Source: Corallococcus macrosporus DSM 14697
Lineage (GTDB): Bacteria > Myxococcota > Myxococcia > Myxococcales > Myxococcaceae
Assembly (NCBI RefSeq): GCF_002305895.1
Contig: NZ_CP022203.1
Location: forward strand, 1,280,501-1,344,500
DNA: 64,000 bases
Direction: 5' to 3'
Part shown: in pieces, positions 1-64,000 of the stretch
How positions within the stretch are numbered: the first letter of the stretch is position 1
Layout: each line of letters opens with the position of its first letter
Translations under genes and position numbers: made by a program
The notes under the pieces: model-generated
The model's database searches: none
What the model was told of the DNA's origin: nothing
Seen by the model: the letters and a program-made list of their open reading frames with translations, nothing else

Positions 1-860
1 CGCGGCATGCCCTGGTGACGCGCAGCCACGGCCTGGAGCACACCTTCTCCGAGCGGCTGCGCGCGGACGCCCGTGCGGGGCACCTGACGCTGAGCTGGAA
101 GTACCCGCTGTACCACGGGGGCTACCGCCTCTGGGAGGTGCGCCAGTCCCTGCTGCGGGCGGACCACGCCGTGCTGCTCAACACCCAGGACGCCGCCTAC
201 GCTGCGGAGCGGTTGGGTGTGCCGGCGCACCGGATGAGCGTCGTACCCCACGGGCTGGAGGTCGCCTTCCACGGGCTGCCTCCGCCCGCGCCCGGCGCGC
301 CTGGTGCGCCCTTGCGCGTCGCGTGCGTGGGGAGCTGGCTGGCGCTCAAGGGCCGCGCGGAGATGGTGGACGCCGCCACCCGCCTGCAGGCCGAAGGCGT
401 GTCCTTCACCCTGACGTTGTACGGCACGGGGAACCCGGAGGCCGAGGTGCTGGCCGCGTTTCCGGCCGGCGCGCGGGAGCGGGTGCGCGTGGTGCCGCGC
501 TACGAACGCGCGGAGCTGCCGCGCCTGCTGCGCGACGAGGAGGTGCTGTTCTTTCCCAGCCACTCGGAAGGCTTTGGCATGGCGCTGGTGGAGTCGATGG
601 CCAGCGGGCTGGTGCCCGTCTCCACGCCGGTGGGCGTGGCGCCCCAGGTCGTGCGTGACGGCCAGACGGGGCGGCTGGTACCCATGGGTGATGTGGACGC
701 GCAGGTGGCGGCGCTTCGCTCACTGGCGGAGGACCGGGCTCGCCTGCTCGTGTTGCGCGGAGCCGCGCAGGCGGCCGTGAAGGACATGACCTGGCGGGAC
801 ATCGCCGCGCGCACGCTCAGGCTTTACGAGCAGCTTCTCCGCTCTCCACGGACTATCTAG
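1..860 (+). CDS. Glycosyltransferase family 4 (group 1), 5' end outside the window
   Basis: GT-B fold glycosyltransferase, probably adding a sugar to a lipid-linked polysaccharide intermediate at the cytoplasmic face of the inner membrane. The reading frame is open to the left edge of the window, so the GTG at 15 is not a convincing start and the N-terminal domain is incomplete. The C-terminal nucleotide-sugar-binding half is complete: a strand-rich segment around VACVGSWLALKGRAEMV, then the family motif EGFGMALVESMASG with the two spaced glutamates, then VSTPVG and a terminal helix region. It is followed at 128 bp by a WecA/MraY-type transferase and fits a glycan cluster. Donor and acceptor sugars cannot be read from the sequence. 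Confidence 0.88.
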   Translation, partial: RHALVTRSHGLEHTFSERLRADARAGHLTLSWKYPLYHGGYRLWEVRQSLLRADHAVLLNTQDAAYAAERLGVPAHRMSVVPHGLEVAFHGLPPPAPGAPGAPLRVACVGSWLALKGRAEMVDAATRLQAEGVSFTLTLYGTGNPEAEVLAAFPAGARERVRVVPRYERAELPRLLRDEEVLFFPSHSEGFGMALVESMASGLVPVSTPVGVAPQVVRDGQTGRLVPMGDVDAQVAALRSLAEDRARLLVLRGAAQAAVKDMTWRDIAARTLRLYEQLLRSPRTI

Positions 861-987
861 GAATGCGCCCGCCTGGCTGGACGGCAGGCGGACTCAAGGG
901 CCCATTGCTTCACAAACCTATCGCACTCCAGCGTGCATTGACGCGTGAAGCCACCGGCCGTCACGATGCACGGACGGTGCGCGACCC

Positions 988-2475
988 ATGATTACGCTCT
1001 TTGTCGCCTTCTTCGTCTCGCTGGTGGTGGCCCTGGCGCTCACGTTGCTCGTGCGCGACCGGGCCCTGGCGTGGGGGTGGCTGGACCAGGCGAACTCCAG
1101 CCGGAAGGTGCACGTCCGTCCGATTCCCCGGCTGGGCGGGGTGGGCATCGTCGGTGGTTTCTTCGCGCCGTTGTGCGCGCTGTTCCTGGTGGACTCCGGT
1201 GTGGGGCATCACTTCCGCTCCCACACGGACCTGGTGGTGGGCCTGTTCCTGGGCGGCGGGGTGATTGCGGCGCTGGGCCTCTACGACGACTTGCGGGGCG
1301 CGGGCGCGCGGCTGAAGTTCGCCGTCCAGTTCACGGTGGCGTTGGGCCTGTATGCGATGGGCTTCCGCATCGAGGTCATCGCCAATCCCTTCGGCCCGGA
1401 GCTGGTGCTGGGCGCGCTGGGCTTGCCCTTCACCTTGCTGTGGGTGGTGGGCGTGGTCAACGCGCTCAACCTCATCGACGGGCTGGATGGGCTGGCGGGC
1501 GGCGTGGCCTTCTTCGGCGTGGGCACCAACTTCATCCTCGCGCTGTCTCGCGGCGACGTGCTGCTGTCCCTGCTGATGGCGGCGCTGGCGGGCGCCATCC
1601 TGGGCTTCCTGGTGTTCAACTTCAACCCGGCCTCCATCTTCATGGGGGACACGGGGAGCATGTTCCTGGGCTTCGTGCTGGCGGCGGTGTCCATCAAGAC
1701 GAGCACCAAGAGCGGCACGGCCGTGGCCATGCTGGTGCCGGTGATGGCGCTGGGGCTGCCTATCATGGACACGCTGCTGGCCATGGTGCGCCGCTCGCTC
1801 CTGGGCCGGCCGATGTTCAGCGCCGACCGCGAGCACATCCACCACCGGCTGATGAGCCACCTGGTGCTCAGCCACCGCGCCACCGTGCTCGTGCTGTATG
1901 GGCTGTGTGGCCTCTTCATGCTGGTGGCGCTGGCGCTCAACTTCGCCAGCAGCGTGGAGAGCGCCATGCTGCTGTGTGGCGTGGGCACGCTCATCGTGTT
2001 GCTGATGCGGCGGCTGGGCTACCTGGACCTGGGCCGCGCCCGGGGCATGCAGCAGGTTCGCCAGCGCAACCTCTGGCTGCGGACCATGGTGAAGGACGTC
2101 ACGCGCGCGGTGCGCGGCGCGGCGTCGCTGGAGGGCGTGTGGAACGGGGTGCGCCCGCTGGCGGACGCCCTGGGCCTGGCGCGCCAGGAGCTGCGCTTCC
2201 AGCGCGTCCATCCGACGGGGCTCACGGACAACATCGTCTTCGAGGCGCAGCGGCCCGAGGGCCCGGGCATGCCGTTCGAGGTCAGCATCGCCATCAAGGC
2301 CGAGGGCGAGGTGCTGGGCGCGATGCTGCTGGTGTGGCGGGATGGCCGGGCGGCCATCAACCGCGATGAAGAGCTGGCGCTGGAGCAGGTCGCGGACGCG
2401 GTGGCGGAGAGCGCCGCGCGGCTCCAGCCCCGGACCGACGCCGAGCCCGGGCGCCTGGTGGCGCTGAGGAAGTGA
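988..2475 (+). CDS. WecA/MraY-family polyprenyl-phosphate glycosyl-1-phosphate transferase with a soluble C-terminal extension
   Basis: Integral membrane enzyme of the UDP-GlcNAc/MurNAc-1-P transferase family, expected to start glycan assembly by moving a sugar-1-phosphate onto undecaprenyl phosphate. Family motifs are visible: LYDDLRG (Asp pair), NLIDGLDGLAGG, NFNPASIFMGDTGS, and the histidine-rich DREHIHHRLM loop. About ten hydrophobic segments fill residues 1-350. The protein has 495 residues, against about 320-370 for WecA-type enzymes. The extra 140 or so residues are soluble, begin after a basic segment (RARGMQQVRQRN) and look like a GAF-type sensory or scaffold domain, which is inference. 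The start ATG at 988 gives a hydrophobic first helix. The stop overlaps the start of the next gene (ATGA). Confidence 0.9.
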   Translation: MITLFVAFFVSLVVALALTLLVRDRALAWGWLDQANSSRKVHVRPIPRLGGVGIVGGFFAPLCALFLVDSGVGHHFRSHTDLVVGLFLGGGVIAALGLYDDLRGAGARLKFAVQFTVALGLYAMGFRIEVIANPFGPELVLGALGLPFTLLWVVGVVNALNLIDGLDGLAGGVAFFGVGTNFILALSRGDVLLSLLMAALAGAILGFLVFNFNPASIFMGDTGSMFLGFVLAAVSIKTSTKSGTAVAMLVPVMALGLPIMDTLLAMVRRSLLGRPMFSADREHIHHRLMSHLVLSHRATVLVLYGLCGLFMLVALALNFASSVESAMLLCGVGTLIVLLMRRLGYLDLGRARGMQQVRQRNLWLRTMVKDVTRAVRGAASLEGVWNGVRPLADALGLARQELRFQRVHPTGLTDNIVFEAQRPEGPGMPFEVSIAIKAEGEVLGAMLLVWRDGRAAINRDEELALEQVADAVAESAARLQPRTDAEPGRLVALRK

Positions 2476-3560
2476 TGCCCGACGGGCACGCCGCGCCAGG
2501 CACCCGTGAGCAGACGTTGACGCCCGGGGGCGCGAGCGCGTTCCTGGCCTTGCTGCGCGCGTGGCCGGACGCACCCGCGGGCGCGGCGCCGGAGGGCGTG
2601 GACGCGGAGGCGCTGGTGCGCACGGCGGTGCGCCACGGGCTGGTGGGCTTCGTGACGCACGCGGTGAAACGGGCGGGTTGGGCCCTGCCCGAGCCCGCGC
2701 GCGCGTCCCTTCGCCGGGAGGCCCTGGGGAACGCGGCGCGGGCGCTGCGCGTGAAGACGCTGCTGCTGCGCTGCCTGGACGCGCTGGCGACGGTGGGGCA
2801 GGTGCCGGTGCTGCTCAAGGGGTACGGGCTGGCGCTGCGGCTGTACCCGGACCCGTTGCAGCGAGCCACCACGGACGTGGACCTGCTGGTGGCGCGCGCG
2901 GACGTGGGCGCCGCGGTCCAGGCGCTTGCCCTCGTGGGGCTCTCGGTGCGGCGGGACGACGGCGCCCGGCACGGGGAGGAGGACGCCCACCACCTGGAGC
3001 TGACGGGCCCCGCGGGGCTGGTGGAGCTGCACTACCGCGCGCTCGCGGGGTGGGGCGAGGCGCTGGAGGGGGACGCGCTGCTGGCGCGGGCGGAGGCGGG
3101 CGCGGTGGAGGGCCGGGCCGTGCGGTGGCTGCGGCCCGAGGACGAGGCCGTCTATCTATCGCTGCATGCGAGCAACCACGCGTTGCAGCGGCTGGCGTGG
3201 CTCTTCGATTTGAAGCTGCTGGCGCTGGCGGGGCCACTGGACTGGCGGGCGGTGGTGGAGCGGGCGCGCGGCACGGCCTTCCCCCACGCGGCTTGGTACG
3301 CGTGGGACGCGGCGCGGCGGCTGCTGGGGGCCCCGGTGCCGGAGGCGGTGCTGGCTGCGCTGGCGCCGCCGCGCTGGCAGCAGGTGCTGGCGCGGCGCTT
3401 CTTCTCCGCCGAGCGACTGGTTGGAGCGGCGCTGTTGGACAGCCGGTCGGCGTGGATGGCGGTGAAGGTGCTGCTGGCGCCCCGGATGGATTCCGTGGCG
3501 CGGTATGGCCTGCGCCGGGTTCGCAATGCCGTGCGCGCCAGGCTCCGCGGTCCGGGCTGA
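2472..3560 (+). CDS. Nucleotidyltransferase family protein (NTP_transf_5 type)
   Basis: A 362-residue cytoplasmic protein of the nucleotidyltransferase group that is frequent in myxobacterial and cyanobacterial polysaccharide loci. The core reads VLLKGYGLALRLYP followed by TTDVDLLV, with the DxD metal motif at about residues 135-137. A conserved HYRAL region follows and then a helical C-terminal half. It overlaps the upstream glycosylphosphotransferase by four bases, so the two are translationally coupled. The true substrate is unknown for the family. The last 117 codons are duplicated at 4628-4978, see that entry. A more distant relative that lacks the DxD lies at 15354. Confidence 0.82.
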   Translation: MMPDGHAAPGTREQTLTPGGASAFLALLRAWPDAPAGAAPEGVDAEALVRTAVRHGLVGFVTHAVKRAGWALPEPARASLRREALGNAARALRVKTLLLRCLDALATVGQVPVLLKGYGLALRLYPDPLQRATTDVDLLVARADVGAAVQALALVGLSVRRDDGARHGEEDAHHLELTGPAGLVELHYRALAGWGEALEGDALLARAEAGAVEGRAVRWLRPEDEAVYLSLHASNHALQRLAWLFDLKLLALAGPLDWRAVVERARGTAFPHAAWYAWDAARRLLGAPVPEAVLAALAPPRWQQVLARRFFSAERLVGAALLDSRSAWMAVKVLLAPRMDSVARYGLRRVRNAVRARLRGPG

Positions 3561-3629
3561 GCCGTGTCCGCTTCTCAAGGGCCCGTAGCGGCGGAGCGTG
3601 ATTCCGAGCGGGCACGGCGCACGGAGTTG
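3206..3629. repeat. Direct repeat R1, copy a (3' end of the nucleotidyltransferase gene and its downstream flank)
   Basis: Matches 4624-5047 at a constant offset of 1418 bases with only scattered substitutions and no indel visible. It covers the last 117 codons of the intact gene plus 69 bases beyond the stop. Similarity ends abruptly after acggagttg in both copies. It forms the left border of the first lipoprotein/DUSAM unit. Confidence 0.93.
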
Positions 3630-3650
3630 CCGCCGCGCCCGCTTTGTTCT

Positions 3651-4028
3651 TCATGAGTCGCCGTCGACTGCTCGAAGATAGGTGTTCAGGATGTTCATGT
3701 AGTGGGGCACCACTTCGACTGCGAGGGCATCCTGGAGAAGTTGGCGGGCGCCATCTGTGTCCCCGGCATCGCGACGGCGGTCCACTTCAACCAACGTGCG
3801 GGACAGGCGGCGCGAACCATTGGTGATGCGGGACGCAATCTCCCTGACGAGGGAGGCGGCGCTTTCGTCGTCCTGGAGCGCTCGTGCCGTCTCACCTTGT
3901 GGAATCCCTACGTCGTGCGCGGTGGCCTCGATAAGTGCGCGCGTCTCGGGGGTGAGGAAGGGCTGAACCGGGTCGGTGATGCGGCGGCTCAAGTCTTTGA
4001 CCGCATCCCATTCTCGTTGAGTGGGCAT
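3651..4028 (-). CDS. DUSAM-domain protein, copy 1
   Basis: A 125-residue soluble protein with no signal peptide. The pattern WDAVKDLSRRI..FLTPETRALIEATAHDVGI is the DUSAM fold signature of Myxococcus paralogues, followed by a helical repeat-like C-terminal half ending ALAVEVVPHYMNIL. Function is unknown. It lies 9 bases downstream of a lipoprotein gene in the same direction, so the two are probably cotranscribed. Its counterpart at 5257-5637 sits in the same place but is only distantly similar, sharing mostly the LTx-length spacing, the ARAL segment and LAVEVVPHY. By position it could be the antidote or partner of the lipoprotein, which is inference. Confidence 0.75.
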   Translation of the reverse strand: MPTQREWDAVKDLSRRITDPVQPFLTPETRALIEATAHDVGIPQGETARALQDDESAASLVREIASRITNGSRRLSRTLVEVDRRRDAGDTDGARQLLQDALAVEVVPHYMNILNTYLRAVDGDS

Positions 4029-4037
4029 GGAGTTCTC

Positions 4038-4460
4038 CTAGCGAGGGTGACAGTCCCGGAAGGGCCACTCGTGCTGTCCCTCGCAGTAGCGAAAGCATGC
4101 GTAGCAGTCCCCAATCCATCGAGGCTTCTTCTGGTCTCGGCACCGGACGTACTGCTCCATGCAGTGCTGCCGCCATCCATCGTCGGCACCGTCGTCCTCC
4201 TCTTCATTCGCCTTGTCTTGCGCGCGCCGCATGGCGGCATCCATGGTCGCGGTGTACGCGGCGGCCTCGCTCGCCGTGAGGCCGCACGCTTCGGGGATGC
4301 CCGGGTTGCGCTGGACGCAGCACGACACGGTGTCAGTGCAGGACGCCAAGGCATAGGCATCGCGGCGGCTGGCGGCGGTGGTGGTGGCACTGCCGGAGCA
4401 CGCCAGCGACAAGGCGACCATGAGGCACAGCAGGCCCGGTGCGATGTGCTTGTGTCCCAT
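4038..4460 (-). CDS. Small cysteine-rich lipoprotein, cassette copy 1
   Basis: A 140-residue predicted lipoprotein: basic N-terminus, hydrophobic stretch, and lipobox LSLAC with the modified Cys at residue 21. Residues 1-64 or so are nearly identical to the lipoprotein at 5641-6069 (the other copy has one extra Thr), then the two diverge. The divergent C-terminal part still keeps a shared motif, WxGxCYACFRxCEGQxxWPxxxC, which suggests one fold built on cysteines. A constant exported N-terminus with a variable C-terminus and a variable downstream partner is the layout of polymorphic lipoprotein toxins such as Sit proteins. No known toxin domain is recognised, so the function is unassigned. Confidence 0.78.
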   Translation of the reverse strand: MGHKHIAPGLLCLMVALSLACSGSATTTAASRRDAYALASCTDTVSCCVQRNPGIPEACGLTASEAAAYTATMDAAMRRAQDKANEEEDDGADDGWRQHCMEQYVRCRDQKKPRWIGDCYACFRYCEGQHEWPFRDCHPR

Positions 4461-4624
4461 GCTGATGCGTCTATCACCGTGGATGGGCCGCAGGCAGGGG
4501 CAAACTCACTTCACGGCATCCAAGTCGCTCATGTCCGGCCGCCGCGCACGAAGCGTCAGCCTCGCGCGGTGTAGACCGCCTCGGGCCGCGGCGCTCGGTT
4601 ACGAGCACAGCCCACTCGCTTCAC
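4272..4624. repeat. Direct repeat R2, copy a (lipoprotein 5' half and upstream region)
   Basis: Nearly identical to 5878-6233. It covers the first 63 or so codons of the lipoprotein and 164 bases upstream of its start, so the promoter of both cassettes is shared. The only indel seen is one extra tgg in the other copy. Identity stops exactly at the junction cactcgcttcac, where the duplicated nucleotidyltransferase tail begins in this copy and unrelated sequence begins in the other. Confidence 0.93.
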
Positions 4625-5047
4625 GATTTGAAGCTGCTGGCGCTGGCGGGGCCCCTGGACTGGCGGGCGGTGGTGGAGCGGGCGCGCGGCACGGCCTTCC
4701 CTCACGCGGCCTGGTACGCGTGGGACGCGGCGCGGCGGCTGCTGGGGGCCCCGGTGCCGGAGTCGGCGCTGGCCGCGCTGGCGCCGCCGCGCTGGCAGCA
4801 GGTGCTGGCGCGGCGCTTCTTCTCGGGTGAGCGGTTGGTTGGCGCGGCGCTGTTGGACAGCCGGCTGGCGTGGATGGCGGCGAAGGTGCTGCTGGCGCCC
4901 CGGATGGATTCCGTGGCGCGGTATGGCCTGCGCCGGGTTCGCAATGCCGTGCGCGCCAGGCTCCGCGGCCCGGGCTGAGCCGTGTCCGTTTCTCAAGGGC
5001 CCGTAGCGGCGGAGCGTGATTCCGAGCGGGCACGGCGCACGGAGTTG
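4624..5047. repeat. Direct repeat R1, copy b
   Basis: Second copy of 3206-3629, starting at the junction with repeat R2a. It contains the orphan nucleotidyltransferase tail. After its right border comes unique sequence of about 200 bases not present in the first unit. Confidence 0.93.
4628..4978 (+). pseudogene. Duplicated 3' fragment of the nucleotidyltransferase gene
   Basis: The frame matches the last 117 residues of the 2472-3560 gene with only about six amino-acid differences (for example EAVLAAL against ESALAAL and SAERL against SGERL). It has no DxD region, no start of its own and no recognisable ribosome binding site. I read it as a non-functional by-product of tandem duplication of the adjacent cassette. 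The low divergence means the duplication, or a later gene conversion, is recent. Confidence 0.88.
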
Positions 5048-5256
5048 AACCGGAACGTGGAGGTGCCCGCGCTCCAGGAGGGCGGGCATCGGCCTGCGTG
5101 GCGCTGGGGCCGCGAGCGCATCAGGCGGCAGCAGTGGCACGGTGGCGCCCGATGGCTGCCGGGGCGGAATGGCGCGCTGCGCATCCGCAATAAGCTGCTC
5201 GCGCATCCACTCAATGCGTCGGCAGGGGTACGGCGGTAGTCGCGTCCCCGTTGTCG
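5048..5256. other. Unique spacer in the second cassette unit
   Basis: About 200 bases between the end of repeat R1b and the DUSAM gene, absent from unit 1. The minus strand has an open frame (YPCRRIEWMREQLIADAQ onward) with coding-like composition and an in-frame ATG at 5206, but no good ribosome binding site and no family I recognise. It may be the remnant of the C-terminus of a lost gene. Confidence 0.4.
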
Positions 5257-5637
5257 TCAGGGCTCGTCATCGAGGCCCTTGAGCTGGCTTTCGGCTATCT
5301 TTCGGTAGTGCGGCACCACTTCGACGGCGAGCACATTCCGCATTTCCTGGCGGGCGCTGTCGAAGTCTCCGGCCAGCCGGTAGCGCTTCGCCCGATAAAG
5401 AGCGTCCATGAGCCTGTCTGAGCCCTCGCCAATCCGCCGCGAGGACTCGCTCAAGAGGTCCAAGGCGCCCGCCTCTGTCGCGAGAGCGCGCGCAGCATCG
5501 GCGCCACCGATGCCTACTTCGGTAGCGGTGCGTGCCAGGAGTGCTTTCACGTCATCGGTCAGCGTCAGCGGCTCTCCGTTGTGGAGCACGCGCCGCGCGA
5601 GCGCGCGAATGGGGTCCCAGTCGAGTTCGTCGCTCAT
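5257..5637 (-). CDS. DUSAM-domain protein, copy 2
   Basis: A 126-residue soluble protein and a clearer DUSAM member than copy 1: MSDELDWDPIRALARRVL, then LTDDVKALLARTATEVGI, then a helical segment ending VLAVEVVPHYRKI. The start is three bases after the stop of the lipoprotein gene upstream, which points to translational coupling. It shares position and general length with the gene at 3651-4028 but little sequence, although the DNA on both sides of the two units is nearly identical. Function unknown. Candidate partner or immunity protein for the lipoprotein, by position only. Confidence 0.82.
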   Translation of the reverse strand: MSDELDWDPIRALARRVLHNGEPLTLTDDVKALLARTATEVGIGGADAARALATEAGALDLLSESSRRIGEGSDRLMDALYRAKRYRLAGDFDSARQEMRNVLAVEVVPHYRKIAESQLKGLDDEP

Positions 5638-5640
5638 GAG

Positions 5641-6069
5641 TTACTTGTCCTTCGGATAGCACTTGTCGGCGGGCCATCGTTGCTGGCCCTCGCACTCGCG
5701 GAAACAGGCGTAGCAGCGCCCCTGCCAGCCGTCTTCTTTGCAGTCGCCATAAGCGCGGATGCAGCGACGCTTCCATTCGGGCAGTGCCGCGTTGTGGGAA
5801 TCGTCCCATTCGGCGAGTGCGTCGTCGGCTGCCTCCACGGCCATCTTGACGCCTGCCATGTGCGAGGCGGCTTCGGCCGCCGTGAGGCCGCACGCTTCGG
5901 GGATGCCCGGGTTGCGCTGGACGCAGCACGACACGGTGTCAGTGCAGGACGCCAAGGCATAGGCATCGCGGCGGCTGGCGGCGGTGGTGGTGGTGGCACT
6001 GCCCGAGCACGCCAGCGACAAGGCGACCATGAGGCACAGCAGGCCCGGTGCGATGTGCTTGTGTCCCAT
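5641..6069 (-). CDS. Small cysteine-rich lipoprotein, cassette copy 2
   Basis: A 142-residue predicted lipoprotein with lipobox Cys at residue 21. Residues 1-64 or so match the copy at 4038-4460 almost exactly (one added Thr in the Thr run). Beyond that the sequence differs, with an acidic helical region around KMAVEAADDALAEWDD and then WQGRCYACFRECEGQQRWPADKC, which keeps the cysteine pattern of copy 1. It is likely anchored in the outer membrane, since there is no Asp at +2 of the mature protein (Ser instead). It is cotranscribed with the DUSAM gene downstream. No known enzymatic domain is seen. Confidence 0.78.
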   Translation of the reverse strand: MGHKHIAPGLLCLMVALSLACSGSATTTTAASRRDAYALASCTDTVSCCVQRNPGIPEACGLTAAEAASHMAGVKMAVEAADDALAEWDDSHNAALPEWKRRCIRAYGDCKEDGWQGRCYACFRECEGQQRWPADKCYPKDK

Positions 6070-6233
6070 GCTGATGCGTCTATCACCGTGGATGGGCCGC
6101 AGGCAGGGGCAAACTCACTTCACGGCATCCAAGTCGCTCATGTCCGGCCGCCGCGCACGAAGCGTCAGCCTCGCGCGGTGTTGACCGCCTCGGGCCGCGG
6201 CGCTCGGTTTCGAGCACAGCCCACTCGCTTCAC
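5878..6233. repeat. Direct repeat R2, copy b
   Basis: Second copy of 4272-4624, with one extra tgg codon in the Thr run of the lipoprotein. It ends at the same cactcgcttcac junction, after which the unique leader of the DUF2381 gene begins. Confidence 0.93.
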
Positions 6234-6287
6234 CAGGCCACCAAGGCAGCCGCCTTCTTTGGTAGGGTCTCCGGCGGAGAACCCACC

Positions 6288-7205
6288 TTGCGTCGATTGG
6301 CTGTCATTCTCATCATCCTGAGGAGCATCGCCGCACCAGCGCAATCCCTCCCCGTCGCGCGCGAACGGCAGGAGCGACGGATGGCGCTGGGCGGAGCTGC
6401 CACGGCGCCGGTGCCCGAGCTGCGAATCGCCGCGGGCCTCGCGACGCTCCTCATCTTCGATGCGCCCCTCGACCGTGGCGCCATGGAGCTGGAGGGCCGC
6501 TCCCGGTTCCGGCTGGTGGACGTGGGCGAGCGAATCCTGGCGTTGGAGCCCCTGGAGGACCTGGGCCGGGGGGAGCGGTTGATGCTCCGGGTCCGCTATG
6601 CGGATGGTGCCTCTCCAGAGCAGGGGGTCTTCGCCCTCGTGACCCATGCGTCGGAGGTGGATGCGCGCGTGGAGGTCTTCCGGCGGCGAGACTCCGTCGA
6701 GGCGCTGCGAGCGGAGCTGGCGGACGTGCGCGCCCAGTTGGCTGCGCGGACACAGGAGCTGCGCGCGCTGCGAGCCCGGGGGGCCGCCAACGGCCCGGTC
6801 GGGCTGGTGATGGCGGGCCTCGTGGATGCGGTCGGCGTGAGAGGACGCAGGTTCAAGCGATTCGCCGTGACGAGCGGCACGTCGGGGCTGGACGTCTACG
6901 ACGGGGCCTCATTCCAGGCCGCCACCTGGACCGTGGTCTCGCTCATTGTGCGGAATCACGGCGCCACACCCTGGGGCGCGGCCACCGCGAGGTTTCGCAG
7001 CGCGGCGAGTGGCGCGCGCATCGATGCGGCCACCGTCCGGATGCCGGAGCCATCGATCGCGCCAGGCGCGAGCGGGCGGGTCTTCATCGAGACGAGGGCG
7101 CTCTCCGCCAGGGACGGGGAGGTGTTCCAACTGGAGGTTGGAGATGGCGCCGAGCGAGAGCGGGTGCTCTCACTCCAAGTGACGCTTGATGCGAGGGTTG
7201 AATGA
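6288..7205 (+). CDS. DUF2381 family protein
   Basis: A 305-residue exported protein of the Myxococcus paralogous DUF2381 family. It has an N-terminal hydrophobic segment (LAVILIILRSIAAPAQS, a likely signal peptide), the family core PELRIAAGLATLLIFDAPLDRGAMEL with a beta-rich region, a short coiled coil around residues 140-170 (ALRAELADVRAQLAARTQEL), and a C-terminal beta domain. The start is a TTG at 6288. The stop overlaps the start of the following kinase gene. In myxobacteria DUF2381 genes regularly sit directly before Ser/Thr kinase genes, so a joint signalling role is likely, but the biochemical function is unknown. Confidence 0.88.
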   Translation: MRRLAVILIILRSIAAPAQSLPVARERQERRMALGGAATAPVPELRIAAGLATLLIFDAPLDRGAMELEGRSRFRLVDVGERILALEPLEDLGRGERLMLRVRYADGASPEQGVFALVTHASEVDARVEVFRRRDSVEALRAELADVRAQLAARTQELRALRARGAANGPVGLVMAGLVDAVGVRGRRFKRFAVTSGTSGLDVYDGASFQAATWTVVSLIVRNHGATPWGAATARFRSAASGARIDAATVRMPEPSIAPGASGRVFIETRALSARDGEVFQLEVGDGAERERVLSLQVTLDARVE

Positions 7206-9016
7206 GGGGCATGTCTCACCCCGCGCTGCTCCAGCCCGGGCAGGTGGTGGACGGATGGCGCGTGGTGCGGATGTTGGGGGCGGGCACCTACGGCGCCGTC
7301 TATCAGGTGGAGAAGGACGGGCGGCACTTCGCGATGAAGCTCGCCATGCACCGCGCCAGCAGCGGGGACGCCGAGCAGGCGGACGCGCGGCTGAAGCGGG
7401 AGCTCGGGTGCCTCGTTCACCTGGAGCACGCCAACATCATCGCGTCCCGCGCGCACGGGCGGTGGCCGGACCTGGTCACGGGCTGGCTCTATGTCGTGCT
7501 GGACCTCGTGGAGGGGTACACCCTGGCCGAGTGGGTCGAGCGCACGCACCCCACGGCGCGAGAGGTGGTTCGCGTCTTCGGCAAGCTCGCAGGAGCCGTG
7601 GACTACATGCACGGCCGGGGCGTCTTCCACCGTGACCTGAAGCTGGGCAACATCATGGTGCGCGCGGCGGACGGCGAGCCGTTCATCCTCGACTTCAGCG
7701 CGGGCGACTACACGAACGCCGAGGACCTCACGGACGCGCCGCTGCCGCCGGGCACCCGGCGCTACCGCTCACCCGAGGCCGCGCGCTTCCTCCGGGAGAA
7801 CGGCGACGACCGCGACGCACGCTATGCCTTCAAGGTGACGGACGACGTCTATGCGCTGGGCGTCTGCCTCTTCGACGTGCTGACCGCTCCCGAGCCCACG
7901 AGCGGCGCGTTCAAGGCGCCCGTCGAGGGACGGCTGATGCCGCCCCCGGCCCGGGAGGTGAATCCCCGGGTGCCCCAGGCCTTGAGCGACACGGCCATGT
8001 GCTTCATCGCCCGCCGGCCCGAGCAGCGGCCTCCGACGGCGGAGGTAATGCGACGCATGCTGGAGTCCTTCGCGGGGGAGGGCGGGCCGGAGTGGACCCT
8101 GCCCCTGCATCCCTCCGTGACGACGCCGCGGCTCGACCCGGCGACGGGGAGCGACGCCGTCCCTGCACCGCGTCAGTCCAGGCGCGTGCGGGCAAGCGTT
8201 GTGGGCGGCGTGCTGCTCTTGATGGGGCTGCTTGGCGCGCTGGCCTACCCTGGGTCCCGCTGGGCGTCCCCCTCCAGCGTCCCGGCAGGTGATGGTTCGC
8301 TGCCCCCTGTCGTCATGGCGGACGCGGGGGCCGTGGCGCGGCTGGCCGTGGCGCCACTGCCGTCCCTGCCCCGTGAGGACGGAGGTGCGCCACCTCTGCC
8401 GCCCGCTCGTTCACCCGCTGGGGTAGCGTTGCCGCCCCAAGCTCCCGTCCAGAAGGAAAGCCCCGCCGTGAAGCGTGCCCCCTCTGTTGCCAACTCGTCC
8501 GCTCCCCCAGCCAAGAAGGTTGTCTCCTCTCGTGCGCGCGGAGCGGAGTTCCTCGCGAAGTGCGCGGCCGCGAGCGCCGCCGTGGCGTTGCAGTTGGGGT
8601 GCCCTGGCAGCGTGCAGATGAGGCCCTCCTCGGGGGAGTGTCCCGCCGACGCGCAGCAGGCCATGCGGGCGCGCGGCTTGAGGACGATGGCCAGCGTCAT
8701 GGTGGAAATCGACGTGAGCCGGAAGCCCGACGGCACCGGCCGGCGAACCTATGGCGATGGCCCCGTCCGCAGTCGCGTCACCGGGGCCACTCGGGGCATG
8801 CCCGAGGAGACGATGCTCTACGGACAGGTGTGGACGGGCGATGGGCGGTTCTTTGCGCGTTACACCCAGGCGGAGTACCCGGATGGGACCATCATCCCCG
8901 TGTGCTTTGTGATTGGCGCCGACGGGTCGGAGGAGGGCTATGAGGGGTCGAAGCCGGGAGCCGTCGTCTTCCAATTCATTCATCCCGCTTACATCGTCTA
9001 TTCGCGCTGGCCCTGA
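7202..9016 (+). CDS. Membrane-anchored Ser/Thr protein kinase
   Basis: A 604-residue Hanks-type kinase. The catalytic domain covers about residues 15-285: glycine loop LGAGTYGAVYQ, Lys in HFAMKLAMH, catalytic HRDLKLGN at about 143-150, and DFSAGD at about 164 where the usual DFG glycine is Ser. A single membrane segment follows near residue 340 (VVGGVLLLMGLLGALAY), then a Pro/Ala-rich linker and a C-terminal domain of about 160 residues outside the cytoplasm ending HPAYIVYSRWP. The start overlaps the DUF2381 stop (ATGA); an in-frame ATG three codons later is also possible. The DFSAGDY form recurs in one myxobacterial kinase group, so loss of activity should not be assumed. Confidence 0.9.
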   Translation: MRGMSHPALLQPGQVVDGWRVVRMLGAGTYGAVYQVEKDGRHFAMKLAMHRASSGDAEQADARLKRELGCLVHLEHANIIASRAHGRWPDLVTGWLYVVLDLVEGYTLAEWVERTHPTAREVVRVFGKLAGAVDYMHGRGVFHRDLKLGNIMVRAADGEPFILDFSAGDYTNAEDLTDAPLPPGTRRYRSPEAARFLRENGDDRDARYAFKVTDDVYALGVCLFDVLTAPEPTSGAFKAPVEGRLMPPPAREVNPRVPQALSDTAMCFIARRPEQRPPTAEVMRRMLESFAGEGGPEWTLPLHPSVTTPRLDPATGSDAVPAPRQSRRVRASVVGGVLLLMGLLGALAYPGSRWASPSSVPAGDGSLPPVVMADAGAVARLAVAPLPSLPREDGGAPPLPPARSPAGVALPPQAPVQKESPAVKRAPSVANSSAPPAKKVVSSRARGAEFLAKCAAASAAVALQLGCPGSVQMRPSSGECPADAQQAMRARGLRTMASVMVEIDVSRKPDGTGRRTYGDGPVRSRVTGATRGMPEETMLYGQVWTGDGRFFARYTQAEYPDGTIIPVCFVIGADGSEEGYEGSKPGAVVFQFIHPAYIVYSRWP

Positions 9017-9021
9017 GCGTG

Positions 9022-9071
9022 TCACTGTCAAAGTGATTTACGTTCTGCCAATGGCCACGGACTGACAGTGA
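9022..9071. repeat. Inverted repeat after the kinase gene
   Basis: Perfect 9-base arms tcactgtca (9022-9030) and tgacagtga (9063-9071) are separated by 32 bases, just after the kinase stop. There is no T-run after the right arm, so a simple intrinsic terminator is doubtful. It could fold in the mRNA or serve as a binding site before the next gene. Confidence 0.5.
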
Positions 9072-9167
9072 AGACTGGCGCGCGGTGCGCGGGACCCGTG
9101 GCGTCATTCACTTCGGAGGGAGGGGGCGTTAGCTTGCCGTCTGTCTTTGCAAGGAGCGCCCCCTTTC

Positions 9168-10421
9168 ATGTCCAACGTTGATGACCTCCGGACCACCGGG
9201 GGAGCGGTCCTCTTTCAGGTGGGGGACACCGCCTACGAGTTCCTCCAGACCCTCGGGACGGGCCGCAATGGCGAGCGGGTGATGCTCGCGCGTCGCCGGA
9301 CCCCCGCTGGGTATCAGGGCAAGGTGGTGTTGAAGTGCGTGGTCCTGCCCGAGCGGAAGTTCGCCGAGGCGTATCCGCGCGCGCGTGCTCGACTGGAAGA
9401 GGAGGCGCGGTTGGCGCAGATGCTCCAGCATCCGAACATCGCCCGCGTCCACGGCCTCTTCGAGATGCGGTACGGGCTGTGCGCCGTCCTGGAGTGCGTG
9501 GAAGGCTTCAGCCTGGATGCGCTGCTCTCCATCGCCCAGGCGCGTGGGCGCTACTTCTCCGAGCCCTTCGTCTTGTACGTGTTCGCGGAGGTGGCGGCGG
9601 CGCTGGCCCACGCGCACTCGCGCACGGATGACGCGGGGGCTCCGCTGGGCATCGTGAACCGGGACATCAACCCTTCAGGCATCCGGCTGCGGCCCGGGGG
9701 CGCCGTCGCGCTGACTGACTTCGGTGTGGCCTTCTCGCGGCTGGCTGGGCGCATCGCCACGTCGTTGCCGCGTCCCAGAGGGGAGGCCCTCTATGCGCCA
9801 CCGGAGGCCTTTCTGGGGGCGCGGGTGGACGCGCGAGGGGACCTGTTCTCGCTCGGCCTGACGATGCTGGAGTTCGCCACCGGGAGGCATCTGTACGACC
9901 CGGCCGACCTCCGAATCCCGGAGGCGGAGCCGCACCTCACGTTGGAGGAGCACCGGCGCGTCCTGGACGCCTCCATCCTGGCCATGGAGACGGGTCTGCC
10001 CTCCTTCATGGAGGATGCCCTCTGGTGTGCCATGGCCTACCGGCCGAGGGACCTCGCCCGCGCAACGGCCGGTGTGTCCCAGCCGTTGCGCGCCATCCTT
10101 CACACGCTGCTTCGCCGCAGGCCGGCGGACCGCTTCGCGTCGGCGGCCGAGCTGGAGTCGGCGCTGCGCGCGCGCCTGGCGGAGCTTGCGCCCTTCGGCC
10201 CGGCCGATGCGGTGAAGGAGGTCCAACAGGCGCTGCTCGAGGCGGGAGAGGCGCTGGAGGAGTTGGACCTGCTGGATGACGAGGGTGGCTTCGTCCCGGC
10301 GGGCTGGCGCGAGCACCCGGACCATGTCGAGACGCACCCCGGAGGCCGAGGCGCGGATGAGGTGACGACAGCTCCAGGGGCGGGTGCGCGTCGGACTGGG
10401 AAGGCGCCGCCGGCCGCCTGA
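9168..10421 (+). CDS. Ser/Thr protein kinase-like protein with altered active site
   Basis: A 417-residue cytoplasmic kinase-fold protein with no membrane segment. The glycine loop region (TLGTGRNGERVML), the Lys in VVLKCVVLP and a normal DFGVAF are present. The catalytic loop reads NRDINPSGI at about residues 164-172: His is Asn, the Lys two after Asp is Asn, and the metal-binding Asn is Gly. Related myxobacterial kinases often have NRD and NP here but keep the Asn, so the Gly is the real anomaly and activity may be reduced or lost. I chose the ATG at 9168 because aaggag lies 11 bases before it; a TTG at 9147 precedes that site. Confidence 0.82.
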   Translation: MSNVDDLRTTGGAVLFQVGDTAYEFLQTLGTGRNGERVMLARRRTPAGYQGKVVLKCVVLPERKFAEAYPRARARLEEEARLAQMLQHPNIARVHGLFEMRYGLCAVLECVEGFSLDALLSIAQARGRYFSEPFVLYVFAEVAAALAHAHSRTDDAGAPLGIVNRDINPSGIRLRPGGAVALTDFGVAFSRLAGRIATSLPRPRGEALYAPPEAFLGARVDARGDLFSLGLTMLEFATGRHLYDPADLRIPEAEPHLTLEEHRRVLDASILAMETGLPSFMEDALWCAMAYRPRDLARATAGVSQPLRAILHTLLRRRPADRFASAAELESALRARLAELAPFGPADAVKEVQQALLEAGEALEELDLLDDEGGFVPAGWREHPDHVETHPGGRGADEVTTAPGAGARRTGKAPPAA

Positions 10422-10633
10422 CGTCGGCACGCCCATTCTTCACCGCCGCTGATTCACCACCGGCTCGGGGCGAGCCGCCCCAGCCGAACGGGAGACGTGT
10501 GTCTTGCGTGCCTCGCTCGGGTCGGGGCACGCACAGGAGGCGTGTATGCACAGGACGCGAATGTGGCGCTACCTGACGCGGCTGGAGGCGACGACCTTGG
10601 CCTTGCTCCCTCGCGCGGGCGCGGGGGGCGACG

Positions 10634-10864
10634 ATGGCTTCCTTCAGGTGGAGCCCACCCTCATCATCGAGCTACTCGGGAAAGGCTCAAGACCTCGTTG
10701 ACCAAGCGCTGCGTCAGAGCAAGAGAGTCGCAGGCAAAGGCATCCGCATCGAGTGGCACGTCGCCGAGAAGCATGCAGCCGATGCCATCCGGAAATTGCT
10801 CAAGGGCAACAACGTCCATGGAATTTCCGTCATCCACACCCCGGCACGCTCCCTGGTACCTTGA
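10634..10864 (+). pseudogene. Remnant of a Tox-REase-5 polymorphic toxin C-terminus
   Basis: The frame contains about 50 residues that look like the end of the Tox-REase-5 domain: LVDQALRQSKRVAGKGI, then IEWHVAEKHAADAIRKLLKG, then a short HGISVIHTP end. The catalytic half that comes before this in the family, with its EAKG-type motif, is absent: upstream the frame changes and the translation resembles nothing. The stop lies 33 bases before an Imm52 gene, the usual partner. I read this as a toxin gene truncated by deletion or frameshift, leaving the antidote behind. A minor alternative is that the ATG at 10634 makes a short non-catalytic protein. Confidence 0.7.
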
Positions 10865-10897
10865 AAGAAGCCCCTCATGATCACCTGACCCGCGCCG

Positions 10898-11641
10898 ATG
10901 CCCTACCCTGAGACCTACTACGCTGGTGCCTATTGGGGTCCGCGACAGGAGTCCGCCGAAGCGTGTGCCCGACGAGCGGTGGCCTTCCTCGACCTGCTGG
11001 CCGCTTGTGACCCCTTTCTGGCGCACTGGAACAAGATTCCCAAGCCGCGCGGACGGGGACGCAAGACGCCCCTCATGCCGCCTGACCTCTCCATCCTGAC
11101 CGAGGCATACCGGCGTGGTGTCAACCGGGAACCCGGAGGGCCGCCCATCGAAGACCTGGGATTGACCGTCTCGGCGTATAACGACGGCATTGGCGAGGAC
11201 TTCGTGTCCTTGATGATGAGATGCGGGAGCTATGCGAAAGGCATGTCCAATGCGTGCGTCCTGTCCCTCCCCTCGGAGGGCGAGAACGCCGAGCGTGTCC
11301 TCACATCCTCCGTCCTGATGGAGGTGGTTCGAAGTATGGCGCTGGCCTGGGCGCCTGACTGGGCGGTGGCCATGTCTCACGCGTACCGGGACATGGACGA
11401 CAGGCAGGACACGCAGGACATGTGGCTTGGCTGGGTGACCTACCTCGCGCGGCATCGGGGCACCGTGCCGCCGCTTCCCGCTCCTGTGCGCATCGAGCCC
11501 GTGGAGGACAAGGGCATGCTGATTGTCCTCACGCCCGAGCGCTTCACTGTGTCCAATCCGGAGCACGTGGCGCTGGCGCGCCGCGTGCGCGAACTGTTGG
11601 ACAGAGCGGGGTTGTTGAGGCCGCTCCGGGGCGAATCGTAG
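10898..11641 (+). CDS. Imm52 family immunity protein
   Basis: A 247-residue soluble protein that matches the Imm52 pattern: N-terminal ETYYAGAYWGPRQESAEACARR, central GLTVSAYNDG, and a C-terminal half with WAPDWAVAMSH and a WLGWVTYLA segment. Imm52 proteins neutralise Tox-REase-5 nucleases in polymorphic toxin systems. Here the toxin upstream is only a remnant, so the gene is an orphan antidote that may protect against toxin delivered by neighbouring strains. The ATG start follows a weak ribosome binding site. A strong hairpin lies 88 bases downstream of the stop. Confidence 0.82.
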   Translation: MPYPETYYAGAYWGPRQESAEACARRAVAFLDLLAACDPFLAHWNKIPKPRGRGRKTPLMPPDLSILTEAYRRGVNREPGGPPIEDLGLTVSAYNDGIGEDFVSLMMRCGSYAKGMSNACVLSLPSEGENAERVLTSSVLMEVVRSMALAWAPDWAVAMSHAYRDMDDRQDTQDMWLGWVTYLARHRGTVPPLPAPVRIEPVEDKGMLIVLTPERFTVSNPEHVALARRVRELLDRAGLLRPLRGES

Positions 11642-11729
11642 GCGCAGAAGGGCTGGAGGGCAGACTTTTCGTGCCAGGCGGCGCCGCGAGGAGCGGGCCG
11701 GGCCTGCCCGCCGCATGAGCGGCAGAGCG

Positions 11730-11755
11730 GGCGCTCCGCCTCCCTGCGGAGCGCC
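11730..11755 (+). terminator. Hairpin downstream of the Imm52 gene
   Basis: Perfect 10-base stem ggcgctccgc / gcggagcgcc with a 6-base loop, followed by a weakly T-rich stretch. Likely intrinsic terminator of the toxin-remnant/immunity transcript. Confidence 0.55.
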
Positions 11756-11907
11756 TTCCAGCACTGTTTCGCAACCACCTGAGATTACTTCGCCTTTTCC
11801 TGAGCTGAGCCGCCAGGTCGATTTTCCTGGGCCGTGTCGATCCGCATCCGGCTGATTCGTCGCCATTTCAGAACGGGGCGCAGGCCCCCCACTGAAAGGA
11901 CGATGCG

Positions 11908-12342
11908 ATGAAAGTCATGGTGCTCGTGAAGGCGACGAAGAACTCCGAGGCCGGCGTGATGCCCAGCGAGAAGGAGTTCGCGGACATGGGCAGGTTCAAC
12001 GAGGAGCTGGTGAAGGCCGGGGTGATGCTCGATGGAGATGGCCTCAAGCCGAGCAGCGCGGGCAAGCGCATCCGGTTCTCGAACGGAACCAGGCGTGTCA
12101 TCGACGGTCCCTTCGCCGAGACGAAGGAGCTCGTGGCCGGCTATTGGATCTGGCAGGTGAAGTCGATGGAGGAGGCGATGGAGTGGGCGCGCCGCTGCCC
12201 GGACCCGATGCCCGGCGAGGAGTCGGACCTGGAGCTCCGCCCCTTCTATGAACTGGAAGACCTCGGCGCCGGCTTCATCCCGGAGCTGCGTGCCCAGGAG
12301 GAGAAGCTGCGCGCCGAGTTGGACCAGCGCCGAGGCTCCTGA
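11908..12342 (+). CDS. YCII-related (DGPF domain) protein
   Basis: A 144-residue soluble protein of the YciI/DGPF family, a ferredoxin-like dimeric fold. It has the signature VIDGPFAETKELVAGYWIWQV and a typical N-terminal strand MKVMVLVKATKNSEAG. In many genomes these genes sit beside ECF sigma factors of the ECF41/42 type, but none is present here, so the gene stands alone and its role is unknown. A ribosome binding site (gaaagga) precedes the ATG. The gene converges on the long lipoprotein gene at 12392, with a shared hairpin between them. Confidence 0.88.
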   Translation: MKVMVLVKATKNSEAGVMPSEKEFADMGRFNEELVKAGVMLDGDGLKPSSAGKRIRFSNGTRRVIDGPFAETKELVAGYWIWQVKSMEEAMEWARRCPDPMPGEESDLELRPFYELEDLGAGFIPELRAQEEKLRAELDQRRGS

Positions 12343-12346
12343 CGCG

Positions 12347-12379
12347 AGGGGCGGTGGAGTGACGCCGCTCCACGCCCCT
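12347..12379. terminator. Bidirectional terminator between convergent genes
   Basis: Twelve-base stem aggggcg(g)tggag / ctccacgcccct with one bulged G and an 8-base loop, in the 49-base gap between two convergent stops. Confidence 0.6.
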
Positions 12380-12391
12380 GCCTCGCTCACC

Positions 12392-15151
12392 TCACGGACA
12401 CAGCGGGCTGCCACCCAGGCCGGGCGCGCAGCCCTGGCCCACGCAATACTTCGGCCCGCTGTCGTGCACCTGCTCTCCGGCCGAATCGCGAGGCACCTCC
12501 ACGGTGCAGCGCCCGTCGGCCCGGTTCCCGGACGGGTCCTCCACCACGTAGTGCACCGTGTAGACGCGGCCATCTCCGGCGTCGTCACGTTCGGCGCGGA
12601 GCTGGACGGAGTGGGCGTTCACCCGCACGTCGATGTCGTCGCAGGTGGCGCCGTCGCAACTGCCCGCGACGTCCTCTGATTCGTCCGACGTCACCCGGAT
12701 GATGCGGCCGTAGCGCTCAAGCGACAGGTCACCCATGCACGCGTCCTTCGCGGGCGCCGCGCACTCGGCCAGCGTCACCGTGCGGTACTGGTGGTCCGCC
12801 GGCCACAGCCGCTTGCCCAGGGACGCGCCGGGCACGGGGGCCCGCGTGTCCCGCACCGTCACGGAGAAGGCGCAGCCACACGCGTTGCCGGAGCCGTCCA
12901 CCGCGTTGCAGTCCACCACCGACCGGCCCAGCGGGAACCGGGAGCCATCCGGCGGCGAGCACGTCACGGACACCGGCCCGCAGTTGTCCGCCGCCTGCGC
13001 GGTGTAGGTGGCCTCCGCGCCCCCCGCGACGCACTCCAGCACCTGCGGCGCCGGACAGACGATGGTGGGCAGCGTCATGTCCACCACCTTCACCGTGGCC
13101 TGGCACACGTCGCTGTCCTCTCCGTCATGGGCCGTCAGCGTCACGGCGTGGCGTCCCAGCCCGTAGGGGCCGGGCGCGGACTGCGTCAGCGTGAAGGGCC
13201 CGGGCTGGCCGTCCGGGTCATGACTGCCGTTGTCCACGTTGGCCGCCGCCCGGCACTGCGCGTCCGCCTCCACGACGACGTCCTGGCACAGCGCCACCGG
13301 CGGCGCGTTGGGCGCGCACGCCAGCTCCAGTTGCGCGGACGTCTTGTTGTTGTCCTCGCGGCACTCCAACTCGCGCCCGGCGCCGGTGCCGTCGTCATCC
13401 ACCACCGCGTAGACGAGCACCCAGCCACTGTCGGAGGTGGTGATGGGCAGCGCCACGGTCGCCTCCGCGCCCGCCTCCAGCGTGTGCTCCACGGTGGCCA
13501 CGCCCAGCAGCGTGCCGCCTTCGCCCACCGCGTCCTGGTAGAAGGCCACCTGGACGCCCGCCGACGCCGCCGAGTCTCCCTGGTTGAGCACCCGCGCACC
13601 GAGCGTCACCGCGCCTTCGCCCGCGCAGGTGGCCGTCACCTGGCCGATGGCGAGGTCCGGCGCCGCGAAGGGCCGCACGGCGCCGGTGCCCTGGCTGTTG
13701 GTGCGGAAGGTGTTGAGTCCCGGCGCCAGCCAGTTGCTCACCGGGCGCGAGGGCAGGGTGCCGTCGTCATTCACGTTGGTGACGGAGTAGGCGTGCTGGT
13801 TCCAGATGCGCCGCGTGTTCACCCAGCCGTCCTTGCGGTCCCGGTACACGCGGATGCCGTTGAAGCCGCCGTAGCCGCAGGCCGTGTTCTGCGCGACGAC
13901 AATTTCGGCGTTGCCGTCACCGTCCACGTCCGCGACCACCGGGTTCTCATACGCGGTGCACGAGCTGTGCGGGGCCTCGAAGCGGACCTCGCCCGTCACG
14001 CCGTCGTAGATGCGCAGCGCCGTCTCGTCCGCGTAGACGACCTCGGCGCGGCCGTCGCCCTCGAAGTCGAAGGTGGAGGAGCCGGTGCGGTTGGAGCTGT
14101 GGTCCTGCGTGGGGCTCAGCCACTTCACCGTGCCGTCCGCCTCGAACACCGCGTAGTGGGACGCGCCCGCCACGCCAATCTCCGGCTGGCCGTCCCCGTC
14201 GAAGTCCGCGATGTTGGGCGGTCCACCCACGCCGCCGCCCAGGTGGTGCACGGTCCACTTCACCTCGCAGTCGGCGTCCATCAGGGACACCCGGCCGTCC
14301 CACACCACGACGACCTCGCCTCGCGGGTCCGCGTCGAAGTTGCCCACGCCGGAAAGCCCGTGGCCCAGCTCCGCCGCCTTGCACTTGAGCGTGCCGTCAT
14401 GCCGGTAGATGGCGCGGCCGTTCACCACCTCCTGGAGCCCGTCTCCATCCAGGTCCAACGCGAACGCCAGCGGGCCCGTGTCGTTGGCCGGGCTGCCCAC
14501 GCCGTCGCTGCCCGTCCACCGGAGCTTCCCGCTGCTGTCGTAGACGTGGTTGCCGGCGATGAGCTCCACCGAGCCATCCCCGTCCAGGTCGGCCAGGGAC
14601 ACGCCGCCCCAGTCGAGCGGCGGCCCGTCCGCGCGGAACTTGAAGGCGCCGGTGTGCTCGAAGCAGATGACGCCCCGGGCGCTCTCCGGCACGGTGCACA
14701 GCTCCACCTTGCCGTCCCCGTCGAGGTCACCCGCGGCGACGCTGGCCGAGCCCCGGGTCCGGTACGCCAGGTCCGTCACCGCCCACAAGTCCGAGCCGTC
14801 CGCGCCGCTGATGGCGCGCAGCACGCCGTTCGTCTTGAAGTTCCAGCCCTCGAAGCTGTTGAACACCACGTCGGGGACGCCGTCCTGGTTGACGTCCACC
14901 ACCACGGGGGTGGCCTGCGCGTTGGTGTGCGTGGGCATCAGGGGACTGCCCGTCCAGGCCCACTCGACCTCGGGCTCGAAGTGGGGCTCGAAGGGCGGGC
15001 GAAGCTCGCACCGGGCCTCGGACTCCACCGCCGTGGTGTCGTCGAATGCCGGGGGTTCCTCGGGTGTCGTGCCCGTGCACGCCACCCACCCGAGCGCTCC
15101 GAGCGTGAGCCACCGGCCCGGACGCCCGTCCGACCATCCCTGCTGCGACAT
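12392..15151 (-). CDS. Large lipoprotein with FG-GAP/VCBS repeats and a HYR-type domain
   Basis: A 919-residue surface or outer-membrane lipoprotein. The start I use (15151) has ggagg five bases upstream, and gives a short basic leader plus lipobox GWVAC. Residues 70-430 or so hold at least seven calcium-binding-type loops (for example DLDGDGKVEL, DFDGDGQPEI, DVDGDGNAEI), the pattern of an integrin-like beta-propeller. A CARDB-like beta domain follows (around DLAIGQVTATCAGEGAV), then Cys-rich Ig-like segments, including a HYR-like one around LPTIVCPAPQVLECVAG. It probably binds ligands or matrix at the cell surface, which suits a polysaccharide locus. No enzymatic motif is seen. The frame stays open further upstream but without start signals. 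Confidence 0.85.
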   Translation of the reverse strand: MSQQGWSDGRPGRWLTLGALGWVACTGTTPEEPPAFDDTTAVESEARCELRPPFEPHFEPEVEWAWTGSPLMPTHTNAQATPVVVDVNQDGVPDVVFNSFEGWNFKTNGVLRAISGADGSDLWAVTDLAYRTRGSASVAAGDLDGDGKVELCTVPESARGVICFEHTGAFKFRADGPPLDWGGVSLADLDGDGSVELIAGNHVYDSSGKLRWTGSDGVGSPANDTGPLAFALDLDGDGLQEVVNGRAIYRHDGTLKCKAAELGHGLSGVGNFDADPRGEVVVVWDGRVSLMDADCEVKWTVHHLGGGVGGPPNIADFDGDGQPEIGVAGASHYAVFEADGTVKWLSPTQDHSSNRTGSSTFDFEGDGRAEVVYADETALRIYDGVTGEVRFEAPHSSCTAYENPVVADVDGDGNAEIVVAQNTACGYGGFNGIRVYRDRKDGWVNTRRIWNQHAYSVTNVNDDGTLPSRPVSNWLAPGLNTFRTNSQGTGAVRPFAAPDLAIGQVTATCAGEGAVTLGARVLNQGDSAASAGVQVAFYQDAVGEGGTLLGVATVEHTLEAGAEATVALPITTSDSGWVLVYAVVDDDGTGAGRELECREDNNKTSAQLELACAPNAPPVALCQDVVVEADAQCRAAANVDNGSHDPDGQPGPFTLTQSAPGPYGLGRHAVTLTAHDGEDSDVCQATVKVVDMTLPTIVCPAPQVLECVAGGAEATYTAQAADNCGPVSVTCSPPDGSRFPLGRSVVDCNAVDGSGNACGCAFSVTVRDTRAPVPGASLGKRLWPADHQYRTVTLAECAAPAKDACMGDLSLERYGRIIRVTSDESEDVAGSCDGATCDDIDVRVNAHSVQLRAERDDAGDGRVYTVHYVVEDPSGNRADGRCTVEVPRDSAGEQVHDSGPKYCVGQGCAPGLGGSPLCP

Positions 15152-15353
15152 GCCGCCTCCAAGTAAGCCTGCCCGGCCCGCGACGTACCGGGCGGCCCAG
15201 GTATTCACTCGGACGTGCTTGCGGACCCACCCTGGGAGGCCGGCCCGTGTCGGCTGTTCACCCCTGGCGCCCGGGAGTGATGGGTGCTGCACAGAGCGCG
15301 TGACGTCATCCGGGCGTTGCAGGCCATGCGTCCGGACCGTTAAAGGGGGGCCC

Positions 15354-16325
15354 ATGTCCGCCGGCCTCCTCGACACCTTCCGAGTGCTCTCTTCGTTCGA
15401 CCCGCCGCGCGGCGCGCTGGGAGGGGCGCCGTGGGAGGAGTACGTGGACTGGGCCATCATGCAGGGCCTGGCGCCCCTGGCCGCCTACAACCTGGAGTAC
15501 CGGCTGGGCGCGGGCAACGCGCCGGAGTGGGCGCGGGACAAGCTGCTCGCCATCTACCAGGGCTCCGTCAACGACAACGTGATGAAGCTGGTGAACTTCA
15601 AGCGCATCGTGAACGCGCTGGAAGGCCGCAAGCTGGTGCTGATGGGCGCCGCATCCTTCGCGGACTCGCTCTACCCGCACGTGGGCTTCCGCCCCGTGCC
15701 GGAGCTGCAGCTCCTGATGAAGCGCCTGGACGTGGAGGGCTTCTCGGGGTTCCTCGCCAACCACGAGTTCGCCCCGGAGCCCGACACGGAGAACAGCGGC
15801 GCCACGAAGGTGCTGTCCGACGGGCGCACCGTCATCCTGCTCTATTCGGATGTGCTGGGGCCCCGGCGCCGCGAGCAGACGGCGGGCATCCTGGAGCGCG
15901 CCAGGCCGATGCGCGTGTACGGCTCCTCGCTCTACCGCCCGGAGCTGGAGGACGCGGTGCTGCTGGTGGCGCTGGAGCACGCGCGCCACGGGTACGCGGT
16001 GCCGTGGCTGTCCTTCATCGACCTGCGCGAGCTCGTCACCGGCGCGAAGTGGATGGGCGGCGTGTACTCGCGCCCGCTGGACGTGCCGGTGCTGCTGGCC
16101 CGGGCCAGGGAGTGGCGCCTGGAGCGGGCCCTCTACACCTCCCTGTCGGTTGTCACGCGCCTGTTTCCGGAGGCCGCCGCGGACGCCACCGCCGCGCTGC
16201 CGCCCCTGCGCCGCGCGACGCGGGAGCTGCTGGACCGGACGGTGGTGGGTCCTGTCTGCACCCCCGGCCAGACCTCGGCGCTCAAGGGGATGGAGCGGGT
16301 CCGCCGCCTGCTCACGGGCCAGTAA
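15354..16325 (+). CDS. Nucleotidyltransferase-family protein lacking the DxD motif
   Basis: A 323-residue cytoplasmic protein that aligns with the gene at 2472 (LVLMGAASFADSLYP corresponds to VLLKGYGLALRLYP). Where that protein has DVD this one has Glu117-Leu118-Gln119, so both metal-binding aspartates are gone and nucleotidyl transfer is unlikely. The ATG at 15354 is used because a purine-rich aaagggggg lies directly before it. It is followed at 104 bp by UDP-glucose dehydrogenase and so belongs to the glycan locus. It may be a regulatory or scaffolding paralogue. Confidence 0.75.
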   Translation: MSAGLLDTFRVLSSFDPPRGALGGAPWEEYVDWAIMQGLAPLAAYNLEYRLGAGNAPEWARDKLLAIYQGSVNDNVMKLVNFKRIVNALEGRKLVLMGAASFADSLYPHVGFRPVPELQLLMKRLDVEGFSGFLANHEFAPEPDTENSGATKVLSDGRTVILLYSDVLGPRRREQTAGILERARPMRVYGSSLYRPELEDAVLLVALEHARHGYAVPWLSFIDLRELVTGAKWMGGVYSRPLDVPVLLARAREWRLERALYTSLSVVTRLFPEAAADATAALPPLRRATRELLDRTVVGPVCTPGQTSALKGMERVRRLLTGQ

Positions 16326-16429
16326 GCCTGGCTGCTCGCAGAGGGGCCCCGGCGCTGGGGGATGGGCTTCCTTTCGGACTCCCTCCCGGCGTATGAGTCT
16401 GCCAAGAGACATTCACTGGGGCTCCTTCA

Positions 16430-17728
16430 ATGCGTATTGCCATCATCGGAACCGGCTACGTCGGCCTGGTCGCGGGCACCTGCTTCGCGGACTCGGGCAA
16501 CGACGTGACGTGCGTGGACATTGACGAGCGGAAGATCCGCATGCTCCAGGCGGGCGAGGTGCCCATCTACGAGCCGGGCCTGGAGGAGCTCATCAAGAAG
16601 AACGTGCGCGAGAAGCGCCTGTTCTTCACCCGGGACCTGGCCGAGGCCGTCGTCAACGCGCAGGTCGTCTTCATCGCCGTGGGCACGCCGGAAGGTGAGA
16701 GCGGCGACGCGGACCTCCAGTACGTGCTGGCCGCCGCCGAGCAGATTGGCAAGGCGATGAAGCAGTACACGGTGGTGGTGGACAAGAGCACCGTGCCGGT
16801 GGGCACCGCGGACAAGGTGCGCGAGGCCATCCGCGGCGTGACGAACGTGGAGTTCGACGTCGTCTCCAACCCGGAGTTCCTCAAGGAAGGCGCCGCGCTG
16901 GACGACTTCCTCAAGCCCGACCGCGTCGTCATCGGCGTGGACTCCGAGCGCGCGCGCAAGGTGATGGGGGACCTGTACTCGCCCTTCGTGCGCACCGAGA
17001 ACCCCATCCTCTTCATGGACACGCGTTCGGCGGAGCTGACGAAGTACGCGGCCAACGCGATGCTGGCCACGCGCATCTCCTTCATGAACGACATCGCCGC
17101 GCTCTGCGAGAAGGTGGGCGCGGACGTGGACTTCGTGCGCAAGGGCCTGGGCTCGGACAAGCGCATCGGCTACCCGTTCCTCTTCCCGGGCGTGGGCTAC
17201 GGCGGCTCCTGCTTTCCCAAGGACGTGAAGGCGCTGGTGGCCACCGCGCGTGAGTACGGTCTGGAGCTGGACCTGCTGCGCGCCGTGGAGCGCACCAACG
17301 AGCGCCAGAAGAAGCTGCTGGTGAACAAGGCCGCGAAGCACTACGGCTCGCTGGAGGGCCGCAAGTTCGGCGTGTGGGGCCTGGCCTTCAAGCCGAAGAC
17401 GGACGACATGCGCGAGGCGCCGTCCATCGAGGTCATCGAGGGACTCATCGGAAAGGGCGCCCAGGTGATTGCGCACGACCCGGTGTCCCCGCACACGGCC
17501 AGGCGCGTCTTCGGCGAGCGCATCCGCTACGCCTCCGTGCCCTACGAGGCGCTGGAGGGCGTGGATGGCCTCTTCGTGGTGACGGAGTGGAACGAGTTCC
17601 GCCACCCGGACTTCGAGCGCATGAAGTCGCTGATGAAGTCCCCCGTCGTGTTCGACGGCCGCAACGTGTACGACCCCACGCGCATGCGTGAGCTGGGCTT
17701 CACGTACTACGGCATCGGCCGGCGGTAG
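16430..17728 (+). CDS. ugd: UDP-glucose 6-dehydrogenase
   Basis: Oxidises UDP-glucose to UDP-glucuronate with two NAD+, a precursor for acidic exopolysaccharide or lipopolysaccharide. It has 432 residues, the normal length. The N-terminal Rossmann motif is IGTGYVGLVAGTCFADSG. The YEPGLEELI segment is conserved, and the catalytic cysteine (about residue 261) sits in GVGYGGSCFPKD. The C-terminal Rossmann domain begins around FGVWGLAFKPKTDDMREAPS. It stops two bases before the start of the acyltransferase gene, so these form an operon. Confidence 0.96.
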   Translation: MRIAIIGTGYVGLVAGTCFADSGNDVTCVDIDERKIRMLQAGEVPIYEPGLEELIKKNVREKRLFFTRDLAEAVVNAQVVFIAVGTPEGESGDADLQYVLAAAEQIGKAMKQYTVVVDKSTVPVGTADKVREAIRGVTNVEFDVVSNPEFLKEGAALDDFLKPDRVVIGVDSERARKVMGDLYSPFVRTENPILFMDTRSAELTKYAANAMLATRISFMNDIAALCEKVGADVDFVRKGLGSDKRIGYPFLFPGVGYGGSCFPKDVKALVATAREYGLELDLLRAVERTNERQKKLLVNKAAKHYGSLEGRKFGVWGLAFKPKTDDMREAPSIEVIEGLIGKGAQVIAHDPVSPHTARRVFGERIRYASVPYEALEGVDGLFVVTEWNEFRHPDFERMKSLMKSPVVFDGRNVYDPTRMRELGFTYYGIGRR

Positions 17729-17730
17729 CG

Positions 17731-18918
17731 GTGAGCGGGAGCAGGGCCCTCGACGCGCTGACGGGGCTGCGCTTCGTCGCGGCCCTTCACGTCGTGTTGT
17801 TCCACTTCGCGGCGCCGTGCCTGGGCACGGCGCCCGAGGCGCTGCGAAACTGGGTGGGCGCGGGCTACGCCGCCGTGGGCGTCTTCTTCGTCCTGTCCGG
17901 CTTCGTGCTCGCCTGGAACTACCTGGACGCGGACGGGCGCATGGAGACGTCGCCCCGGGCCTTCTGGGCCGCGCGCGTCGCCCGGGTGTACCCCGTCTAC
18001 CTGCTGACGTTCCTCCTGTCCGCGCCCACCACCATCGCCCCGTCCGTGGCGGACAATGGCTGGAAGGTGGCCGCCGTGAAGCTGGCGGTGGGCGGCGCGG
18101 TGACGCTGGCGCTGCTCCAGGCCTGGGTGCCCCGGCTGGCGCTGTACTGGAACCCGCCGGGCTGGTCCGTGGCGGTGGAGGCGTGCTTCTACGGCCTCTT
18201 CCCCCGACTGGCGAAGGGGCTGCCCAGGCTCAAGCCCGCGTGGCTCCCCGTGGCCCTCGCGGGCACCTGGGGGCTGGGGCTGGCGCCGCCGCTGCTGTAC
18301 CTGGTGTTGCTGCCGGACGGCCCGGGCCCGGTGGACGTGCACGCGTCCGGCCCCTGGTTGATGGCGCTCAAGTTCAACCCGCTGGCGCGGCTGCCGGAGT
18401 TCCTCATCGGCGTGTTGCTGGGCTGGTGCTTCGTGCGTGAGCGCGCGGCGGGAGGGGGGAAGGGCTCCGGCGCGGTGCTGGCGGCGCTGGGCACGGCGCT
18501 GTTGGTGGCGGCGGGCGCGGCGGGGGAGCGGGTGCCGTATCCGCTGATGCACAACGCCCTGCTGGCGCCCGCGTCGGGGCTGCTGGTGTACGGGCTGGCG
18601 CGCGGTGGCGGTGCCCTGGGTTGGCTGCTGTCACGGCCCACGCTGGTGCGGCTGGGTGGGGCCAGCTACGCGCTCTATCTGCTCCAGTACCCGGTGTCGG
18701 AGGCGGCCAAGGGGGTGGGGGCGGCGCTGTCCCCCTGGGTGGAGCTGCGCACGCCCGAAGGGCTGCTGGCCACCGTGCTGGTGCTGGGCGTGCCCGCGTC
18801 GCTGTGGGTGCACCGTTACGTGGAGACGCCGCTGCGCGCCCGCGTCCGCGCCGCGCTGGCGCCCTGGGTGGAGGGGCCGCGGCGCGAAGACGCGAAGTCG
18901 GTGGTGTCCGGGGCCTGA
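17731..18918 (+). CDS. OafA/YrhL-type membrane acyltransferase (acyltransferase family 3)
   Basis: A 395-residue multi-pass inner membrane protein that probably O-acylates a polysaccharide. N-terminal family features are LRFVAALHVVLFHF with the conserved His, YAAVGVFFVLSGFVLAW, and FWAARVARVYPVYL. About ten hydrophobic segments follow, ending with a basic cytoplasmic tail. The GTG start lies two bases after the ugd stop. Acyl donor and target sugar cannot be inferred. Confidence 0.9.
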   Translation: MSGSRALDALTGLRFVAALHVVLFHFAAPCLGTAPEALRNWVGAGYAAVGVFFVLSGFVLAWNYLDADGRMETSPRAFWAARVARVYPVYLLTFLLSAPTTIAPSVADNGWKVAAVKLAVGGAVTLALLQAWVPRLALYWNPPGWSVAVEACFYGLFPRLAKGLPRLKPAWLPVALAGTWGLGLAPPLLYLVLLPDGPGPVDVHASGPWLMALKFNPLARLPEFLIGVLLGWCFVRERAAGGGKGSGAVLAALGTALLVAAGAAGERVPYPLMHNALLAPASGLLVYGLARGGGALGWLLSRPTLVRLGGASYALYLLQYPVSEAAKGVGAALSPWVELRTPEGLLATVLVLGVPASLWVHRYVETPLRARVRAALAPWVEGPRREDAKSVVSGA

Positions 18919-19048
18919 GCGGCGGCGGGCCCGTACAGCCGAGCCGGGGGCATGCACGGCGGCGGCCTGGCTCAGGCGAGCCGGGTGGGGCCCGAGGGGC
19001 GGTTTCCGTCGCGGGCGAAACGGGCGGCGTCTAGCCGGGTGGGGCGGC

Positions 19049-19324
19049 TCAGCGGGAGAGGCCGCAGGCGCGCTTGCCTTCCTCGGTTTCGATGGCGCGG
19101 CAGTCGCAGCCGTCCAGGCGCTCCTCGCACACGGCCTCGTCCTCCGCGGTGGGCTCCACGCGGTTCTCCTCCTGGGAGGCGCGGCGCAGGCACAGCTCCT
19201 TCTCCACCGAGTTGATGGAGCAGTCGCACAGCTTCTCGGACAGCTCGCGGCAGGCGCCCTTGCAGCCGGTGAGGCCGGACAGGGCGGAACAGAGGAGGGC
19301 GGCGGTGACGATGAAGCGGCGCAT
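19049..19324 (-). CDS. Small cysteine-rich lipoprotein
   Basis: About 91 residues from the ATG at 19324 (an in-frame ATG at 19339 adds five). It has a basic N-terminus MRRF, a hydrophobic stretch and lipobox LTGC. The mature part has eight cysteines in CxxxxxxxCDCS and CEERLDGCDC type clusters, suggesting a small disulfide-stabilised domain. The function is unknown. It is oriented opposite to the glycan genes on both sides. Confidence 0.7.
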   Translation of the reverse strand: MRRFIVTAALLCSALSGLTGCKGACRELSEKLCDCSINSVEKELCLRRASQEENRVEPTAEDEAVCEERLDGCDCRAIETEEGKRACGLSR

Positions 19325-19438
19325 GGCTGCGGCGAACATGCCAGAAGGTCCCCTGGATGCAAGCTGGCTTCGAGCCCTTCGTGCCTGGGCGGGTGCTAGG
19401 GTCGCCCGGCTGCTCTACACCTGGGGGAAACACCACAT

Positions 19439-20059
19439 ATGCTGTCACTCGCCGCCGCCGCGTTGCTGGCCACCGCCGCTTCGCCGACGTCCCACTCGCT
19501 GCTGACGCGCTCACCTGACCGGCCGGTGTCCGTCCGTCTGCTGCTGGCCCAGGCCCCGGCGGAGGTGTCCCCGGACGCGTCCGGGGCGCCCACGCCGCCG
19601 CCCCTCGCCGAGGACCTGGACGCCCGCGCCCGTGAGCTGACGCAGCAGATCGCGATGCTCCAGAGCGAGATTCGCACCGTCGACACCAACTGGCCCGCCG
19701 GGTCGCTGGTGATGGCGTATTCCGGCTACGTGCTGTCGCCGCTGCTGCTGCTGGGCATCCCGCTCATCATCGTCGGGATGGGCTCGTCGGACGACGACGA
19801 CGCAGGCAGCTTGCTGGGGCTGGGGGTGGGCATGACGGTCGGCGGCGTCGCGGGCGTGGGGTTGCTCATCGCGGGCATCATCACGGGCTCCAAGGAGGCG
19901 AACCTCAACCGGAGCCGCCGGGAGGAGATGGTCCGCGAGCGCATCCGGCTGGAGGACGAGCTCCGGGACGTGAAGGCCCGGCGGGACGCGCGGGGCGCCC
20001 TACAGACTCGGACCTGGACGCCGCGTCCGAGTCTTCCGCTGGTCGCCTTCGCCTTCTGA
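19439..20059 (+). CDS. Hypothetical membrane protein with coiled coil
   Basis: 206 residues. There is an N-terminal signal-like hydrophobic stretch, a short coiled coil (ARELTQQIAMLQSEI), two central hydrophobic segments (LLLLGIPLIIVGM and VGGVAGVGLLIAGIIT) separated by a DDDD turn, and a second charged helix with RREEMVRERIRLEDELRD. No family is recognised. The ATG at 19439 lacks a strong ribosome binding site. It may be a membrane accessory of the polymerase gene 100 bases downstream, by position only. Confidence 0.6.
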   Translation: MLSLAAAALLATAASPTSHSLLTRSPDRPVSVRLLLAQAPAEVSPDASGAPTPPPLAEDLDARARELTQQIAMLQSEIRTVDTNWPAGSLVMAYSGYVLSPLLLLGIPLIIVGMGSSDDDDAGSLLGLGVGMTVGGVAGVGLLIAGIITGSKEANLNRSRREEMVRERIRLEDELRDVKARRDARGALQTRTWTPRPSLPLVAFAF

Positions 20060-20161
20060 TGTCCGCTTTCGCGCACGGCCGGTCTCCTGGCGGCTCGTAC
20101 TGGGGGCGGGGGGGCGGGCGAGGGCGCTGGGTGCTGTGATACTCACCCGGCCTCTCCCCAC

Positions 20162-22783
20162 ATGCCTCGTGCCTCCCGCAGCGCCTCCCGATTCACCCTG
20201 TTCGCCGAGGCGGCGCTGGCGGCGCTCGTCGTGGGGTGTCCGCTGGCGTTGGGCGGCGCCGCGGGGTGGCTTCTGGGGCCGCTGGTGCTGCTGTCCGGCG
20301 CGGCGGCCGTGCTGGCGGCCATTGGCGCGAAGCGGCAGGGCCAATCCCTGCGCGTGCCCTTGCTGGCGGTGCCCCTGGCCGCGGGGGCGGCGCTGTGCGC
20401 GGTGCAACTGGTCCCCCTGCCGGAGGGACTGCTGCGCCTGCTGAGCCCCGAGGCGGCCGCGCTGCGGGAGTTCGCGCTGGTGCCGCTGGGGCTGGAGGGG
20501 GCCCGGCCGGTGTCGCTGGACCCGTCCGCCACCTGGCGCGAGCTGGCGAAGCACCTCGCCTACCTGCTGGCCTTCCTCGCGGCGGTGCAGGTGTGTCGCT
20601 CGCGGAGCAGCCGGGAGCGGTTGCTCGCGGCCGTCGTGTTGACGGGCGCGGGCCTCACGGTGGTGGGGCTGGGCCATGCGCTGCTGGGGGTGAAGTCCCT
20701 CTTCGGGCTGCTGAGCTGGACGCACGCGCGGCCCCCGCTGGTGACGCCCTTCGGCAACCCGAACCACCTGGCGGGCTTCCTCGCGCTGGCGTCCACGGTG
20801 GGCGTGGGGCTGGCGCTGACGCGGAGGCAGCAGTCCCGCACGTGGCCGTACGCGCTGGCCGCGGGCCTGTCGGGGCTGGGCGTGGTGCTGTCGCTGTCGC
20901 GCGGGGGCATTGCCTTCTTCGCCTTCGGGCAGGTGCTGCTGGCGGTGTTGCTGCTGCGCAGGCGTCACGCGGCCGGTGAGGGGGCGCCTCCCGTCTGGGC
21001 CCGGAGCACCGCGGCGCTGCTGGGGCTGCTGGGCGTGCTGATGGTGGGCGCGTACGCGGCGGCGGAGGGGCTGTGGGCGGAGGCGCGCACCGCGGACAGC
21101 GTGGAGAAGCTGCGCCAGTCCAAGGTGGCGCAGTGGCCGATGCTGTCCGGGGCCGCGCGGGCGTTCCCGATGCTGGGCATGGGCCGCGGCGCCTTCGAGG
21201 TGGCGTTTCCGCGCTACCAGACGGAGCCCAACCCCAACACCTTCACGCACCCGGAGAACGCGGTGTTGCAGGTGGCCACGGAGCTGGGCGCGCTGGGGCT
21301 GGTGCTGCTGGCCGTGGCCGTCTGGGCCTTCTTGCGCCTGCTGCGCCGCGAGGGCCTGGAGATGGTGGACCTGGCGGTGCTCGCGGGCGTGGCGGCGCTG
21401 GGGCTGCACGACCTCTTCGACTTCAGCCTGGAGCTGCCCGCGTGCGCGGTGGCGGCGCTGGTGGCGCTGGGCGCGGTGGCGCGTCCTCGCGAGCGGGCCT
21501 CCACCGTGGAGCAGGGCTGGTGCGCGAAGCCCGCGGGCGCGGCGCTGGGGATGGGGCTGTCGCTCACGGTGGTGGCGCTGGTGGCGCTGGTGCCGGGCCG
21601 TCACCGCGTGGCGGACGCGGAGGCGGAGCTGGCGCGGCTGGTCACCTCGGGCGCGTCCGCGCGGGACGTCCACGCGCGGGGCCTGGCGCTGGTGGACCGG
21701 CACCCGTCGGATTACCTGCTGTACCGGCTGATGGCTTCCGCCCATGCGGCGCGCGGGCGTGAGGGCGCGGGAGAGGCCCTGGCGCTGGTCAACCGGGCGC
21801 TGTACCTGGCGCCGCTGGATGCCAGCTCGCACCGCGTGGCGGCGCGGGCGCTGCTGGCCCTGGGCCGGAGCGCGCAGGGCTTCCTGGAGTACCGGCTGGC
21901 GCATGAGGCGGGGGATTCCACGGTGCTGCTGGGCGAGGCGCTGCCCCAGGTGGAGTCCCTGGCGTCGCTCACGGTGCTGACGCCGGAGGCCCCTGCGACG
22001 GCGGTGCGGCTGCTGGACTCGCTGGCGAACACGCCGGGGCGGCTGGAGCTGGCGCTGGCGTACTCGCGCTGGGCGCGGGAGCGCTTCGAGGGCGGTCCGG
22101 AGGCCGCGGCGCTGTGGGCGCGCGAGGCGCGGCTGCAGCTTCGCAAGGGGGCGCTGGAGGTGGCGGACGCGGCGTGCGCGCGGGTGGAACGGCTGGCGCC
22201 GGACGCGCTGGAGACACATCTGCTGCGCGCGGAGGTGCTGCGGGCGCAGGGACGGCGGCAGGACGCCCTGCAGGCGCTGGAGCGGCTGTTGGCGCGCTTC
22301 CCGGGCAACGTGGCGCTGTCCTTCCAACTCGCCGCGCAGCAACTGGATGCGGGGCTGACGCGGCGGGCGAAGGACACGCTCCAGGCGCTGGCGCCGTTCA
22401 TCACGGATTACGCCCAGCGCGCGCGGCTGCTGTCCATGGAGGCGGCGTGCCTGGAGCGCGAGGGGCTGCTCTCCCACGCGCTGGAGCGGCGGCAGACGGC
22501 GGCGCGGCTGGCGCCCGGGGCGGAGGCGTTCTTCGCGGTGGCGCGGACCCAGGAGGCGCTGCGGCGCTACGACGCGGCGGCGCGTTCGGTCCACGAGGGC
22601 ATGCGGCACCTCCCGGCGGGCGCCCGGACGGAGGCGCGGGCCTGGGCCGCGCGGTTGGAGGGTGCGGAGCGCGAGCGGGTGGATGCGCGGCGCAAGGCGC
22701 TGGTGGACGACCCGCGGGCGGCGGAGCTGGAGTACCTGCTGCGCAATCCGGACGAGGATGGCGAGGCGCGGGACGCTCAGTAG
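20162..22783 (+). CDS. wzyB: O-antigen polymerase/ligase family protein with TPR-like C-terminus (probable WzyB)
   Basis: 873 residues. The first 490 or so form a polytopic membrane domain with the Wzy_C/O-antigen ligase signature (LVTPFGNPNHLAGFLALAS, VVLSLSRGGIAFFAFGQ, and a periplasmic loop ending FTHPENAVLQVATELGALG). Residues 500-860 are alpha-helical tandem repeats of TPR type. It would polymerise lipid-linked repeat units at the periplasmic face of the inner membrane. Its position nine or so genes before rpoN fits my recollection of wzyB, the biosurfactant polysaccharide polymerase of M. xanthus. The family assignment is firm, the specific pathway is inferred. Confidence 0.85.
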   Translation: MPRASRSASRFTLFAEAALAALVVGCPLALGGAAGWLLGPLVLLSGAAAVLAAIGAKRQGQSLRVPLLAVPLAAGAALCAVQLVPLPEGLLRLLSPEAAALREFALVPLGLEGARPVSLDPSATWRELAKHLAYLLAFLAAVQVCRSRSSRERLLAAVVLTGAGLTVVGLGHALLGVKSLFGLLSWTHARPPLVTPFGNPNHLAGFLALASTVGVGLALTRRQQSRTWPYALAAGLSGLGVVLSLSRGGIAFFAFGQVLLAVLLLRRRHAAGEGAPPVWARSTAALLGLLGVLMVGAYAAAEGLWAEARTADSVEKLRQSKVAQWPMLSGAARAFPMLGMGRGAFEVAFPRYQTEPNPNTFTHPENAVLQVATELGALGLVLLAVAVWAFLRLLRREGLEMVDLAVLAGVAALGLHDLFDFSLELPACAVAALVALGAVARPRERASTVEQGWCAKPAGAALGMGLSLTVVALVALVPGRHRVADAEAELARLVTSGASARDVHARGLALVDRHPSDYLLYRLMASAHAARGREGAGEALALVNRALYLAPLDASSHRVAARALLALGRSAQGFLEYRLAHEAGDSTVLLGEALPQVESLASLTVLTPEAPATAVRLLDSLANTPGRLELALAYSRWARERFEGGPEAAALWAREARLQLRKGALEVADAACARVERLAPDALETHLLRAEVLRAQGRRQDALQALERLLARFPGNVALSFQLAAQQLDAGLTRRAKDTLQALAPFITDYAQRARLLSMEAACLEREGLLSHALERRQTAARLAPGAEAFFAVARTQEALRRYDAAARSVHEGMRHLPAGARTEARAWAARLEGAERERVDARRKALVDDPRAAELEYLLRNPDEDGEARDAQ

Positions 22784-22808
22784 GCGCCCGGGCCTCGCCC
22801 CGGTTCAT

Positions 22809-23339
22809 TCAAGCGTGCGCGTGGGCTTCCTCGCGCAGGCGCGTGGGCACGCCAGAGGCGGCCTGGCGCTGCTGCGCCTGTTCGATGAACGAGGCCACCA
22901 GGGGCCACTCCAGGGTGGCGAAGTCCTGAAAGCGCAGCTCGAGCGTCTCCTCGTGGGAGCCCGCGCGGAAGAGCAGCCGTTCGGCCAGGCTGAGGGATTC
23001 ATCGACGGCGACGGGCAGGCCGTAGAGCTCTCCGAAGGGGGGCTCGGCGCCCACCTCGCAGTCGGGGAAATGGCCGGAGAACTCCTGCTCGGTCGCGAGC
23101 CGGACATGCCGGGCGCCCAGCGTGTGACGGACCTGGTCCAGGTCGACGGTGCCCGCCGCGGGGACGACGACAATCCAGGGCTGCCGGTCCGCCATCACGA
23201 TGACGGACTTGGCCACGCGCCAGCCGGAGACGTGCAGCGACTCGGCGACTTCTTGAGCGCTGACGGCACGCGGGTGCCAGTACCGCTCGAAACGCACCCC
23301 GTTGCGGCGCAGATAGTGCTGTATCGCTTCGGGAATCAT
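22809..23339 (-). CDS. YbaK/EbsC-type aminoacyl-tRNA deacylase
   Basis: A 176-residue protein of the YbaK/ProX family, which hydrolyses mischarged tRNAs in trans. It shows RYWHPRAVSAQEVAESLHVSG near the N-terminus, the conserved Lys in RVAKSVIVMAD, and the core GAEPPFGELYGLPVAVDESL. The ATG at 23339 has gaggagg upstream at 11 bases, so a 27-residue extension that can be read further upstream is not used. It diverges from the SitA6-like gene. The exact tRNA specificity is unknown. Confidence 0.88.
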   Translation of the reverse strand: MIPEAIQHYLRRNGVRFERYWHPRAVSAQEVAESLHVSGWRVAKSVIVMADRQPWIVVVPAAGTVDLDQVRHTLGARHVRLATEQEFSGHFPDCEVGAEPPFGELYGLPVAVDESLSLAERLLFRAGSHEETLELRFQDFATLEWPLVASFIEQAQQRQAASGVPTRLREEAHAHA

Positions 23340-23488
23340 GGGGAATCTCACCTCCTCTTGAGTAGAAGGTGATGCCCGCAAGCGAGTCCGACCACGGGCG
23401 ACTGTCATACTCGTGTCCACAGCCTTCTTCGCAGCGCCTGTGCGCCCGCCGGTAGGGCAGACGGGCGTCCCGGCTATGGTGGGGAGCC

Positions 23489-24220
23489 ATGAACTGGCTG
23501 CTACGGCTCATGGTGCTCTGCGGCTCCCTCCTGGGTGTGCTCGCATGCGGAACAGCGTCCCCCGCGCTGCGCGAGTGGGCGGACGCGGAGTGGCAGGCGG
23601 ATGCCGACGAGTGCCATGAATCCAGCCAGCAGCGCTGCGTCGTCCTGGCCTGTGACGAAGGCGTCTGTGGCCTCTTTCGGTGTGAGGACGTGGCGGACGA
23701 CGCCGTGGCGCATGGGCGGAAGGTGTGGGCGGTCGAGAAGGCGACCGGCCGCCCCTCCTTTCGTGGACCAGGCAGCTATCGGAACTGGTGGCAACGCCGT
23801 ACGGGGATTCGGCGGGATGCACACCCGCTCGCGACCGCGCCGCTGGCGCGCCGCGCTCCCGTTTTCATCCCCGCGATTCCCCGAGCGCACGGAAAGCTCA
23901 TCAAACATCACCTCTTTCCGCAGGAGCCTCGGCTCGCAGCCTGGTTCCGTGCGGCGGGCATCGACATCCATCAATTCACCATGGTCGTCCCCGAGCGCGT
24001 CCACTGGACGATTCACAGCGGGAAGGGGATGGGGCCAGGAGGTGCGTGGAACAACGCGTGGCGGCAGTTCGTGATGGCAAATCCCCGCCCCCCGTCGAGA
24101 GACGTCATCATGCGGCACGCCATCGAGCTTGCCTTTCGTTTCGAGCTGTCAGGCCCGGTCGTGCCCTACAACGTGCCCGTCACTCCAGGAATGAGCGGCC
24201 CCCGGATAGAAGCCCTATGA
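23489..24220 (+). CDS. sitA6: SitA6-like polymorphic toxin lipoprotein (TIGR02269 family)
   Basis: A 243-residue predicted lipoprotein with signal peptide and lipobox Cys20 (GVLAC). The N-terminal half has the Cys pattern of the Myxococcus paralogous lipoprotein family (ECHESSQQRCVVLACDEGVC, then LFRCEDV). The C-terminal domain from about residue 130 has KHHLFPQ (139-145), GIDIHQFT and VHWTIHSGKG followed by GGAWNNAWRQF, a histidine-rich nuclease-like motif set typical of SitA6 proteins. SitA toxins pass between myxobacterial cells by TraA/TraB outer-membrane exchange and kill siblings that lack immunity. The gene directly downstream is a double-CXXCG protein, the expected antidote. The nuclease activity is an inference from the motifs. 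Confidence 0.85.
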   Translation: MNWLLRLMVLCGSLLGVLACGTASPALREWADAEWQADADECHESSQQRCVVLACDEGVCGLFRCEDVADDAVAHGRKVWAVEKATGRPSFRGPGSYRNWWQRRTGIRRDAHPLATAPLARRAPVFIPAIPRAHGKLIKHHLFPQEPRLAAWFRAAGIDIHQFTMVVPERVHWTIHSGKGMGPGGAWNNAWRQFVMANPRPPSRDVIMRHAIELAFRFELSGPVVPYNVPVTPGMSGPRIEAL

Positions 24221-24251
24221 AGGTGAGCCCCGAGGGAAGGAGCGTGGGGAC

Positions 24252-24977
24252 GTGAGGTTCTACCGAGTCGAAGGGGATGCGGCGTCCCGATTCACGGGCG
24301 ACCTGAGCCGAGCCGCTCACAAGTGGGGTCTGCCGGGCGTTGAGCCTTGCGCCGCGTGTGGTGTCGGGGGCGGTTGGGCTGGCCTGCAGTATCCGTGTGT
24401 CGACCTGTCGGGTTTCTCCAAGGCCGAGCTGAAGCCGTACTCCGACCCATGGCCCGTCCCCTTCGAGGTCTTTGCCCGGCTGCGCGAGCGAATCCGGCCC
24501 CTGGCTCCCGAAGGGGCTGTCCTGGAACCTGGTACGCGGCTCGGACCGCTCACGGGCACGGCAACGGGAGCGTTCGGGCCCATCACCCTCCAGGATTGGA
24601 CGCTCGTCGCTCGCGACGATGCACTGGCCGCGTTGCATGGTGCCGGACTCCAGGGGCTCACCGGATGCCGTCTCGACGTGACGTTCCGAGGCAAGAGTCC
24701 CCCGGTGCTTCGTGAGTTGCAACTGGCACTGCAGGGTCGGATTCATCCCGACTGCTTCACCCAACCTCGCGCGTCGAACTGCGCGAAGTGTGGAAGCGAA
24801 GCCAGCGAGCGCCTTCCAGACACGTACTGGCTCGCCCAGGAGACGCTGCCCACGCAGGTGGACCTGTTTCGCCTGAGGGATTACCCCACGCTCATCATCG
24901 CCACCGAACGCACCGTGGACGCGGCGGACCGGCTGAAGCTGGAGGGCGTCACCTTCCAGCCCGTGGACGCGCGCTGA
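24252..24977 (+). CDS. sitI6: SitI6-like double-CXXCG immunity protein
   Basis: A 241-residue soluble protein with no signal peptide. It has the two defining CXXCG motifs, CAACG at residues 33-37 and CAKCG at 177-181, likely binding one zinc across the domain. The GTG start is nine bases after aaggag and 31 bases after the stop of the toxin gene, so the pair is an operon. It is expected to bind and block the cognate SitA6-like toxin in the cytoplasm. Confidence 0.87.
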   Translation: MRFYRVEGDAASRFTGDLSRAAHKWGLPGVEPCAACGVGGGWAGLQYPCVDLSGFSKAELKPYSDPWPVPFEVFARLRERIRPLAPEGAVLEPGTRLGPLTGTATGAFGPITLQDWTLVARDDALAALHGAGLQGLTGCRLDVTFRGKSPPVLRELQLALQGRIHPDCFTQPRASNCAKCGSEASERLPDTYWLAQETLPTQVDLFRLRDYPTLIIATERTVDAADRLKLEGVTFQPVDAR

Positions 24978-24986
24978 GCCAGCCGC

Positions 24987-26309
24987 TCAGCGCTGGAAGT
25001 CGTAGACGCTGCCCAGGTTGAGGAGCCGGGTCAGCTCGTCCAGCGCCGTCATGGTCTCCCGCGCGAGCTGCGGGTCCTGCAAATCCTTGGGCCGCAGCAC
25101 CTCGCGGTAGTGCCGCCGCACCCAGCCGGCCAGCGAGTCATGCAGCGCGGGCGTGTAGAAGACGTCCGCCTTGATGGCCCCGCGCTCCTCGTCCGTCAGC
25201 CACACCCGCTGACGCAGGCAGGCCGGGCCGCCGCCGTTGTTCATCGACTGGCGCACGTCCAGGTAGTGCACGGCCTTCACCGGCGTGTCCTCGGCCACCA
25301 CGCGCTCCAGGAACCGCCGCGCCGCGGGCGTCTCCCGGCTCTCCACCGGCGCCACGATCGCCATGGTGCCGTCCGGCAGCGTCAGCACCTGCGAGTTGAA
25401 CGGGTACGCCTTCACCGCGTCCTTCGCCGGCAGCTCCGCCTTCGTGGCCACCACCGCGCGGAAGTCCTGCCCCAGCTTCTCCCGCAGCACGGCGAGCAGC
25501 CCCGCGTGGTCCACGAAGGCCAGCTCATGCAGCATCAAGAACCGCTCGTTGCCCACCGCCAGCACGTCCGTGTGGAAGGCCCCCGCGTCGATGCCCTCCG
25601 GGTGCTGCTGCGGGAAGAGCACCGACTTCGCGTCCAACTGGTGCAGCCGCGCCAGCGCCTGGCTGGCCTCCAGCGTCTGCCGCGCGGGGAAGCGGCCAGG
25701 CCCCTGCACGTCCTGCCACGCGCTGCGGCCCCAGGCCAGCAGGTGGACGCCCGCGTGCCCCGGCGTGGCGAGCCGCGTGTGGTTGGCCGCGCCCTCATCC
25801 GCGAAGTGCCCGCTGCCCGGCAGCGGCGCGTGGACCGCGAAGTACTTCTCGTTGGCGAAGATGGCGCGCAGCACCGCGTGCGTCGTCTCCGCCTCGATGG
25901 CGCGGTGGTACATCTGCGACAGGTTGGCCGGCGTCAGGTGCACCCGGCCGTCCGCCGTGTCCGCGCTGGGGGCCACCGTGGCGGCGTTGGCCGTCCACAT
26001 GGAGGACGCGCTGGACGTCAGGCGGAGCAGGTGCTCGGCCTCCCGCGCGGCCCGGGTGATGACCTCCTCGTCGGAGCCCGTGAAGCCCAGCGCCCTCAGC
26101 GCATGCAGGGACGGGCGCGGCTGGGGCGGCAGCACCGCCTGGCCCACCCCCAGCCCCGACACGAAGCGCATCTTCTCCAGCCCCTGGAGGGCCGCGTCCC
26201 GGGGGTGGCTGGGCTCACCGACATGGCTCTGCGACGCCAGGTTGCCGGGCGAGAGGCCGCCGTAATTGTGGGTGGGCCCAACGAGCCCGTCGAAGTTGTA
26301 TTCGCGCAT
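24987..26309 (-). CDS. astB: N-succinylarginine dihydrolase
   Basis: Hydrolyses N2-succinylarginine to succinylornithine, CO2 and ammonia in arginine catabolism. About 440 residues, the normal size. Conserved blocks are REYNFDGLVGPTHNYGG at the N-terminus, MWTANAATVAPSADT, SGHFADEGAANHTR, and the catalytic Cys in NNGGGPACLRQRVWL. The ATG at 26309 starts the conserved segment; a longer frame reaching 26348 is not supported. The other ast genes are not in this window. The start lies 18 bases from the divergent acyltransferase start, so the promoters overlap. Confidence 0.93.
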   Translation of the reverse strand: MREYNFDGLVGPTHNYGGLSPGNLASQSHVGEPSHPRDAALQGLEKMRFVSGLGVGQAVLPPQPRPSLHALRALGFTGSDEEVITRAAREAEHLLRLTSSASSMWTANAATVAPSADTADGRVHLTPANLSQMYHRAIEAETTHAVLRAIFANEKYFAVHAPLPGSGHFADEGAANHTRLATPGHAGVHLLAWGRSAWQDVQGPGRFPARQTLEASQALARLHQLDAKSVLFPQQHPEGIDAGAFHTDVLAVGNERFLMLHELAFVDHAGLLAVLREKLGQDFRAVVATKAELPAKDAVKAYPFNSQVLTLPDGTMAIVAPVESRETPAARRFLERVVAEDTPVKAVHYLDVRQSMNNGGGPACLRQRVWLTDEERGAIKADVFYTPALHDSLAGWVRRHYREVLRPKDLQDPQLARETMTALDELTRLLNLGSVYDFQR

Positions 26310-26326
26310 GGGATATTGAACGCCTC

Positions 26327-27280
26327 GTGGAGCGTCCACCCTTAGCAAAGCGCCTCAAGCGTTTCCTCCGCTACGTGCTCATCCGTGGCGTCATGTTGCT
26401 CCTTCAACCTCTGCCGCTGGGCGTCGCCCGGAGCCTGGGCGCGCGCCTGGGCGCCCTGGCCTACACCCTGGCCGGAGGGGAGCGGCGCAAGGCCCTCAAG
26501 TCCCTTTCCGTGGCCTTCCCGGAAAAACCCGAAGCGGAGCGGCAGGCCCTGGCCCGCGATGCCTTCCGTCACCTGGGCGCCGCCGCGTTGGAGGTGGCCT
26601 GCACCGGCGCCCTGGATGAGGCCCTGGAGCGCCTGGTCGCCTGGCCGGACGCCGACCGGCAGGTGCTGGAGGCGGCCCTGGCCCGGGGGCGCGGCGTCGT
26701 CTTCGTGTCCGGGCACGTGGGGAACTGGGAGCTGCTCGCCCGCCGGGTGGCGCGCGCCGGCTACCCCAGCCAGAGCATCGCCAAGGAGACCACGGACCCG
26801 CGGCTGACGGAGCTGGTGGGCCAGTTCCGGGCCCGCGGCGGGGTGCGGAGCATCTGGCGCGGCCAGGAGGGCGCGGCCCGGGCCATGCTGCGCGCCCTGC
26901 GCAACGGCGAAATCCTGGGCATCCTCATCGACCAGGACACGAAGGTGCAGTCCCTCTTCGTGCCCTTCTTCGGGCAGCTCGCCGCCACCCCGCGCGCCGC
27001 CGCCGACCTGGCCCTCCGCACCGGCGCGGCGGTGGTGACGGGCTTCTGCCACCGCGAGGGCGCGGGCTACCGCCTGTCCATGGAAGAGCTGCCGGTGCCC
27101 CAGGACGCCGACCGCGAGGCCGCCGCCCTGGCCCTCACCGCCGCCCTGTCCAGCCGGATCGAGGCCGCCATCCGGCGGACGCCGGAGCAGTGGGTATGGA
27201 TGCATCAGCGCTGGAAGACGCGTCCACCGGTGAGCGGGGAGGTCCCACTTCCGGAGGCGGCGCCCGCATCCGCCGGATGA
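26327..27280 (+). CDS. LpxL/HtrB-type lysophospholipid or lipid A acyltransferase
   Basis: 317 residues: a basic N-terminus with one membrane segment, then an acyltransferase domain. The catalytic motif HxxxxE is seen in SGHVGNWELL, with a second block ILGILIDQDTK and a third region PFFGQLAATPRAAADLA. The family adds late acyl chains to lipid A at the inner membrane. The location next to lptC-lptA-lptB agrees with a lipopolysaccharide role. The start is a GTG at 26327. Confidence 0.9.
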   Translation: MERPPLAKRLKRFLRYVLIRGVMLLLQPLPLGVARSLGARLGALAYTLAGGERRKALKSLSVAFPEKPEAERQALARDAFRHLGAAALEVACTGALDEALERLVAWPDADRQVLEAALARGRGVVFVSGHVGNWELLARRVARAGYPSQSIAKETTDPRLTELVGQFRARGGVRSIWRGQEGAARAMLRALRNGEILGILIDQDTKVQSLFVPFFGQLAATPRAAADLALRTGAAVVTGFCHREGAGYRLSMEELPVPQDADREAAALALTAALSSRIEAAIRRTPEQWVWMHQRWKTRPPVSGEVPLPEAAPASAG

Positions 27281-27292
27281 TAAGGAAGCCCC

Positions 27293-27844
27293 GTGCCCCG
27301 TCTGCTCGCCGTCAGCCTCTTCGCCTGGGTGTTCGCCTCCGGATGCAAGCCGGGGGCGGGCGAGGGGGCGGCCAGCGCCCAGCCGCCCCCGGAGGTGGTG
27401 CTGCACGGCGCCCGGCTGGAGTCCTTCGCGGGCGACCGGCTCATCCGCTCCGGCACGGCCCGGCAGGTGTCCTACCAGCGCACCACCGGCGAGGTGTGGG
27501 CCACCGACGCCACCCTCCGGATTCCGCCGGGTTCCGCGCCCCAGGGCGCGCCTGCCGGGACAGAAGGGGGCGTGGAGGTGAGCGCCCCGAATATGGCGGG
27601 GAGCCTCGCGTCCAAGCAGGTGGTGGCCTCGGGCGGTGTCATCATCCGCACCGGGAAGGGCATGGAGGCCCACACTCCAAGGTTGACGTACGACGCCACC
27701 ACGGAGCGGGCGCATGGAAACGAGGGCGTGACGGTGAAGGGACCTGACTACCGGCTGAGGGCGGACCGCTTCGAGCTGCTCTTCCCGGACGAGACGTTCA
27801 ACTTCGCGGGCTCGGTGGAGACCGTGGTGGGAGCGCCAGAGTGA
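27293..27844 (+). CDS. lptC: LPS export protein LptC
   Basis: 183 residues with an N-terminal hydrophobic anchor containing a possible lipobox (FASGC), followed by the beta-jellyroll of the OstA/LptC family (VVLHGARLESFAGDRLIRSG, VTVKGPDYRLRADRFELLFP). Links the LptBFG transporter to the periplasmic bridge. Starts 12 bases after the acyltransferase and overlaps lptA by four bases (GTGA). The N-terminal Cys would make it lipid-anchored instead of bitopic, as in some other deltaproteobacteria-like genomes; this is inferred. Confidence 0.85.
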   Translation: MPRLLAVSLFAWVFASGCKPGAGEGAASAQPPPEVVLHGARLESFAGDRLIRSGTARQVSYQRTTGEVWATDATLRIPPGSAPQGAPAGTEGGVEVSAPNMAGSLASKQVVASGGVIIRTGKGMEAHTPRLTYDATTERAHGNEGVTVKGPDYRLRADRFELLFPDETFNFAGSVETVVGAPE

Positions 27845-28446
27845 TTGAGTTCCTCGTGATGGCCTTCTTCGTCGCGCAGCCCGCGCCCGCGGTCGCCGCC
27901 ACCCCCGCGCAGGGCACGCCTCCCGCCGCGGTGGGCTCGGCGCCAGCCCCTGGGACGGGCTCCCGTGCCCCGGGGCCCCTGGGCGGCAAGGCGCTGACGG
28001 AGCCGGTCCAAATCAAGGGCGACAACGTCACCTTCCAGAAGTCCCAGGCCACCCTCACCGGCAACGTGAAGGTGAAGCACCGCACCATGGACCTGAAGTG
28101 TGACCGGATGACGGCCAACTACACGCCCCAGCGCGAGGTCACGCGCGTGGTGTGCACCGGCGGCGTGGAGGCCGTGGACGGGGACCGCATGGCCCGCGGC
28201 GAGCGCGCCGAGTACGACGTGCCCAGCGGCGTGCTGGTGGTGACGGGCTCGCCCGAGGCCCGCCAAGGCACCACGCACATGCGCGGGACGAAGGTCCGGC
28301 TGACGCTGGGCAACGAGCGGCTGGAGGTGGAGAACGCCGTCATCGTCTTCGAATCGCTGCCCGCCAACCCCGCGCCGGCGAAGCGCAAGGGGCGCTCCAC
28401 GCCGGCCCGTCCGGCGCCGTCGGCCCAGGGGGGCTCGGCCCGATGA
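27841..28446 (+). CDS. lptA: LPS transport periplasmic protein LptA (OstA-like)
   Basis: 201 residues: a short hydrophobic leader, an Ala/Pro-rich linker, then the OstA-like beta-jellyroll ([25 protein letters not shown] onward in repeats) and a basic tail. It forms the periplasmic bridge for LPS between membranes. The GTG start overlaps the lptC stop, and the stop overlaps the lptB start (ATGA), so lptC-lptA-lptB is a coupled operon. The leader is short for a signal peptide, so export should be checked. Confidence 0.87.
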
Positions 28447-29183
28447 GCGCGAAGCTGTTCGCCGAAGGGCTGGAGAAGACGTTCCGTGGCCGCAAGGTGG
28501 TGAACGGCGTGTCCTTCAGCGTGGCCCCCGGAGAAGTGGTGGGCCTGCTGGGCCCCAACGGCGCGGGGAAGACGACCAGCTTCAACATGGTGGTGGGACT
28601 GGTGTCGCCGGACAAGGGACGCGTGCGCATTGGCGACGAGGACCTCACGCACCTGCCCATGCACCGCCGCGCCCGCCGGGGCGTGGGCTACCTGCCCCAG
28701 GAAGCCTCCGTCTTCCGCAAGCTCACCGTGCGCGACAACTTCCTGGCGGTGATGGAACTGCAGAAGGACCTGGACGCCAAGACGCGCGCCCAGCGCGCCG
28801 ACACGCTCATGGAGGAGTTCGGCCTGACGCACGTCGCGGAGTCCCTGGGCGAGACGCTGTCGGGCGGCGAGCGCCGCCGCGCCGAAATCGCGCGCAGCCT
28901 CATCCCCCAGCCCCGCTTCATCCTCTTCGACGAGCCCTTCGCCGGCGTGGACCCCATCAACGTGGGCGACCTCCAGCGGCAGATCTTCCTCCTCCGCGAG
29001 CGCGGCCTGGGCGTCCTCATCACCGACCACAACGTCCAGGACACCCTCGGCATCTGCGACCGTGCGTACATCATCGCACAGGGGCGGATTTTGGAGGAGG
29101 GCACCCCGGCGGAGATCGCCGCGTCCCCCAAGGCCCGCGCCGTCTACCTGGGGGAACGGTTCCGCCTCCAACAAGCGCTCTAA
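28443..29183 (+). CDS. lptB: LPS export ABC transporter ATP-binding protein LptB
   Basis: A 246-residue ABC ATPase. Walker A is [11 protein letters not shown]-loop [15 protein letters not shown] is the LptB-type, the signature is [15 protein letters not shown], Walker B is [13 protein letters not shown], and the switch His is in ITDHNVQD. It powers extraction of LPS from the inner membrane with LptF and LptG, which are not in this window. The ATG at 28443 overlaps the lptA stop and begins the conserved domain. Confidence 0.95.
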
Positions 29184-29366
29184 GCACGGCTGGCCACCTG
29201 TCAGAGGAGTGCTTAAGATGGGTTGGCCCCGCTTTTGCGCCGACCTGTCAACGCGCATGTGACACCCTGAGTGGTTCCAAGCTCTTGGATTCCTTGTGGA
29301 ATTCTGAGCATGCAAGCAAGGGACCCTCGTTTCGGGGCTAGACGAAGTCAGGGCTCCTTGTTACGT

Positions 29367-29382
29367 TGGCACGGTCTTTGAT
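29367..29382 (+). promoter_or_regulatory. Sigma-54-like promoter element upstream of rpoN
   Basis: tggcacg-N4-ttgat has a perfect -24 half and a -12 half of TTGA in place of TTGC, with correct spacing, 49 bases before the rpoN start. It could let sigma-54 bind its own gene. The -12 mismatch makes it uncertain. Confidence 0.4.
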
Positions 29383-29430
29383 TGTGGCCCTCCGTCCGAG
29401 GGACCGAATCAACCCTGGAGACCCCGTCTC

Positions 29431-30948
<1,518 letters not shown>

Positions 30949-31077
30949 GCCCAGGCCTTCACGGCGCGCCCTGCCCGGGGCGCGCCCGGGTGGGCGTGAC
31001 AGCGCGTCCGGAAGTGAAGCTTCGGCGGGAAGGGCTGCTCGCGGGCGGCGGGGCGCGGGTATAGGGTGCGGCGCCGC

Positions 31078-31863
31078 ATGAACCTCATTTTTCGTCGCAA
31101 CCTTCTTCGCCTCCCGGCGGGGGCCTTCGTCGCGGTGGGCCTGTTGTCGGGTTGTGGCAGCAGCCTCACCTCGGAGACCGTCAGCCTGGCGGAGCTCGCC
31201 GGGCGGACCTTGACGCTGGCCCAGTCGGACGTGGACGTCTACGAGGGCGTGGACGAGGCCGGCTCCCACCGCGTCACCGTCACCTTCTCTCCCGCGGCCG
31301 AGGAGGACCGGTGCACCGAGCTGAACGAAGGCGCCACGGCCACCTTCAACGGCCAGCCGATGACGCTGGACCGGGGCGGGGTGGATGGCACCGCGGGCCG
31401 CGACGTGTGCGTGCCCACGCGGGCCTATTACGACTTCGACCCCAACGTCTGGGTGCAGCAGCCCACGGAGAACGCCCGCATCGTCCTCCAGGACGGCTCG
31501 CACACCATCACCCTGGTGCTGAAGGACGGAAAGGCCAAGCGCCTCTTCTCCTTCCAGGGCCCCGGGGCCGAGGACCGGCTCACGCGCGGCCAGGAGTATT
31601 CGTTCCGGTGGCTACCGGAGGGCGAAATCCCAGGCCCCATCACCGCCACCCTGCTGCGCGAGGGCGGGAGCGCCACGGCCACCATCCCCACGGCGCAGGA
31701 GGAGGCCGTCGTCAGCTTCACCCTCCTGCAGACCACGCCGGTCGCCGCCCACCTGCTCACGCTGAGCGGGACGGCGCCTGGCGAGGTGCTGGAGTGCACG
31801 GGCGTGGCCACCTGCGAGGCGACGCTGTTCCACTCCGAGGAGCGGGTCGTCAACGTGCAGTAG
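31078..31863 (+). CDS. Hypothetical lipoprotein
   Basis: 261 residues from the ATG at 31078 (a GTG four codons earlier is also in frame). It has a basic N-terminus, a hydrophobic segment and lipobox LLSGC followed by GSS, so it is probably sorted to the outer membrane. The mature part is beta-rich with repeated short strands and few cysteines; no family is recognised. It lies between rpoN and an SDR gene and probably has its own promoter in the 129-base gap, which holds a GC-rich palindrome. Confidence 0.75.
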   Translation: MNLIFRRNLLRLPAGAFVAVGLLSGCGSSLTSETVSLAELAGRTLTLAQSDVDVYEGVDEAGSHRVTVTFSPAAEEDRCTELNEGATATFNGQPMTLDRGGVDGTAGRDVCVPTRAYYDFDPNVWVQQPTENARIVLQDGSHTITLVLKDGKAKRLFSFQGPGAEDRLTRGQEYSFRWLPEGEIPGPITATLLREGGSATATIPTAQEEAVVSFTLLQTTPVAAHLLTLSGTAPGEVLECTGVATCEATLFHSEERVVNVQ

Positions 31864-31975
31864 GCGGCCGGTGAGCGGGCGGCGGAGCGGGCCCGGACCT
31901 CGCCGGGCGCGATTGCCGCCGTGTCCCGCCACCCCCACCGTGCCTGGGTACTGCCCTCCTGGAAAGGACCCAGCC

Positions 31976-32860
31976 ATGGCCCAGAAGAATCCCGACCCTC
32001 GCGACGTCGGCCCCAAGCCGCCGTTCCCCAAGCAGTCGCAGCCCCACCCGGGCCACGAGGGGCGCATGTCCCCGGAGCCCGACTACGGCGAGCAGTCCTA
32101 CAAGGGCCTGGGCCGGCTGGAGGGCCGGGTGGCGCTCGTCACCGGCGGCGACAGCGGCATTGGCCGCGCGGTGTGCCTGGCCTTCGCGCGCGAGGGCGCG
32201 GACATCGCGGTGTCCTTCCTCAGCGAGGGCGATGACGCCCAGCACGTGAAGCGCGTGGTGGAGGACGCGGGGCGCAAGGCCCTGCTCCTGCCGGGGGACC
32301 TGACGGTGGAGGCCCACTGCCGCAAGCTGGTGGAGGACACGGTGAAGCGCTTCGGGCGCATCGACATCCTCGTCAACAACGCCGCCTACCAGGGCGAGGC
32401 GGTGGAGCGCTTCGAGGACCTGGACCCCGAGCGCCTGGAGCGCGCCTTCCGCACCAACATCCTCGCGATGTTCCACCTGGTGCGTCACGCGCTGCCGCAC
32501 ATGAAGGAGGGGAGCACCATCATCAACACCACCTCCATCCAGGCCTACGAGCCCTCGCCCGCCATCCTGGACTACGCCGTCACCAAGGGCGCCATCGCCA
32601 ACTTCACCAAGGGCCTGGGGCAGGAGCTCATCAAGCGCGGCATCCGCGTCAACGCCGTGGCGCCGGGCCCCGTGTGGACGCCGCTCATCCCCCAGTCCTT
32701 CGACGCGGAGAAGACGTCCACGTTCGGCAAGGACTCGCCCATGGGCCGCCCCGCCCAGCCCGCGGAGCTGGCGCCGTCCTACGTGTTCCTCGCGTCGGAC
32801 GAGTCCCGCTACGTCAACGCGGAGGTGCTGGGCGTCACGGGCGGGCGGCTGCTCGCGTGA
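31976..32860 (+). CDS. SDR family oxidoreductase (glucose/ribitol dehydrogenase-like)
   Basis: A 294-residue classical-type short-chain dehydrogenase with the extended N-terminus of the YhdF/YgfF-like general stress group (PPFPKQSQPHPGHEGRMSPEPDYGE). NAD(P) motif is TGGDSGIGRA, NNAAY is the structural motif, and the catalytic Ser, Tyr and Lys are in TTSIQ and YAVTK. Members of this subgroup are often salt or stationary-phase induced. The ATG follows ggaaagga. Substrate not predictable. Confidence 0.9.
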   Translation: MAQKNPDPRDVGPKPPFPKQSQPHPGHEGRMSPEPDYGEQSYKGLGRLEGRVALVTGGDSGIGRAVCLAFAREGADIAVSFLSEGDDAQHVKRVVEDAGRKALLLPGDLTVEAHCRKLVEDTVKRFGRIDILVNNAAYQGEAVERFEDLDPERLERAFRTNILAMFHLVRHALPHMKEGSTIINTTSIQAYEPSPAILDYAVTKGAIANFTKGLGQELIKRGIRVNAVAPGPVWTPLIPQSFDAEKTSTFGKDSPMGRPAQPAELAPSYVFLASDESRYVNAEVLGVTGGRLLA

Positions 32861-33060
32861 GCTGACGCGCCGCGTGAGCGCGCCGGCATGGCTCCAAACA
32901 GGGGGACATGCCAGTGACGCGTGGTGCAGGCGGGATGTCCTGCCTCGGACGGGTGGTGTGTCCGGGAACAGGCAACCTGTAGGGGCGGGTTGCTTTCCAG
33001 GGCTGGGAGCGTTTCAGATCCGTCACGGAGCTCACCTCTCACCCTAGGAGGCAGCCACGC

Positions 33061-33729
33061 ATGCAGTTCAACATCACCTTCCGTCAGTTCGGAGCGTCCG
33101 ATTCCCTCAAGGAGTACGCACGCGAGAAGGTCGAAAGGGTGAACCGGTTGCTGGACCGAGCCGGCGAGGCCCATGTGGTCCTGTCGTTGGAGCGCCACCT
33201 CCACCACGCGGACATCACCATCCACTCCGGCGCGTGGGTCCTGCGGGGCCGCGACAAGAGCGATGACATGTACGCGTCCATCGACCTGGCGATGGACAAA
33301 ATCGAGCGCCAGCTCCGGCGCTACCGCGACAAGCTGAAGACGCACCACGGCCGTGAGCGCGTCCACCACCGGCAGGACCTGGTGGAGCAGCTCCGGGTCC
33401 GCCACGCCGTGTTCGAGCTCCCCGACGCGGACGACGTGACGTCGCTCGCCGAGGCCTCCACGAGCGAGGCCGCGCCGAAGCCCGCCGTCGTCGTGGCCGC
33501 CCCGCCTCCCGCGCCAGCGCAGGCCGCCCGCGAGGTGCGCGCCACCCACCTCACCGTCAAGCCGCTCACGGTGGATGATGCGGTGATGCAGATGAACCTG
33601 ATGAACAACGACTTCTACGTCTTCCACAACGTGGAGTCGGAGTCGCTGTGCATCGTCTACCGGCGCAAGGATGGCCAGTACGGCCTCATCGAGCCGCACG
33701 CCCCGGCGGTCGCCGCCACGGGGACCTGA
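33061..33729 (+). CDS. hpf: Ribosome hibernation promoting factor, long form
   Basis: 222 residues: an N-terminal S30AE domain (residues 1-100, MQFNITFRQFGASDSLKEYAREKVE) that occupies the 30S tRNA path, an Ala/Pro-rich linker, and a C-terminal dimerisation domain (MNNDFYVFHNVESESLCIVYRRKDGQYGLIEP) that joins two ribosomes into a 100S particle. A strong aggagg lies nine bases before the ATG. Its presence between rpoN and ptsN is the ancestral order. Confidence 0.94.
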   Translation: MQFNITFRQFGASDSLKEYAREKVERVNRLLDRAGEAHVVLSLERHLHHADITIHSGAWVLRGRDKSDDMYASIDLAMDKIERQLRRYRDKLKTHHGRERVHHRQDLVEQLRVRHAVFELPDADDVTSLAEASTSEAAPKPAVVVAAPPPAPAQAAREVRATHLTVKPLTVDDAVMQMNLMNNDFYVFHNVESESLCIVYRRKDGQYGLIEPHAPAVAATGT

Positions 33730-34271
33730 GCCCTTGCGCTGACACGCGCGCCGTCATCCGCGGGGATGGGTGGCGGCGTGTGACAGGGGAAGGACACGGC
33801 CGCGTGCCGGGCCCGTCGCGTGGGCGGGCCCTGGCGGCGGCCGGAAGGCGCCGGGCGGCCCACCGCCTGGCGCACCTCGCGGGTAGGAAGGTGGTTGCCG
33901 CGCGTCCAGGGCCTCGGGCGGCGCGCGCCCACCCGCGTCGCGCGGCGCCCGGGCAGGGCCCCGCCGCGTGGACCCGGAATCCCATTGCCCGCGTGGGGGC
34001 GTGCCGGGCCCTGGCGCCACGGCCGGTGGTCCGCGTGGAGATGACAGTCGACAGAGGCGGACGCTTCGTGGGAAGTCCCTGCGTGCTCGGGGTGGCGTCA
34101 CCCCGGGAGAACGCGGGCGGGAAGACCCATCATCGCCCTGAGGGGCGCTTCCCCCGCCGCGTCATGATGCGCAGTGAGCGCGACACGTGCGCATCCAGAC
34201 AGGCCACCCTTGCGCTAAAGAGGGGTGAGGAGTAATTGCCGCCAACCAGGAGCGCCAGCGCGGGAGCGTCA
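33730..34271. other. Long intergenic stretch between hpf and ptsN
   Basis: About 540 bases of very GC-rich sequence. I see no credible gene; open frames here have no supporting start and look like compositional artefacts. The last 45 bases carry a gaggag ribosome-binding-type sequence before a TTG at 34236. A promoter or small RNA cannot be excluded. Confidence 0.4.
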
Positions 34272-34733
34272 GTGAGAATCGCCGAGTTCCTCAGCCCCCA
34301 AGCCGTCATCGCCGACATGCAGTCGCGGACGAAGCCCGAGGTGTTGCGCGAGTTGAGCGCCACGCTGGTGCGCGCCCATCCGCAGCTCTCCTCGGACCGG
34401 CTGGTGGAGGTGCTGCGCGAGCGCGAGAAGCTGGGCAGCACCGGCATCGGCGAGGGCGTGGCCATCCCCCACGGCAAGCTGCCGGGCATGTCGCAGCTCC
34501 AGGCCGCCTTCGGCGTGTCGCGCGCGGGCGTGGACTTCGAGGCCATTGACGGCAAGCCCACCCAGCTCTTCTTCGCCCTGGTGGCGCCGGAGAACAGCGC
34601 GGGCGTCCACCTCAAGGCCCTGGCCCGCATCTCCCGCCTCTTCAAGAATCCGCGTTTCCGGGCCGCCATCCTCGAGGCGCCCACGGCCGCGGACATCCAC
34701 GCCCTCATCGTCCAGGAAGACGCGCGGCCTTGA
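34272..34733 (+). CDS. ptsN: PTS nitrogen-regulatory EIIA protein
   Basis: About 153 residues of the EIIA-Ntr family. The start is taken as GTG at 34272, which gives the normal N-terminus (RIAEFLSPQAVIADMQS); a TTG at 34236 would add 12 residues. The active-site histidine is in VAIPHGKLPG. In proteobacteria it reports phosphotransfer status to potassium transport and stress responses. It is adjacent to hpf in the classical rpoN group, but the gap is unusually large. No HPr or EI-Ntr gene is in the window. Confidence 0.9.
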   Translation: MRIAEFLSPQAVIADMQSRTKPEVLRELSATLVRAHPQLSSDRLVEVLREREKLGSTGIGEGVAIPHGKLPGMSQLQAAFGVSRAGVDFEAIDGKPTQLFFALVAPENSAGVHLKALARISRLFKNPRFRAAILEAPTAADIHALIVQEDARP

Positions 34734-34766
34734 GCGGGCGCGCGTTCCGGGGGGAACATCCGCACC

Positions 34767-35612
34767 ATGGACGTCGTCCTCAGGCCCATCAGCGACCGCT
34801 TCTTCCACGAACACCTGCTGCCCTTCTTCCGGCGGGCCATGGGGGATGCCCCTGGCGCGTTGGAGGCCCTGCAGGAGCAGCTGGGAGACGGCCAGGCGCG
34901 CATGCTGTGCGAACGGATGCTCTCCACGGCGCTGCCCGGAGGCGTGGGCTCCGTGGACGCGGACCCCTGGGCGGACCTGGTGGACCGGCTCGTCTTCCTG
35001 CACTGGACGGAGGGGCCTTCGGGCTGGGAGGTCGGTGAGGCCGACGCGGGCTACGCGGACGGCTGGGACGAGGCTCTGCACCTGGCGCTGATGGTGGAGG
35101 AGGCGGACTATCCCTACTCGGACGCGCGCGCCTCGCGCGACGTCCGGGACCGCTTCCGCTTCCGGCCGCGGGAAGACGTGGGCCTGGCCTCGCTGCTGGC
35201 CGGCCAGTGGGAGCCCTTCCCGGAGTTCCCACCGGACCAGGTGTTCGCCACCCAGGGCCGGGGCGAATACTCGCCCGGAATGCGCTATGCCTTCGCGGAC
35301 TGGGCCTGGCGCCCGGCGCGGAAGGTGGCGCACTGGCAGGTGAACCTGCCGCGCAAGCTGGAGCGGCTGCTGGCGCGTGAGCAGGAGCGGATGAAGCTGC
35401 CGTCGCTCCCGGAGAAGGACGAGGTGCTGGCGTACTGGCTGGGCAGGCAGCCGCAGCCGCCGCCGCTCACGGTGGCCTTCTCTGGGCTCGGGCCTCGCGC
35501 GGCCAACTGGATTCGCGAGCTGGGCGCGCTCACCGCGCACCTGCGCGGCGCGGCGCTGGCGAAGCAGGGCCTGGCGGCGCTGGTGACCAAGGGCTCCGGG
35601 GTGCGCATCTAA
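34767..35612 (+). CDS. Hypothetical protein
   Basis: 281 residues, soluble, rich in Trp and acidic residues ([21 protein letters not shown] and [13 protein letters not shown]). No family is recognised. It has no signal peptide or membrane helices. It follows ptsN by 33 bases, so the two may share a transcript. Its stop overlaps the stop of the convergent dtd gene. Confidence 0.75.
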
Positions 35613-36070
35613 CCCCTGGGCGCGGCGGGGCCGGGGCTCTCCAGCAGCAGGGTGACGGGCCCGTCGTTGACGAGCGCCACCTTCATGTCCGCGGCGAAGA
35701 CGCCGGTGCCCACCGTCAGGCCGCGCTGGCGCAGCAGCTCGCAGGCGCGCTCATAGAGGGCCTTGGCCCCCACGGGCTCCATCGCGTCGATGAAGCTGGG
35801 CCTGCGGCCCTTGCGCGCGTCGCCGTAGAGCGTGAACTGGCTGACGACGATGAGCTGCCTGGACGTGTCCTCCAGCGACAGGTTCATCTTCCCCGCGGCG
35901 TCCTCGAAGATGCGCAGCGTGGCCAGCTTCTCCACCATCCACGCCACGTCCGCCTCCGTGTCGCCCTTGCCCACGCCCAGCAGCACCAGCAGGCCCGGGC
36001 CCATCTCGCTCACCCGGTGCCCTTCCACCGTCACCGACGCCTCCAGCACGCGCTGCACCACTGCCTTCAT
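35609..36070 (-). CDS. dtd: D-aminoacyl-tRNA deacylase
   Basis: A 153-residue DTD protein that removes D-amino acids from tRNA. Diagnostic motifs are SQFTLYGD (residues near 80) and the cross-subunit motif NDGPVT near the C-terminus. The ATG at 36070 begins the conserved [15 protein letters not shown]. It ends within the stop codon of the convergent gene. Confidence 0.95.
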
Positions 36071-36255
36071 CGAAGTCACCTCGTGGACAGGCGTGCTTCA
36101 CCAGGGGCCCGTGTCAGTCACGCCGTTACAGTTGGAATGTCAGGTTTCTGCCTGCTGGAAGAGCGAGCGCCCAGACGTGGACTCACGCAGCCACTCACCC
36201 TTGCTCGTCTTTCGCCCCGTTCCGCATAATGGCCCCTGACTTCCCCGGAGAGAGT

Positions 36256-38505
36256 GTGCAGGTCCATCGAGCCAGCTCCATCTTGGCCGCATCGGCCATC
36301 CTTTTCCTGTCGCTTTCTCACGCCGCGCACGCCGCGCCCGCCGTCTCCGCGGAGAAACGCGCGGACCGCGAGGCGCTGAAGTCCGCGCTGTTGGAGGTGC
36401 TCCAGCGCGCGCCGCTGAAGGCCAGCCGCATGGGCGTGCACATGCAGAGCCTGGATGACGGTGCGGTGGTGTTCAGCCACAACGCGGACGAGCTGCTCAA
36501 CCCCGCCTCCAACGTGAAGCTGGTGACGTCCGCCGCCGCGCTGGCGGCCCTGGGGCCGGAGTTCCGCTACGACACCGAGTTCCTGGTGGAGCCGGAGCTG
36601 GGCGCGGACGGCAAGGTGAAGACGCTCTACGTGCGCGGCAAGGGCGACCCGTCCATGACGACGGAGCGCCTGTGGGGCATCGTCGCGGAGCTGTGGAACG
36701 CGGGCATCCGCGAGGTGGGCGAAATCGTGGTGGACGACTCCTGGTTCGACGCCGAGCGCACGCCGCCCGGCTATGACCAGGAGGACACGGACCGCGCCTA
36801 CATGGCGCCCACCGGCGCGGTGAGCCTCAACTGGAACGCGGTGGCCATCTACCTGCGGCCCGGCAGCGCCCCGGGCGCCAAGGGCCTGGTGGCGGTGGAG
36901 CCGCCCAGCGACTTCTTCGTGGTGGAGAACCAGCTCACCACCGGGGCGCGCCGCGCGCGCCGGGTGTTCGTGAAGTCGGACGCCGCGGGACTCCGGCAGA
37001 AGATTGTCGTGCGCGGCCAGCTCCCGGTGGAGCGCACCGGCGCCGTCAGCGTCTGGAAGAAGATTGACAACCCGCCCATGTACTTCGGCCAGTCGCTCAA
37101 GCAGATGATGGTGATGCGCGGCGTGAAGATGCGGGGCCGGGTGAAGCTGGGCAAGACGTCCACCAAGGCCCGCATGCTGCACGTGTCGCAGTCGGACACG
37201 TTCGACGTGCTCCTCAAGCGCCTCAACAAGCTGTCCAGCAACTTCGTGGCCGAGCAGCTCCTGAAGACGATGGGCGCGGAGATGCGGGGCGCGCCGGGCT
37301 CCTTCGCCAAGGGCGTGGACGTGGTGGAGCAGTTCCTGGAGCGCGACGTGGGCATCCCCCGCGGCACCTACGTGATGAAGAACGGCAGCGGCCTCAACGA
37401 CGCCAACCGCTTCTCCGCCACGCAGCTCAACAAGCTGCTGCGGCACATGGTGCAGCGCTTCCCCTTCGCGCCGGAGTACCTGTCGTCGGTGCCCATCGCC
37501 GGCAAGGACGGCACGCTGAAGTACCGCTTCGAGGGCAGCGACGCGGTGGGCCGGCTGCGCGCCAAGACGGGCACGCTGGAGAGCGTGTCCGCGCTGAGCG
37601 GCTACGTCACGAGCGCGGGTGGAGAGCGCTTCACCTTCTCCATCATGGCCAACGACTTCGCGGGCCGCGCGGGCCCCATCGTCGCGGGCCTGGACGCGCT
37701 GGGCGCGGCGGTGGCCGCCACCGGCTCCAGCCTGGGGCCCTCCACGGCGGTGGCCGCGCTGGCGGACAGTGGCCGTCCCGCGGGCGCCGTGGATGACGTG
37801 GCCGCCCGCATCAAGACGTACCTGGACCTGGGCGCCCAGCGCGACCAGCGCAACATCGGCTTCCTGCGCACCGCCTGGCGCAGCGAGCGCGACCCGGCCG
37901 TGCGCGCGGTGCTGGCGGAGAGCCTCTACCAGTCCAACCCGCACGACTACCTGGGCGCGCGCACGCTGCTGGACAGCTACGCGGCCACCGCTGAAGTCTA
38001 TGGCCGGCTGAAGGACGTGGCGCGGGTGCTGTCCGTGGAGGTGCCGGGCGTCAGCAGCATGGTGGAGCTGGCGGCGGGCGGGAACGCGGAGGCGCTCGCC
38101 CGCGTGCTGGAGCTGGCCGGCGCGGCGGGCTCGGACGCGCAGGCGCAGGGCGAGATGGCGGAGGCCCTGGGCGAGGTGGCTCGCACCGCGCCGGAGGAGC
38201 TGGTGGTGGCGCTGCGGGCCGCCAGCGCCGGGGACCGGGACGCGTGCACCACGTTGCTGGCGCGCGCGCTGGTGCAGGCGGGCCAGTCGGACCACCCCTT
38301 CTGGAAGTCCCTGCGCCGCACGCTGGGCGCGTCCGACCCGCGGCTGGCGACCTTCGCCAAGGGCCTGGATTCCACGCTGTCGCAGAAGGTGGCGGAGGCC
38401 AGGGCCCCGGTGAAGACGCCGGAGGGCTTCACCCCGGTGGAGGTGGTGGCGCCCGCGGGCAACGCGCCAGAGTCCTCCACCGCCGACAACCGCCCGGGCG
38501 GGTAG
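36256..38505 (+). CDS. dacB: D-alanyl-D-alanine carboxypeptidase/endopeptidase (PBP4) with C-terminal extension
   Basis: About 749 residues; PBP4 proteins usually have 450-500. It has a signal peptide ending AHAA. Penicillin-binding motifs are present: SxxK in PASNVKLVTS, SxN in LSSNFVAEQ, and KTG in RAKTGTLESVS. This periplasmic enzyme trims or cuts peptidoglycan crosslinks. The last 240 or so residues are helical, with repeating ALA-rich units and a run of Asp/Ala, not part of the normal fold. The GTG at 36256 has ggag five bases before it; an ATG at 36229 is the alternative start. Confidence 0.92.
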   Translation: MQVHRASSILAASAILFLSLSHAAHAAPAVSAEKRADREALKSALLEVLQRAPLKASRMGVHMQSLDDGAVVFSHNADELLNPASNVKLVTSAAALAALGPEFRYDTEFLVEPELGADGKVKTLYVRGKGDPSMTTERLWGIVAELWNAGIREVGEIVVDDSWFDAERTPPGYDQEDTDRAYMAPTGAVSLNWNAVAIYLRPGSAPGAKGLVAVEPPSDFFVVENQLTTGARRARRVFVKSDAAGLRQKIVVRGQLPVERTGAVSVWKKIDNPPMYFGQSLKQMMVMRGVKMRGRVKLGKTSTKARMLHVSQSDTFDVLLKRLNKLSSNFVAEQLLKTMGAEMRGAPGSFAKGVDVVEQFLERDVGIPRGTYVMKNGSGLNDANRFSATQLNKLLRHMVQRFPFAPEYLSSVPIAGKDGTLKYRFEGSDAVGRLRAKTGTLESVSALSGYVTSAGGERFTFSIMANDFAGRAGPIVAGLDALGAAVAATGSSLGPSTAVAALADSGRPAGAVDDVAARIKTYLDLGAQRDQRNIGFLRTAWRSERDPAVRAVLAESLYQSNPHDYLGARTLLDSYAATAEVYGRLKDVARVLSVEVPGVSSMVELAAGGNAEALARVLELAGAAGSDAQAQGEMAEALGEVARTAPEELVVALRAASAGDRDACTTLLARALVQAGQSDHPFWKSLRRTLGASDPRLATFAKGLDSTLSQKVAEARAPVKTPEGFTPVEVVAPAGNAPESSTADNRPGG

Positions 38506-38672
38506 GGCCCCCATCCCCAGTCCTTCTCACGAGCGCCCCCGGCCAGGCACGCCTCCCTGGCTGGATGGCGGACGGGCGTCCGGCACCCGGGAGGCAGGCC
38601 GCTTTCTGGCTGGGTGTCAGTACCCACTGCTATAGGTGGGAATCAAACCCGGCGGGTGCGTCCGGGGTGTAA

Positions 38673-38691
38673 CCGGTCCTTGGTGGACCGG
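38673..38691 (+). promoter_or_regulatory. Hairpin in the ssb leader
   Basis: Perfect 7-base stem ccggtcc / ggaccgg with loop ttggt, ending 24 bases before the ssb start and just upstream of gaaaggaa. It may affect ssb expression or mRNA stability. A tataggt element, possibly a -10, lies 42 bases further upstream. Confidence 0.45.
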
Positions 38692-38715
38692 TGCTCGTGA
38701 GAAAGGAACGCAGTC

Positions 38716-39216
38716 ATGGCTGGAGGCGTGAACAAGGTCATCCTCATCGGCAACCTCGGGGCGGACCCGGAGGTCCGGTTCACTCCCGGCGGTCAGGCGG
38801 TCGCCAACTTCCGCATCGCCACCAGCGAGAGCTGGGTCGACAAGAATGGCCAGAAGCAGGAGCGGACCGAATGGCACCGCATCGTCGTCTGGGGAAAGCT
38901 CGCGGAGCTCTGCGGCGAGTACCTGAAGAAGGGACGGCAGTGCTACGTGGAGGGCCGCCTGCAGACGCGCGAGTGGACGGACAAGGAGAACCGGAAGAAC
39001 TACACCACCGAGGTGGTGGCCAACGCCGTGACGTTCCTCGGCGGTGGCGGGCGTGACGCCGGGGACGGCATGGGCGGTGGAGGCGGGGGTGGGGGACGCC
39101 GGCAGTTCTCCCAGCAGCGCGGGGGCGACAACAACGACTACGGTCAGCCTCCCCCGGACGACATGGGCGGCGGCCACGGTGGCCATGGCGGCGGCGACGA
39201 CGACATCCCCTTCTAG
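38716..39216 (+). CDS. ssb: Single-stranded DNA-binding protein
   Basis: 166 residues: an OB-fold domain ([21 protein letters not shown] through [15 protein letters not shown]), a Gly-rich flexible linker, and the acidic tip DDDIPF that recruits replication and repair partners. The ATG follows gaaaggaa. It ends at a strong hairpin shared with the convergent sdhC gene. Confidence 0.97.
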
Positions 39217-39252
39217 GCCCGGCTGACGGCAGCGCAGCCCCTGGAAATGAAA

Positions 39253-39286
39253 CCGGCCGCTCCCCGGAAGTCTCGGGGGCGGCCGG
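39253..39286. terminator. Bidirectional terminator between ssb and sdhC
   Basis: Stem ccggccgc / gcggccgg, extended through further GC pairs, followed on the plus strand by tgtgctttt and preceded by AT-rich bases on the minus side. It can serve both convergent genes. Confidence 0.7.
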
Positions 39287-39331
39287 TGTGCTTTTCGCGC
39301 GCGGGCCCGGACGCGCCGGGCCCGGCTGGCG

Positions 39332-40015
39332 TCACGGAGGGGTGGCGCCCACGGGGCTGAGGGCGGCGCCCGCGTTGTAGAGCGCGTAGATGACCGCCCA
39401 GCTCATCGCCGTGAGGACGAGGAACAGGATGATGACCACCGGCTCGAACTTGCGCATGGAGCGCTCGCTGGAGAGCAGGCCCCAGCCCATGGCGAAGCCC
39501 TGGAGGCCGTTGGCCAGGTGGAACGAGGTGCCCAGCGTGCCCAGCAGGTAAACGACCAGGGTGGGGACGTGGTAGCGCATCTCCCGGGCGATGTCGTCGA
39601 AGGCCTCCGGGTGACCCAGCACCAGCCGCGGGTAGAGGAAGGCCAGCCAGATGTGGGCGCCCAGGAAGGCCAGCACGCCCACCGCGCTGAGGCGCTGGAG
39701 GATGTACTTGAGGTTCCCGTAGTTGTTGTAGCGCACGTTGTTCGGCTTGAAGCTGAACAGGCGCACGAGGCCCCAGCCGGTGTGCAGCAGCAGCGGCAGC
39801 AGGACGATGATGAAGGTGAAGACCTGGGAGAACGGGTTGGCGTAGGTCGTCACCGACTTCTGCCAGGCGTCCGCGCCGTTGAAGGCGGAGAGGTTGTCCC
39901 ACAGGTGGTTGACGACCCAGACGGACAGGGGGATGACCGCGAGGAACGAGCCCAGGCGGGACTTGAGGAGCGGTGTCTTTGTCGTCTCTACGGCGGCAGC
40001 GGCTTGGGTGCTCAT
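39332..40015 (-). CDS. sdhC: Succinate dehydrogenase cytochrome b subunit
   Basis: 227 residues with five predicted membrane helices, of the single-subunit diheme cytochrome b type. It has His residues for heme in helices (LPLLLHTGWG, FLGAHIWLAF, SFHLANGLQG). It anchors succinate dehydrogenase/fumarate reductase in the membrane. The flavoprotein and iron-sulfur subunit genes are not downstream (ssb is convergent), so in this window the cytochrome gene is on its own. The ATG at 40015 is used; upstream codons lack support. Confidence 0.87.
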   Translation of the reverse strand: MSTQAAAAVETTKTPLLKSRLGSFLAVIPLSVWVVNHLWDNLSAFNGADAWQKSVTTYANPFSQVFTFIIVLLPLLLHTGWGLVRLFSFKPNNVRYNNYGNLKYILQRLSAVGVLAFLGAHIWLAFLYPRLVLGHPEAFDDIAREMRYHVPTLVVYLLGTLGTSFHLANGLQGFAMGWGLLSSERSMRKFEPVVIILFLVLTAMSWAVIYALYNAGAALSPVGATPP

Positions 40016-40155
40016 CGAATCTCCAGCGGCGGCGCGCGGGCGTCTTGCCGCGTCCACGGTCGAGGCAGGTGACAGTCGGACGGCGGTTTATAGCCGTTCC
40101 AGCGCCGGGGCTGGATTTCTTCCGCACCCCGGCATGCCAGCACACCCACACGGAG

Positions 40156-40175
40156 GCATAAGGCTGACCTTATGC
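40156..40175. promoter_or_regulatory. Palindrome in the sdhC-hslO divergent region
   Basis: Perfect inverted repeat gcataagg-ctga-ccttatgc, AT-rich in a GC-rich context. It lies 102 bases before hslO and 141 before sdhC, so it could be an operator for either. Confidence 0.5.
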
Positions 40176-40276
40176 GTCACCCCGGGCCCCACTGCTGCCC
40201 GCCCGCCGGGCGCCGGGGCCGCCGCCTTCTGTCGTTGGCGGGCAATGCGGGCTCGGGCACGCTAGTTGCCACCGAT

Positions 40277-41161
40277 ATGTCCGACGAGCTTGTCAGTGGA
40301 ATGTTGAAGAACACGGACCTGCGCGTGGTGCTCGCCACCACGACGGAGCTGTCGCGCCAGGCGCGCGCCACCCACGGCACCGCGCCCGCGGCCGCCGCGC
40401 TCCTGTCGCAGGCCCTCACCGCCGCCGCCCTGATGGGGGCCCTCCAGAAGAGCGACTCCCGCATCAACATCCAGGTGGAGTGCGACGGGCCCCTGCGCGG
40501 CCTCTTCGTGGACGGGGACACCAGCGGGCTGGTCCGCGGGTACGTGAAGAACGCCCACGTGGAGTACGCCGGTGGCGACAGCCAGTACCACTGGCGGCCG
40601 GTGCTGGGGAACAAGGGCTTCCTGTCCGTGCTGCGGGATTTGGGCGGCGGTGAGTACTACCGCTCCGCGGTGGAGCTGGAGGCCTTCGACCTGGCCGCCG
40701 ACCTGGAGCGCTACTTCAAGCAGTCGGATCAGCTCCCGTCGCACGTGCTGCTGGCGCAGCTCCCGGTGGGCGGGGAGGCGGAGCCGCTGGGCCACGTCGC
40801 CGGCCTGCTCGTCCAGCCGCTGCCCGGCGCTGACATGACGGCCTTCGCTGAGCTGGGTGAGCGGCTGCGCCGCGACTTCGCGCCCGCGCTCCAGGCGCGC
40901 AGCGCGGAGGGGGCCACGGCCGTGTTGCGCGCGCTGCTGCCGGAGTCCGACTTCGAGGTGATGTCCCGCTACCCGCTCCGCTTTGGTTGTTCGTGCAGCA
41001 AGGACCGCGTGCTGCGCGCCCTGCTGGCCATGGGGCGTGAGGAATTGACGGACCTGTTGGAGAAGGAAGGACAGGCGGAGGCGACGTGCCAGTTCTGCAC
41101 GACGCGCTATGTCATTCCTGGCGAGGAAATCCGCGGCATGTTGGAGCGCGGCGGCATTTGA
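40277..41161 (+). CDS. hslO: Redox-regulated chaperone Hsp33
   Basis: 294 residues. The C-terminal zinc redox switch has CSC (in RFGCSCSKDR) and CxxC (in ATCQFCTTRY), giving the four cysteines. The N-terminal holdase core (LSQALTAAALMGALQKSDSRINIQVECDGPLRGLFVD) is typical. Under oxidative stress disulfides release zinc and activate chaperone function. The ATG at 40277 begins the conserved domain; an upstream in-frame start is not supported. Confidence 0.95.
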   Translation: MSDELVSGMLKNTDLRVVLATTTELSRQARATHGTAPAAAALLSQALTAAALMGALQKSDSRINIQVECDGPLRGLFVDGDTSGLVRGYVKNAHVEYAGGDSQYHWRPVLGNKGFLSVLRDLGGGEYYRSAVELEAFDLAADLERYFKQSDQLPSHVLLAQLPVGGEAEPLGHVAGLLVQPLPGADMTAFAELGERLRRDFAPALQARSAEGATAVLRALLPESDFEVMSRYPLRFGCSCSKDRVLRALLAMGREELTDLLEKEGQAEATCQFCTTRYVIPGEEIRGMLERGGI

Positions 41162-41195
41162 CTTGCTCGAGGCGCGACGGTACTTGCCGCGCGCC

Positions 41196-42227
41196 ATGAG
41201 CTACTTCACGCAGTTGCTTGAGGGCGGCTACGAAGCCGTCCACTTGTTGAGTGATTCCAAGACGGGCCTGCGTGCCATTGTAGGCATGCACAACACGCGG
41301 CTCGGTCCGGGGTTGGGCGGCACCCGCGCGCTGTCCACCTACACCAGCGAGGAGGAGGCCGTCGCGGACGCGCTCCGCCTGTCGCGCGGAATGACATACA
41401 AGGCCGCGCTCGCGGGCCTGCCGCATGGTGGCGGCAAGGCGGTCATCATGTTGCCGCGCGGCGACTTCGACCGTGAGAGGCTCTTCGAGTCCTTTGGCCG
41501 CGCGGTGGAGTCCCTGGGCGGGCGCTACATCACCACCGAGGACAGCGGCACCAGCCCGGACGACATGGAGCACGTGCGCCGGCACACGAAGTACGTCGTG
41601 GGCTTGAAGGAGCGCAGCGGGGACCCGTCGCCGGTGACGGCGTATGGCGTGGCGCGCGCCATGGAGGCCACGGCGAAGCACCTCTTCGGCAGCCCGGACC
41701 TGAAGGGCCTGCGCGTCACCGTGCTGGGCGTGGGGCACGTGGGCATGTACCTGGTGAAGGAGCTGCACCAGCGCGGCGCCCGGGTGTGGGTGAGCGACCT
41801 CAACCCCGCCAGCGTGCAGCAGGCCGTGACGCAGTACGGCGCCACCGCGGTGGACGCTGACGCACTGCATCGGATGGAGGCGGACATCTACGCCCCCTGC
41901 GCGCTGGGCGGCGCCATCAACGACGCCACCCTGCCGCTGCTGAACGTGAAGGCGGTGTGCGGCGCGGCCAACAACCAGCTCCTCACCTCGCGTCATGGGG
42001 AGCAGCTCTCGCGGCGCGGCATCCTCTACGTGCCTGACTACGCCGCCAACGCCGGAGGCCTCATCAACGTGGCCCAGGAGTGGGCGGGCTATGACCGGGA
42101 CAAGGCGTATGCCCGCGCGTCCCACATCTACGACACCATCGACGCGCTGCTGGCGCGCTCGAAGGAGTCCGGCCTGCGCCCCGAACAGGTGGCGGACCGG
42201 ATGGTCGAGGAGCGGCTGGCCGGCTGA
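41196..42227 (+). CDS. Glu/Leu/Phe/Val dehydrogenase (leucine dehydrogenase type)
   Basis: 343 residues, the size of leucine/valine dehydrogenase. N-terminal substrate domain: [23 protein letters not shown] and the catalytic Lys in [20 protein letters not shown]. Asp in the [10 protein letters not shown] loop. NAD-binding Rossmann motif [17 protein letters not shown]. Oxidatively deaminates branched amino acids, making keto acids that feed iso-branched fatty acids, abundant in myxobacteria. ATG at 41196 is inside the intergenic space after hslO, 34 bases downstream. Confidence 0.93.
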
Positions 42228-42300
42228 GCGCCCAAGCACGCCGCGCGTGTGTTGCGGCGCGACAAAGGCGACGTGTGGAGTGTGGCCGGATGTGGCCACC

Positions 42301-43047
42301 ATGCGGCCCTCGGAGTATGACGGGGCCGCACACCCCCAGCCGGAGTTCACCGCCGTGGCGACCAAGCGGCAGAGCAAGCCCACCGAGAAGGCCTCTTCGA
42401 AGAAGTCCCCTGCACCGGCTTCGTCGCGGCTCCAGGCGAAGAAGCTCGTCTCCATCCCTGACGACCTCGTGTTGGCGCCGCAGGTGGAGGCCCCTCGCCA
42501 GCCGACGGGGAAGGACCAGTCGCGGGGCCGGTCCGCGTCCAGCGGCGTGAAGGAGCTGACCTGGAAGGAGTTCGACCGCGCGGTGCAGCAGCTCGCGGGC
42601 TCCATCCAGGAGACCTTCGAGCCCCAGGTGGTGGTGGGCGTGGCCCACGGCGGCGTCTTCGTGGGGGGCGCGCTGGCGGGAGCGCTCGGCTGCCAGTTCT
42701 TCCCCGTCCGCATCAGCCGGCGAAGCAGGGACCGGGGCAGCGCCGCGCCGCGCACTGCGAAGACGCCGCAGCTCAGCGGGGAGATGCCCGCCGAGCTGAA
42801 GGGGCGCCGGGTGCTGATTGTGGACGACGTGGCCTCCAGCGGCGACACGCTGGAGCTGGCCACCGCGCTGGCGCGCGAGGTGGGGGCGAAGAAGGTGGCC
42901 ACCGCGTGCCTGGTGACCAAGCCCGGCGGCTTCTCGCCGGACTACTCCGCGCTCTCCACGGCCGCGCTCATCGTCTTCCCCTGGGACTACGAGCCCTCCA
43001 CGGGGGACGCGCGCTTCGACGAGGACCCGGACAAGGCCGGCGCATGA
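42301..43047 (+). CDS. Phosphoribosyltransferase family protein with N-terminal extension
   Basis: About 248 residues: a basic, low-complexity N-terminal 90 residues ([16 protein letters not shown]), then a PRTase fold with [20 protein letters not shown] and the PRPP-binding motif [13 protein letters not shown]. It resembles the small predicted xanthine/hypoxanthine PRTase group. The ATG at 42301 is used; GTG at 42355 is possible. It lies 19 bases before selB. Substrate base unknown; the extension could be disordered and bind nucleic acid. Confidence 0.85.
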
Positions 43048-43066
43048 GCCCGGGCGCGGTGACGCC

Positions 43067-44983
43067 ATGATTGTCGGGACGGCGGGCCACATCGACCATG
43101 GCAAGACGTCCCTGGTGAAGGTGCTCACCGGCATCGACACCGACCGGTTGAAGGAAGAGAAGCGCCGGGGCATCACCCTGGAGCTGGGCTTCGCGCACCT
43201 CACGCTGGAGGACGGCGCCGTCGCCGGCGTGGTGGACGTGCCGGGCCACGAGCGCTTCGTGAAGGCCATGGCCGCCGGCGCGGGCGGCGTGGACTTGGTG
43301 GTGCTGGTGGTCGCCGCGGACGAAGGGGTGATGCCCCAGACGCGCGAGCACCTGGACATCTGCCGGCTGCTGGGCGTGCGGGCCGGCGTCATCGCGCTCA
43401 CCAAGGCGGACACGCTGGCGGCGCTGGGCGCGGAGTGGCGCGCGCTGGTGGAGGCGGACCTGGCCGCGCTCACGGCGGGGACCTTCCTGGAGGCGGCGCC
43501 GGTGGTGGCCTGCTCCTCCCGGACGGGCGAGGGGCTGGCCGCGCTGCGGGCGGCGCTCACCCGGGCCTCGGCGGCGCTGCCCGAGCGCTCCTCGGAGGGG
43601 CCCGCCTTCCTGCCCGTGGACCGCGTGTTCACCCTCAAGGGCTTTGGCACGGTGGTGACGGGCACGTTGCTGTCGGGCGCGCTGGCGGTGGAGGACGCGG
43701 TATCGCTGCTGCCTGGACTCCCGGGCCCGCTGCGCGTGCGCGGGATGCAGCGGCATGGCGCCGCCGTGCAAACCGTGGAGGCGGGGCATCGCGCGGCGGT
43801 GAACGTCACCGGCGTGGAGCCGGAGGCGCTGCACCGGGGCATGGTGCTGGTGCGCGCGGGCGAGCTGCCGGAGACGCGCATGCTCGACGTCGAGCTGACG
43901 CTGCTGCCCGCGGCCCCCTCCCCCCTGGCGCGCCGCTCGAAGCTGCTCCTGCACCTGGGCACCGCGCAGGTGGAGGCCACGGTGGCGCTGCTGGATGGCG
44001 AGCGGCTGGAGCCCGGCGCGACGGCGCTGGCGCAGCTCCGGCTGGGCACGCCCGTGGGGGCGCTGGTGGGCCAGCGCTTCATCCTGCGGGGCGCGCGCGC
44101 CCTGCCGGGGCGTGGCGCCACGGTGGCGGGAGGCCGCGTCCTGTCCATCACCCCGCCGCGGCGGCGCAAGGGCGGCGCGACGGCGCTGGCGCCGCTGCTG
44201 GAGGCGGACCCGGCGGGCCAGGTGGCCTGGCTGCTGCGCCAGGCGGGCTACCGGGGGTTGACGCAGCCGGAGCTGTTCGGCCGCTCGGCGCTCGGGCCCC
44301 GGGGGCTCACCCGCGCGCTGGAGTTGTTGGGGGCGCGGGGCGGCGCGCTGCTCGTCGACCGCGAGCGGCGGCTGTATCTCTCCGGCGACGTGTTCGAGGC
44401 GCTGCAGGCGCGCGCCCTGGCGCTGCTGGCCGCCTTCCATGAGCGAGAGCCCCTGCGCGACGGCCTGTCCCGCGAGGAACTGCGCCAGCGGCTGTCCGCG
44501 ACGCTGGATGCGCGGGTGTTCCAGCGGGTGTTGCAGGCCCTGGTGGAAGGAGGCCGGGTGGAGCTGGAGCGGGACGTGGCGCGCCTCAAGGGGCGGGGAC
44601 GGACGCTGACGCTGGGGGACACCGCCGCGCGGACCCGGCTGACGGCGGAGCTGTCCGCGGCCGGCCTGGCGCCTCCCTCGCTCGCCGAGCTGGAGCAGAA
44701 GCTCCAGCTCCCCGCGCCCCGGCTCCGGGAGTTGCTGGGGGGCCTGGTGGCGGAGGGCGCCGCGGTCCGCGTCTCGGAGGGCCTGTGGTTTTCACCCGGG
44801 GCCCTGGCGGGATTGCGCGAGCGGCTGGTTGCCCACCTGCGCGAGAAGAAGGAGATTACCACGCAGGATTTCAAGGAGATGGTGGGGCAGAGCCGCAAGT
44901 TCGTCATCCCCCTGTCCGAATACTTCGACCGGGAGAAGGTCACGCTCCGGGTGGGAGAGAAGCGGGTGCTGCGTCGCGGATGA
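43067..44983 (+). CDS. selB: Selenocysteine-specific elongation factor SelB
   Basis: 638 residues. GTPase motifs: G1 GHIDHGKT (7-14), DVPGHE, and TKAD; the domain order is GTPase, two beta-barrels, and winged-helix repeats in the last 250 residues for SECIS binding. It delivers Sec-tRNA to UGA codons and implies that this organism makes selenoproteins. selA, selD and tRNA-Sec are not in this window. The stop overlaps the ATG of the histidine kinase gene. Confidence 0.96.
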
Positions 44984-47468
44984 GTACGAAGCGCTACAGC
45001 GAGGCGGACCTCCGCGTCCTCGTCGACACCTTCCGCAACCCCATGCTGGCGGTGGTGGAGGGACGGGTGCTCGTGGCCAACGACGCCTATGTCGCGTTGG
45101 TGGGCCTGCGACGCGTCCAGGTGGAGGGCCGCCCCGTCATGGACTTCATCCAGCCGGAGGACCGCAGCCGCGTGGTGGAGCGCTACTGGCGGGTGGAGTC
45201 TGGCGCGCCGCTCCATGACGGCTCCCAGCTCTTCCAGGTCCCCTGCGCGGACGGAGTGGCGCGCGAGGTGGCCGTCACCGCGTCCCGCTTCGCGTTGGAG
45301 CGCGGGGGCGGGGGCCTGCTCCTCAACTGCACGCCCATGGAGAACCGGCCCCCGGAGATGTCGGTGGCCGAGCGGCTGGTGGAGACCTCCGCGGGCCTGG
45401 TGTCCGCGCACTCGGAGAACGCCGTCCGCCGCGTCGCGCTGAAGGGGCTGGAGGCCGCGGGCTTCCGGGCCCGGCTGCTGCGCTGGGAAGGCGAGGGCCT
45501 GCTGGCGCGGGACGGAGAGCCGCTGCCGGAGGACGCGCGCCTGGGGCTGGAGTCGCTCGCGGACGGGCGCCCCGTCTTCGGCGGCGCGGACCAGGCCGCG
45601 CCCAGCCACGTCTACCTGCCCGTGGGCGGCCCCCAGGCCGAGGTGCTCTGGGTGGAGGGCCACTGGGTGGCGCCGCGCCATGGCTCGGTGTTGATGCTGT
45701 TCGCCAAGGTGGTGGGCGCCGCGCTGACGGACGCGCGCGTGCAGGCGGAGAGCGCCCGCAGCCGCTGGGAGATGGAGGCCGTGGCGCAGGTGGCGCGCTT
45801 CGTCGCGCAGCCGTCCCCGCCCACGCAGGAGGACTTCCTGGCGCGCGTCGCGCCGCTGCTCCAGGCGGACGCCGCGGCCCTGCACCTGTCCTCACCGGCC
45901 GAGGGCGCGCTGACGCTGGCGGCTCACGTGGGCCTGCACGACGGGGCGGATGCCCAGCGGCTGGCGGGCGTGCTGTCGTGCGGCGCGGAGGGGGCCCTGT
46001 CGTCGGCCGCGGACGAGGCCGCGTTGGCGGCGCACTCCGGAGGGCGGCTGGGCGCGGGCGCGGCGGTGTGCCTGAAGCGCGGCGGTGAGGTGTGCGGCCT
46101 GCTCCAGGTGCTGCGCGCTCCGGGGCGCCCCTTCGACGAGCGGGACCTCCGCCTGCTGGGCACCTTGTCGGAGCTGCTGGTGACGCTGCTGGAGCAGCGC
46201 CGGCTGCGCGCGGAGTCCTCGCGTCAACTGGACGAAACGCGCCTGCTGCTGGATTTGGCGCGCACCACGTCCGGCGTGCTGGAGACGTCGAGCATCCTGG
46301 ACGTGGCCGCGGACTTCCTCGTCCGCCTGCTGGACGTGTCCAACTGCTACATCCTGCTCTACGACGAGAGCGCCCGGCTGCTGCGCGGCGCCGCGGCCTC
46401 CATCGCGCACCGCGAGTTCTTCCGCACGGTGGTGCTGCCGCTCCATGGTGACGGCCTGACGGCGCGCGTGGCCCGCGAGCGCAGGCCCATCGCGGTGGAG
46501 GACGTGGCCGCGGCCGAAGGTGGCTTCAACCCGGAGCTGGCGCACCGCTTCGACGAGAAGGCGCTGCTGGCGCTGCCGCTCACCTCCCGCGAGGAGCTCA
46601 TCGGCGTGGTGGTGGTGGACGACACCCGGGGGCCGCGCGCCTTCGGGCCGGAGCTCATCGAGCTGGCGGAGGCCACGTGTGGCCAGCTCGCGCTGTCCAT
46701 CGCCAACGCGCGCCTGTACGAGTCGCTGTGGGCCAGCTACGCGGAGCTGGCCGCCACGCGCGCGGAGATGGTGAAGCGCGAGCGGCTGGCCGCGCTGGGC
46801 GAGCTGTCCGCGATTGTCGCCCACGAGGTGCGCAACCCGCTGGGCGTCATCTTCAACGCGGTGGCCTCGCTGCGCCGGCTGCTGGTGCCGGGCGGCGACG
46901 CGGCCATGCTGCTGGACATCCTGGGGGAGGAGAGCGACCGGCTCAACCGCATCGTCGGGGACCTGCTGGACTACACGCGCCCTAGAGATCCGGTGCTCCA
47001 GCAGGAGGACCTGGGCCGCGTGCTCCAGGACTCGCTGGAGGCCGCGCGCATGCAGGGCGGCGGCGCGGACCGCTCCATCCGCATCCAGTCCGACGTGGAG
47101 CCCGGCCTGCCGCCGGTGCCCATGGACCGCCGCCTCATCCGCCAGGCGCTGGTCAACGTGGCGGTCAACGCCATCCAGTCCATGCCGCAGGGCGGGCTGG
47201 TGCAGGTGCGCGCGCGCCGGGAGGCCCACGCGGGGCGCGAGCAGCTTCGCATCGACGTGGTGGACCAGGGCCCGGGCATCCCCGCGGAGCTGCTCCACCG
47301 CGTCTTCGAGCCCTTCTTCACCACCAAGGCCCAGGGCACCGGGCTGGGGCTCGCCGTCGTCAGACGCATTCTCGAAGAGCACCGGGGCGAAATCGCCGTG
47401 GACAGCATCCCCGGGCGAGGTACCACCTTCACCTTCCGGCTGCCGCTCTCGCAGCCTCCGTCCTTCCC

Positions 47469-47472
<4 letters not shown>
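44980..47472 (+). CDS. Sensor histidine kinase with PAS and GAF domains
   Basis: 830 residues, no membrane segment, so a cytoplasmic sensor. An N-terminal PAS domain (LRVLVDTFRNPMLAVVEGRVLVANDAYV) is followed by three GAF-like regions (about 120-260, 270-400, 410-580). Then the HisKA dimerisation box with phospho-His near residue 614 (SAIVAHEVRNPLGVI), and the ATPase domain with VDQGPGIPAE and TGLGLAVV. It overlaps selB by four bases (ATGA) and the NtrC-type regulator by four bases, and is its obvious partner. Signal unknown. Confidence 0.94.
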
Positions 47473-48917
<1,445 letters not shown>

Positions 48918-48995
48918 CCCCGAAGTCGGATGAAGACTCACCCATGTAACTTTCCCGCGGTCATGAATTCAGATCCGAAATGGGCGGGTTCATAG

Positions 48996-49127
48996 GTGAA
49001 AAAGCCAAAGCGCTGAATTTGCTCAACTTTTTCACTTCTGAAACGCCATTGCAGCCCTGAAATGAAGCCAGGGGGCAGGGCCGGTGTCAGCCAGTTCTTC
49101 AAGTGCTTGAGAAAACTAGAGTTTCTC
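48996..49127. promoter_or_regulatory. Cluster of palindromes upstream of the pxr promoter (possible enhancer sites)
   Basis: Three inverted repeats lie between 14 and 160 bases upstream of the -24 element: gtgaaaaag / ctttttcac (48996-49004 and 49027-49035), tcaagtgcttga (49099-49110), and gagaaaa / gtttctc with a 5-base gap (49109-49127). Distance and symmetry suit binding sites for a dimeric enhancer-binding protein. The first could alternatively be a hairpin ending the upstream operon. Confidence 0.5.
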
Positions 49128-49140
49128 CCCGCGAGGCGGC

Positions 49141-49156
49141 TGGCACGGCGACTGCT
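49141..49156 (+). promoter_or_regulatory. Sigma-54 promoter of pxr
   Basis: tggcacg-gcga-ctgct: the -24 half is perfect, the -12 half has the invariant GC, with the standard 10 bases between the GG and GC doublets. Transcription would start near 49167. Confidence 0.85.
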
Positions 49157-49166
49157 AAAGGATTGC

Positions 49167-49288
49167 GCGGGACACATCGAAGCGAGGCTGAAGGCGGTTC
49201 CCCCCCACCCCTTCAGCACTTCCGGTGAGTCACCTTGAGAAGACCCGCGGCCCGGCACCTCTTTGGGGTGTCGGGCCGCCTTCTTTTC
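49167..49288 (+). ncRNA. pxr: Small RNA Pxr (developmental repressor)
   Basis: A transcript of about 120 bases is bounded by a sigma-54 promoter and an intrinsic terminator, with no coding frame. Structure: stem gctgaagg / ccttcagc (49187-49217) with a C-rich 15-base loop, a small hairpin at 49224-49234 (ggtg / cacc), and a terminator hairpin (49247-49279) followed by cttctttt. Position between the NtrC-type regulator and a GNAT gene is what I recall for pxr in M. xanthus, an sRNA that blocks the switch from growth to fruiting-body development. A C-rich loop could pair with G-rich ribosome binding sites. Ends inferred. Confidence 0.8.
49247..49288 (+). terminator. Intrinsic terminator of pxr
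   Basis: 13-base stem gcggcccggcacc / ggtgtcgggccgc with one G-U pair, 7-base loop, then the T-rich tract cttctttt. The strongest terminator in this region. Confidence 0.88.
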
Positions 49289-49332
49289 CGCGTCGGGTAA
49301 GCCTCGCCACCTCGCGACGAAAGGAAGTGACA

Positions 49333-50175
49333 GTGGGTCCGCAAGACTCTCAGTGGGTGCTGAGGCCTGGACGTCCGGAGGACCACGCCGTCTTCGCCCA
49401 GCTCTTCCTGGAGCTGGGGGTGGATGACCCTCCGCCCTCCGCGCCGGTGTGGGCCGCGGAGATTGCCGGGTCCTCCCTGTTCGCGGAAGGCCCTCGGGGC
49501 GTGGGGGCCTATGCCGTGACGAAGGCGCTGGGCGACTTCGGGTTCGTGCAGCAGCTCGTGGTGGCGCCGTCCGTCCGGGGGCAGGGGCTGGGACGGCGGA
49601 TGATGTCGCACCTGGCCAGCCACCTGCGCGCGCAAGGGTGTACCCGCTGGGGCCTCAACGTGAAGCGGGACAACGTGCCAGCGCTCTCGCTCTACACCTC
49701 CATGGGGATGCAGCCGGCGCGTGAGGCCGCAACCCTGCGGCTGACGCGGGCCCACCTGGCGTCGCTCCCCGCCGCCTCCTCGGAAGGGGCCATGGTGCCG
49801 GTGTCTCCGGAGGACCGCGGCCCGCTGACGGAGGCCTTCGGGATGCTCCCTGGCAAGCTGGAGTCCTTCGCGGCCCTCGACTCGCACCGGCTGCTGGGGC
49901 TCGTTGATGCCCAGGCCCCCGCCCGCCGGTGGCTGGGGATGATGGACCTGCGCGCCGCCGCCGGGCCGCTCCTGTTCCCCTTCTTCGCCGTGTCCGCCGC
50001 GCACGCGCGGACGTTGCTGGAAGCCGCCTTCGAGCAGTTGGGGGAGGGCGCGTCGTCGCTGAACGTCGTGGTGACGGATGACGCGCCCCTGGTGCGCCTG
50101 CTCCGCGACGCGGGGGCGCAGACGCGCCTCGAAACGCTGGAGCTCCGTGGCCCGCTGACGGACGCGGCGCGCTGA
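49333..50175 (+). CDS. GNAT family acetyltransferase
   Basis: 280 residues from the GTG at 49333, which follows aagga at seven bases. The GNAT core is in the N-terminal half: VVAPSVRGQGLGRRMMSHL is the acetyl-CoA loop, then GLNVKRDNVPALSLYTSMGM. The C-terminal half looks like a second, degenerate GNAT-like domain (AFEQLGEGASSLNVVV). An upstream in-frame start at 49225 lies inside pxr and is rejected. The substrate is unknown. Confidence 0.88.
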   Translation: MGPQDSQWVLRPGRPEDHAVFAQLFLELGVDDPPPSAPVWAAEIAGSSLFAEGPRGVGAYAVTKALGDFGFVQQLVVAPSVRGQGLGRRMMSHLASHLRAQGCTRWGLNVKRDNVPALSLYTSMGMQPAREAATLRLTRAHLASLPAASSEGAMVPVSPEDRGPLTEAFGMLPGKLESFAALDSHRLLGLVDAQAPARRWLGMMDLRAAAGPLLFPFFAVSAAHARTLLEAAFEQLGEGASSLNVVVTDDAPLVRLLRDAGAQTRLETLELRGPLTDAAR

Positions 50176-50183
50176 AAACACGA

Positions 50184-50214
50184 CGCCCGCCCGGGCACGG
50201 AGCCGGGGCGGGCG
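50184..50214. terminator. Bidirectional terminator after nuoN and the GNAT gene
   Basis: Stem cgcccgccc / gggcgggcg with a 13-base loop in the gap between convergent stops. Confidence 0.65.
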
Positions 50215-50239
50215 GGGTGAAGCAGCGAAAGCCGGACGG

Positions 50240-51799
50240 CTACTGGCCGAAGATGCTGCTGGCCTGCTCCAGCCACGCCATAACGGGGCCGGGGATGATG
50301 CCCAGGATGACGACGGCCGCGGTGGACAGCACCAGGGCCAGCTCGGTGGACCAGCTCTTCTCCAGCGCCTGCGCGCCCTCCGGCACCGGGCGCATGAACA
50401 TGTAGACCACCACGCGCAGGTAGTAATAGACGCCCGCCGCGCTGGACAGCACGCCGACGATGGCCAGGCCAATGAGGCCCGCGTCCACGGCGGCCTGGAA
50501 GATGAGCAGCTTGCTCATGAAGCCGATGGTGGGCGGGATGCCACCCAGCGACAGCATGAAGGCCGCCATCGCGAAGGCCCAGCCCGGCTTGCGCTGCGCC
50601 AGCCCGCTGAAGCGCTCCAAATCCCACGCGGTGCCCTTCTCCTCGTCCTCGCGACGCTCCAGGACAGAGACGATGGCGAAGGCGCCCACCGCGCTGAACG
50701 TGTACGCCAGCAGGTAGTAGAGGATGCCGCGCAGCGCCTCCGCGCGGGCCAGGTCCAGCGGGGTGCCGCCCGTCAGCGCGGACGCACCCAGCAGGCGGAA
50801 CTGTTCGCCCGGGCCGGTGACGAAGAGGGCGGCCACGCCCACCAGCAGGTAGCCGGCGTGGGCAATGGACGAGTACGCCAGCATCCGCTTCACGTTGCGC
50901 TGCGGAATGGCCAGCAGGTTGCCCGCCACCATGGTGAGGAAGGCCAGCACGGAGAACAGGCCCAGCAGCATCTGCGGGTCCACGCCCTTGCCCGCCATGA
51001 AGAACACGCGGACCATCGCCGCGAAGGCGGCGGCCTTCACGCCCGCGCTCATCAGCGCGGTGACGGGCGTCGGGGCGCCCTCGTAGACGTCCGGCGTCCA
51101 CATGTGGAACGGCACCGCGGCCACCTTGAAGGCGAAGCCCGCGCCCACCAGGATGAGGCCCGCGTAGACCAGGCCCGGCTGCGACGCCATGGCGGTGGAC
51201 AGCGGACCGGCCATGGCCGTCAGGTGGGTGGTGCCGGTGGCGCCGTACAGCAGCGCCGCGCCATACAGCAGCACCGCGGACGAGAACGCGCCCAGGATGA
51301 AGTACTTGAAGCCCGCCTCGCTCGGCCGCGTGCCACGCCGCAGGTACGACGTCAGCGCGTAGGTGGCGATGGAGAGGACCTCGATGTTGATGAAGAGCGT
51401 GATGAGCTCGTTGGACATCGCCAGCAGGCTCATGCCCGCCGTGGCGAACAGCATCAGCGCGTAGAACTCACCGCGCTCCGCGCCGCGCTTGCGCAGGAAG
51501 CTCACCGAGCTCAGGGTCGCCAGCGCCAGGCCCACGCACACCACGAAGGTGAGGAAGCTGGAGAAGGGGTCCAGCACGCCGAAGCCGAGCATCACCTCCT
51601 GGGGCGGCTCGAACATCGTCGACAGCGCCATGGCGCCAGCCGCCACCGCCGTCACCACGGTGAGCACCGCCTGGTACGCGCGCGACGCCGTCGCGGAGAG
51701 GAACACCTCCGACAGCAGCAGGATGGAGGCACCCACCACCATGATGATGGTGGGCAGCAGCGGGAGGAAGTCTGCCAGGGTGAGGTTGGGCAGGTTCAT
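50240..51799 (-). CDS. nuoN: NADH-quinone oxidoreductase subunit N
   Basis: 519 residues, 13-14 membrane helices, antiporter-like proton channel subunit of complex I. Conserved charged residues in helices: ELITLFINIEVLSIATYAL and AGFAFKVAAVPFHMWTPDVYEGAP with the central Lys. It is the last gene of the operon and ends at a shared terminator. Normal length. Confidence 0.96.
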   Translation of the reverse strand: MNLPNLTLADFLPLLPTIIMVVGASILLLSEVFLSATASRAYQAVLTVVTAVAAGAMALSTMFEPPQEVMLGFGVLDPFSSFLTFVVCVGLALATLSSVSFLRKRGAERGEFYALMLFATAGMSLLAMSNELITLFINIEVLSIATYALTSYLRRGTRPSEAGFKYFILGAFSSAVLLYGAALLYGATGTTHLTAMAGPLSTAMASQPGLVYAGLILVGAGFAFKVAAVPFHMWTPDVYEGAPTPVTALMSAGVKAAAFAAMVRVFFMAGKGVDPQMLLGLFSVLAFLTMVAGNLLAIPQRNVKRMLAYSSIAHAGYLLVGVAALFVTGPGEQFRLLGASALTGGTPLDLARAEALRGILYYLLAYTFSAVGAFAIVSVLERREDEEKGTAWDLERFSGLAQRKPGWAFAMAAFMLSLGGIPPTIGFMSKLLIFQAAVDAGLIGLAIVGVLSSAAGVYYYLRVVVYMFMRPVPEGAQALEKSWSTELALVLSTAAVVILGIIPGPVMAWLEQASSIFGQ

Positions 51800-51817
51800 G
51801 TCGGAAGCTCAGGCGGC

Positions 51818-53545
51818 TTACTGCCGCGGCGAGGGAACGGCCGGGGCGGCGGCCAGCGGAACGGGCGCGGACGGCGCGGCGACGACCTGGCGGGACGGCA
51901 GGGACATCACCTCCACCCGGAGCTGGTCCTCCTGCACCGTCGCGCCTGGCGTGCCCACGCGAGCGCGGGCCAGGAAGCGGTCCGTGGACGGGGCGAGCCG
52001 GTCCAGGAAGGGCTGCGGCTGCAGACCCATCACCGCCACCAGGACGATGAAGGGAAGCACCGTGAGGCCCTCGCGCAGGTTCATGTCCGTCAGGTGCTGG
52101 TTCTCCCGGTGCGTGAGGCCACCGAAGAACACCTTCTGCACCATCCACAGCATGTAGGCCGCGCCCAGGATGACGCCCAGCGTGGCGAAGGCGCCGAACA
52201 CCGCGGTCAGGTGCGGGTTGCCCGCGGCCTCACCCAGGTCGCTCTTGAAGGTGCCCAGCAGGACGAGGAACTCACCGATGAAGCCGTTGGTGCCCGGCAC
52301 GGCGATGGAGGAGAAGGTGATGATGACGAAGGCCGCGGTGAACACCGGCATCACCTTCGCGATGCCGCCGTAGTCCGCCATCAGGCGCGAGTGGCGCCGC
52401 TCGTACAGGTAGCCGAAGAGGAGGAACAGCGCGCCCGTGGAGACGCCGTGGTTGAGCATCTGGTACGCGCTGCCCGTGGCGCCCTCGGCGGTAATCGCCA
52501 GGATGCCCAGCATGCAGTAGCCCAGGTGGCTGACGGACGAGTACGCAATCAGCTTCTTGATGTCCCGCTGCGCCAGGCACATCAGCGCGCCGTACACGAT
52601 GCCGATGACGGCCAGCGTGGCCAGGAAGGGCCGCGCCTGCTGCGTGGCCACCGGGAAGAAGGGAATCGCGTAGCGCCAGAAGCCGAAGGTGCCCATCTTC
52701 AGGGTGACGCCGGCCAGAATCATGGAGCCGGCCACCGGCGCCTGCACGTGCGCGTCCGGCAACCAGGTGTGCAGCGGCCACATCGGGACCTTGACCGCGA
52801 ACGCGATGGCGAACGCGGCGAACAGCCACGGGCCCCAGGTGTGCAGCGTGGCGGCCAGGCCGGTGAGCGAGTCGCACGAGCCCGCCGCGGTGCACGCGCT
52901 GAGCTGCCGGTTCGCGTCCAGCAGGCCGTTGTAGATGCTCGCGTAGTCGAACGAGCGGGCGCCCACCGGCGAGCTGATGAAGTACACGGCGATGATGGCC
53001 ACCAGCATCAGCAGCGAGCCGGCCAGCGTGTAGAGGAAGAACTTCACCGCCGCCATCTGGCGGTCCTCGGCGCCCCACACACCCACCAGGAGGTACATGG
53101 GGATGAGCATGGCCTCGAAGAAGATGTAGAAGAGCAGCACGTCCAGCGACACCAGCGCGCCCAGCATCGTCGTCTGGAGCACCAGCAGCGCCAGGTGGAA
53201 CTCCTTGATGCGGAACTTGATGTACGTGGTGGACGCCAGCACCACCAGGGGCCCCAGGAAGACGGTGAGCAGCAGCAGGCTCACGGCCAGGCCGTCCACG
53301 CCAATGTGGTAGCTGGTGCCGAACAGGTCGAACCAGCGCGCCCGGTACTCGAGCTGGAACTCCGCCCCGCCCGGCACGTAGGCCATGTACGCCCAGGCGC
53401 CGAACACCAGGTCCAGCGCCATGGCGATGAACGTGACGGTGCGAATCTGGCCGTTCTCGCTGGCCGGCAGCAGCGCCACCAGCGCCGCGAACAGCAGCGG
53501 CAGGAAGACGACGATGTTGAGCAGGTGGGTGTCGAGGAAGCTCAT
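51818..53545 (-). CDS. nuoM: NADH-quinone oxidoreductase subunit M
   Basis: 575 residues, antiporter-like subunit. The core has WPLHTWLPDAHVQAPVAGS and LMCLAQRDIKKLIAYSSVSHLG. A C-terminal extension of about 60 residues runs into an Ala/Pro-rich tail. The ATG at 53545 overlaps the nuoL stop; the longer frame is not used. Confidence 0.96.
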   Translation of the reverse strand: MSFLDTHLLNIVVFLPLLFAALVALLPASENGQIRTVTFIAMALDLVFGAWAYMAYVPGGAEFQLEYRARWFDLFGTSYHIGVDGLAVSLLLLTVFLGPLVVLASTTYIKFRIKEFHLALLVLQTTMLGALVSLDVLLFYIFFEAMLIPMYLLVGVWGAEDRQMAAVKFFLYTLAGSLLMLVAIIAVYFISSPVGARSFDYASIYNGLLDANRQLSACTAAGSCDSLTGLAATLHTWGPWLFAAFAIAFAVKVPMWPLHTWLPDAHVQAPVAGSMILAGVTLKMGTFGFWRYAIPFFPVATQQARPFLATLAVIGIVYGALMCLAQRDIKKLIAYSSVSHLGYCMLGILAITAEGATGSAYQMLNHGVSTGALFLLFGYLYERRHSRLMADYGGIAKVMPVFTAAFVIITFSSIAVPGTNGFIGEFLVLLGTFKSDLGEAAGNPHLTAVFGAFATLGVILGAAYMLWMVQKVFFGGLTHRENQHLTDMNLREGLTVLPFIVLVAVMGLQPQPFLDRLAPSTDRFLARARVGTPGATVQEDQLRVEVMSLPSRQVVAAPSAPVPLAAAPAVPSPRQ

Positions 53546-55770
53546 TGCATCACCTGGATGAGGGCGTAGACGACACCGCCCAGCAGGGCGATGGCCATCA
53601 CGGCGGCGTAGGCCTGGGCATCGCCCGACTGCACGTACCGGAGCGCGCTGCCCATGCGGGCCGTCACCCACGCCGTGCCGCGGACCGCCACGGTGTCGAT
53701 GACCAGCGCGTCCACCACGCGGAAGAGGAGGAAGCTGGCGAACTTCACCGGCCGGATGACGATGAGCTCATAGAGCTCGTCGACGTAGAACTTGTTCTGG
53801 GCCGCCCGGCGCACCGCCCGGGCGTAGGCCGGCACCGGCTGGCCCACCCGCGCGGGGAAGAAGACGCGGTACATGTAGAACGCCAGGCCACCACCGGCCA
53901 GGGCCACCGCCCAGGCCTTGAGGTAGTCCGGGACGACCTGCGGCCGGCTGGTGTCGAGCTGCACCAGCGTGCTGGCGTCGGTGATGCGCCTGGTCGCGCT
54001 GAACACCGGGCTCAGGAAGTTGTCGAGCACCGGCTGTGCCGTCATGTCGAAGAAGTTGATGCCGAACGCGTACCGCGCGGCGACCACGCTCAGCACCGCC
54101 AGCACCACCAGCGGCAGCGTCATCTGCCAGGCGCTCTCGTGGGCGTGCGCCACCTTGGCCTCCTTCGAGCGGGGGCCCTCGAAGGTGAGCAGGTAGCAGC
54201 GCGTCATGTAGAAGGCCGTGGACGCGGCGATGAGCAGGCCCAGGTAGTAGACGAGGCTGGACACCCACTCCAGGCCCTGGAGGTGGTTGTGGTGCACGCC
54301 GTGGAGGATGGCGTCCTTCGAGAAGAAGCCGGACAGCGGGAAGATGCCGGTGATGGCCAGCGTGGCGACGGCGAACGTCGCCCAGGTCCAGGGCATCTCC
54401 TTGCGCAGGCCGCCCAGCTTCTTGATGTCCGTCTCATCGCCGTTGCCGTGCATCACGCTGCCGGCGCCGAGGAAGAGGCAGGCCTTGAAGAAGGCGTGCG
54501 TCATCAGGTGGAACACGGCCGCCCAGAAGATGCCCATGCCCACGCCCATGAACATGATGCCGAGCTGGGACACCGTGGAGTAGGCGAGCACCTTCTTGAT
54601 GTCGTCCTGCGCGAAGGCGATGAGCGCCGCCAGCAGCGAGGTGAGCGCGCCGATGATGGCGATGGTCGCCATGGCGGTGGGGCTCAGCACCAGCAGCGCG
54701 GACATGCGGCTGAACAGGTAGACGCCGGCGGTGACCATCGTCGCGGCGTGGATGAGCGCGGAGACCGGCGTCGGGCCGGCCATGGCGTCCGGCAGCCAGA
54801 CGTACAGCGGCAGCTGCGCGCTCTTGCCCGCGGCGCCCAGGAGGAACAGCAGCATGGCCGCCGTCATCACGCCACCGAAGGTGTAGCCCTCCAGGGGGCC
54901 CGCCTCGATGGGGGTGCTCAGGTTGACCTTGTCCGCGTTGGTTCCCACCAGGCCCTCGGCCATCTTCTCCAGGCCCTTGAACGTCACGGGGCCCTTCTTC
55001 GCCAGCGCGGCCTTGTAGTGCTGCGAGGTGGTGCCGGCGTTGTTGTAGTCCGCCGCGTTCGACTGCTGCGTGAAGGCGGAGACCAGGAGGACCAGCAGGA
55101 AGGTGGCGATGAGGAACGCGAAGTCACCGATGCGGTTGGTGACGAAGGCCTTGCGGCCGGCCCAGGCCTTGGCCGGGTCGTCGTACCAGAAGCCGATGAG
55201 CAGGTAGCTGGCCATGCCGACGCCCTCCCAGCCCACGAAGAGCAGGACCAGGTTGTCGGCCAGCACCAGGGTCAGCATCGCCGCGACGAAGAGGTTCAGG
55301 TACGCGAAGAACCGCCAGTACGCCGCGTCGTGCTCCATGTAGCTGGTGGAGTACAGGTGGATGAGGAAGCCGACGCCCGTGATGATGAGCAGGAGGATGC
55401 CGGACAGGTGGTCCACCATCAGCCCGAAGTTCACCCGGAAGTCGCCTACGGAGAACCAGGTGCCGTAGTCGTACGCCAGCGCGTAGCGGACGAAGTCCCG
55501 CTCGATGCCGAACGGGTTGGGGAAGAGGGCCGCGAGCCGGCCCGTCTCCGGGTTGTGGTGGCTGGTGGCCCAGAAGGCCAGCACGCTCAGGGCGAAGGAG
55601 CCGGCCACCGTCGCGCAGGCGATGAGCTGGACGTTGGCGCGGCCCAGCATCTTGCCGAACACGCCGCAGATGAAGGCGCCCAGCAGGGGCAGGGCGATGA
55701 TGAGCCAGAGCGAGGGCGCCAGGATGTCTGGCGCCACAGGTGCCGCCCGGAAGAATTCGACGAGGGTCAT
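53542..55770 (-). CDS. nuoL: NADH-quinone oxidoreductase subunit L
   Basis: 742 residues, somewhat longer than the usual 610-660. It has about 16 membrane helices and the lateral helix that couples proton channels. Motifs: GWEGVGMASYLLIGFWY, SAQLPLYVWLPDAMAGPTPVSALIHAATMVTAG, FAQDDIKKVLAYSTVSQLG. A hydrophilic insert of roughly 60 residues (NNAGTTSQHYKAALAKKG to about PIEAGPLEGY) sits between helices and explains most of the extra length. Overlaps nuoM by four bases. Confidence 0.96.
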   Translation of the reverse strand: MTLVEFFRAAPVAPDILAPSLWLIIALPLLGAFICGVFGKMLGRANVQLIACATVAGSFALSVLAFWATSHHNPETGRLAALFPNPFGIERDFVRYALAYDYGTWFSVGDFRVNFGLMVDHLSGILLLIITGVGFLIHLYSTSYMEHDAAYWRFFAYLNLFVAAMLTLVLADNLVLLFVGWEGVGMASYLLIGFWYDDPAKAWAGRKAFVTNRIGDFAFLIATFLLVLLVSAFTQQSNAADYNNAGTTSQHYKAALAKKGPVTFKGLEKMAEGLVGTNADKVNLSTPIEAGPLEGYTFGGVMTAAMLLFLLGAAGKSAQLPLYVWLPDAMAGPTPVSALIHAATMVTAGVYLFSRMSALLVLSPTAMATIAIIGALTSLLAALIAFAQDDIKKVLAYSTVSQLGIMFMGVGMGIFWAAVFHLMTHAFFKACLFLGAGSVMHGNGDETDIKKLGGLRKEMPWTWATFAVATLAITGIFPLSGFFSKDAILHGVHHNHLQGLEWVSSLVYYLGLLIAASTAFYMTRCYLLTFEGPRSKEAKVAHAHESAWQMTLPLVVLAVLSVVAARYAFGINFFDMTAQPVLDNFLSPVFSATRRITDASTLVQLDTSRPQVVPDYLKAWAVALAGGGLAFYMYRVFFPARVGQPVPAYARAVRRAAQNKFYVDELYELIVIRPVKFASFLLFRVVDALVIDTVAVRGTAWVTARMGSALRYVQSGDAQAYAAVMAIALLGGVVYALIQVMQ

Positions 55771-55789
55771 GACAGTGGCTCCTGGGGGC

Positions 55790-56092
55790 TCAGTGCTTCA
55801 TCGTCCGGATGTCTTCCACCAGGACGCTGCCCCGGCTCCGGAAGACGGCGATGACGATGGCCAGACCGATGGCGGCCTCCGCCGCCGCCACCGCGATGAC
55901 GAAGAAGGCGGACACGTGGCCGAGGTCGTCACCGCGCATGCGCGCGAAGGCCACGAACGTGAGGTTCGCCGCGTTGAGCATCAGCTCCACGCACATGAAG
56001 ATGACCAGCGCGTTGCGGCGGACGAGCACGCCGAACATGCCCATGCAGAACAGGGCGGCGGCAAGCAGGAGGTAGTAGGTGATGGGAACCAT
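55790..56092 (-). CDS. nuoK: NADH-quinone oxidoreductase subunit K
   Basis: 100 residues, three membrane helices with the conserved Glu pair (VELMLNAANL and EAAIGLAIVIAVFR). The ATG at 56092 gives the normal length; an upstream start is not supported. Confidence 0.95.
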   Translation of the reverse strand: MVPITYYLLLAAALFCMGMFGVLVRRNALVIFMCVELMLNAANLTFVAFARMRGDDLGHVSAFFVIAVAAAEAAIGLAIVIAVFRSRGSVLVEDIRTMKH

Positions 56093-56165
56093 GGGCCGAT
56101 TCGGGGCCTCGCGAGCGGCTGCCTGCGCCGCCATCTAGCACAGAAAAGTTGTCCGGAATGGGCGA

Positions 56166-56668
56166 TCAGATTCGCGACTTGGCCACGACGACGGCGCCCA
56201 CCATGGCCACCAGCAGCAGCAGGCTCACCGCCTCGAAGGGGAGCAGCCACTGGGTGAAGATGACCTGACCCATGGTCGCGATGGTGCCGAACGAGGCCTG
56301 CGTGCCCGCGCTCAGCGTGGCCGGGGCGGCGGGCAGCTTCAGGAGGATGATGGCCAGGACGGCGAACAGGCCCACCGTCGCCGCGCCACCCGCGATGCGC
56401 GCCAGCGTGGGCTTGCCGCGCGTGGGCGACTCTCCCAGGTTCAGCAGCATGATGACGAACAGGAAGAGCACCATGATGGCGCCCGCGTACACGAGCACCT
56501 GCATGACGGCCACCGTGTGCGCCCACAGCAGCACGTAGATGCCGGCCAGGAAGAAGAACGTGGACACCAGCGCCATGGCCGAATTGATGGGGCTGCGCGC
56601 GAAGATGACCGTTCCAGCCGACAGCAGCGTCAGGAGCGCGAACGCTCCGAAGAGGATGAGCTCGATGT

Positions 56669-56672
<4 letters not shown>
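56166..56672 (-). CDS. nuoJ: NADH-quinone oxidoreductase subunit J
   Basis: 168 residues with five membrane helices, a proton-pathway subunit near the quinone site. The family segment VLVYAGAIMVLFLFVIMLLN is present. The start overlaps the stop of nuoF, so nuoF and nuoJ are coupled with no subunit genes between. Confidence 0.94.
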
Positions 56673-58009
<1,337 letters not shown>

Positions 58010-58046
58010 GTGATGACGTCCTAAGCCTAAGAAGGGTGGGGGAGGT

Positions 58047-58535
58047 TCAGCTCAACCGGGCGAGGATGGCGTCCAGCTTCGCCTGGGTCAGGCTTTCGTG
58101 ATGATCCTCGTTGATCTGCAGGCAGGGCGCAGTACCGCACGAGGCCAGGCACTCGGTCTCTCGCAAGGTGAACTTCTCGTTCGCTTCACCTGCCTTGAGG
58201 CCGAGCTTCTCCTCCAGGTAGGCGAGCATCTTCTCCGCGCCCCAGAGCGAGCAGGACAGGTTCGTGCAGACGTCGATGACGTACTTGCCCGGCTTCTTGA
58301 GGTGGTACATCACGTAGAAGCTGGCCACTTCCATGGCCCGCTCCGGGGTGACCTCCAGATGTTTCGCCACCAGCCGCAACCCGTCCGGGGGCAGCCACCC
58401 CTTGATTTCCTGGAGCAGCCGCAGCGCTGGGAGCATGCCCGCGCTTTTGCGATCCGGGGGGTAGTGGGAGATGATCTCCGCGATTCCCGCGTCGAACTTC
58501 TTCTGCTCTTCAGAGGTGAACAGGGGCTCCGCCAT
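58047..58535 (-). CDS. nuoE: NADH-quinone oxidoreductase subunit E
   Basis: 162 residues, thioredoxin-like 2Fe-2S subunit: CTNLSCSLWGAE and ETECLASCGTAPC carry the four cluster cysteines. The first gene of the operon nuoE-F-J-K-L-M-N. The 105-base gap to the divergent PilZ-receiver gene holds the promoter(s). Confidence 0.95.
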   Translation of the reverse strand: MAEPLFTSEEQKKFDAGIAEIISHYPPDRKSAGMLPALRLLQEIKGWLPPDGLRLVAKHLEVTPERAMEVASFYVMYHLKKPGKYVIDVCTNLSCSLWGAEKMLAYLEEKLGLKAGEANEKFTLRETECLASCGTAPCLQINEDHHESLTQAKLDAILARLS

Positions 58536-58640
58536 GGCGGGCCGGTACGTATTGCCCCAATGGCTACGTTGTCAACATAAACCCTCGAAGCTACACTGGG
58601 TTGCCATCAGCAAATTGCCGAGCGATTTCAAGCCCTTGTT

Positions 58641-59390
58641 ATGAACCCGGGTCCAGAGGACAAGCGCCAGCACCCCCGCGTCCCGGCCGTGCTGAGAGTG
58701 GACTACACGGACGGGCGCCAGGCCCGCGACGTGACGGAGAACCTGTCCCACGAGGGCCTGTTCGTCCAGACGGACCAGGTCTTCCGCCTGGGGGACGAGG
58801 TCCGGCTCGCACTTTCTTTCCCGGGCCTGTTGGATCCGGTAGAAGTCAGCGGAACCGTGGCCTGGACGCGGCCGGCGGGCCCCGATCAGCCCGGCGGCGT
58901 CGGCGTTCGCGTGGAGCGCGAGCAGGACCGGCGGAAACTGGGTGACATCTTGAGTGCGGCAGGAGCAGACAGCCACGCGTCCCACGCAGAGCACGAGGGG
59001 TATCGTGTGCTCATCGTCGAGGACAACCCGCACATCATCGAGATGTACAGCTACGTGCTGAAGAAGCTGGCGAGCGGCGAGCTGCACGGGAAGGTCCCCC
59101 TGGAGGTCCACTTCGCGCCGGACGGGCACCACGCGCTGCTGATGCTGCGCGAGGACCGCTTCAACCTGGTGATGACGGACCTCTACATGCCGGTGATGGA
59201 CGGCTTCGCGCTGGTGGAGCGCATGCGGGAGGAGGAGGCGCTGCGCGCCATCCCCATCATCGCCATCTCCGCCGGCGGCAAGGAGGCGCAGGACCGGGCC
59301 ATGCAGCTTGGCGTGGACATCTACCTGCGCAAGCCGGTGCGCTTCGTGGAGGTCCTGGAGACGGTGAAGCAGCTCTTGCGCATCAAGTAG
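58641..59390 (+). CDS. PilZ-domain response regulator
   Basis: 249 residues. The N-terminal PilZ domain (residues 1-105) is of the Myxococcus paralogous type; it starts DKRQHPRVPAVLRVDY, where RQHPR is close to the RxxxR c-di-GMP motif, and contains a NLSHEGLFV block in place of the D/NxSxxG motif. The receiver domain from about 118 has acidic LIVEDN and phospho-Asp in MTDLYMP, with the Lys in LRKPVRF. It links c-di-GMP to phosphorelay signalling in one protein, possibly for motility. No DNA-binding domain. Confidence 0.9.
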   Translation: MNPGPEDKRQHPRVPAVLRVDYTDGRQARDVTENLSHEGLFVQTDQVFRLGDEVRLALSFPGLLDPVEVSGTVAWTRPAGPDQPGGVGVRVEREQDRRKLGDILSAAGADSHASHAEHEGYRVLIVEDNPHIIEMYSYVLKKLASGELHGKVPLEVHFAPDGHHALLMLREDRFNLVMTDLYMPVMDGFALVERMREEEALRAIPIIAISAGGKEAQDRAMQLGVDIYLRKPVRFVEVLETVKQLLRIK

Positions 59391-59458
59391 CGGCCCCTCG
59401 TTTTACCGCCAGTCATCCGTTGAGCCACGGCGTGGGGACGGCATAGAGTCGCTCCCCC

Positions 59459-61048
59459 ATGCAGAAGCCCGCCCTCAATCGCGACACCGTCAGTGGCGAG
59501 GCGCTGTTCATCCTCCGGAACCTGAGGGAGAACGGCCGTCTTGGACGCTCGAACAAGCTGGCAGACGTGAAGGCCGCGCTCGAGCCCTCCGTGTCGCTCG
59601 AGTTCGACAACTATTTCTTCTTCCTGCGCAAGTTCCACTACATCGCCATGGACCGCGAGGCCCAGCTCAAGCTCACCGACCAGGGCGAGCAGGTGGCGGG
59701 TGGGGAGCTGACCGAGCGCTTCTCCCTGGAGGTCGGCGAGTTCTTCGCCGATCAGCTCTCCGCCGTCACGGCGGACGCGCCCGGGGACGGCGCCGGGGGG
59801 GACGAGCCGCTGATGGTGCCGCCGCCCCCGCCGGAGCTGCTGCTGGACGAGGCGGAGGTCGACGGCGCGCCGCCCGAGCCCTCCGGCCCGCCCGCGCCGC
59901 CGCCGCCCATGCCGCCGGTGCGCAGCTCGCGCTCGGCCATGCCCGCGCTGGACCTGGGCGCGCCGCCCGCGCCCATCCCCATGCCGCCGCCTTCCGCGCC
60001 GGCGCCCCGCGCGGAGGCCCCCGCCGCCGAGCCCCGCCGCGAGTCCACGGTCATCGTCCAGGGGCCCTTCACCGCGTCGACCCCCGCCGCGCCGTCCCCC
60101 ACCCCTCCCGCGCCCGCAGCCGCCCCCATGCCTCCTCCCTCCGCTCCCGCCCCCACCGCCGCAGCAGCGCCCGCCGCTCCCGCTCCGAAGGGCGCCGAGC
60201 TCGACGCGCGCTACCAGAAGTTCGACCCCATCGGCACCGGGCCGCTGGGCACCGTCTTCAAGGGGCGCGTCACCGCGCTGGGCCTGGACATCTGCTTGAA
60301 GGAGCTGAAGGACATCTTCGGCTACTTCTCCTTCCTGCAGCGCAGCGAGGTGCTCAAGCGCCTGAAGAAGGAGCTGTGCGCCCAGGCGCAGGTGCGTCAC
60401 CCGGGCGTGGTCCAGGTGGTGGATCAGAACGTGGAGGCCGCCCGGCCCTACTTCGTGCTGGAGCTGATGCAGGGCAGCCTGCGCGAGCGGCTGGACGCGG
60501 GCGGTGGCAGCGGCGTGCCGGTCCCCTTCGCGCTGCGCGCCTTCCTGCAGATGGCCTACGGCCTGCGGGCCGCGCACGCCGCGGGGCTCACGCACCACAA
60601 CATCAAGCCGGAGAACGTCCTCTTCGACGCGTACGGCAACGCCAGGCTGGCGGACTTCGGCCTGGGCCGCGTGGTGGAGGTGGACGCCACCAAGGGCATG
60701 CCCCAGGTCTTCGTGGGCACGGGCGGCATGTCCTACATGGCGCCGGAGCTGCTGAACCGGGGCGGCAAGGAGCCGGGCGCCTCCGCGGACGTGTACGCGC
60801 TGGGCATCCTGCTCTACGAGATGCTCACCGGGCAGATTCCGGGCCGCCGCTCGCCGCTGCCCTCCGAGGTCAACCCGGAGGCCCCCAGCGGCCTGGACCA
60901 GCTCTTCGACAAGGCCACCCAGGACAAGCGCGAGCAGCGCTACCCGGACGTGGACGCCATGCTGGAGGACTTCTACACGGCGTTCCCGGACAAGGAGTTC
61001 CTCGCCAAGGGCGACCTCATCATCTCCTCTGACGCGCCGAAGGAGTGA
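59459..61048 (+). CDS. Predicted pseudokinase of the Ser/Thr kinase family
   Basis: 529 residues: an N-terminal domain of 95 or so residues (NRDTVSGEALFILRNLRE) of unknown kind, a Pro/Ala linker (100-240) with repeated PMPPPSAPAP, and a kinase domain from about 250. The glycine loop GTGPLGTVF, the Lys in ICLKELKD, and DFGLGR are normal, but the catalytic loop is HHNIKPEN with Asn at about residue 381 in place of the catalytic Asp. Phosphotransfer is therefore doubtful and a scaffolding or allosteric role is more likely. No membrane segment is seen. Confidence 0.85.
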   Translation: MQKPALNRDTVSGEALFILRNLRENGRLGRSNKLADVKAALEPSVSLEFDNYFFFLRKFHYIAMDREAQLKLTDQGEQVAGGELTERFSLEVGEFFADQLSAVTADAPGDGAGGDEPLMVPPPPPELLLDEAEVDGAPPEPSGPPAPPPPMPPVRSSRSAMPALDLGAPPAPIPMPPPSAPAPRAEAPAAEPRRESTVIVQGPFTASTPAAPSPTPPAPAAAPMPPPSAPAPTAAAAPAAPAPKGAELDARYQKFDPIGTGPLGTVFKGRVTALGLDICLKELKDIFGYFSFLQRSEVLKRLKKELCAQAQVRHPGVVQVVDQNVEAARPYFVLELMQGSLRERLDAGGGSGVPVPFALRAFLQMAYGLRAAHAAGLTHHNIKPENVLFDAYGNARLADFGLGRVVEVDATKGMPQVFVGTGGMSYMAPELLNRGGKEPGASADVYALGILLYEMLTGQIPGRRSPLPSEVNPEAPSGLDQLFDKATQDKREQRYPDVDAMLEDFYTAFPDKEFLAKGDLIISSDAPKE

Positions 61049-61122
61049 CGGACAGGCGGCCGGGCCCTGGGCGTACTCGGGGCTCGCCGCGCACGTTGGG
61101 GGCTGCCACACTCCGTGGCGCC

Positions 61123-62331
61123 ATGAGCGTGCCCCCGTCTGAAAACGTCCTCATCACCGTCACCGGGAAGGACCATCCCGGAATCGTCTCGCGCCTCACC
61201 GGCCTGCTGGCGGAGGCCGGCGCCGGGCTGCTCGACGTGGAGCAGGTGGTGGTGCAGGGGCGCCTCACGCTCTGCCTGCTGGTGCGGCTGCCCCCGGCGG
61301 GCGGCGTGCTGGAGGCGCTGCTGGCCGCCGCGACGTCGCTGGGCGTGGCGCTGGACTTCCAGGCGGTGGAGGCGGACGCCGCGCCCCTGGCGGAGTCCCC
61401 GGCTTCCCGCCATGTCGTCACCGCCGTGGGCCGGACCCTGGGCGCGCGCGAGCTTCATGCGCTGACGCAGGTGCTGGCCGGGCACGGCGCCAACGTGGCG
61501 CGCATCACCCGGCTGAGCGAGCCGCACCTGGGCTCGGTGGACCTCCACATCCGCCTGCCGCCGGGACAGCCGCCGGACGCGCTCAAGCACGCCCTGTTGG
61601 AGCTGTCCATGCAGTCGGGCGCGTTCGACGTGGCGCTCCAGCGTGAGAGCCTGTTCCGGCGCGGCAAGCGGATGGTCGTCATGGACATGGACTCCACGCT
61701 CATCCGCATCGAGGTCATCGACGAGCTGGCGCGCGCGCACGGCGTGGGGGCGCAGGTGGCGCGCATCACCGAGCGCGCGATGCACGGGGAGATGGACTAC
61801 GACGAGTCGCTGCGCCAGCGCGTGGGGCTGCTGAAGGGCCTGGACGCCTCCGAGGTCCACCAGCTCGCGGCGAACCTGCCGCTGACGGAGGGCGCCCAGA
61901 CGCTGGTGCGCGTGCTCAAGCGGCTGGGCTACCGCACCGCCGTCATCAGCGGCGGCTTCTCCGTGGCGGCCGAGGCGCTGAAGACGCGGCTGGGCATCGA
62001 CTTCGCGTACTCCAACGTGCTGGAGATTCAGGACGGGAAGCTCACCGGCCGCACCGTGGGGCCCATCGTCAACGCGCGGCGGAAGGCGGAGCTGCTGGAG
62101 TCGCTGGCGCGGGCGGAGGGCATCCTGCTGGACCAGGTGGCCGCCGTGGGGGACGGCGCCAATGACTTGCTGATGCTGGAGCGCGCCGGCCTGGGCATCG
62201 CCTTCCGGGCGAAGCCCAGGCTGCGCGCCGCGGCGGACACGTCCATCTCCGCGGGCGGCCTGGACAGCATCCTCTACCTGCTGGGGCTGTCCGGCCGCGA
62301 GCTGCTGGAGGCGGGCGCTGGCGCCGGCTGA
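61123..62331 (+). CDS. serB: Phosphoserine phosphatase with N-terminal ACT-type region
   Basis: 402 residues. The N-terminal half is an ACT-like regulatory region (ENVLITVTGKDHPGIVSRLT and a second repeat), and the C-terminal HAD phosphatase has DMDSTLI with the nucleophile Asp, SGGFSVAA, and GDGANDLLML. Catalyses the last step of serine synthesis. The ATG at 61123 gives the conserved N-terminus; a GTG at 61045 overlapping the kinase stop would add 26 residues. Confidence 0.95.
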   Translation: MSVPPSENVLITVTGKDHPGIVSRLTGLLAEAGAGLLDVEQVVVQGRLTLCLLVRLPPAGGVLEALLAAATSLGVALDFQAVEADAAPLAESPASRHVVTAVGRTLGARELHALTQVLAGHGANVARITRLSEPHLGSVDLHIRLPPGQPPDALKHALLELSMQSGAFDVALQRESLFRRGKRMVVMDMDSTLIRIEVIDELARAHGVGAQVARITERAMHGEMDYDESLRQRVGLLKGLDASEVHQLAANLPLTEGAQTLVRVLKRLGYRTAVISGGFSVAAEALKTRLGIDFAYSNVLEIQDGKLTGRTVGPIVNARRKAELLESLARAEGILLDQVAAVGDGANDLLMLERAGLGIAFRAKPRLRAAADTSISAGGLDSILYLLGLSGRELLEAGAGAG

Positions 62332-62339
62332 AGGCGCGG

Positions 62340-63185
62340 CTACAGCCGCATCCGCGCCGCCAGCTCGCGCTGCTGGAGCTGGCCCTTCTCCAGCAGCAGC
62401 TCGAGCAGCGCGCGCAGAATCTTGGAGCTCTTCTCCTGGTTCTGCTGCACCGTCTGCAGCCGCTTCAGGTCCTCGTCCGTCCATTCGGAGGCGGGCGTTC
62501 CACCCGCCAGAATCTCGTCGAGGATGTCCGAGGCGCTCGCGTTGGCGGCGGGCGCGGGCGCGCGCTCCGGGGCGCGGGGGGCGGGCGGCGGCGCGGCGGG
62601 GGCGGGCGGGGTGATGTCCGCGATGCGCTTCACCACCGTGTTGCCGCTCATGTCGACGACCTTGAACTCGTCCTCGTCCTCCGGCGCGTCGGAGCTGCTG
62701 GGGCGCTTGTTGCCGCCGAAGCGCGTGCTCACCACGGGCTCCTGGCCTCGGTAGTGGCGGAGGATGGCGTGCTCGATTTCACGCTCGCCCGCCACCATGA
62801 CGACCACGCGGGCGCGGCTCTTCGCCGCCACCTGGTCCAGCGTTGCCAGGTCCGTGGGGTCCGCCATGGCCAGCACCAGCGTCTTGCCGTTGTCCTTGAG
62901 GGACACGGGGAAGACGGCCTTCTGTTCGGCGAGGCTCACGTCCACGCGCGAGAGCGCGCCCGCGTCGCGTGTCACGTTGCCCAACTGGATGCGCTGCATT
63001 CCCAGGCCCTGGCAGATGGCCTCGGTGATGACGTCATCGGTGGCCAGCCCCAGGTCCGCGATGATGCGCGACAGGCGTCCGCCCCACTGGTCATGGGTGG
63101 CCAGCGCGCTGCGAAGCTGCAAGTCGTCGATGACGCGTGCCTTGACGAGGATGTCGCCAATGCGATTGCGGGAAGGAGGAGCCAT
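62340..63185 (-). CDS. MshEN (GspE N-terminal) domain protein
   Basis: 281 residues. The N-terminal 150 residues match the MshEN/T2SS-E N-terminal fold (RIGDILVKARVIDDLQLRSAL, then LAEQKAVFPVSL), known to bind c-di-GMP in related proteins. There is no ATPase domain. The C-terminal part is a Pro/Ala-rich linker and a helical end (EDLKRLQTVQQNQEKSSKIL). Many such stand-alone proteins exist in myxobacteria. Probable receptor or adaptor for c-di-GMP, by analogy. Confidence 0.85.
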   Translation of the reverse strand: MAPPSRNRIGDILVKARVIDDLQLRSALATHDQWGGRLSRIIADLGLATDDVITEAICQGLGMQRIQLGNVTRDAGALSRVDVSLAEQKAVFPVSLKDNGKTLVLAMADPTDLATLDQVAAKSRARVVVMVAGEREIEHAILRHYRGQEPVVSTRFGGNKRPSSSDAPEDEDEFKVVDMSGNTVVKRIADITPPAPAAPPPAPRAPERAPAPAANASASDILDEILAGGTPASEWTDEDLKRLQTVQQNQEKSSKILRALLELLLEKGQLQQRELAARMRL

Positions 63186-63245
63186 GGCTTCGCATTCTAC
63201 CGTCTAGACGCGCGGACGCTGAGTCCGCGGTGAGGAGGCCCAGCC

Positions 63246-63440
63246 ATGCAGCCCTTCGCGGAAGCCGCCGCCCAGCAGTGCCCCTACTGCGGTGAGGAAG
63301 TGGAGGTCGCCGTGGACCCCATTGGCGTGGCCTCGGAGACATATATCGAGGACTGCCCGGTGTGCTGCCGTCCGTGGACGGTGCGGGTGTCCCGCGACGA
63401 GGAGGGCTTCACCGTGAATCTGGGCCGCGACGACGACTGA
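63246..63440 (+). CDS. CPXCG motif-containing cysteine-rich protein
   Basis: 64 residues with CPYCG at about 12-16 and a second CPVCC motif at 37-41, likely binding one zinc. Family of unknown function, small and widespread in proteobacteria. Divergent from the MshEN gene, 60 bases away. Confidence 0.87.
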   Translation: MQPFAEAAAQQCPYCGEEVEVAVDPIGVASETYIEDCPVCCRPWTVRVSRDEEGFTVNLGRDDD

Positions 63441-63504
63441 GGCGGCCTGGAGGGCGGGCAGGCGGGCGTGGCGCGCGGGGGTGGGAAGCGGCGCGGGGCG
63501 TTGC

Positions 63505-63510
63505 TTGACA
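63505..63510 (+). promoter_or_regulatory. Possible -35 element upstream of the Hsp20 gene
   Basis: A perfect ttgaca lies 144 bases before the Hsp20 start. No convincing -10 element follows at 16-18 bases, so the type of promoter is unclear. Confidence 0.25.
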
Positions 63511-63653
63511 CGTCCCGAAGCATGGTTCTCTTGAGTCTTGTGAGGCGGCGCTGGAGCCCCGGACGAGGGGCACCGCGGCGACCGCGAACCTGAACAACAC
63601 CCAAGCACAGTCATGCCGTGCGTCCGCGAGGACGTCACGAACAGGAGACGACC

Positions 63654-64000
63654 ATGCAGACTCGCAACCCCTTCAACTCCGCCGTCGTGGTGAACCCGCT
63701 GATGCGTGACGTGGACGCGCTCTTCCGCGAGCTGACGCAGCCCATGTGGCGCCAGGCCCCGCGTGAGCGCACGCCGGCCGCGGACATCTTCGAGTCCGAG
63801 AGCGGGCTCACGCTCCAGTTGGACATGCCCGGGCTGGACGCGAAGTCCATCCAGGTGACGGTGGAGAAGGACATCCTCACCGTGCAGGCCGAGCGCAAGG
63901 CGGAGCCGCGCGCGGAGGGCGTCAACGTGCGCCGCCAGGAACGCGCCTTTGGCACGTTCGCCCGCTCCTTCGCGCTGCCTGACACGGTGGACGCCAGCCG
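63654..64000 (+). CDS. Hsp20/alpha-crystallin family small heat-shock protein, 3' end outside the window
   Basis: The first 115 residues are present. The alpha-crystallin domain begins at about residue 42 (PAADIFESESGLTLQLDMPGLD, then VTVEKDILTVQAER), and the FGTFARSFALPDTVD segment is typical. The ATG follows aggag at seven bases. This is an ATP-independent chaperone of the class that in Myxococcus is linked to stress and spores. The end and any C-terminal IxI motif are not visible. Confidence 0.93.
   Translation, partial: MQTRNPFNSAVVVNPLMRDVDALFRELTQPMWRQAPRERTPAADIFESESGLTLQLDMPGLDAKSIQVTVEKDILTVQAERKAEPRAEGVNVRRQERAFGTFARSFALPDTVDAS

Follow-up and report, generated by a model that had tools for sequence, protein, structure and literature searches.

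How did two neighbouring gene units come to have nearly identical ends and divergent centres? The question is raised by two tandem lipoprotein-DUSAM units (unit 1, 3206-4623; unit 2, 4624-6233) in the window, the whole 64,000-nucleotide stretch of Corallococcus macrosporus DSM 14697 DNA analysed here. Each unit holds a copy of the tail of a nucleotidyltransferase (NT) gene, a DUSAM gene and a lipoprotein gene (Table 1).

The two units were aligned along their length. Their ends are 96-99% identical and their centres about 50%. The NT tail copies differ at 17 of 423 bases (96% identity), and the lipoprotein 5' halves with the promoter are 97% identical. By segment, nucleotide identity was 0.99 for the promoter, 0.97 for the N part of the lipoprotein, 0.48 for its middle, 0.56 for its C part and 0.54 for DUSAM. 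Identity drops sharply at 3628 in unit 1 (5046 in unit 2), climbs sharply at about 4253 (5859) and stays high until 4623 (6233). On the lipoprotein side, the change falls at the codons for LTA(S/A)EAA, about 4253-4260. A sequence-only reading of this DNA had described almost identical NT tails, almost identical lipoprotein 5' halves with promoter, divergent centres and sharp limits on both sides, and the alignment agrees with all four. That reading had also called the DUSAM genes only remotely similar. The divergence stands, but the centres are homologous rather than unrelated, as both DUSAMs belong to TIGR02267 and the lipoproteins have a common Cys-rich C domain. Both modules are lower in GC than the flanks (69-77%). 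A 194-base segment is present in unit 2 and missing from unit 1. The matching unit ends need no special site, because any head-to-tail join yields them.

Table 1. Features of the two tandem units and the adjoining NT gene (window coordinates).
Feature	Positions	Strand	Basis or remark
NT gene, nucleotidyltransferase (NTP_transf_5, PF14907)	2472-3560	+	body native, tail from ~3206 of foreign ancestry; divergence at third codon positions goes from 8% up to 27%
NT tail copy T1, left flank of unit 1	3206-3628	+	unit alignment
Putative exchanged module 1: DUSAM1 with middle and C part of lipoprotein 1	3629-4252	-	GC 63.5%; 87% match in G013; homology ends at 3635
DUSAM gene 1 (TIGR02267 / PF09543)	3651-4028	-	ORF and family profile match
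Lipoprotein gene 1 (140 aa, lipobox LSLAC, Cys-rich)	4038-4460	-	ORF and sequence motifs
Constant front of unit 1: lipoprotein 5' half, promoter region	4253-4623	-	unit alignment
NT tail copy T2, left flank of unit 2	4624-5046	+	gene fragment without its front; unit alignment
Unit-2-only segment	5047-5240	.	80% match in G021:C208
Module 2: DUSAM2 with middle and C part of lipoprotein 2	5241-5858	-	GC 65.2%
DUSAM gene 2 (TIGR02267 / PF09543)	5257-5637	-	ORF and family profile match
Lipoprotein gene 2 (142 aa)	5641-6069	-	ORF and sequence motifs
Constant front of unit 2: lipoprotein 5' half, promoter region	5859-6233	-	unit alignment

Trees of the separate parts give the two units different histories; these were quick trees with few columns, and the G007 unit at the second locus described below was omitted, its lipoprotein being frameshifted. 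In a tree of 71 lipoprotein N parts, units 1 and 2 are sisters with a support of 99.5. Forcing them together costs 74 log-likelihood units for the lipoprotein middle and C part (p-AU 1.7e-4) and 105 for DUSAM (p-AU 1e-52). In the DUSAM tree, unit 1 groups with G013, G023 and G025, and unit 2 is placed elsewhere. Simple tandem duplication is rejected by these module trees. The units share ancestry in the front and the NT tail and have different ancestries in the module. Since they pair in the tree of lipoprotein N parts and separate in those of the remaining lipoprotein and of DUSAM, a module of about 0.63 kb (the lipoprotein rear and the whole DUSAM gene) has very probably been exchanged behind a constant front of promoter and lipoprotein 5' half.

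A relative of module 1 lies in G013 (C1:274807-275432). This cassette is 85-91% identical to unit 1 in the module, but only 47% in the promoter, 75% in the front and 54% in the downstream flank. The closest relative of both fronts is L079, a locus in the window's own genome, which matches unit 2 over 876 bases. Unit 2 is therefore the one that probably still has the older combination, and the unit that received a new module would be unit 1. The swap may have used homologous recombination in the common front on one side and, on the other, either recombination in the NT tail or short-homology joining. One of the units would come from the allele of a related strain and not be a plain local copy.

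The same kind of exchange was found at a second locus, which is syntenic in seven species (G013, G023, G025, G022, G021, G007 and G012). Its flanks are common to the species and its modules differ; G023 and G025 hold the type of module 1. G022 matches G025 with 98.4% and 98.5% identity on the two sides of the locus and carries between them about 0.66 kb of a different lipoprotein rear and DUSAM, in frame and with the join at the lipoprotein codons that are also the limit in the window. The old C-terminal end (KPRWIGDCYACFRYCEGQREWPFRDCHPR) and the intact old DUSAM gene were displaced downstream of the new module. The insert and the G012 module at this locus are 97.7% identical, a match that extends as far as the first bases of the next gene, and therefore the donor was another allele of the locus. 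A short shared AAGAAG lies at the right-hand join. G013 and G007 diverge from the C part on (promoter 0.87, N part 0.91, middle 0.87, C part 0.61, DUSAM 0.59), with the G007 lipoprotein frameshifted. The G007 unit was considered as a case of decoupling between C part and DUSAM and set aside due to this frameshift. The exchange thus arose independently, with the same lipoprotein join, in other Myxococcus. Conserved flanks with different central modules in relatives had been predicted from the sequence alone, and this is what the second locus has, one species even keeping the displaced module.

Coupling between the two genes was analysed across 55 dereplicated lipoprotein-DUSAM pairs of Myxococcus. 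DUSAM identity correlates with identity in the lipoprotein C part (0.61) and middle (0.60) and less with the N part (0.28) and the signal (0.14). The partial correlation of the N part given the middle and C part is 0.06, and that of the C part given the signal and N part is 0.61, where permutations reached 0.21 at most. For the C and N correlations, the bootstrap gave a difference of 0.33 (0.11 to 0.55). DUSAM similarity therefore tracks the lipoprotein C part, not the N part. There are exceptions, namely 12 comparisons with at least 75% identity in the C part but less than 60% in DUSAM. This coupling could be due to linkage alone, the two genes being neighbours. Many orthologous loci are uniformly similar, and where fronts are near-identical the remainder of the locus mostly is as well, so exchange is occasional and not general.

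DUSAM genes are numerous in this group. With the curated cut-off of TIGR02267 at 60 bits, DUSAM 1 and 2 score 132.8 and 168 bits over model positions 1-123, and 12 matches over the cut-off lie in the genome of the window, a single contig of 8.97 Mb. Matches of this grade occur in 59 of the 145 genomes of the order, with up to 27 per genome, and among the matches listed all fall in the family to which the window belongs. Those with names come from Myxococcus, Corallococcus, Pyxidicoccus, Archangium, Citreicoccus and Myxococcaceae MAGs. A search for lipoproteins of this type, as proposed by the sequence-only reading, found about ten near-full copies and fragments in the window's genome. A full lipoprotein lies directly upstream of 72 of the 123 DUSAM stretches examined in Myxococcus, in most cases 6-16 bases away. 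Ten full-length DUSAMs are preceded only by a lipoprotein that is truncated or broken, and one such orphan is in the window's genome (L080, G000:8250966). Solitary DUSAMs without a lipoprotein also exist, as does a solitary lipoprotein group. In the literature searched, no description of a DUSAM role or of module exchange was found; the matches to 'DUSAM' were unrelated medical papers.

The lipoprotein has a predicted signal with the lipobox MGHKHIAPGLLCLMVALSLAC, ten invariant cysteines and one conserved C-terminal domain in all modules (GxCxxCxxxC..Q..WP...C). It matched no curated family in Pfam or NCBIfam, toxin families included. No C-terminal nuclease domain was detected by Pfam, NCBIfam or a sequence search of solved structures, and that search returned no relative. 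The lipoprotein model had no Foldseek match, and a second look gave one chain with a Z of 2.0. The DUSAM model (pLDDT 95) has six helices and a TPR-like C half. It matched only TPR-like helical hairpins of about 55 residues (Z up to 9.3), which are common matches for helical models. No export signal was found in DUSAM. The ten cysteines suggest an envelope protein, whereas DUSAM lacks such a signal, and this would count against the function of an antagonism pair.

Among 136 neighbour genes, the 25 most frequent families included no toxin or immunity genes, a count made without a control set, and PADLOC found nothing. Individual cases were seen. Between NT and DUF2381, G026 carries SitA5 with an AHH nuclease and Imm11; in G010, TsiV adjoins a lipoprotein behind NT; G023 has AHH and Imm11 between units; and the window's island has Imm52 at 10898-11641.

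Two known systems were compared with these units. In CDI (cdiA-CT/cdiI) and Rhs, as here, the front is constant, the rear and the next gene are exchanged, and the old rear and next gene are displaced downstream (PMC4927057). Displaced orphans have been described for those modules, and duplication before exchange has been proposed as a way of keeping immunity (PMC4927057). The proteins here are only 140 aa and 125 aa, without CdiA/CdiB or Rhs repeats, and no CdiA or Rhs scaffold with an export partner was found in the two-gene units. What is swapped here are divergent members of a single family and not different folds. The sequence-only reading had drawn this parallel, and its recombination logic carries over. 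By analogy, lipoprotein-DUSAM exchange appears to work like CDI and Rhs, orphans included, without membership in either.

SitA/SitI is the second system compared. SitA toxins are lipoproteins of the same genus, modular in some families (PMC8546572), and are delivered by outer membrane exchange (PMC5562445, PMC8546572). Likenesses are a myxobacterial lipoprotein with a partner gene behind it, numerous alleles in each genome, C parts that are modular in some families, and a SitA5-Imm11 pair at the same NT site in G026. The lipoprotein was rejected as a SitA toxin, since the whole protein is 140-142 aa with no N-terminal escort domain (~375 aa). It gave no SitA model or other NCBIfam match, and the same search detected SitA5_escort in G026; no nuclease was recognised in it. 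As to family, both partner genes are members of TIGR02267 / PF09543 (DUF2379), far over the cut-off.

The likeliest reading of the pair's function, offered tentatively, is that lipoprotein and DUSAM are effector-immunity or kin-discrimination cargo. The lipoprotein would act in the envelope as cargo for antagonism or self-identity, and DUSAM would be the partner that provides immunity or specificity in the cytoplasm. A cell holding two tandem modules, or the old DUSAM as an orphan, could then change type and still tolerate its old kin. This function is favoured because of the gene order, the many alleles, the coupled exchange, the orphans with an intact DUSAM and the toxin-immunity genes in the same islands. 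Against it stand the lack of a toxin family, the conservation of a single C domain, the existence of solitary members and the absence of toxin genes as general neighbours. Perhaps, with similar reserve, these pairs form a separate, undescribed myxobacterial family of polymorphic self-identity or antagonism determinants, a disulfide-rich mini-lipoprotein with a cytoplasmic DUSAM, renewed by module exchange with orphan DUSAMs kept.

Reshuffling with no role in antagonism is an unlikely but serious alternative. Here, recombination would fall in the most conserved DNA of a multi-copy family, physical linkage would account for the coupling, and the pair would have an ordinary envelope function. The many uniformly conserved loci, the joins that in some cases fall between lipoprotein and DUSAM, and the absence of a toxin neighbourhood or toxin family all fit. 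Ordinary reshuffling accounts less well for orphans that retain DUSAM and lose the lipoprotein front, for the low GC of the modules and for swaps within islands that also carry toxin-immunity genes. Should the pair be harmless, recombination of this kind would be a way of diversifying envelope proteins that are not toxins.

Somewhat more doubtful is a non-toxic recognition or signalling pair, in which the Cys-rich lipoprotein would mark identity at the surface, as a tag, and DUSAM would be its specific TPR-like adaptor in the cytoplasm (e.g. in folding, export or signalling). The ten invariant cysteines and the one conserved C domain in every module suit a tag, DUSAMs occur without any lipoprotein, and the C half of DUSAM is similar to TPR hairpins, FimV TPR3 for instance. 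That TPR match, though, is weak (Foldseek E >1) and common for helical hairpins, and retained orphan DUSAMs suit immunity better. For DUSAM, numerous in Myxococcaceae and hitherto lacking a role, effector-immunity cargo offers a concrete hypothesis based on module exchange and orphans. If it is true, SitA is joined in myxobacterial kin discrimination by another set of lipoprotein identity genes that is independent of it.

If an old local duplication had its ends maintained by gene conversion while the centres diverged where they stood, just such identical ends beside diverged centres would result. This is very improbable, given that both module types are lineages found throughout the genus and have nearer relatives in other species, that no lipoprotein-DUSAM unit stands behind NT in any of the 13 relatives whose NT region was examined, that the tail copies differ mostly at synonymous sites and that the DUSAM tree contradicts it. 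The sequence-only reading had left the choice between exchange of the centres and conversion of the flanks; exchange is upheld, and conversion is opposed by the conflicting trees, the synonymous tail differences and the relative of module 1 behind a different front. That reading looked for conserved flanks with different modules at the present locus. Such variation was seen at the second locus; the tandem behind NT is unique to the window's genome among 27 Myxococcus species.

The intact NT gene amends the original picture of the units, as its own tail is also of foreign origin from about 3206. Its third-codon divergence was measured from four close relatives, and the best breakpoint for the rise is 3232 (interval 3138-3328). 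Polymorphism among the relatives themselves is flat across this breakpoint. In a search for the donor of the tail, none of 96 genomes of the family gave a match above 84%. Of the 16 coding sites at which T1 and T2 differ, 10 are synonymous, compared with a neutral expectation of 0.29-0.34 (P 0.006-0.02), a modest excess resting on those 16 sites. Because of this excess, T2 seems to have diverged inside a working gene of another strain; decay as a dead copy since duplication is disfavoured by the same excess, with its modest P. In close relatives, the next gene begins at most about 0.6 kb from NT, and in the window an island of about 8 kb lies ahead of the YCII gene at 11908.

The original C-terminal third of the chromosomal nucleotidyltransferase (NT) gene has been swapped for a diverged allele. 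The donor of this tail was not found among 96 genomes of the family. Coordinates of the features are collected in the table below.

Features at the NT site and at related loci (L numbers are stretches around single loci, with local coordinates)
Feature	Location	Strand	Remarks
Diverged NT allele segment	window 3206-3560		C-terminal third of NT
TIGR02268/DUF2381 gene, then two Ser/Thr kinase genes	window 6288-10421
Imm52 immunity gene	window 10898-11641	+	PF15579, 287 bits
286-aa lipoprotein without family, adjoining TsiV-type immunity gene	L073:6242-8016		G010, directly behind NT
Three tandem paralogs, ~200-aa protein	L179:6078-7941		second lipoprotein-DUSAM locus, separating its two units
Solitary lipoprotein of the DUSAM-paired family, without DUSAM	L085:1963-2358
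Lipoprotein-free DUSAM group	L233, L234, L235, L236, L241, L245, L251, L255, L256, L259, L260

The trio of DUF2381 and two kinase genes is likewise present downstream of NT in the Myxococcus genome G026, and kinase and DUF2381 genes were again found adjoining other DUSAM loci. The lipoprotein and TsiV-type gene of G010, another Myxococcus genome, are likely an additional effector-immunity pair at the NT site. Directly upstream of the Imm52 gene, no toxin gene is obvious; this immunity gene, which lies in the island that holds the lipoprotein-DUSAM tandem, may be an orphan. The ~200-aa paralogs had no Pfam match.

Lipoprotein and DUSAM genes also occur without their usual partners. The solitary lipoprotein has relatives in eight or more further Myxococcus genomes, and in six of them an in-frame TAG falls within the profile match. 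A set of DUSAM genes in Myxococcus species has no upstream lipoprotein at all; their upstream DNA is alike among members, and its read-through ends in QRKNDS/QRKHAS. At L249 of G010, the DUSAM gene (1186-1563) is preceded by a different Cys-rich lipoprotein-like reading frame.

Five of the Myxococcus loci (L282, L283, L284, L290 and L350) also turn up in public entries assigned to Comamonas sp. KCTC 72670, an assignment that is probably wrong.

Follow-up and report, generated by a model that had tools for sequence, protein, structure and literature searches.

The small RNA Pxr of Myxococcus xanthus is a model for a small RNA gating multicellular development (PMC11928866). In this species, it keeps cells from developing fruiting bodies as long as nutrients are available (PMC5684412, PMC11928866), and it has been shown to exist in two forms, Pxr-L and Pxr-S, the latter disappearing on starvation. 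Published genetics shows that its synthesis requires PxrR (PMC5684412, PMC10217877, PMC11928866), and an enhancer-binding region is mentioned in Pxr papers (PMC5684412, PMC5568312). A C-to-A change of the fifth base of its loop kills the function, the RNA being still produced (PMC5684412, PMC5568312). The gene belongs to a pxrK-pxrR-pxr-pxrA-nuoN arrangement (PMC5568312, PMC11928866), in which pxrA is the gene most increased in the absence of pxr (PMC11928866). Published work traces the origin of Pxr back to the basal node of the Cystobacterineae (PMC5568312).

Our analysis concerns a stretch of 64,000 nucleotides of M. macrosporus DSM 14697, called hereafter the window. The Rfam covariance model of Pxr (RF01812) matches positions 49180 to 49287 of its forward strand with 129.2 bits (E = 5.9e-23), which exceeds the gathering cut-off of 80, and the alignment covers positions 1–109. 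This is the only copy in the entire single-contig genome (8,973,512 bp), and a search of a phage collection gave no match. The gene order is selB, pxrK, pxrR, pxr, pxrA, nuoN, with the pxrR orthologue upstream and the pxrA and nuoN orthologues downstream of pxr. The RNA is therefore the already known Pxr, orthologous to that of M. xanthus, as the initial annotation had proposed from the letters alone. The sigma-54 element that it had recognized is indeed present at 49141–49156 (11 of 12 consensus positions), the claimed GC-rich terminator with a T-tract corresponds to a strong hairpin followed by TTCTTTT, and Pfam assigns the flanking genes to an NtrC-type regulator and a GNAT protein, as announced. 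The 8-bp stem was also recovered, but its loop, cggttCCCCCCCaccc, contains seven C's and not the six counted earlier; three further pairs (GGU/ACC) lie above this stem, so that the single-stranded loop has 8 nt (UCCCCCCC). The features of the locus are the following:

44980–47472, forward strand: pxrK orthologue, sensor kinase with PAS, GAF, HisKA and HATPase domains (Pfam)
47469–48917, forward strand: pxrR (nla19/spdR) orthologue, NtrC-type response regulator (Pfam Response_reg, Sigma54_activat, HTH_8)
49030–49043, no strand assigned: dyad 1 of the upstream activating sequence (UAS), TTTCACTTCTGAAA, predicted PxrR site (comparison of loci)
49049–49062, no strand assigned: UAS dyad 2, TTGCAGCCCTGAAA, predicted PxrR site (comparison of loci)
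49141–49156, forward strand: sigma-54 promoter TGGCACGgcgaCTGCT, TGGCACG-N4-CTGCT (11/12 consensus, conserved spacing)
49167–49179, forward strand: predicted 5′ leader, pairing with 49223–49234 (start placed 12 nt after the -12)
49180–49287, forward strand: Pxr sRNA as annotated (Rfam RF01812)
49187–49217, forward strand: stem-loop 1 (SL1), loop UCCCCCCC at 49199–49206, closed by GGU (49196–49198) and ACC (49207–49209) (folding)
49223–49234, forward strand: arm annotated as SL2, predicted partner of the 5′ leader in a basal stem (folding, covariation)
49237–49288, forward strand: stem-loop 3 and intrinsic terminator with T-rich tail (Rfam, folding)
49333–50175, forward strand: pxrA orthologue (GNAT), which may act downstream of Pxr but is not universal (Pfam; PMC11928866)

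Taken as a whole, the following account of this locus appears highly probable to us. PxrR, an NtrC-type activator, would bind the two TTKCA-N4-TGMAA dyads, which lie 80–112 nt upstream of the sigma-54 element, and activate this promoter. The RNA would begin near 49167, 13 nt ahead of the annotated gene; its leader would pair with the SL2 arm in a basal stem carrying stem-loop 1, and the terminator hairpin would follow. The loop would be the working surface of the RNA, pairing with a G-rich target RNA, and Pxr would block entry into development while nutrients last. Computation directly provides the family match, the conserved promoter and dyads, the near-uniqueness of these dyads, the covarying stems and the near-invariant loop; an equal role as repressor of development in M. 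macrosporus would be carried over by analogy from the genetics of M. xanthus.

Taken alone, the sigma-54 element is weak evidence, as such sites are not rare: two equally good ones were observed within the 64 kb for 0.55 expected. However, 119 of the 121 Pxr loci (83 genomes) keep the GG...GC of this element at nearly the same spacing from the RNA, most often with 53 nt between the -24 and the loop core, and it is this conservation that makes the promoter call more than chance. The only Sigma54_DBD match of the genome (rpoN) also falls within the window, at positions 30463–30939, some 18 kb ahead of pxr.

The dyads were first suggested by the comparison of the window with one Anaeromyxobacter-like locus and then counted across loci; the motif is therefore fitted to these first loci. 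At least one perfect dyad is present upstream of 112 of the 121 Pxr loci and a 9/10-position match upstream of four more, compared to a rate of 0.0004 for a perfect dyad in shuffled sequence. The five loci devoid of dyads are those of G122, G123, G125, G126 and G127, genomes without any PxrR orthologue, whose best PxrR hits show 44–47% identity (the level of paralogues) compared to 57–81% for orthologues elsewhere; three genomes (G049, G087 and G134) carry neither PxrR nor Pxr. The whole 8.97-Mb genome contains three dyads, two at pxr and a third one inside an hsdS-like coding sequence, which we take as a chance occurrence. The paired-dyad pattern is found in 100 of the 145 genomes of the order, and its reversed control in none. 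Since the dyads are lost only in loci of genomes devoid of PxrR and are nearly unique genome-wide, they probably constitute the PxrR binding site, and pxr is probably almost the sole target of PxrR. No published dyad motif for PxrR came up in the literature texts searched. Such a predicted near-private site makes the upstream input testable by two small mutations.

In genera g3 and g7, every tandem copy of pxr has a sigma-54 site to itself, and almost every one has a separate dyad pair as well. Dyads also precede Pxr copies that do not adjoin pxrR, in G121 (L062, L072), G093 (L082) and G088 (L083), so that PxrR could operate in trans at these copies. The cassette of promoter and pxr has the opposite orientation to pxrR in G050 (L073) and G054 (L075), where it stops about 30 nt from the 3′ end of that gene. 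Orthologues of pxrR (based on best identity) are found in most of the families searched within the order. The pxrK gene occupies the same place in genera near Myxococcus, but nothing recognizable as pxrK stands at this position in many of the deeper Myxococcaceae genera, where selB can lie directly upstream of pxrR (L057, L058, L060, L061, L070, L076); as other families carry a pxrK-like kinase at that place, we read this absence as a local loss or replacement. The record BNCN01000002.1 (L109), named Comamonas sp. KCTC 72670, holds a Myxococcus pxr and looks mislabelled.

The predicted RNA (49167–49288) folds with -67.3 kcal/mol (z = -5.5), a value that none of 200 dinucleotide shuffles equals. 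Of the 121 loci, 112 carry exactly the same 14-nt loop core, GGTTCCCCCCCACC, and, among the folds of 52 distinct sequences, 51 have an 8-nt loop and one a 9-nt loop. The stem pairs below the loop change from GC to AT, CG or TA with compensatory conservation of pairing; these pairs were recounted from individual folds because register shifts between genera blurred the ungapped alignment tried before (A1). The loop being almost invariant while the lower stem covaries, the pattern is that of constraint on the loop and not on the stem beneath it. The fifth base of the loop, C at 49203, is the one whose change inactivates Pxr in the published mutant (PMC5684412), and both this mutation and the near-invariance fit the reading of the C-run as a seed. 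The pairing of this C-run with G-rich ribosome binding sites, which the initial annotation had considered, is unproven.

The searches for such a partner can be summarized as follows. Pairing of SL1 with the pxrA leader does not exceed that of shuffles: z is -0.4 in the window and averages -0.5 for 30 relatives. Among the loci, pxrA lies beside pxr only in g1, g8, g9, g20 and part of g3. As several genera retain Pxr without a neighboring pxrA, and as the leader pairing is at shuffle level, pxrA was rejected as a universal direct target. The complement GTGGGGGGGA occurs at 15 sites genome-wide compared to one for the reversed pattern, and none of the 15 was seen immediately ahead of a called start. 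The best of them, a 13-nt match, lies in a lipoprotein gene (L234), which was rejected as a conserved target because only three of the 58 other genomes of the family carry relatives of it. The genome-wide complement search and the relatives of its best site thus gave no conserved G-rich target site.

Outside Myxococcaceae, PxrR orthologues share 57–66% identity, and many of their genes are followed by an unannotated element that combines dyads, a sigma-54 site and, 53–56 nt further on, a hairpin with GGTCCCCCCCCGCC. These elements, called here mini-Pxr, mostly consist of one hairpin of about 77 nt with a C8 loop and ending in a T-run; their dyads match 9–10 of the 10 positions in most cases and are weaker (8–9) in L169. 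They are present in eight of the nine Anaeromyxobacter-like genomes (g31), between pxrR and nuoN; the ninth, 66% complete, shows dyads and a promoter at a contig end. Further copies occur in f6, in f3 (g33 and g36) and in f8, those of f8 not adjoining pxrR. Weaker look-alikes in f2, f9 and g32 (L178, L206–L211) are backed only by the architecture (dyads, sigma-54 site, C-loop spacing), their C-loop element having no match at E < 1 with R2, a model of the SL1 hairpin built from Myxococcaceae only. In f3 genomes, mini-Pxr is followed by a short ORF encoding a receiver domain (L153, 2989–3078, Pfam Response_reg, 32 bits; likewise in L159, L179, L191 and L201), which is also found at the unlinked f8 copy; it is possibly a partner or a target of mini-Pxr.

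Other readings can be proposed for the relatedness of these elements as well as for the RNA itself. Mini-Pxr could have no kinship with Pxr, the C-loop having arisen by convergence in sigma-54-driven RNAs of separate origin: the Rfam Pxr model finds no match in these elements with E allowed up to 5, their 3′ halves differ, and several copies in f2, f8 and g32 do not adjoin pxrR. However, R2, despite its restricted origin, detects the copies of f3, f6 and f8 with 16–31 bits (L159, 30.8 bits, E = 2.3e-6, the best one; L160 and L161, 28.0; L201, 26.8; L153, 24.0; L166, 23.4). No hit at E ≤ 0.001 occurs in the 50 other genomes of the phylum, outside the order. Furthermore, the g31 copies share with pxr their dyads, promoter and 53–56-nt spacing in addition to their place between pxrR and nuoN. 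Convergence is therefore improbable in our opinion, and we consider these elements as Pxr-like, but not as members of RF01812 since Rfam does not detect them.

Regarding the RNA, the leader and the SL2 arm likely form the extra basal stem, which competes with the published SL2. In a test including one sequence per genus (25 genera), the native leader/arm pairing reaches -16.2 kcal/mol compared to -12.1 for swapped partners, and none of 20000 permutations is as good. Deeper genera (g10, g19, g21, g26) show this effect most clearly; it is weak among the close relatives of the Myxococcus group, and in the Myxococcus clade itself the native arm takes only rank 9 of 25. According to the published model of three stem-loops, the RNA would effectively run from about 49180, SL2 would be a real hairpin and leader pairing would be secondary. 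The Rfam consensus gives SL2 four pairs, with which the window agrees, SL2 does form in several genera, and the annotated gene alone behind its native upstream region is functional (PMC5568312). However, these constructs retained the leader together with this native region, SL2 is impossible in several genera (for example, GGTGAGCTTTTC in g3), and the leader and arm covary over the 25 genera, so that we regard this model as unlikely. The basal stem is a prediction that depends on the predicted start; it offers a concrete idea for the processing of Pxr-L to Pxr-S. It is likewise doubtful that the near-invariant C-loop is a protein-binding site rather than the partner of a G-rich RNA. The lack of a conserved complementary target among the searches made and the maintenance of the loop and its closing pairs as a structure throughout the order would suit a protein, whereas a single-stranded and homopolymeric loop is what is expected of a seed; the base change that abolishes function but not the RNA (PMC5684412) does not separate both readings.

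The distribution of mini-Pxr agrees with the published node of origin in the Cystobacterineae and adds members without reported development: no fruiting bodies have been reported for Anaeromyxobacter and Vulgatibacter (PMC8561891), and A. dehalogenans 2CP-C is devoid of devRS and fruCD. Moreover, the reduced genomes of g23 (2.1–2.7 Mb) keep Pxr with its loop and basal stem, while PxrR and the dyads are gone. In three of the genomes devoid of PxrR (G125–G127; L066, L067, L068), Pxr lies beside nuoN with a degenerate sigma-54 site and no pxrR, and rpoN was found in two of the three. As Pxr-like RNAs occur in lineages without reported fruiting bodies and as g23 keeps Pxr without PxrR, it is unlikely that the conserved job of Pxr is the control of fruiting alone; a loss of fruiting with retention of Pxr for another use would lead to the same conclusion on this job. 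Pxr is, somewhat more probably than otherwise, an elaborated form of an older C8-loop RNA of about 77 nt of this order, switched by PxrR through its near-private site, with a shared ancestral target other than fruiting, and the control of development would have come later. The near-invariant C-loop, the presence in lineages without reported fruiting and the existence of a simple version with little more than this loop narrow the search to a target that is common to these lineages and readable by a C7–C8 loop.

The staphylococcal sRNAs with a UCCC motif are examples of RNAs whose C-rich loops base-pair to G-rich ribosome binding sites. They resemble Pxr in presenting a C-rich loop on a stem, which suggests a way of working but, for us, no claim of homology. 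The closest systems are Pxr itself and its paralogues: the tandem copies of Cystobacter (PMC5568312) have the loop and promoter of the window element, but the genome of the window has a single copy. Compared to the Pxr of M. xanthus (RF01812), the window element is alike in sequence, structure, sigma-54 promoter and gene neighbors and shows no difference. Beyond the description of this RNA, the present work adds the predicted UAS dyads, the predicted 13-nt leader with its basal stem, and relatives that fall well short of the Rfam cut-off.
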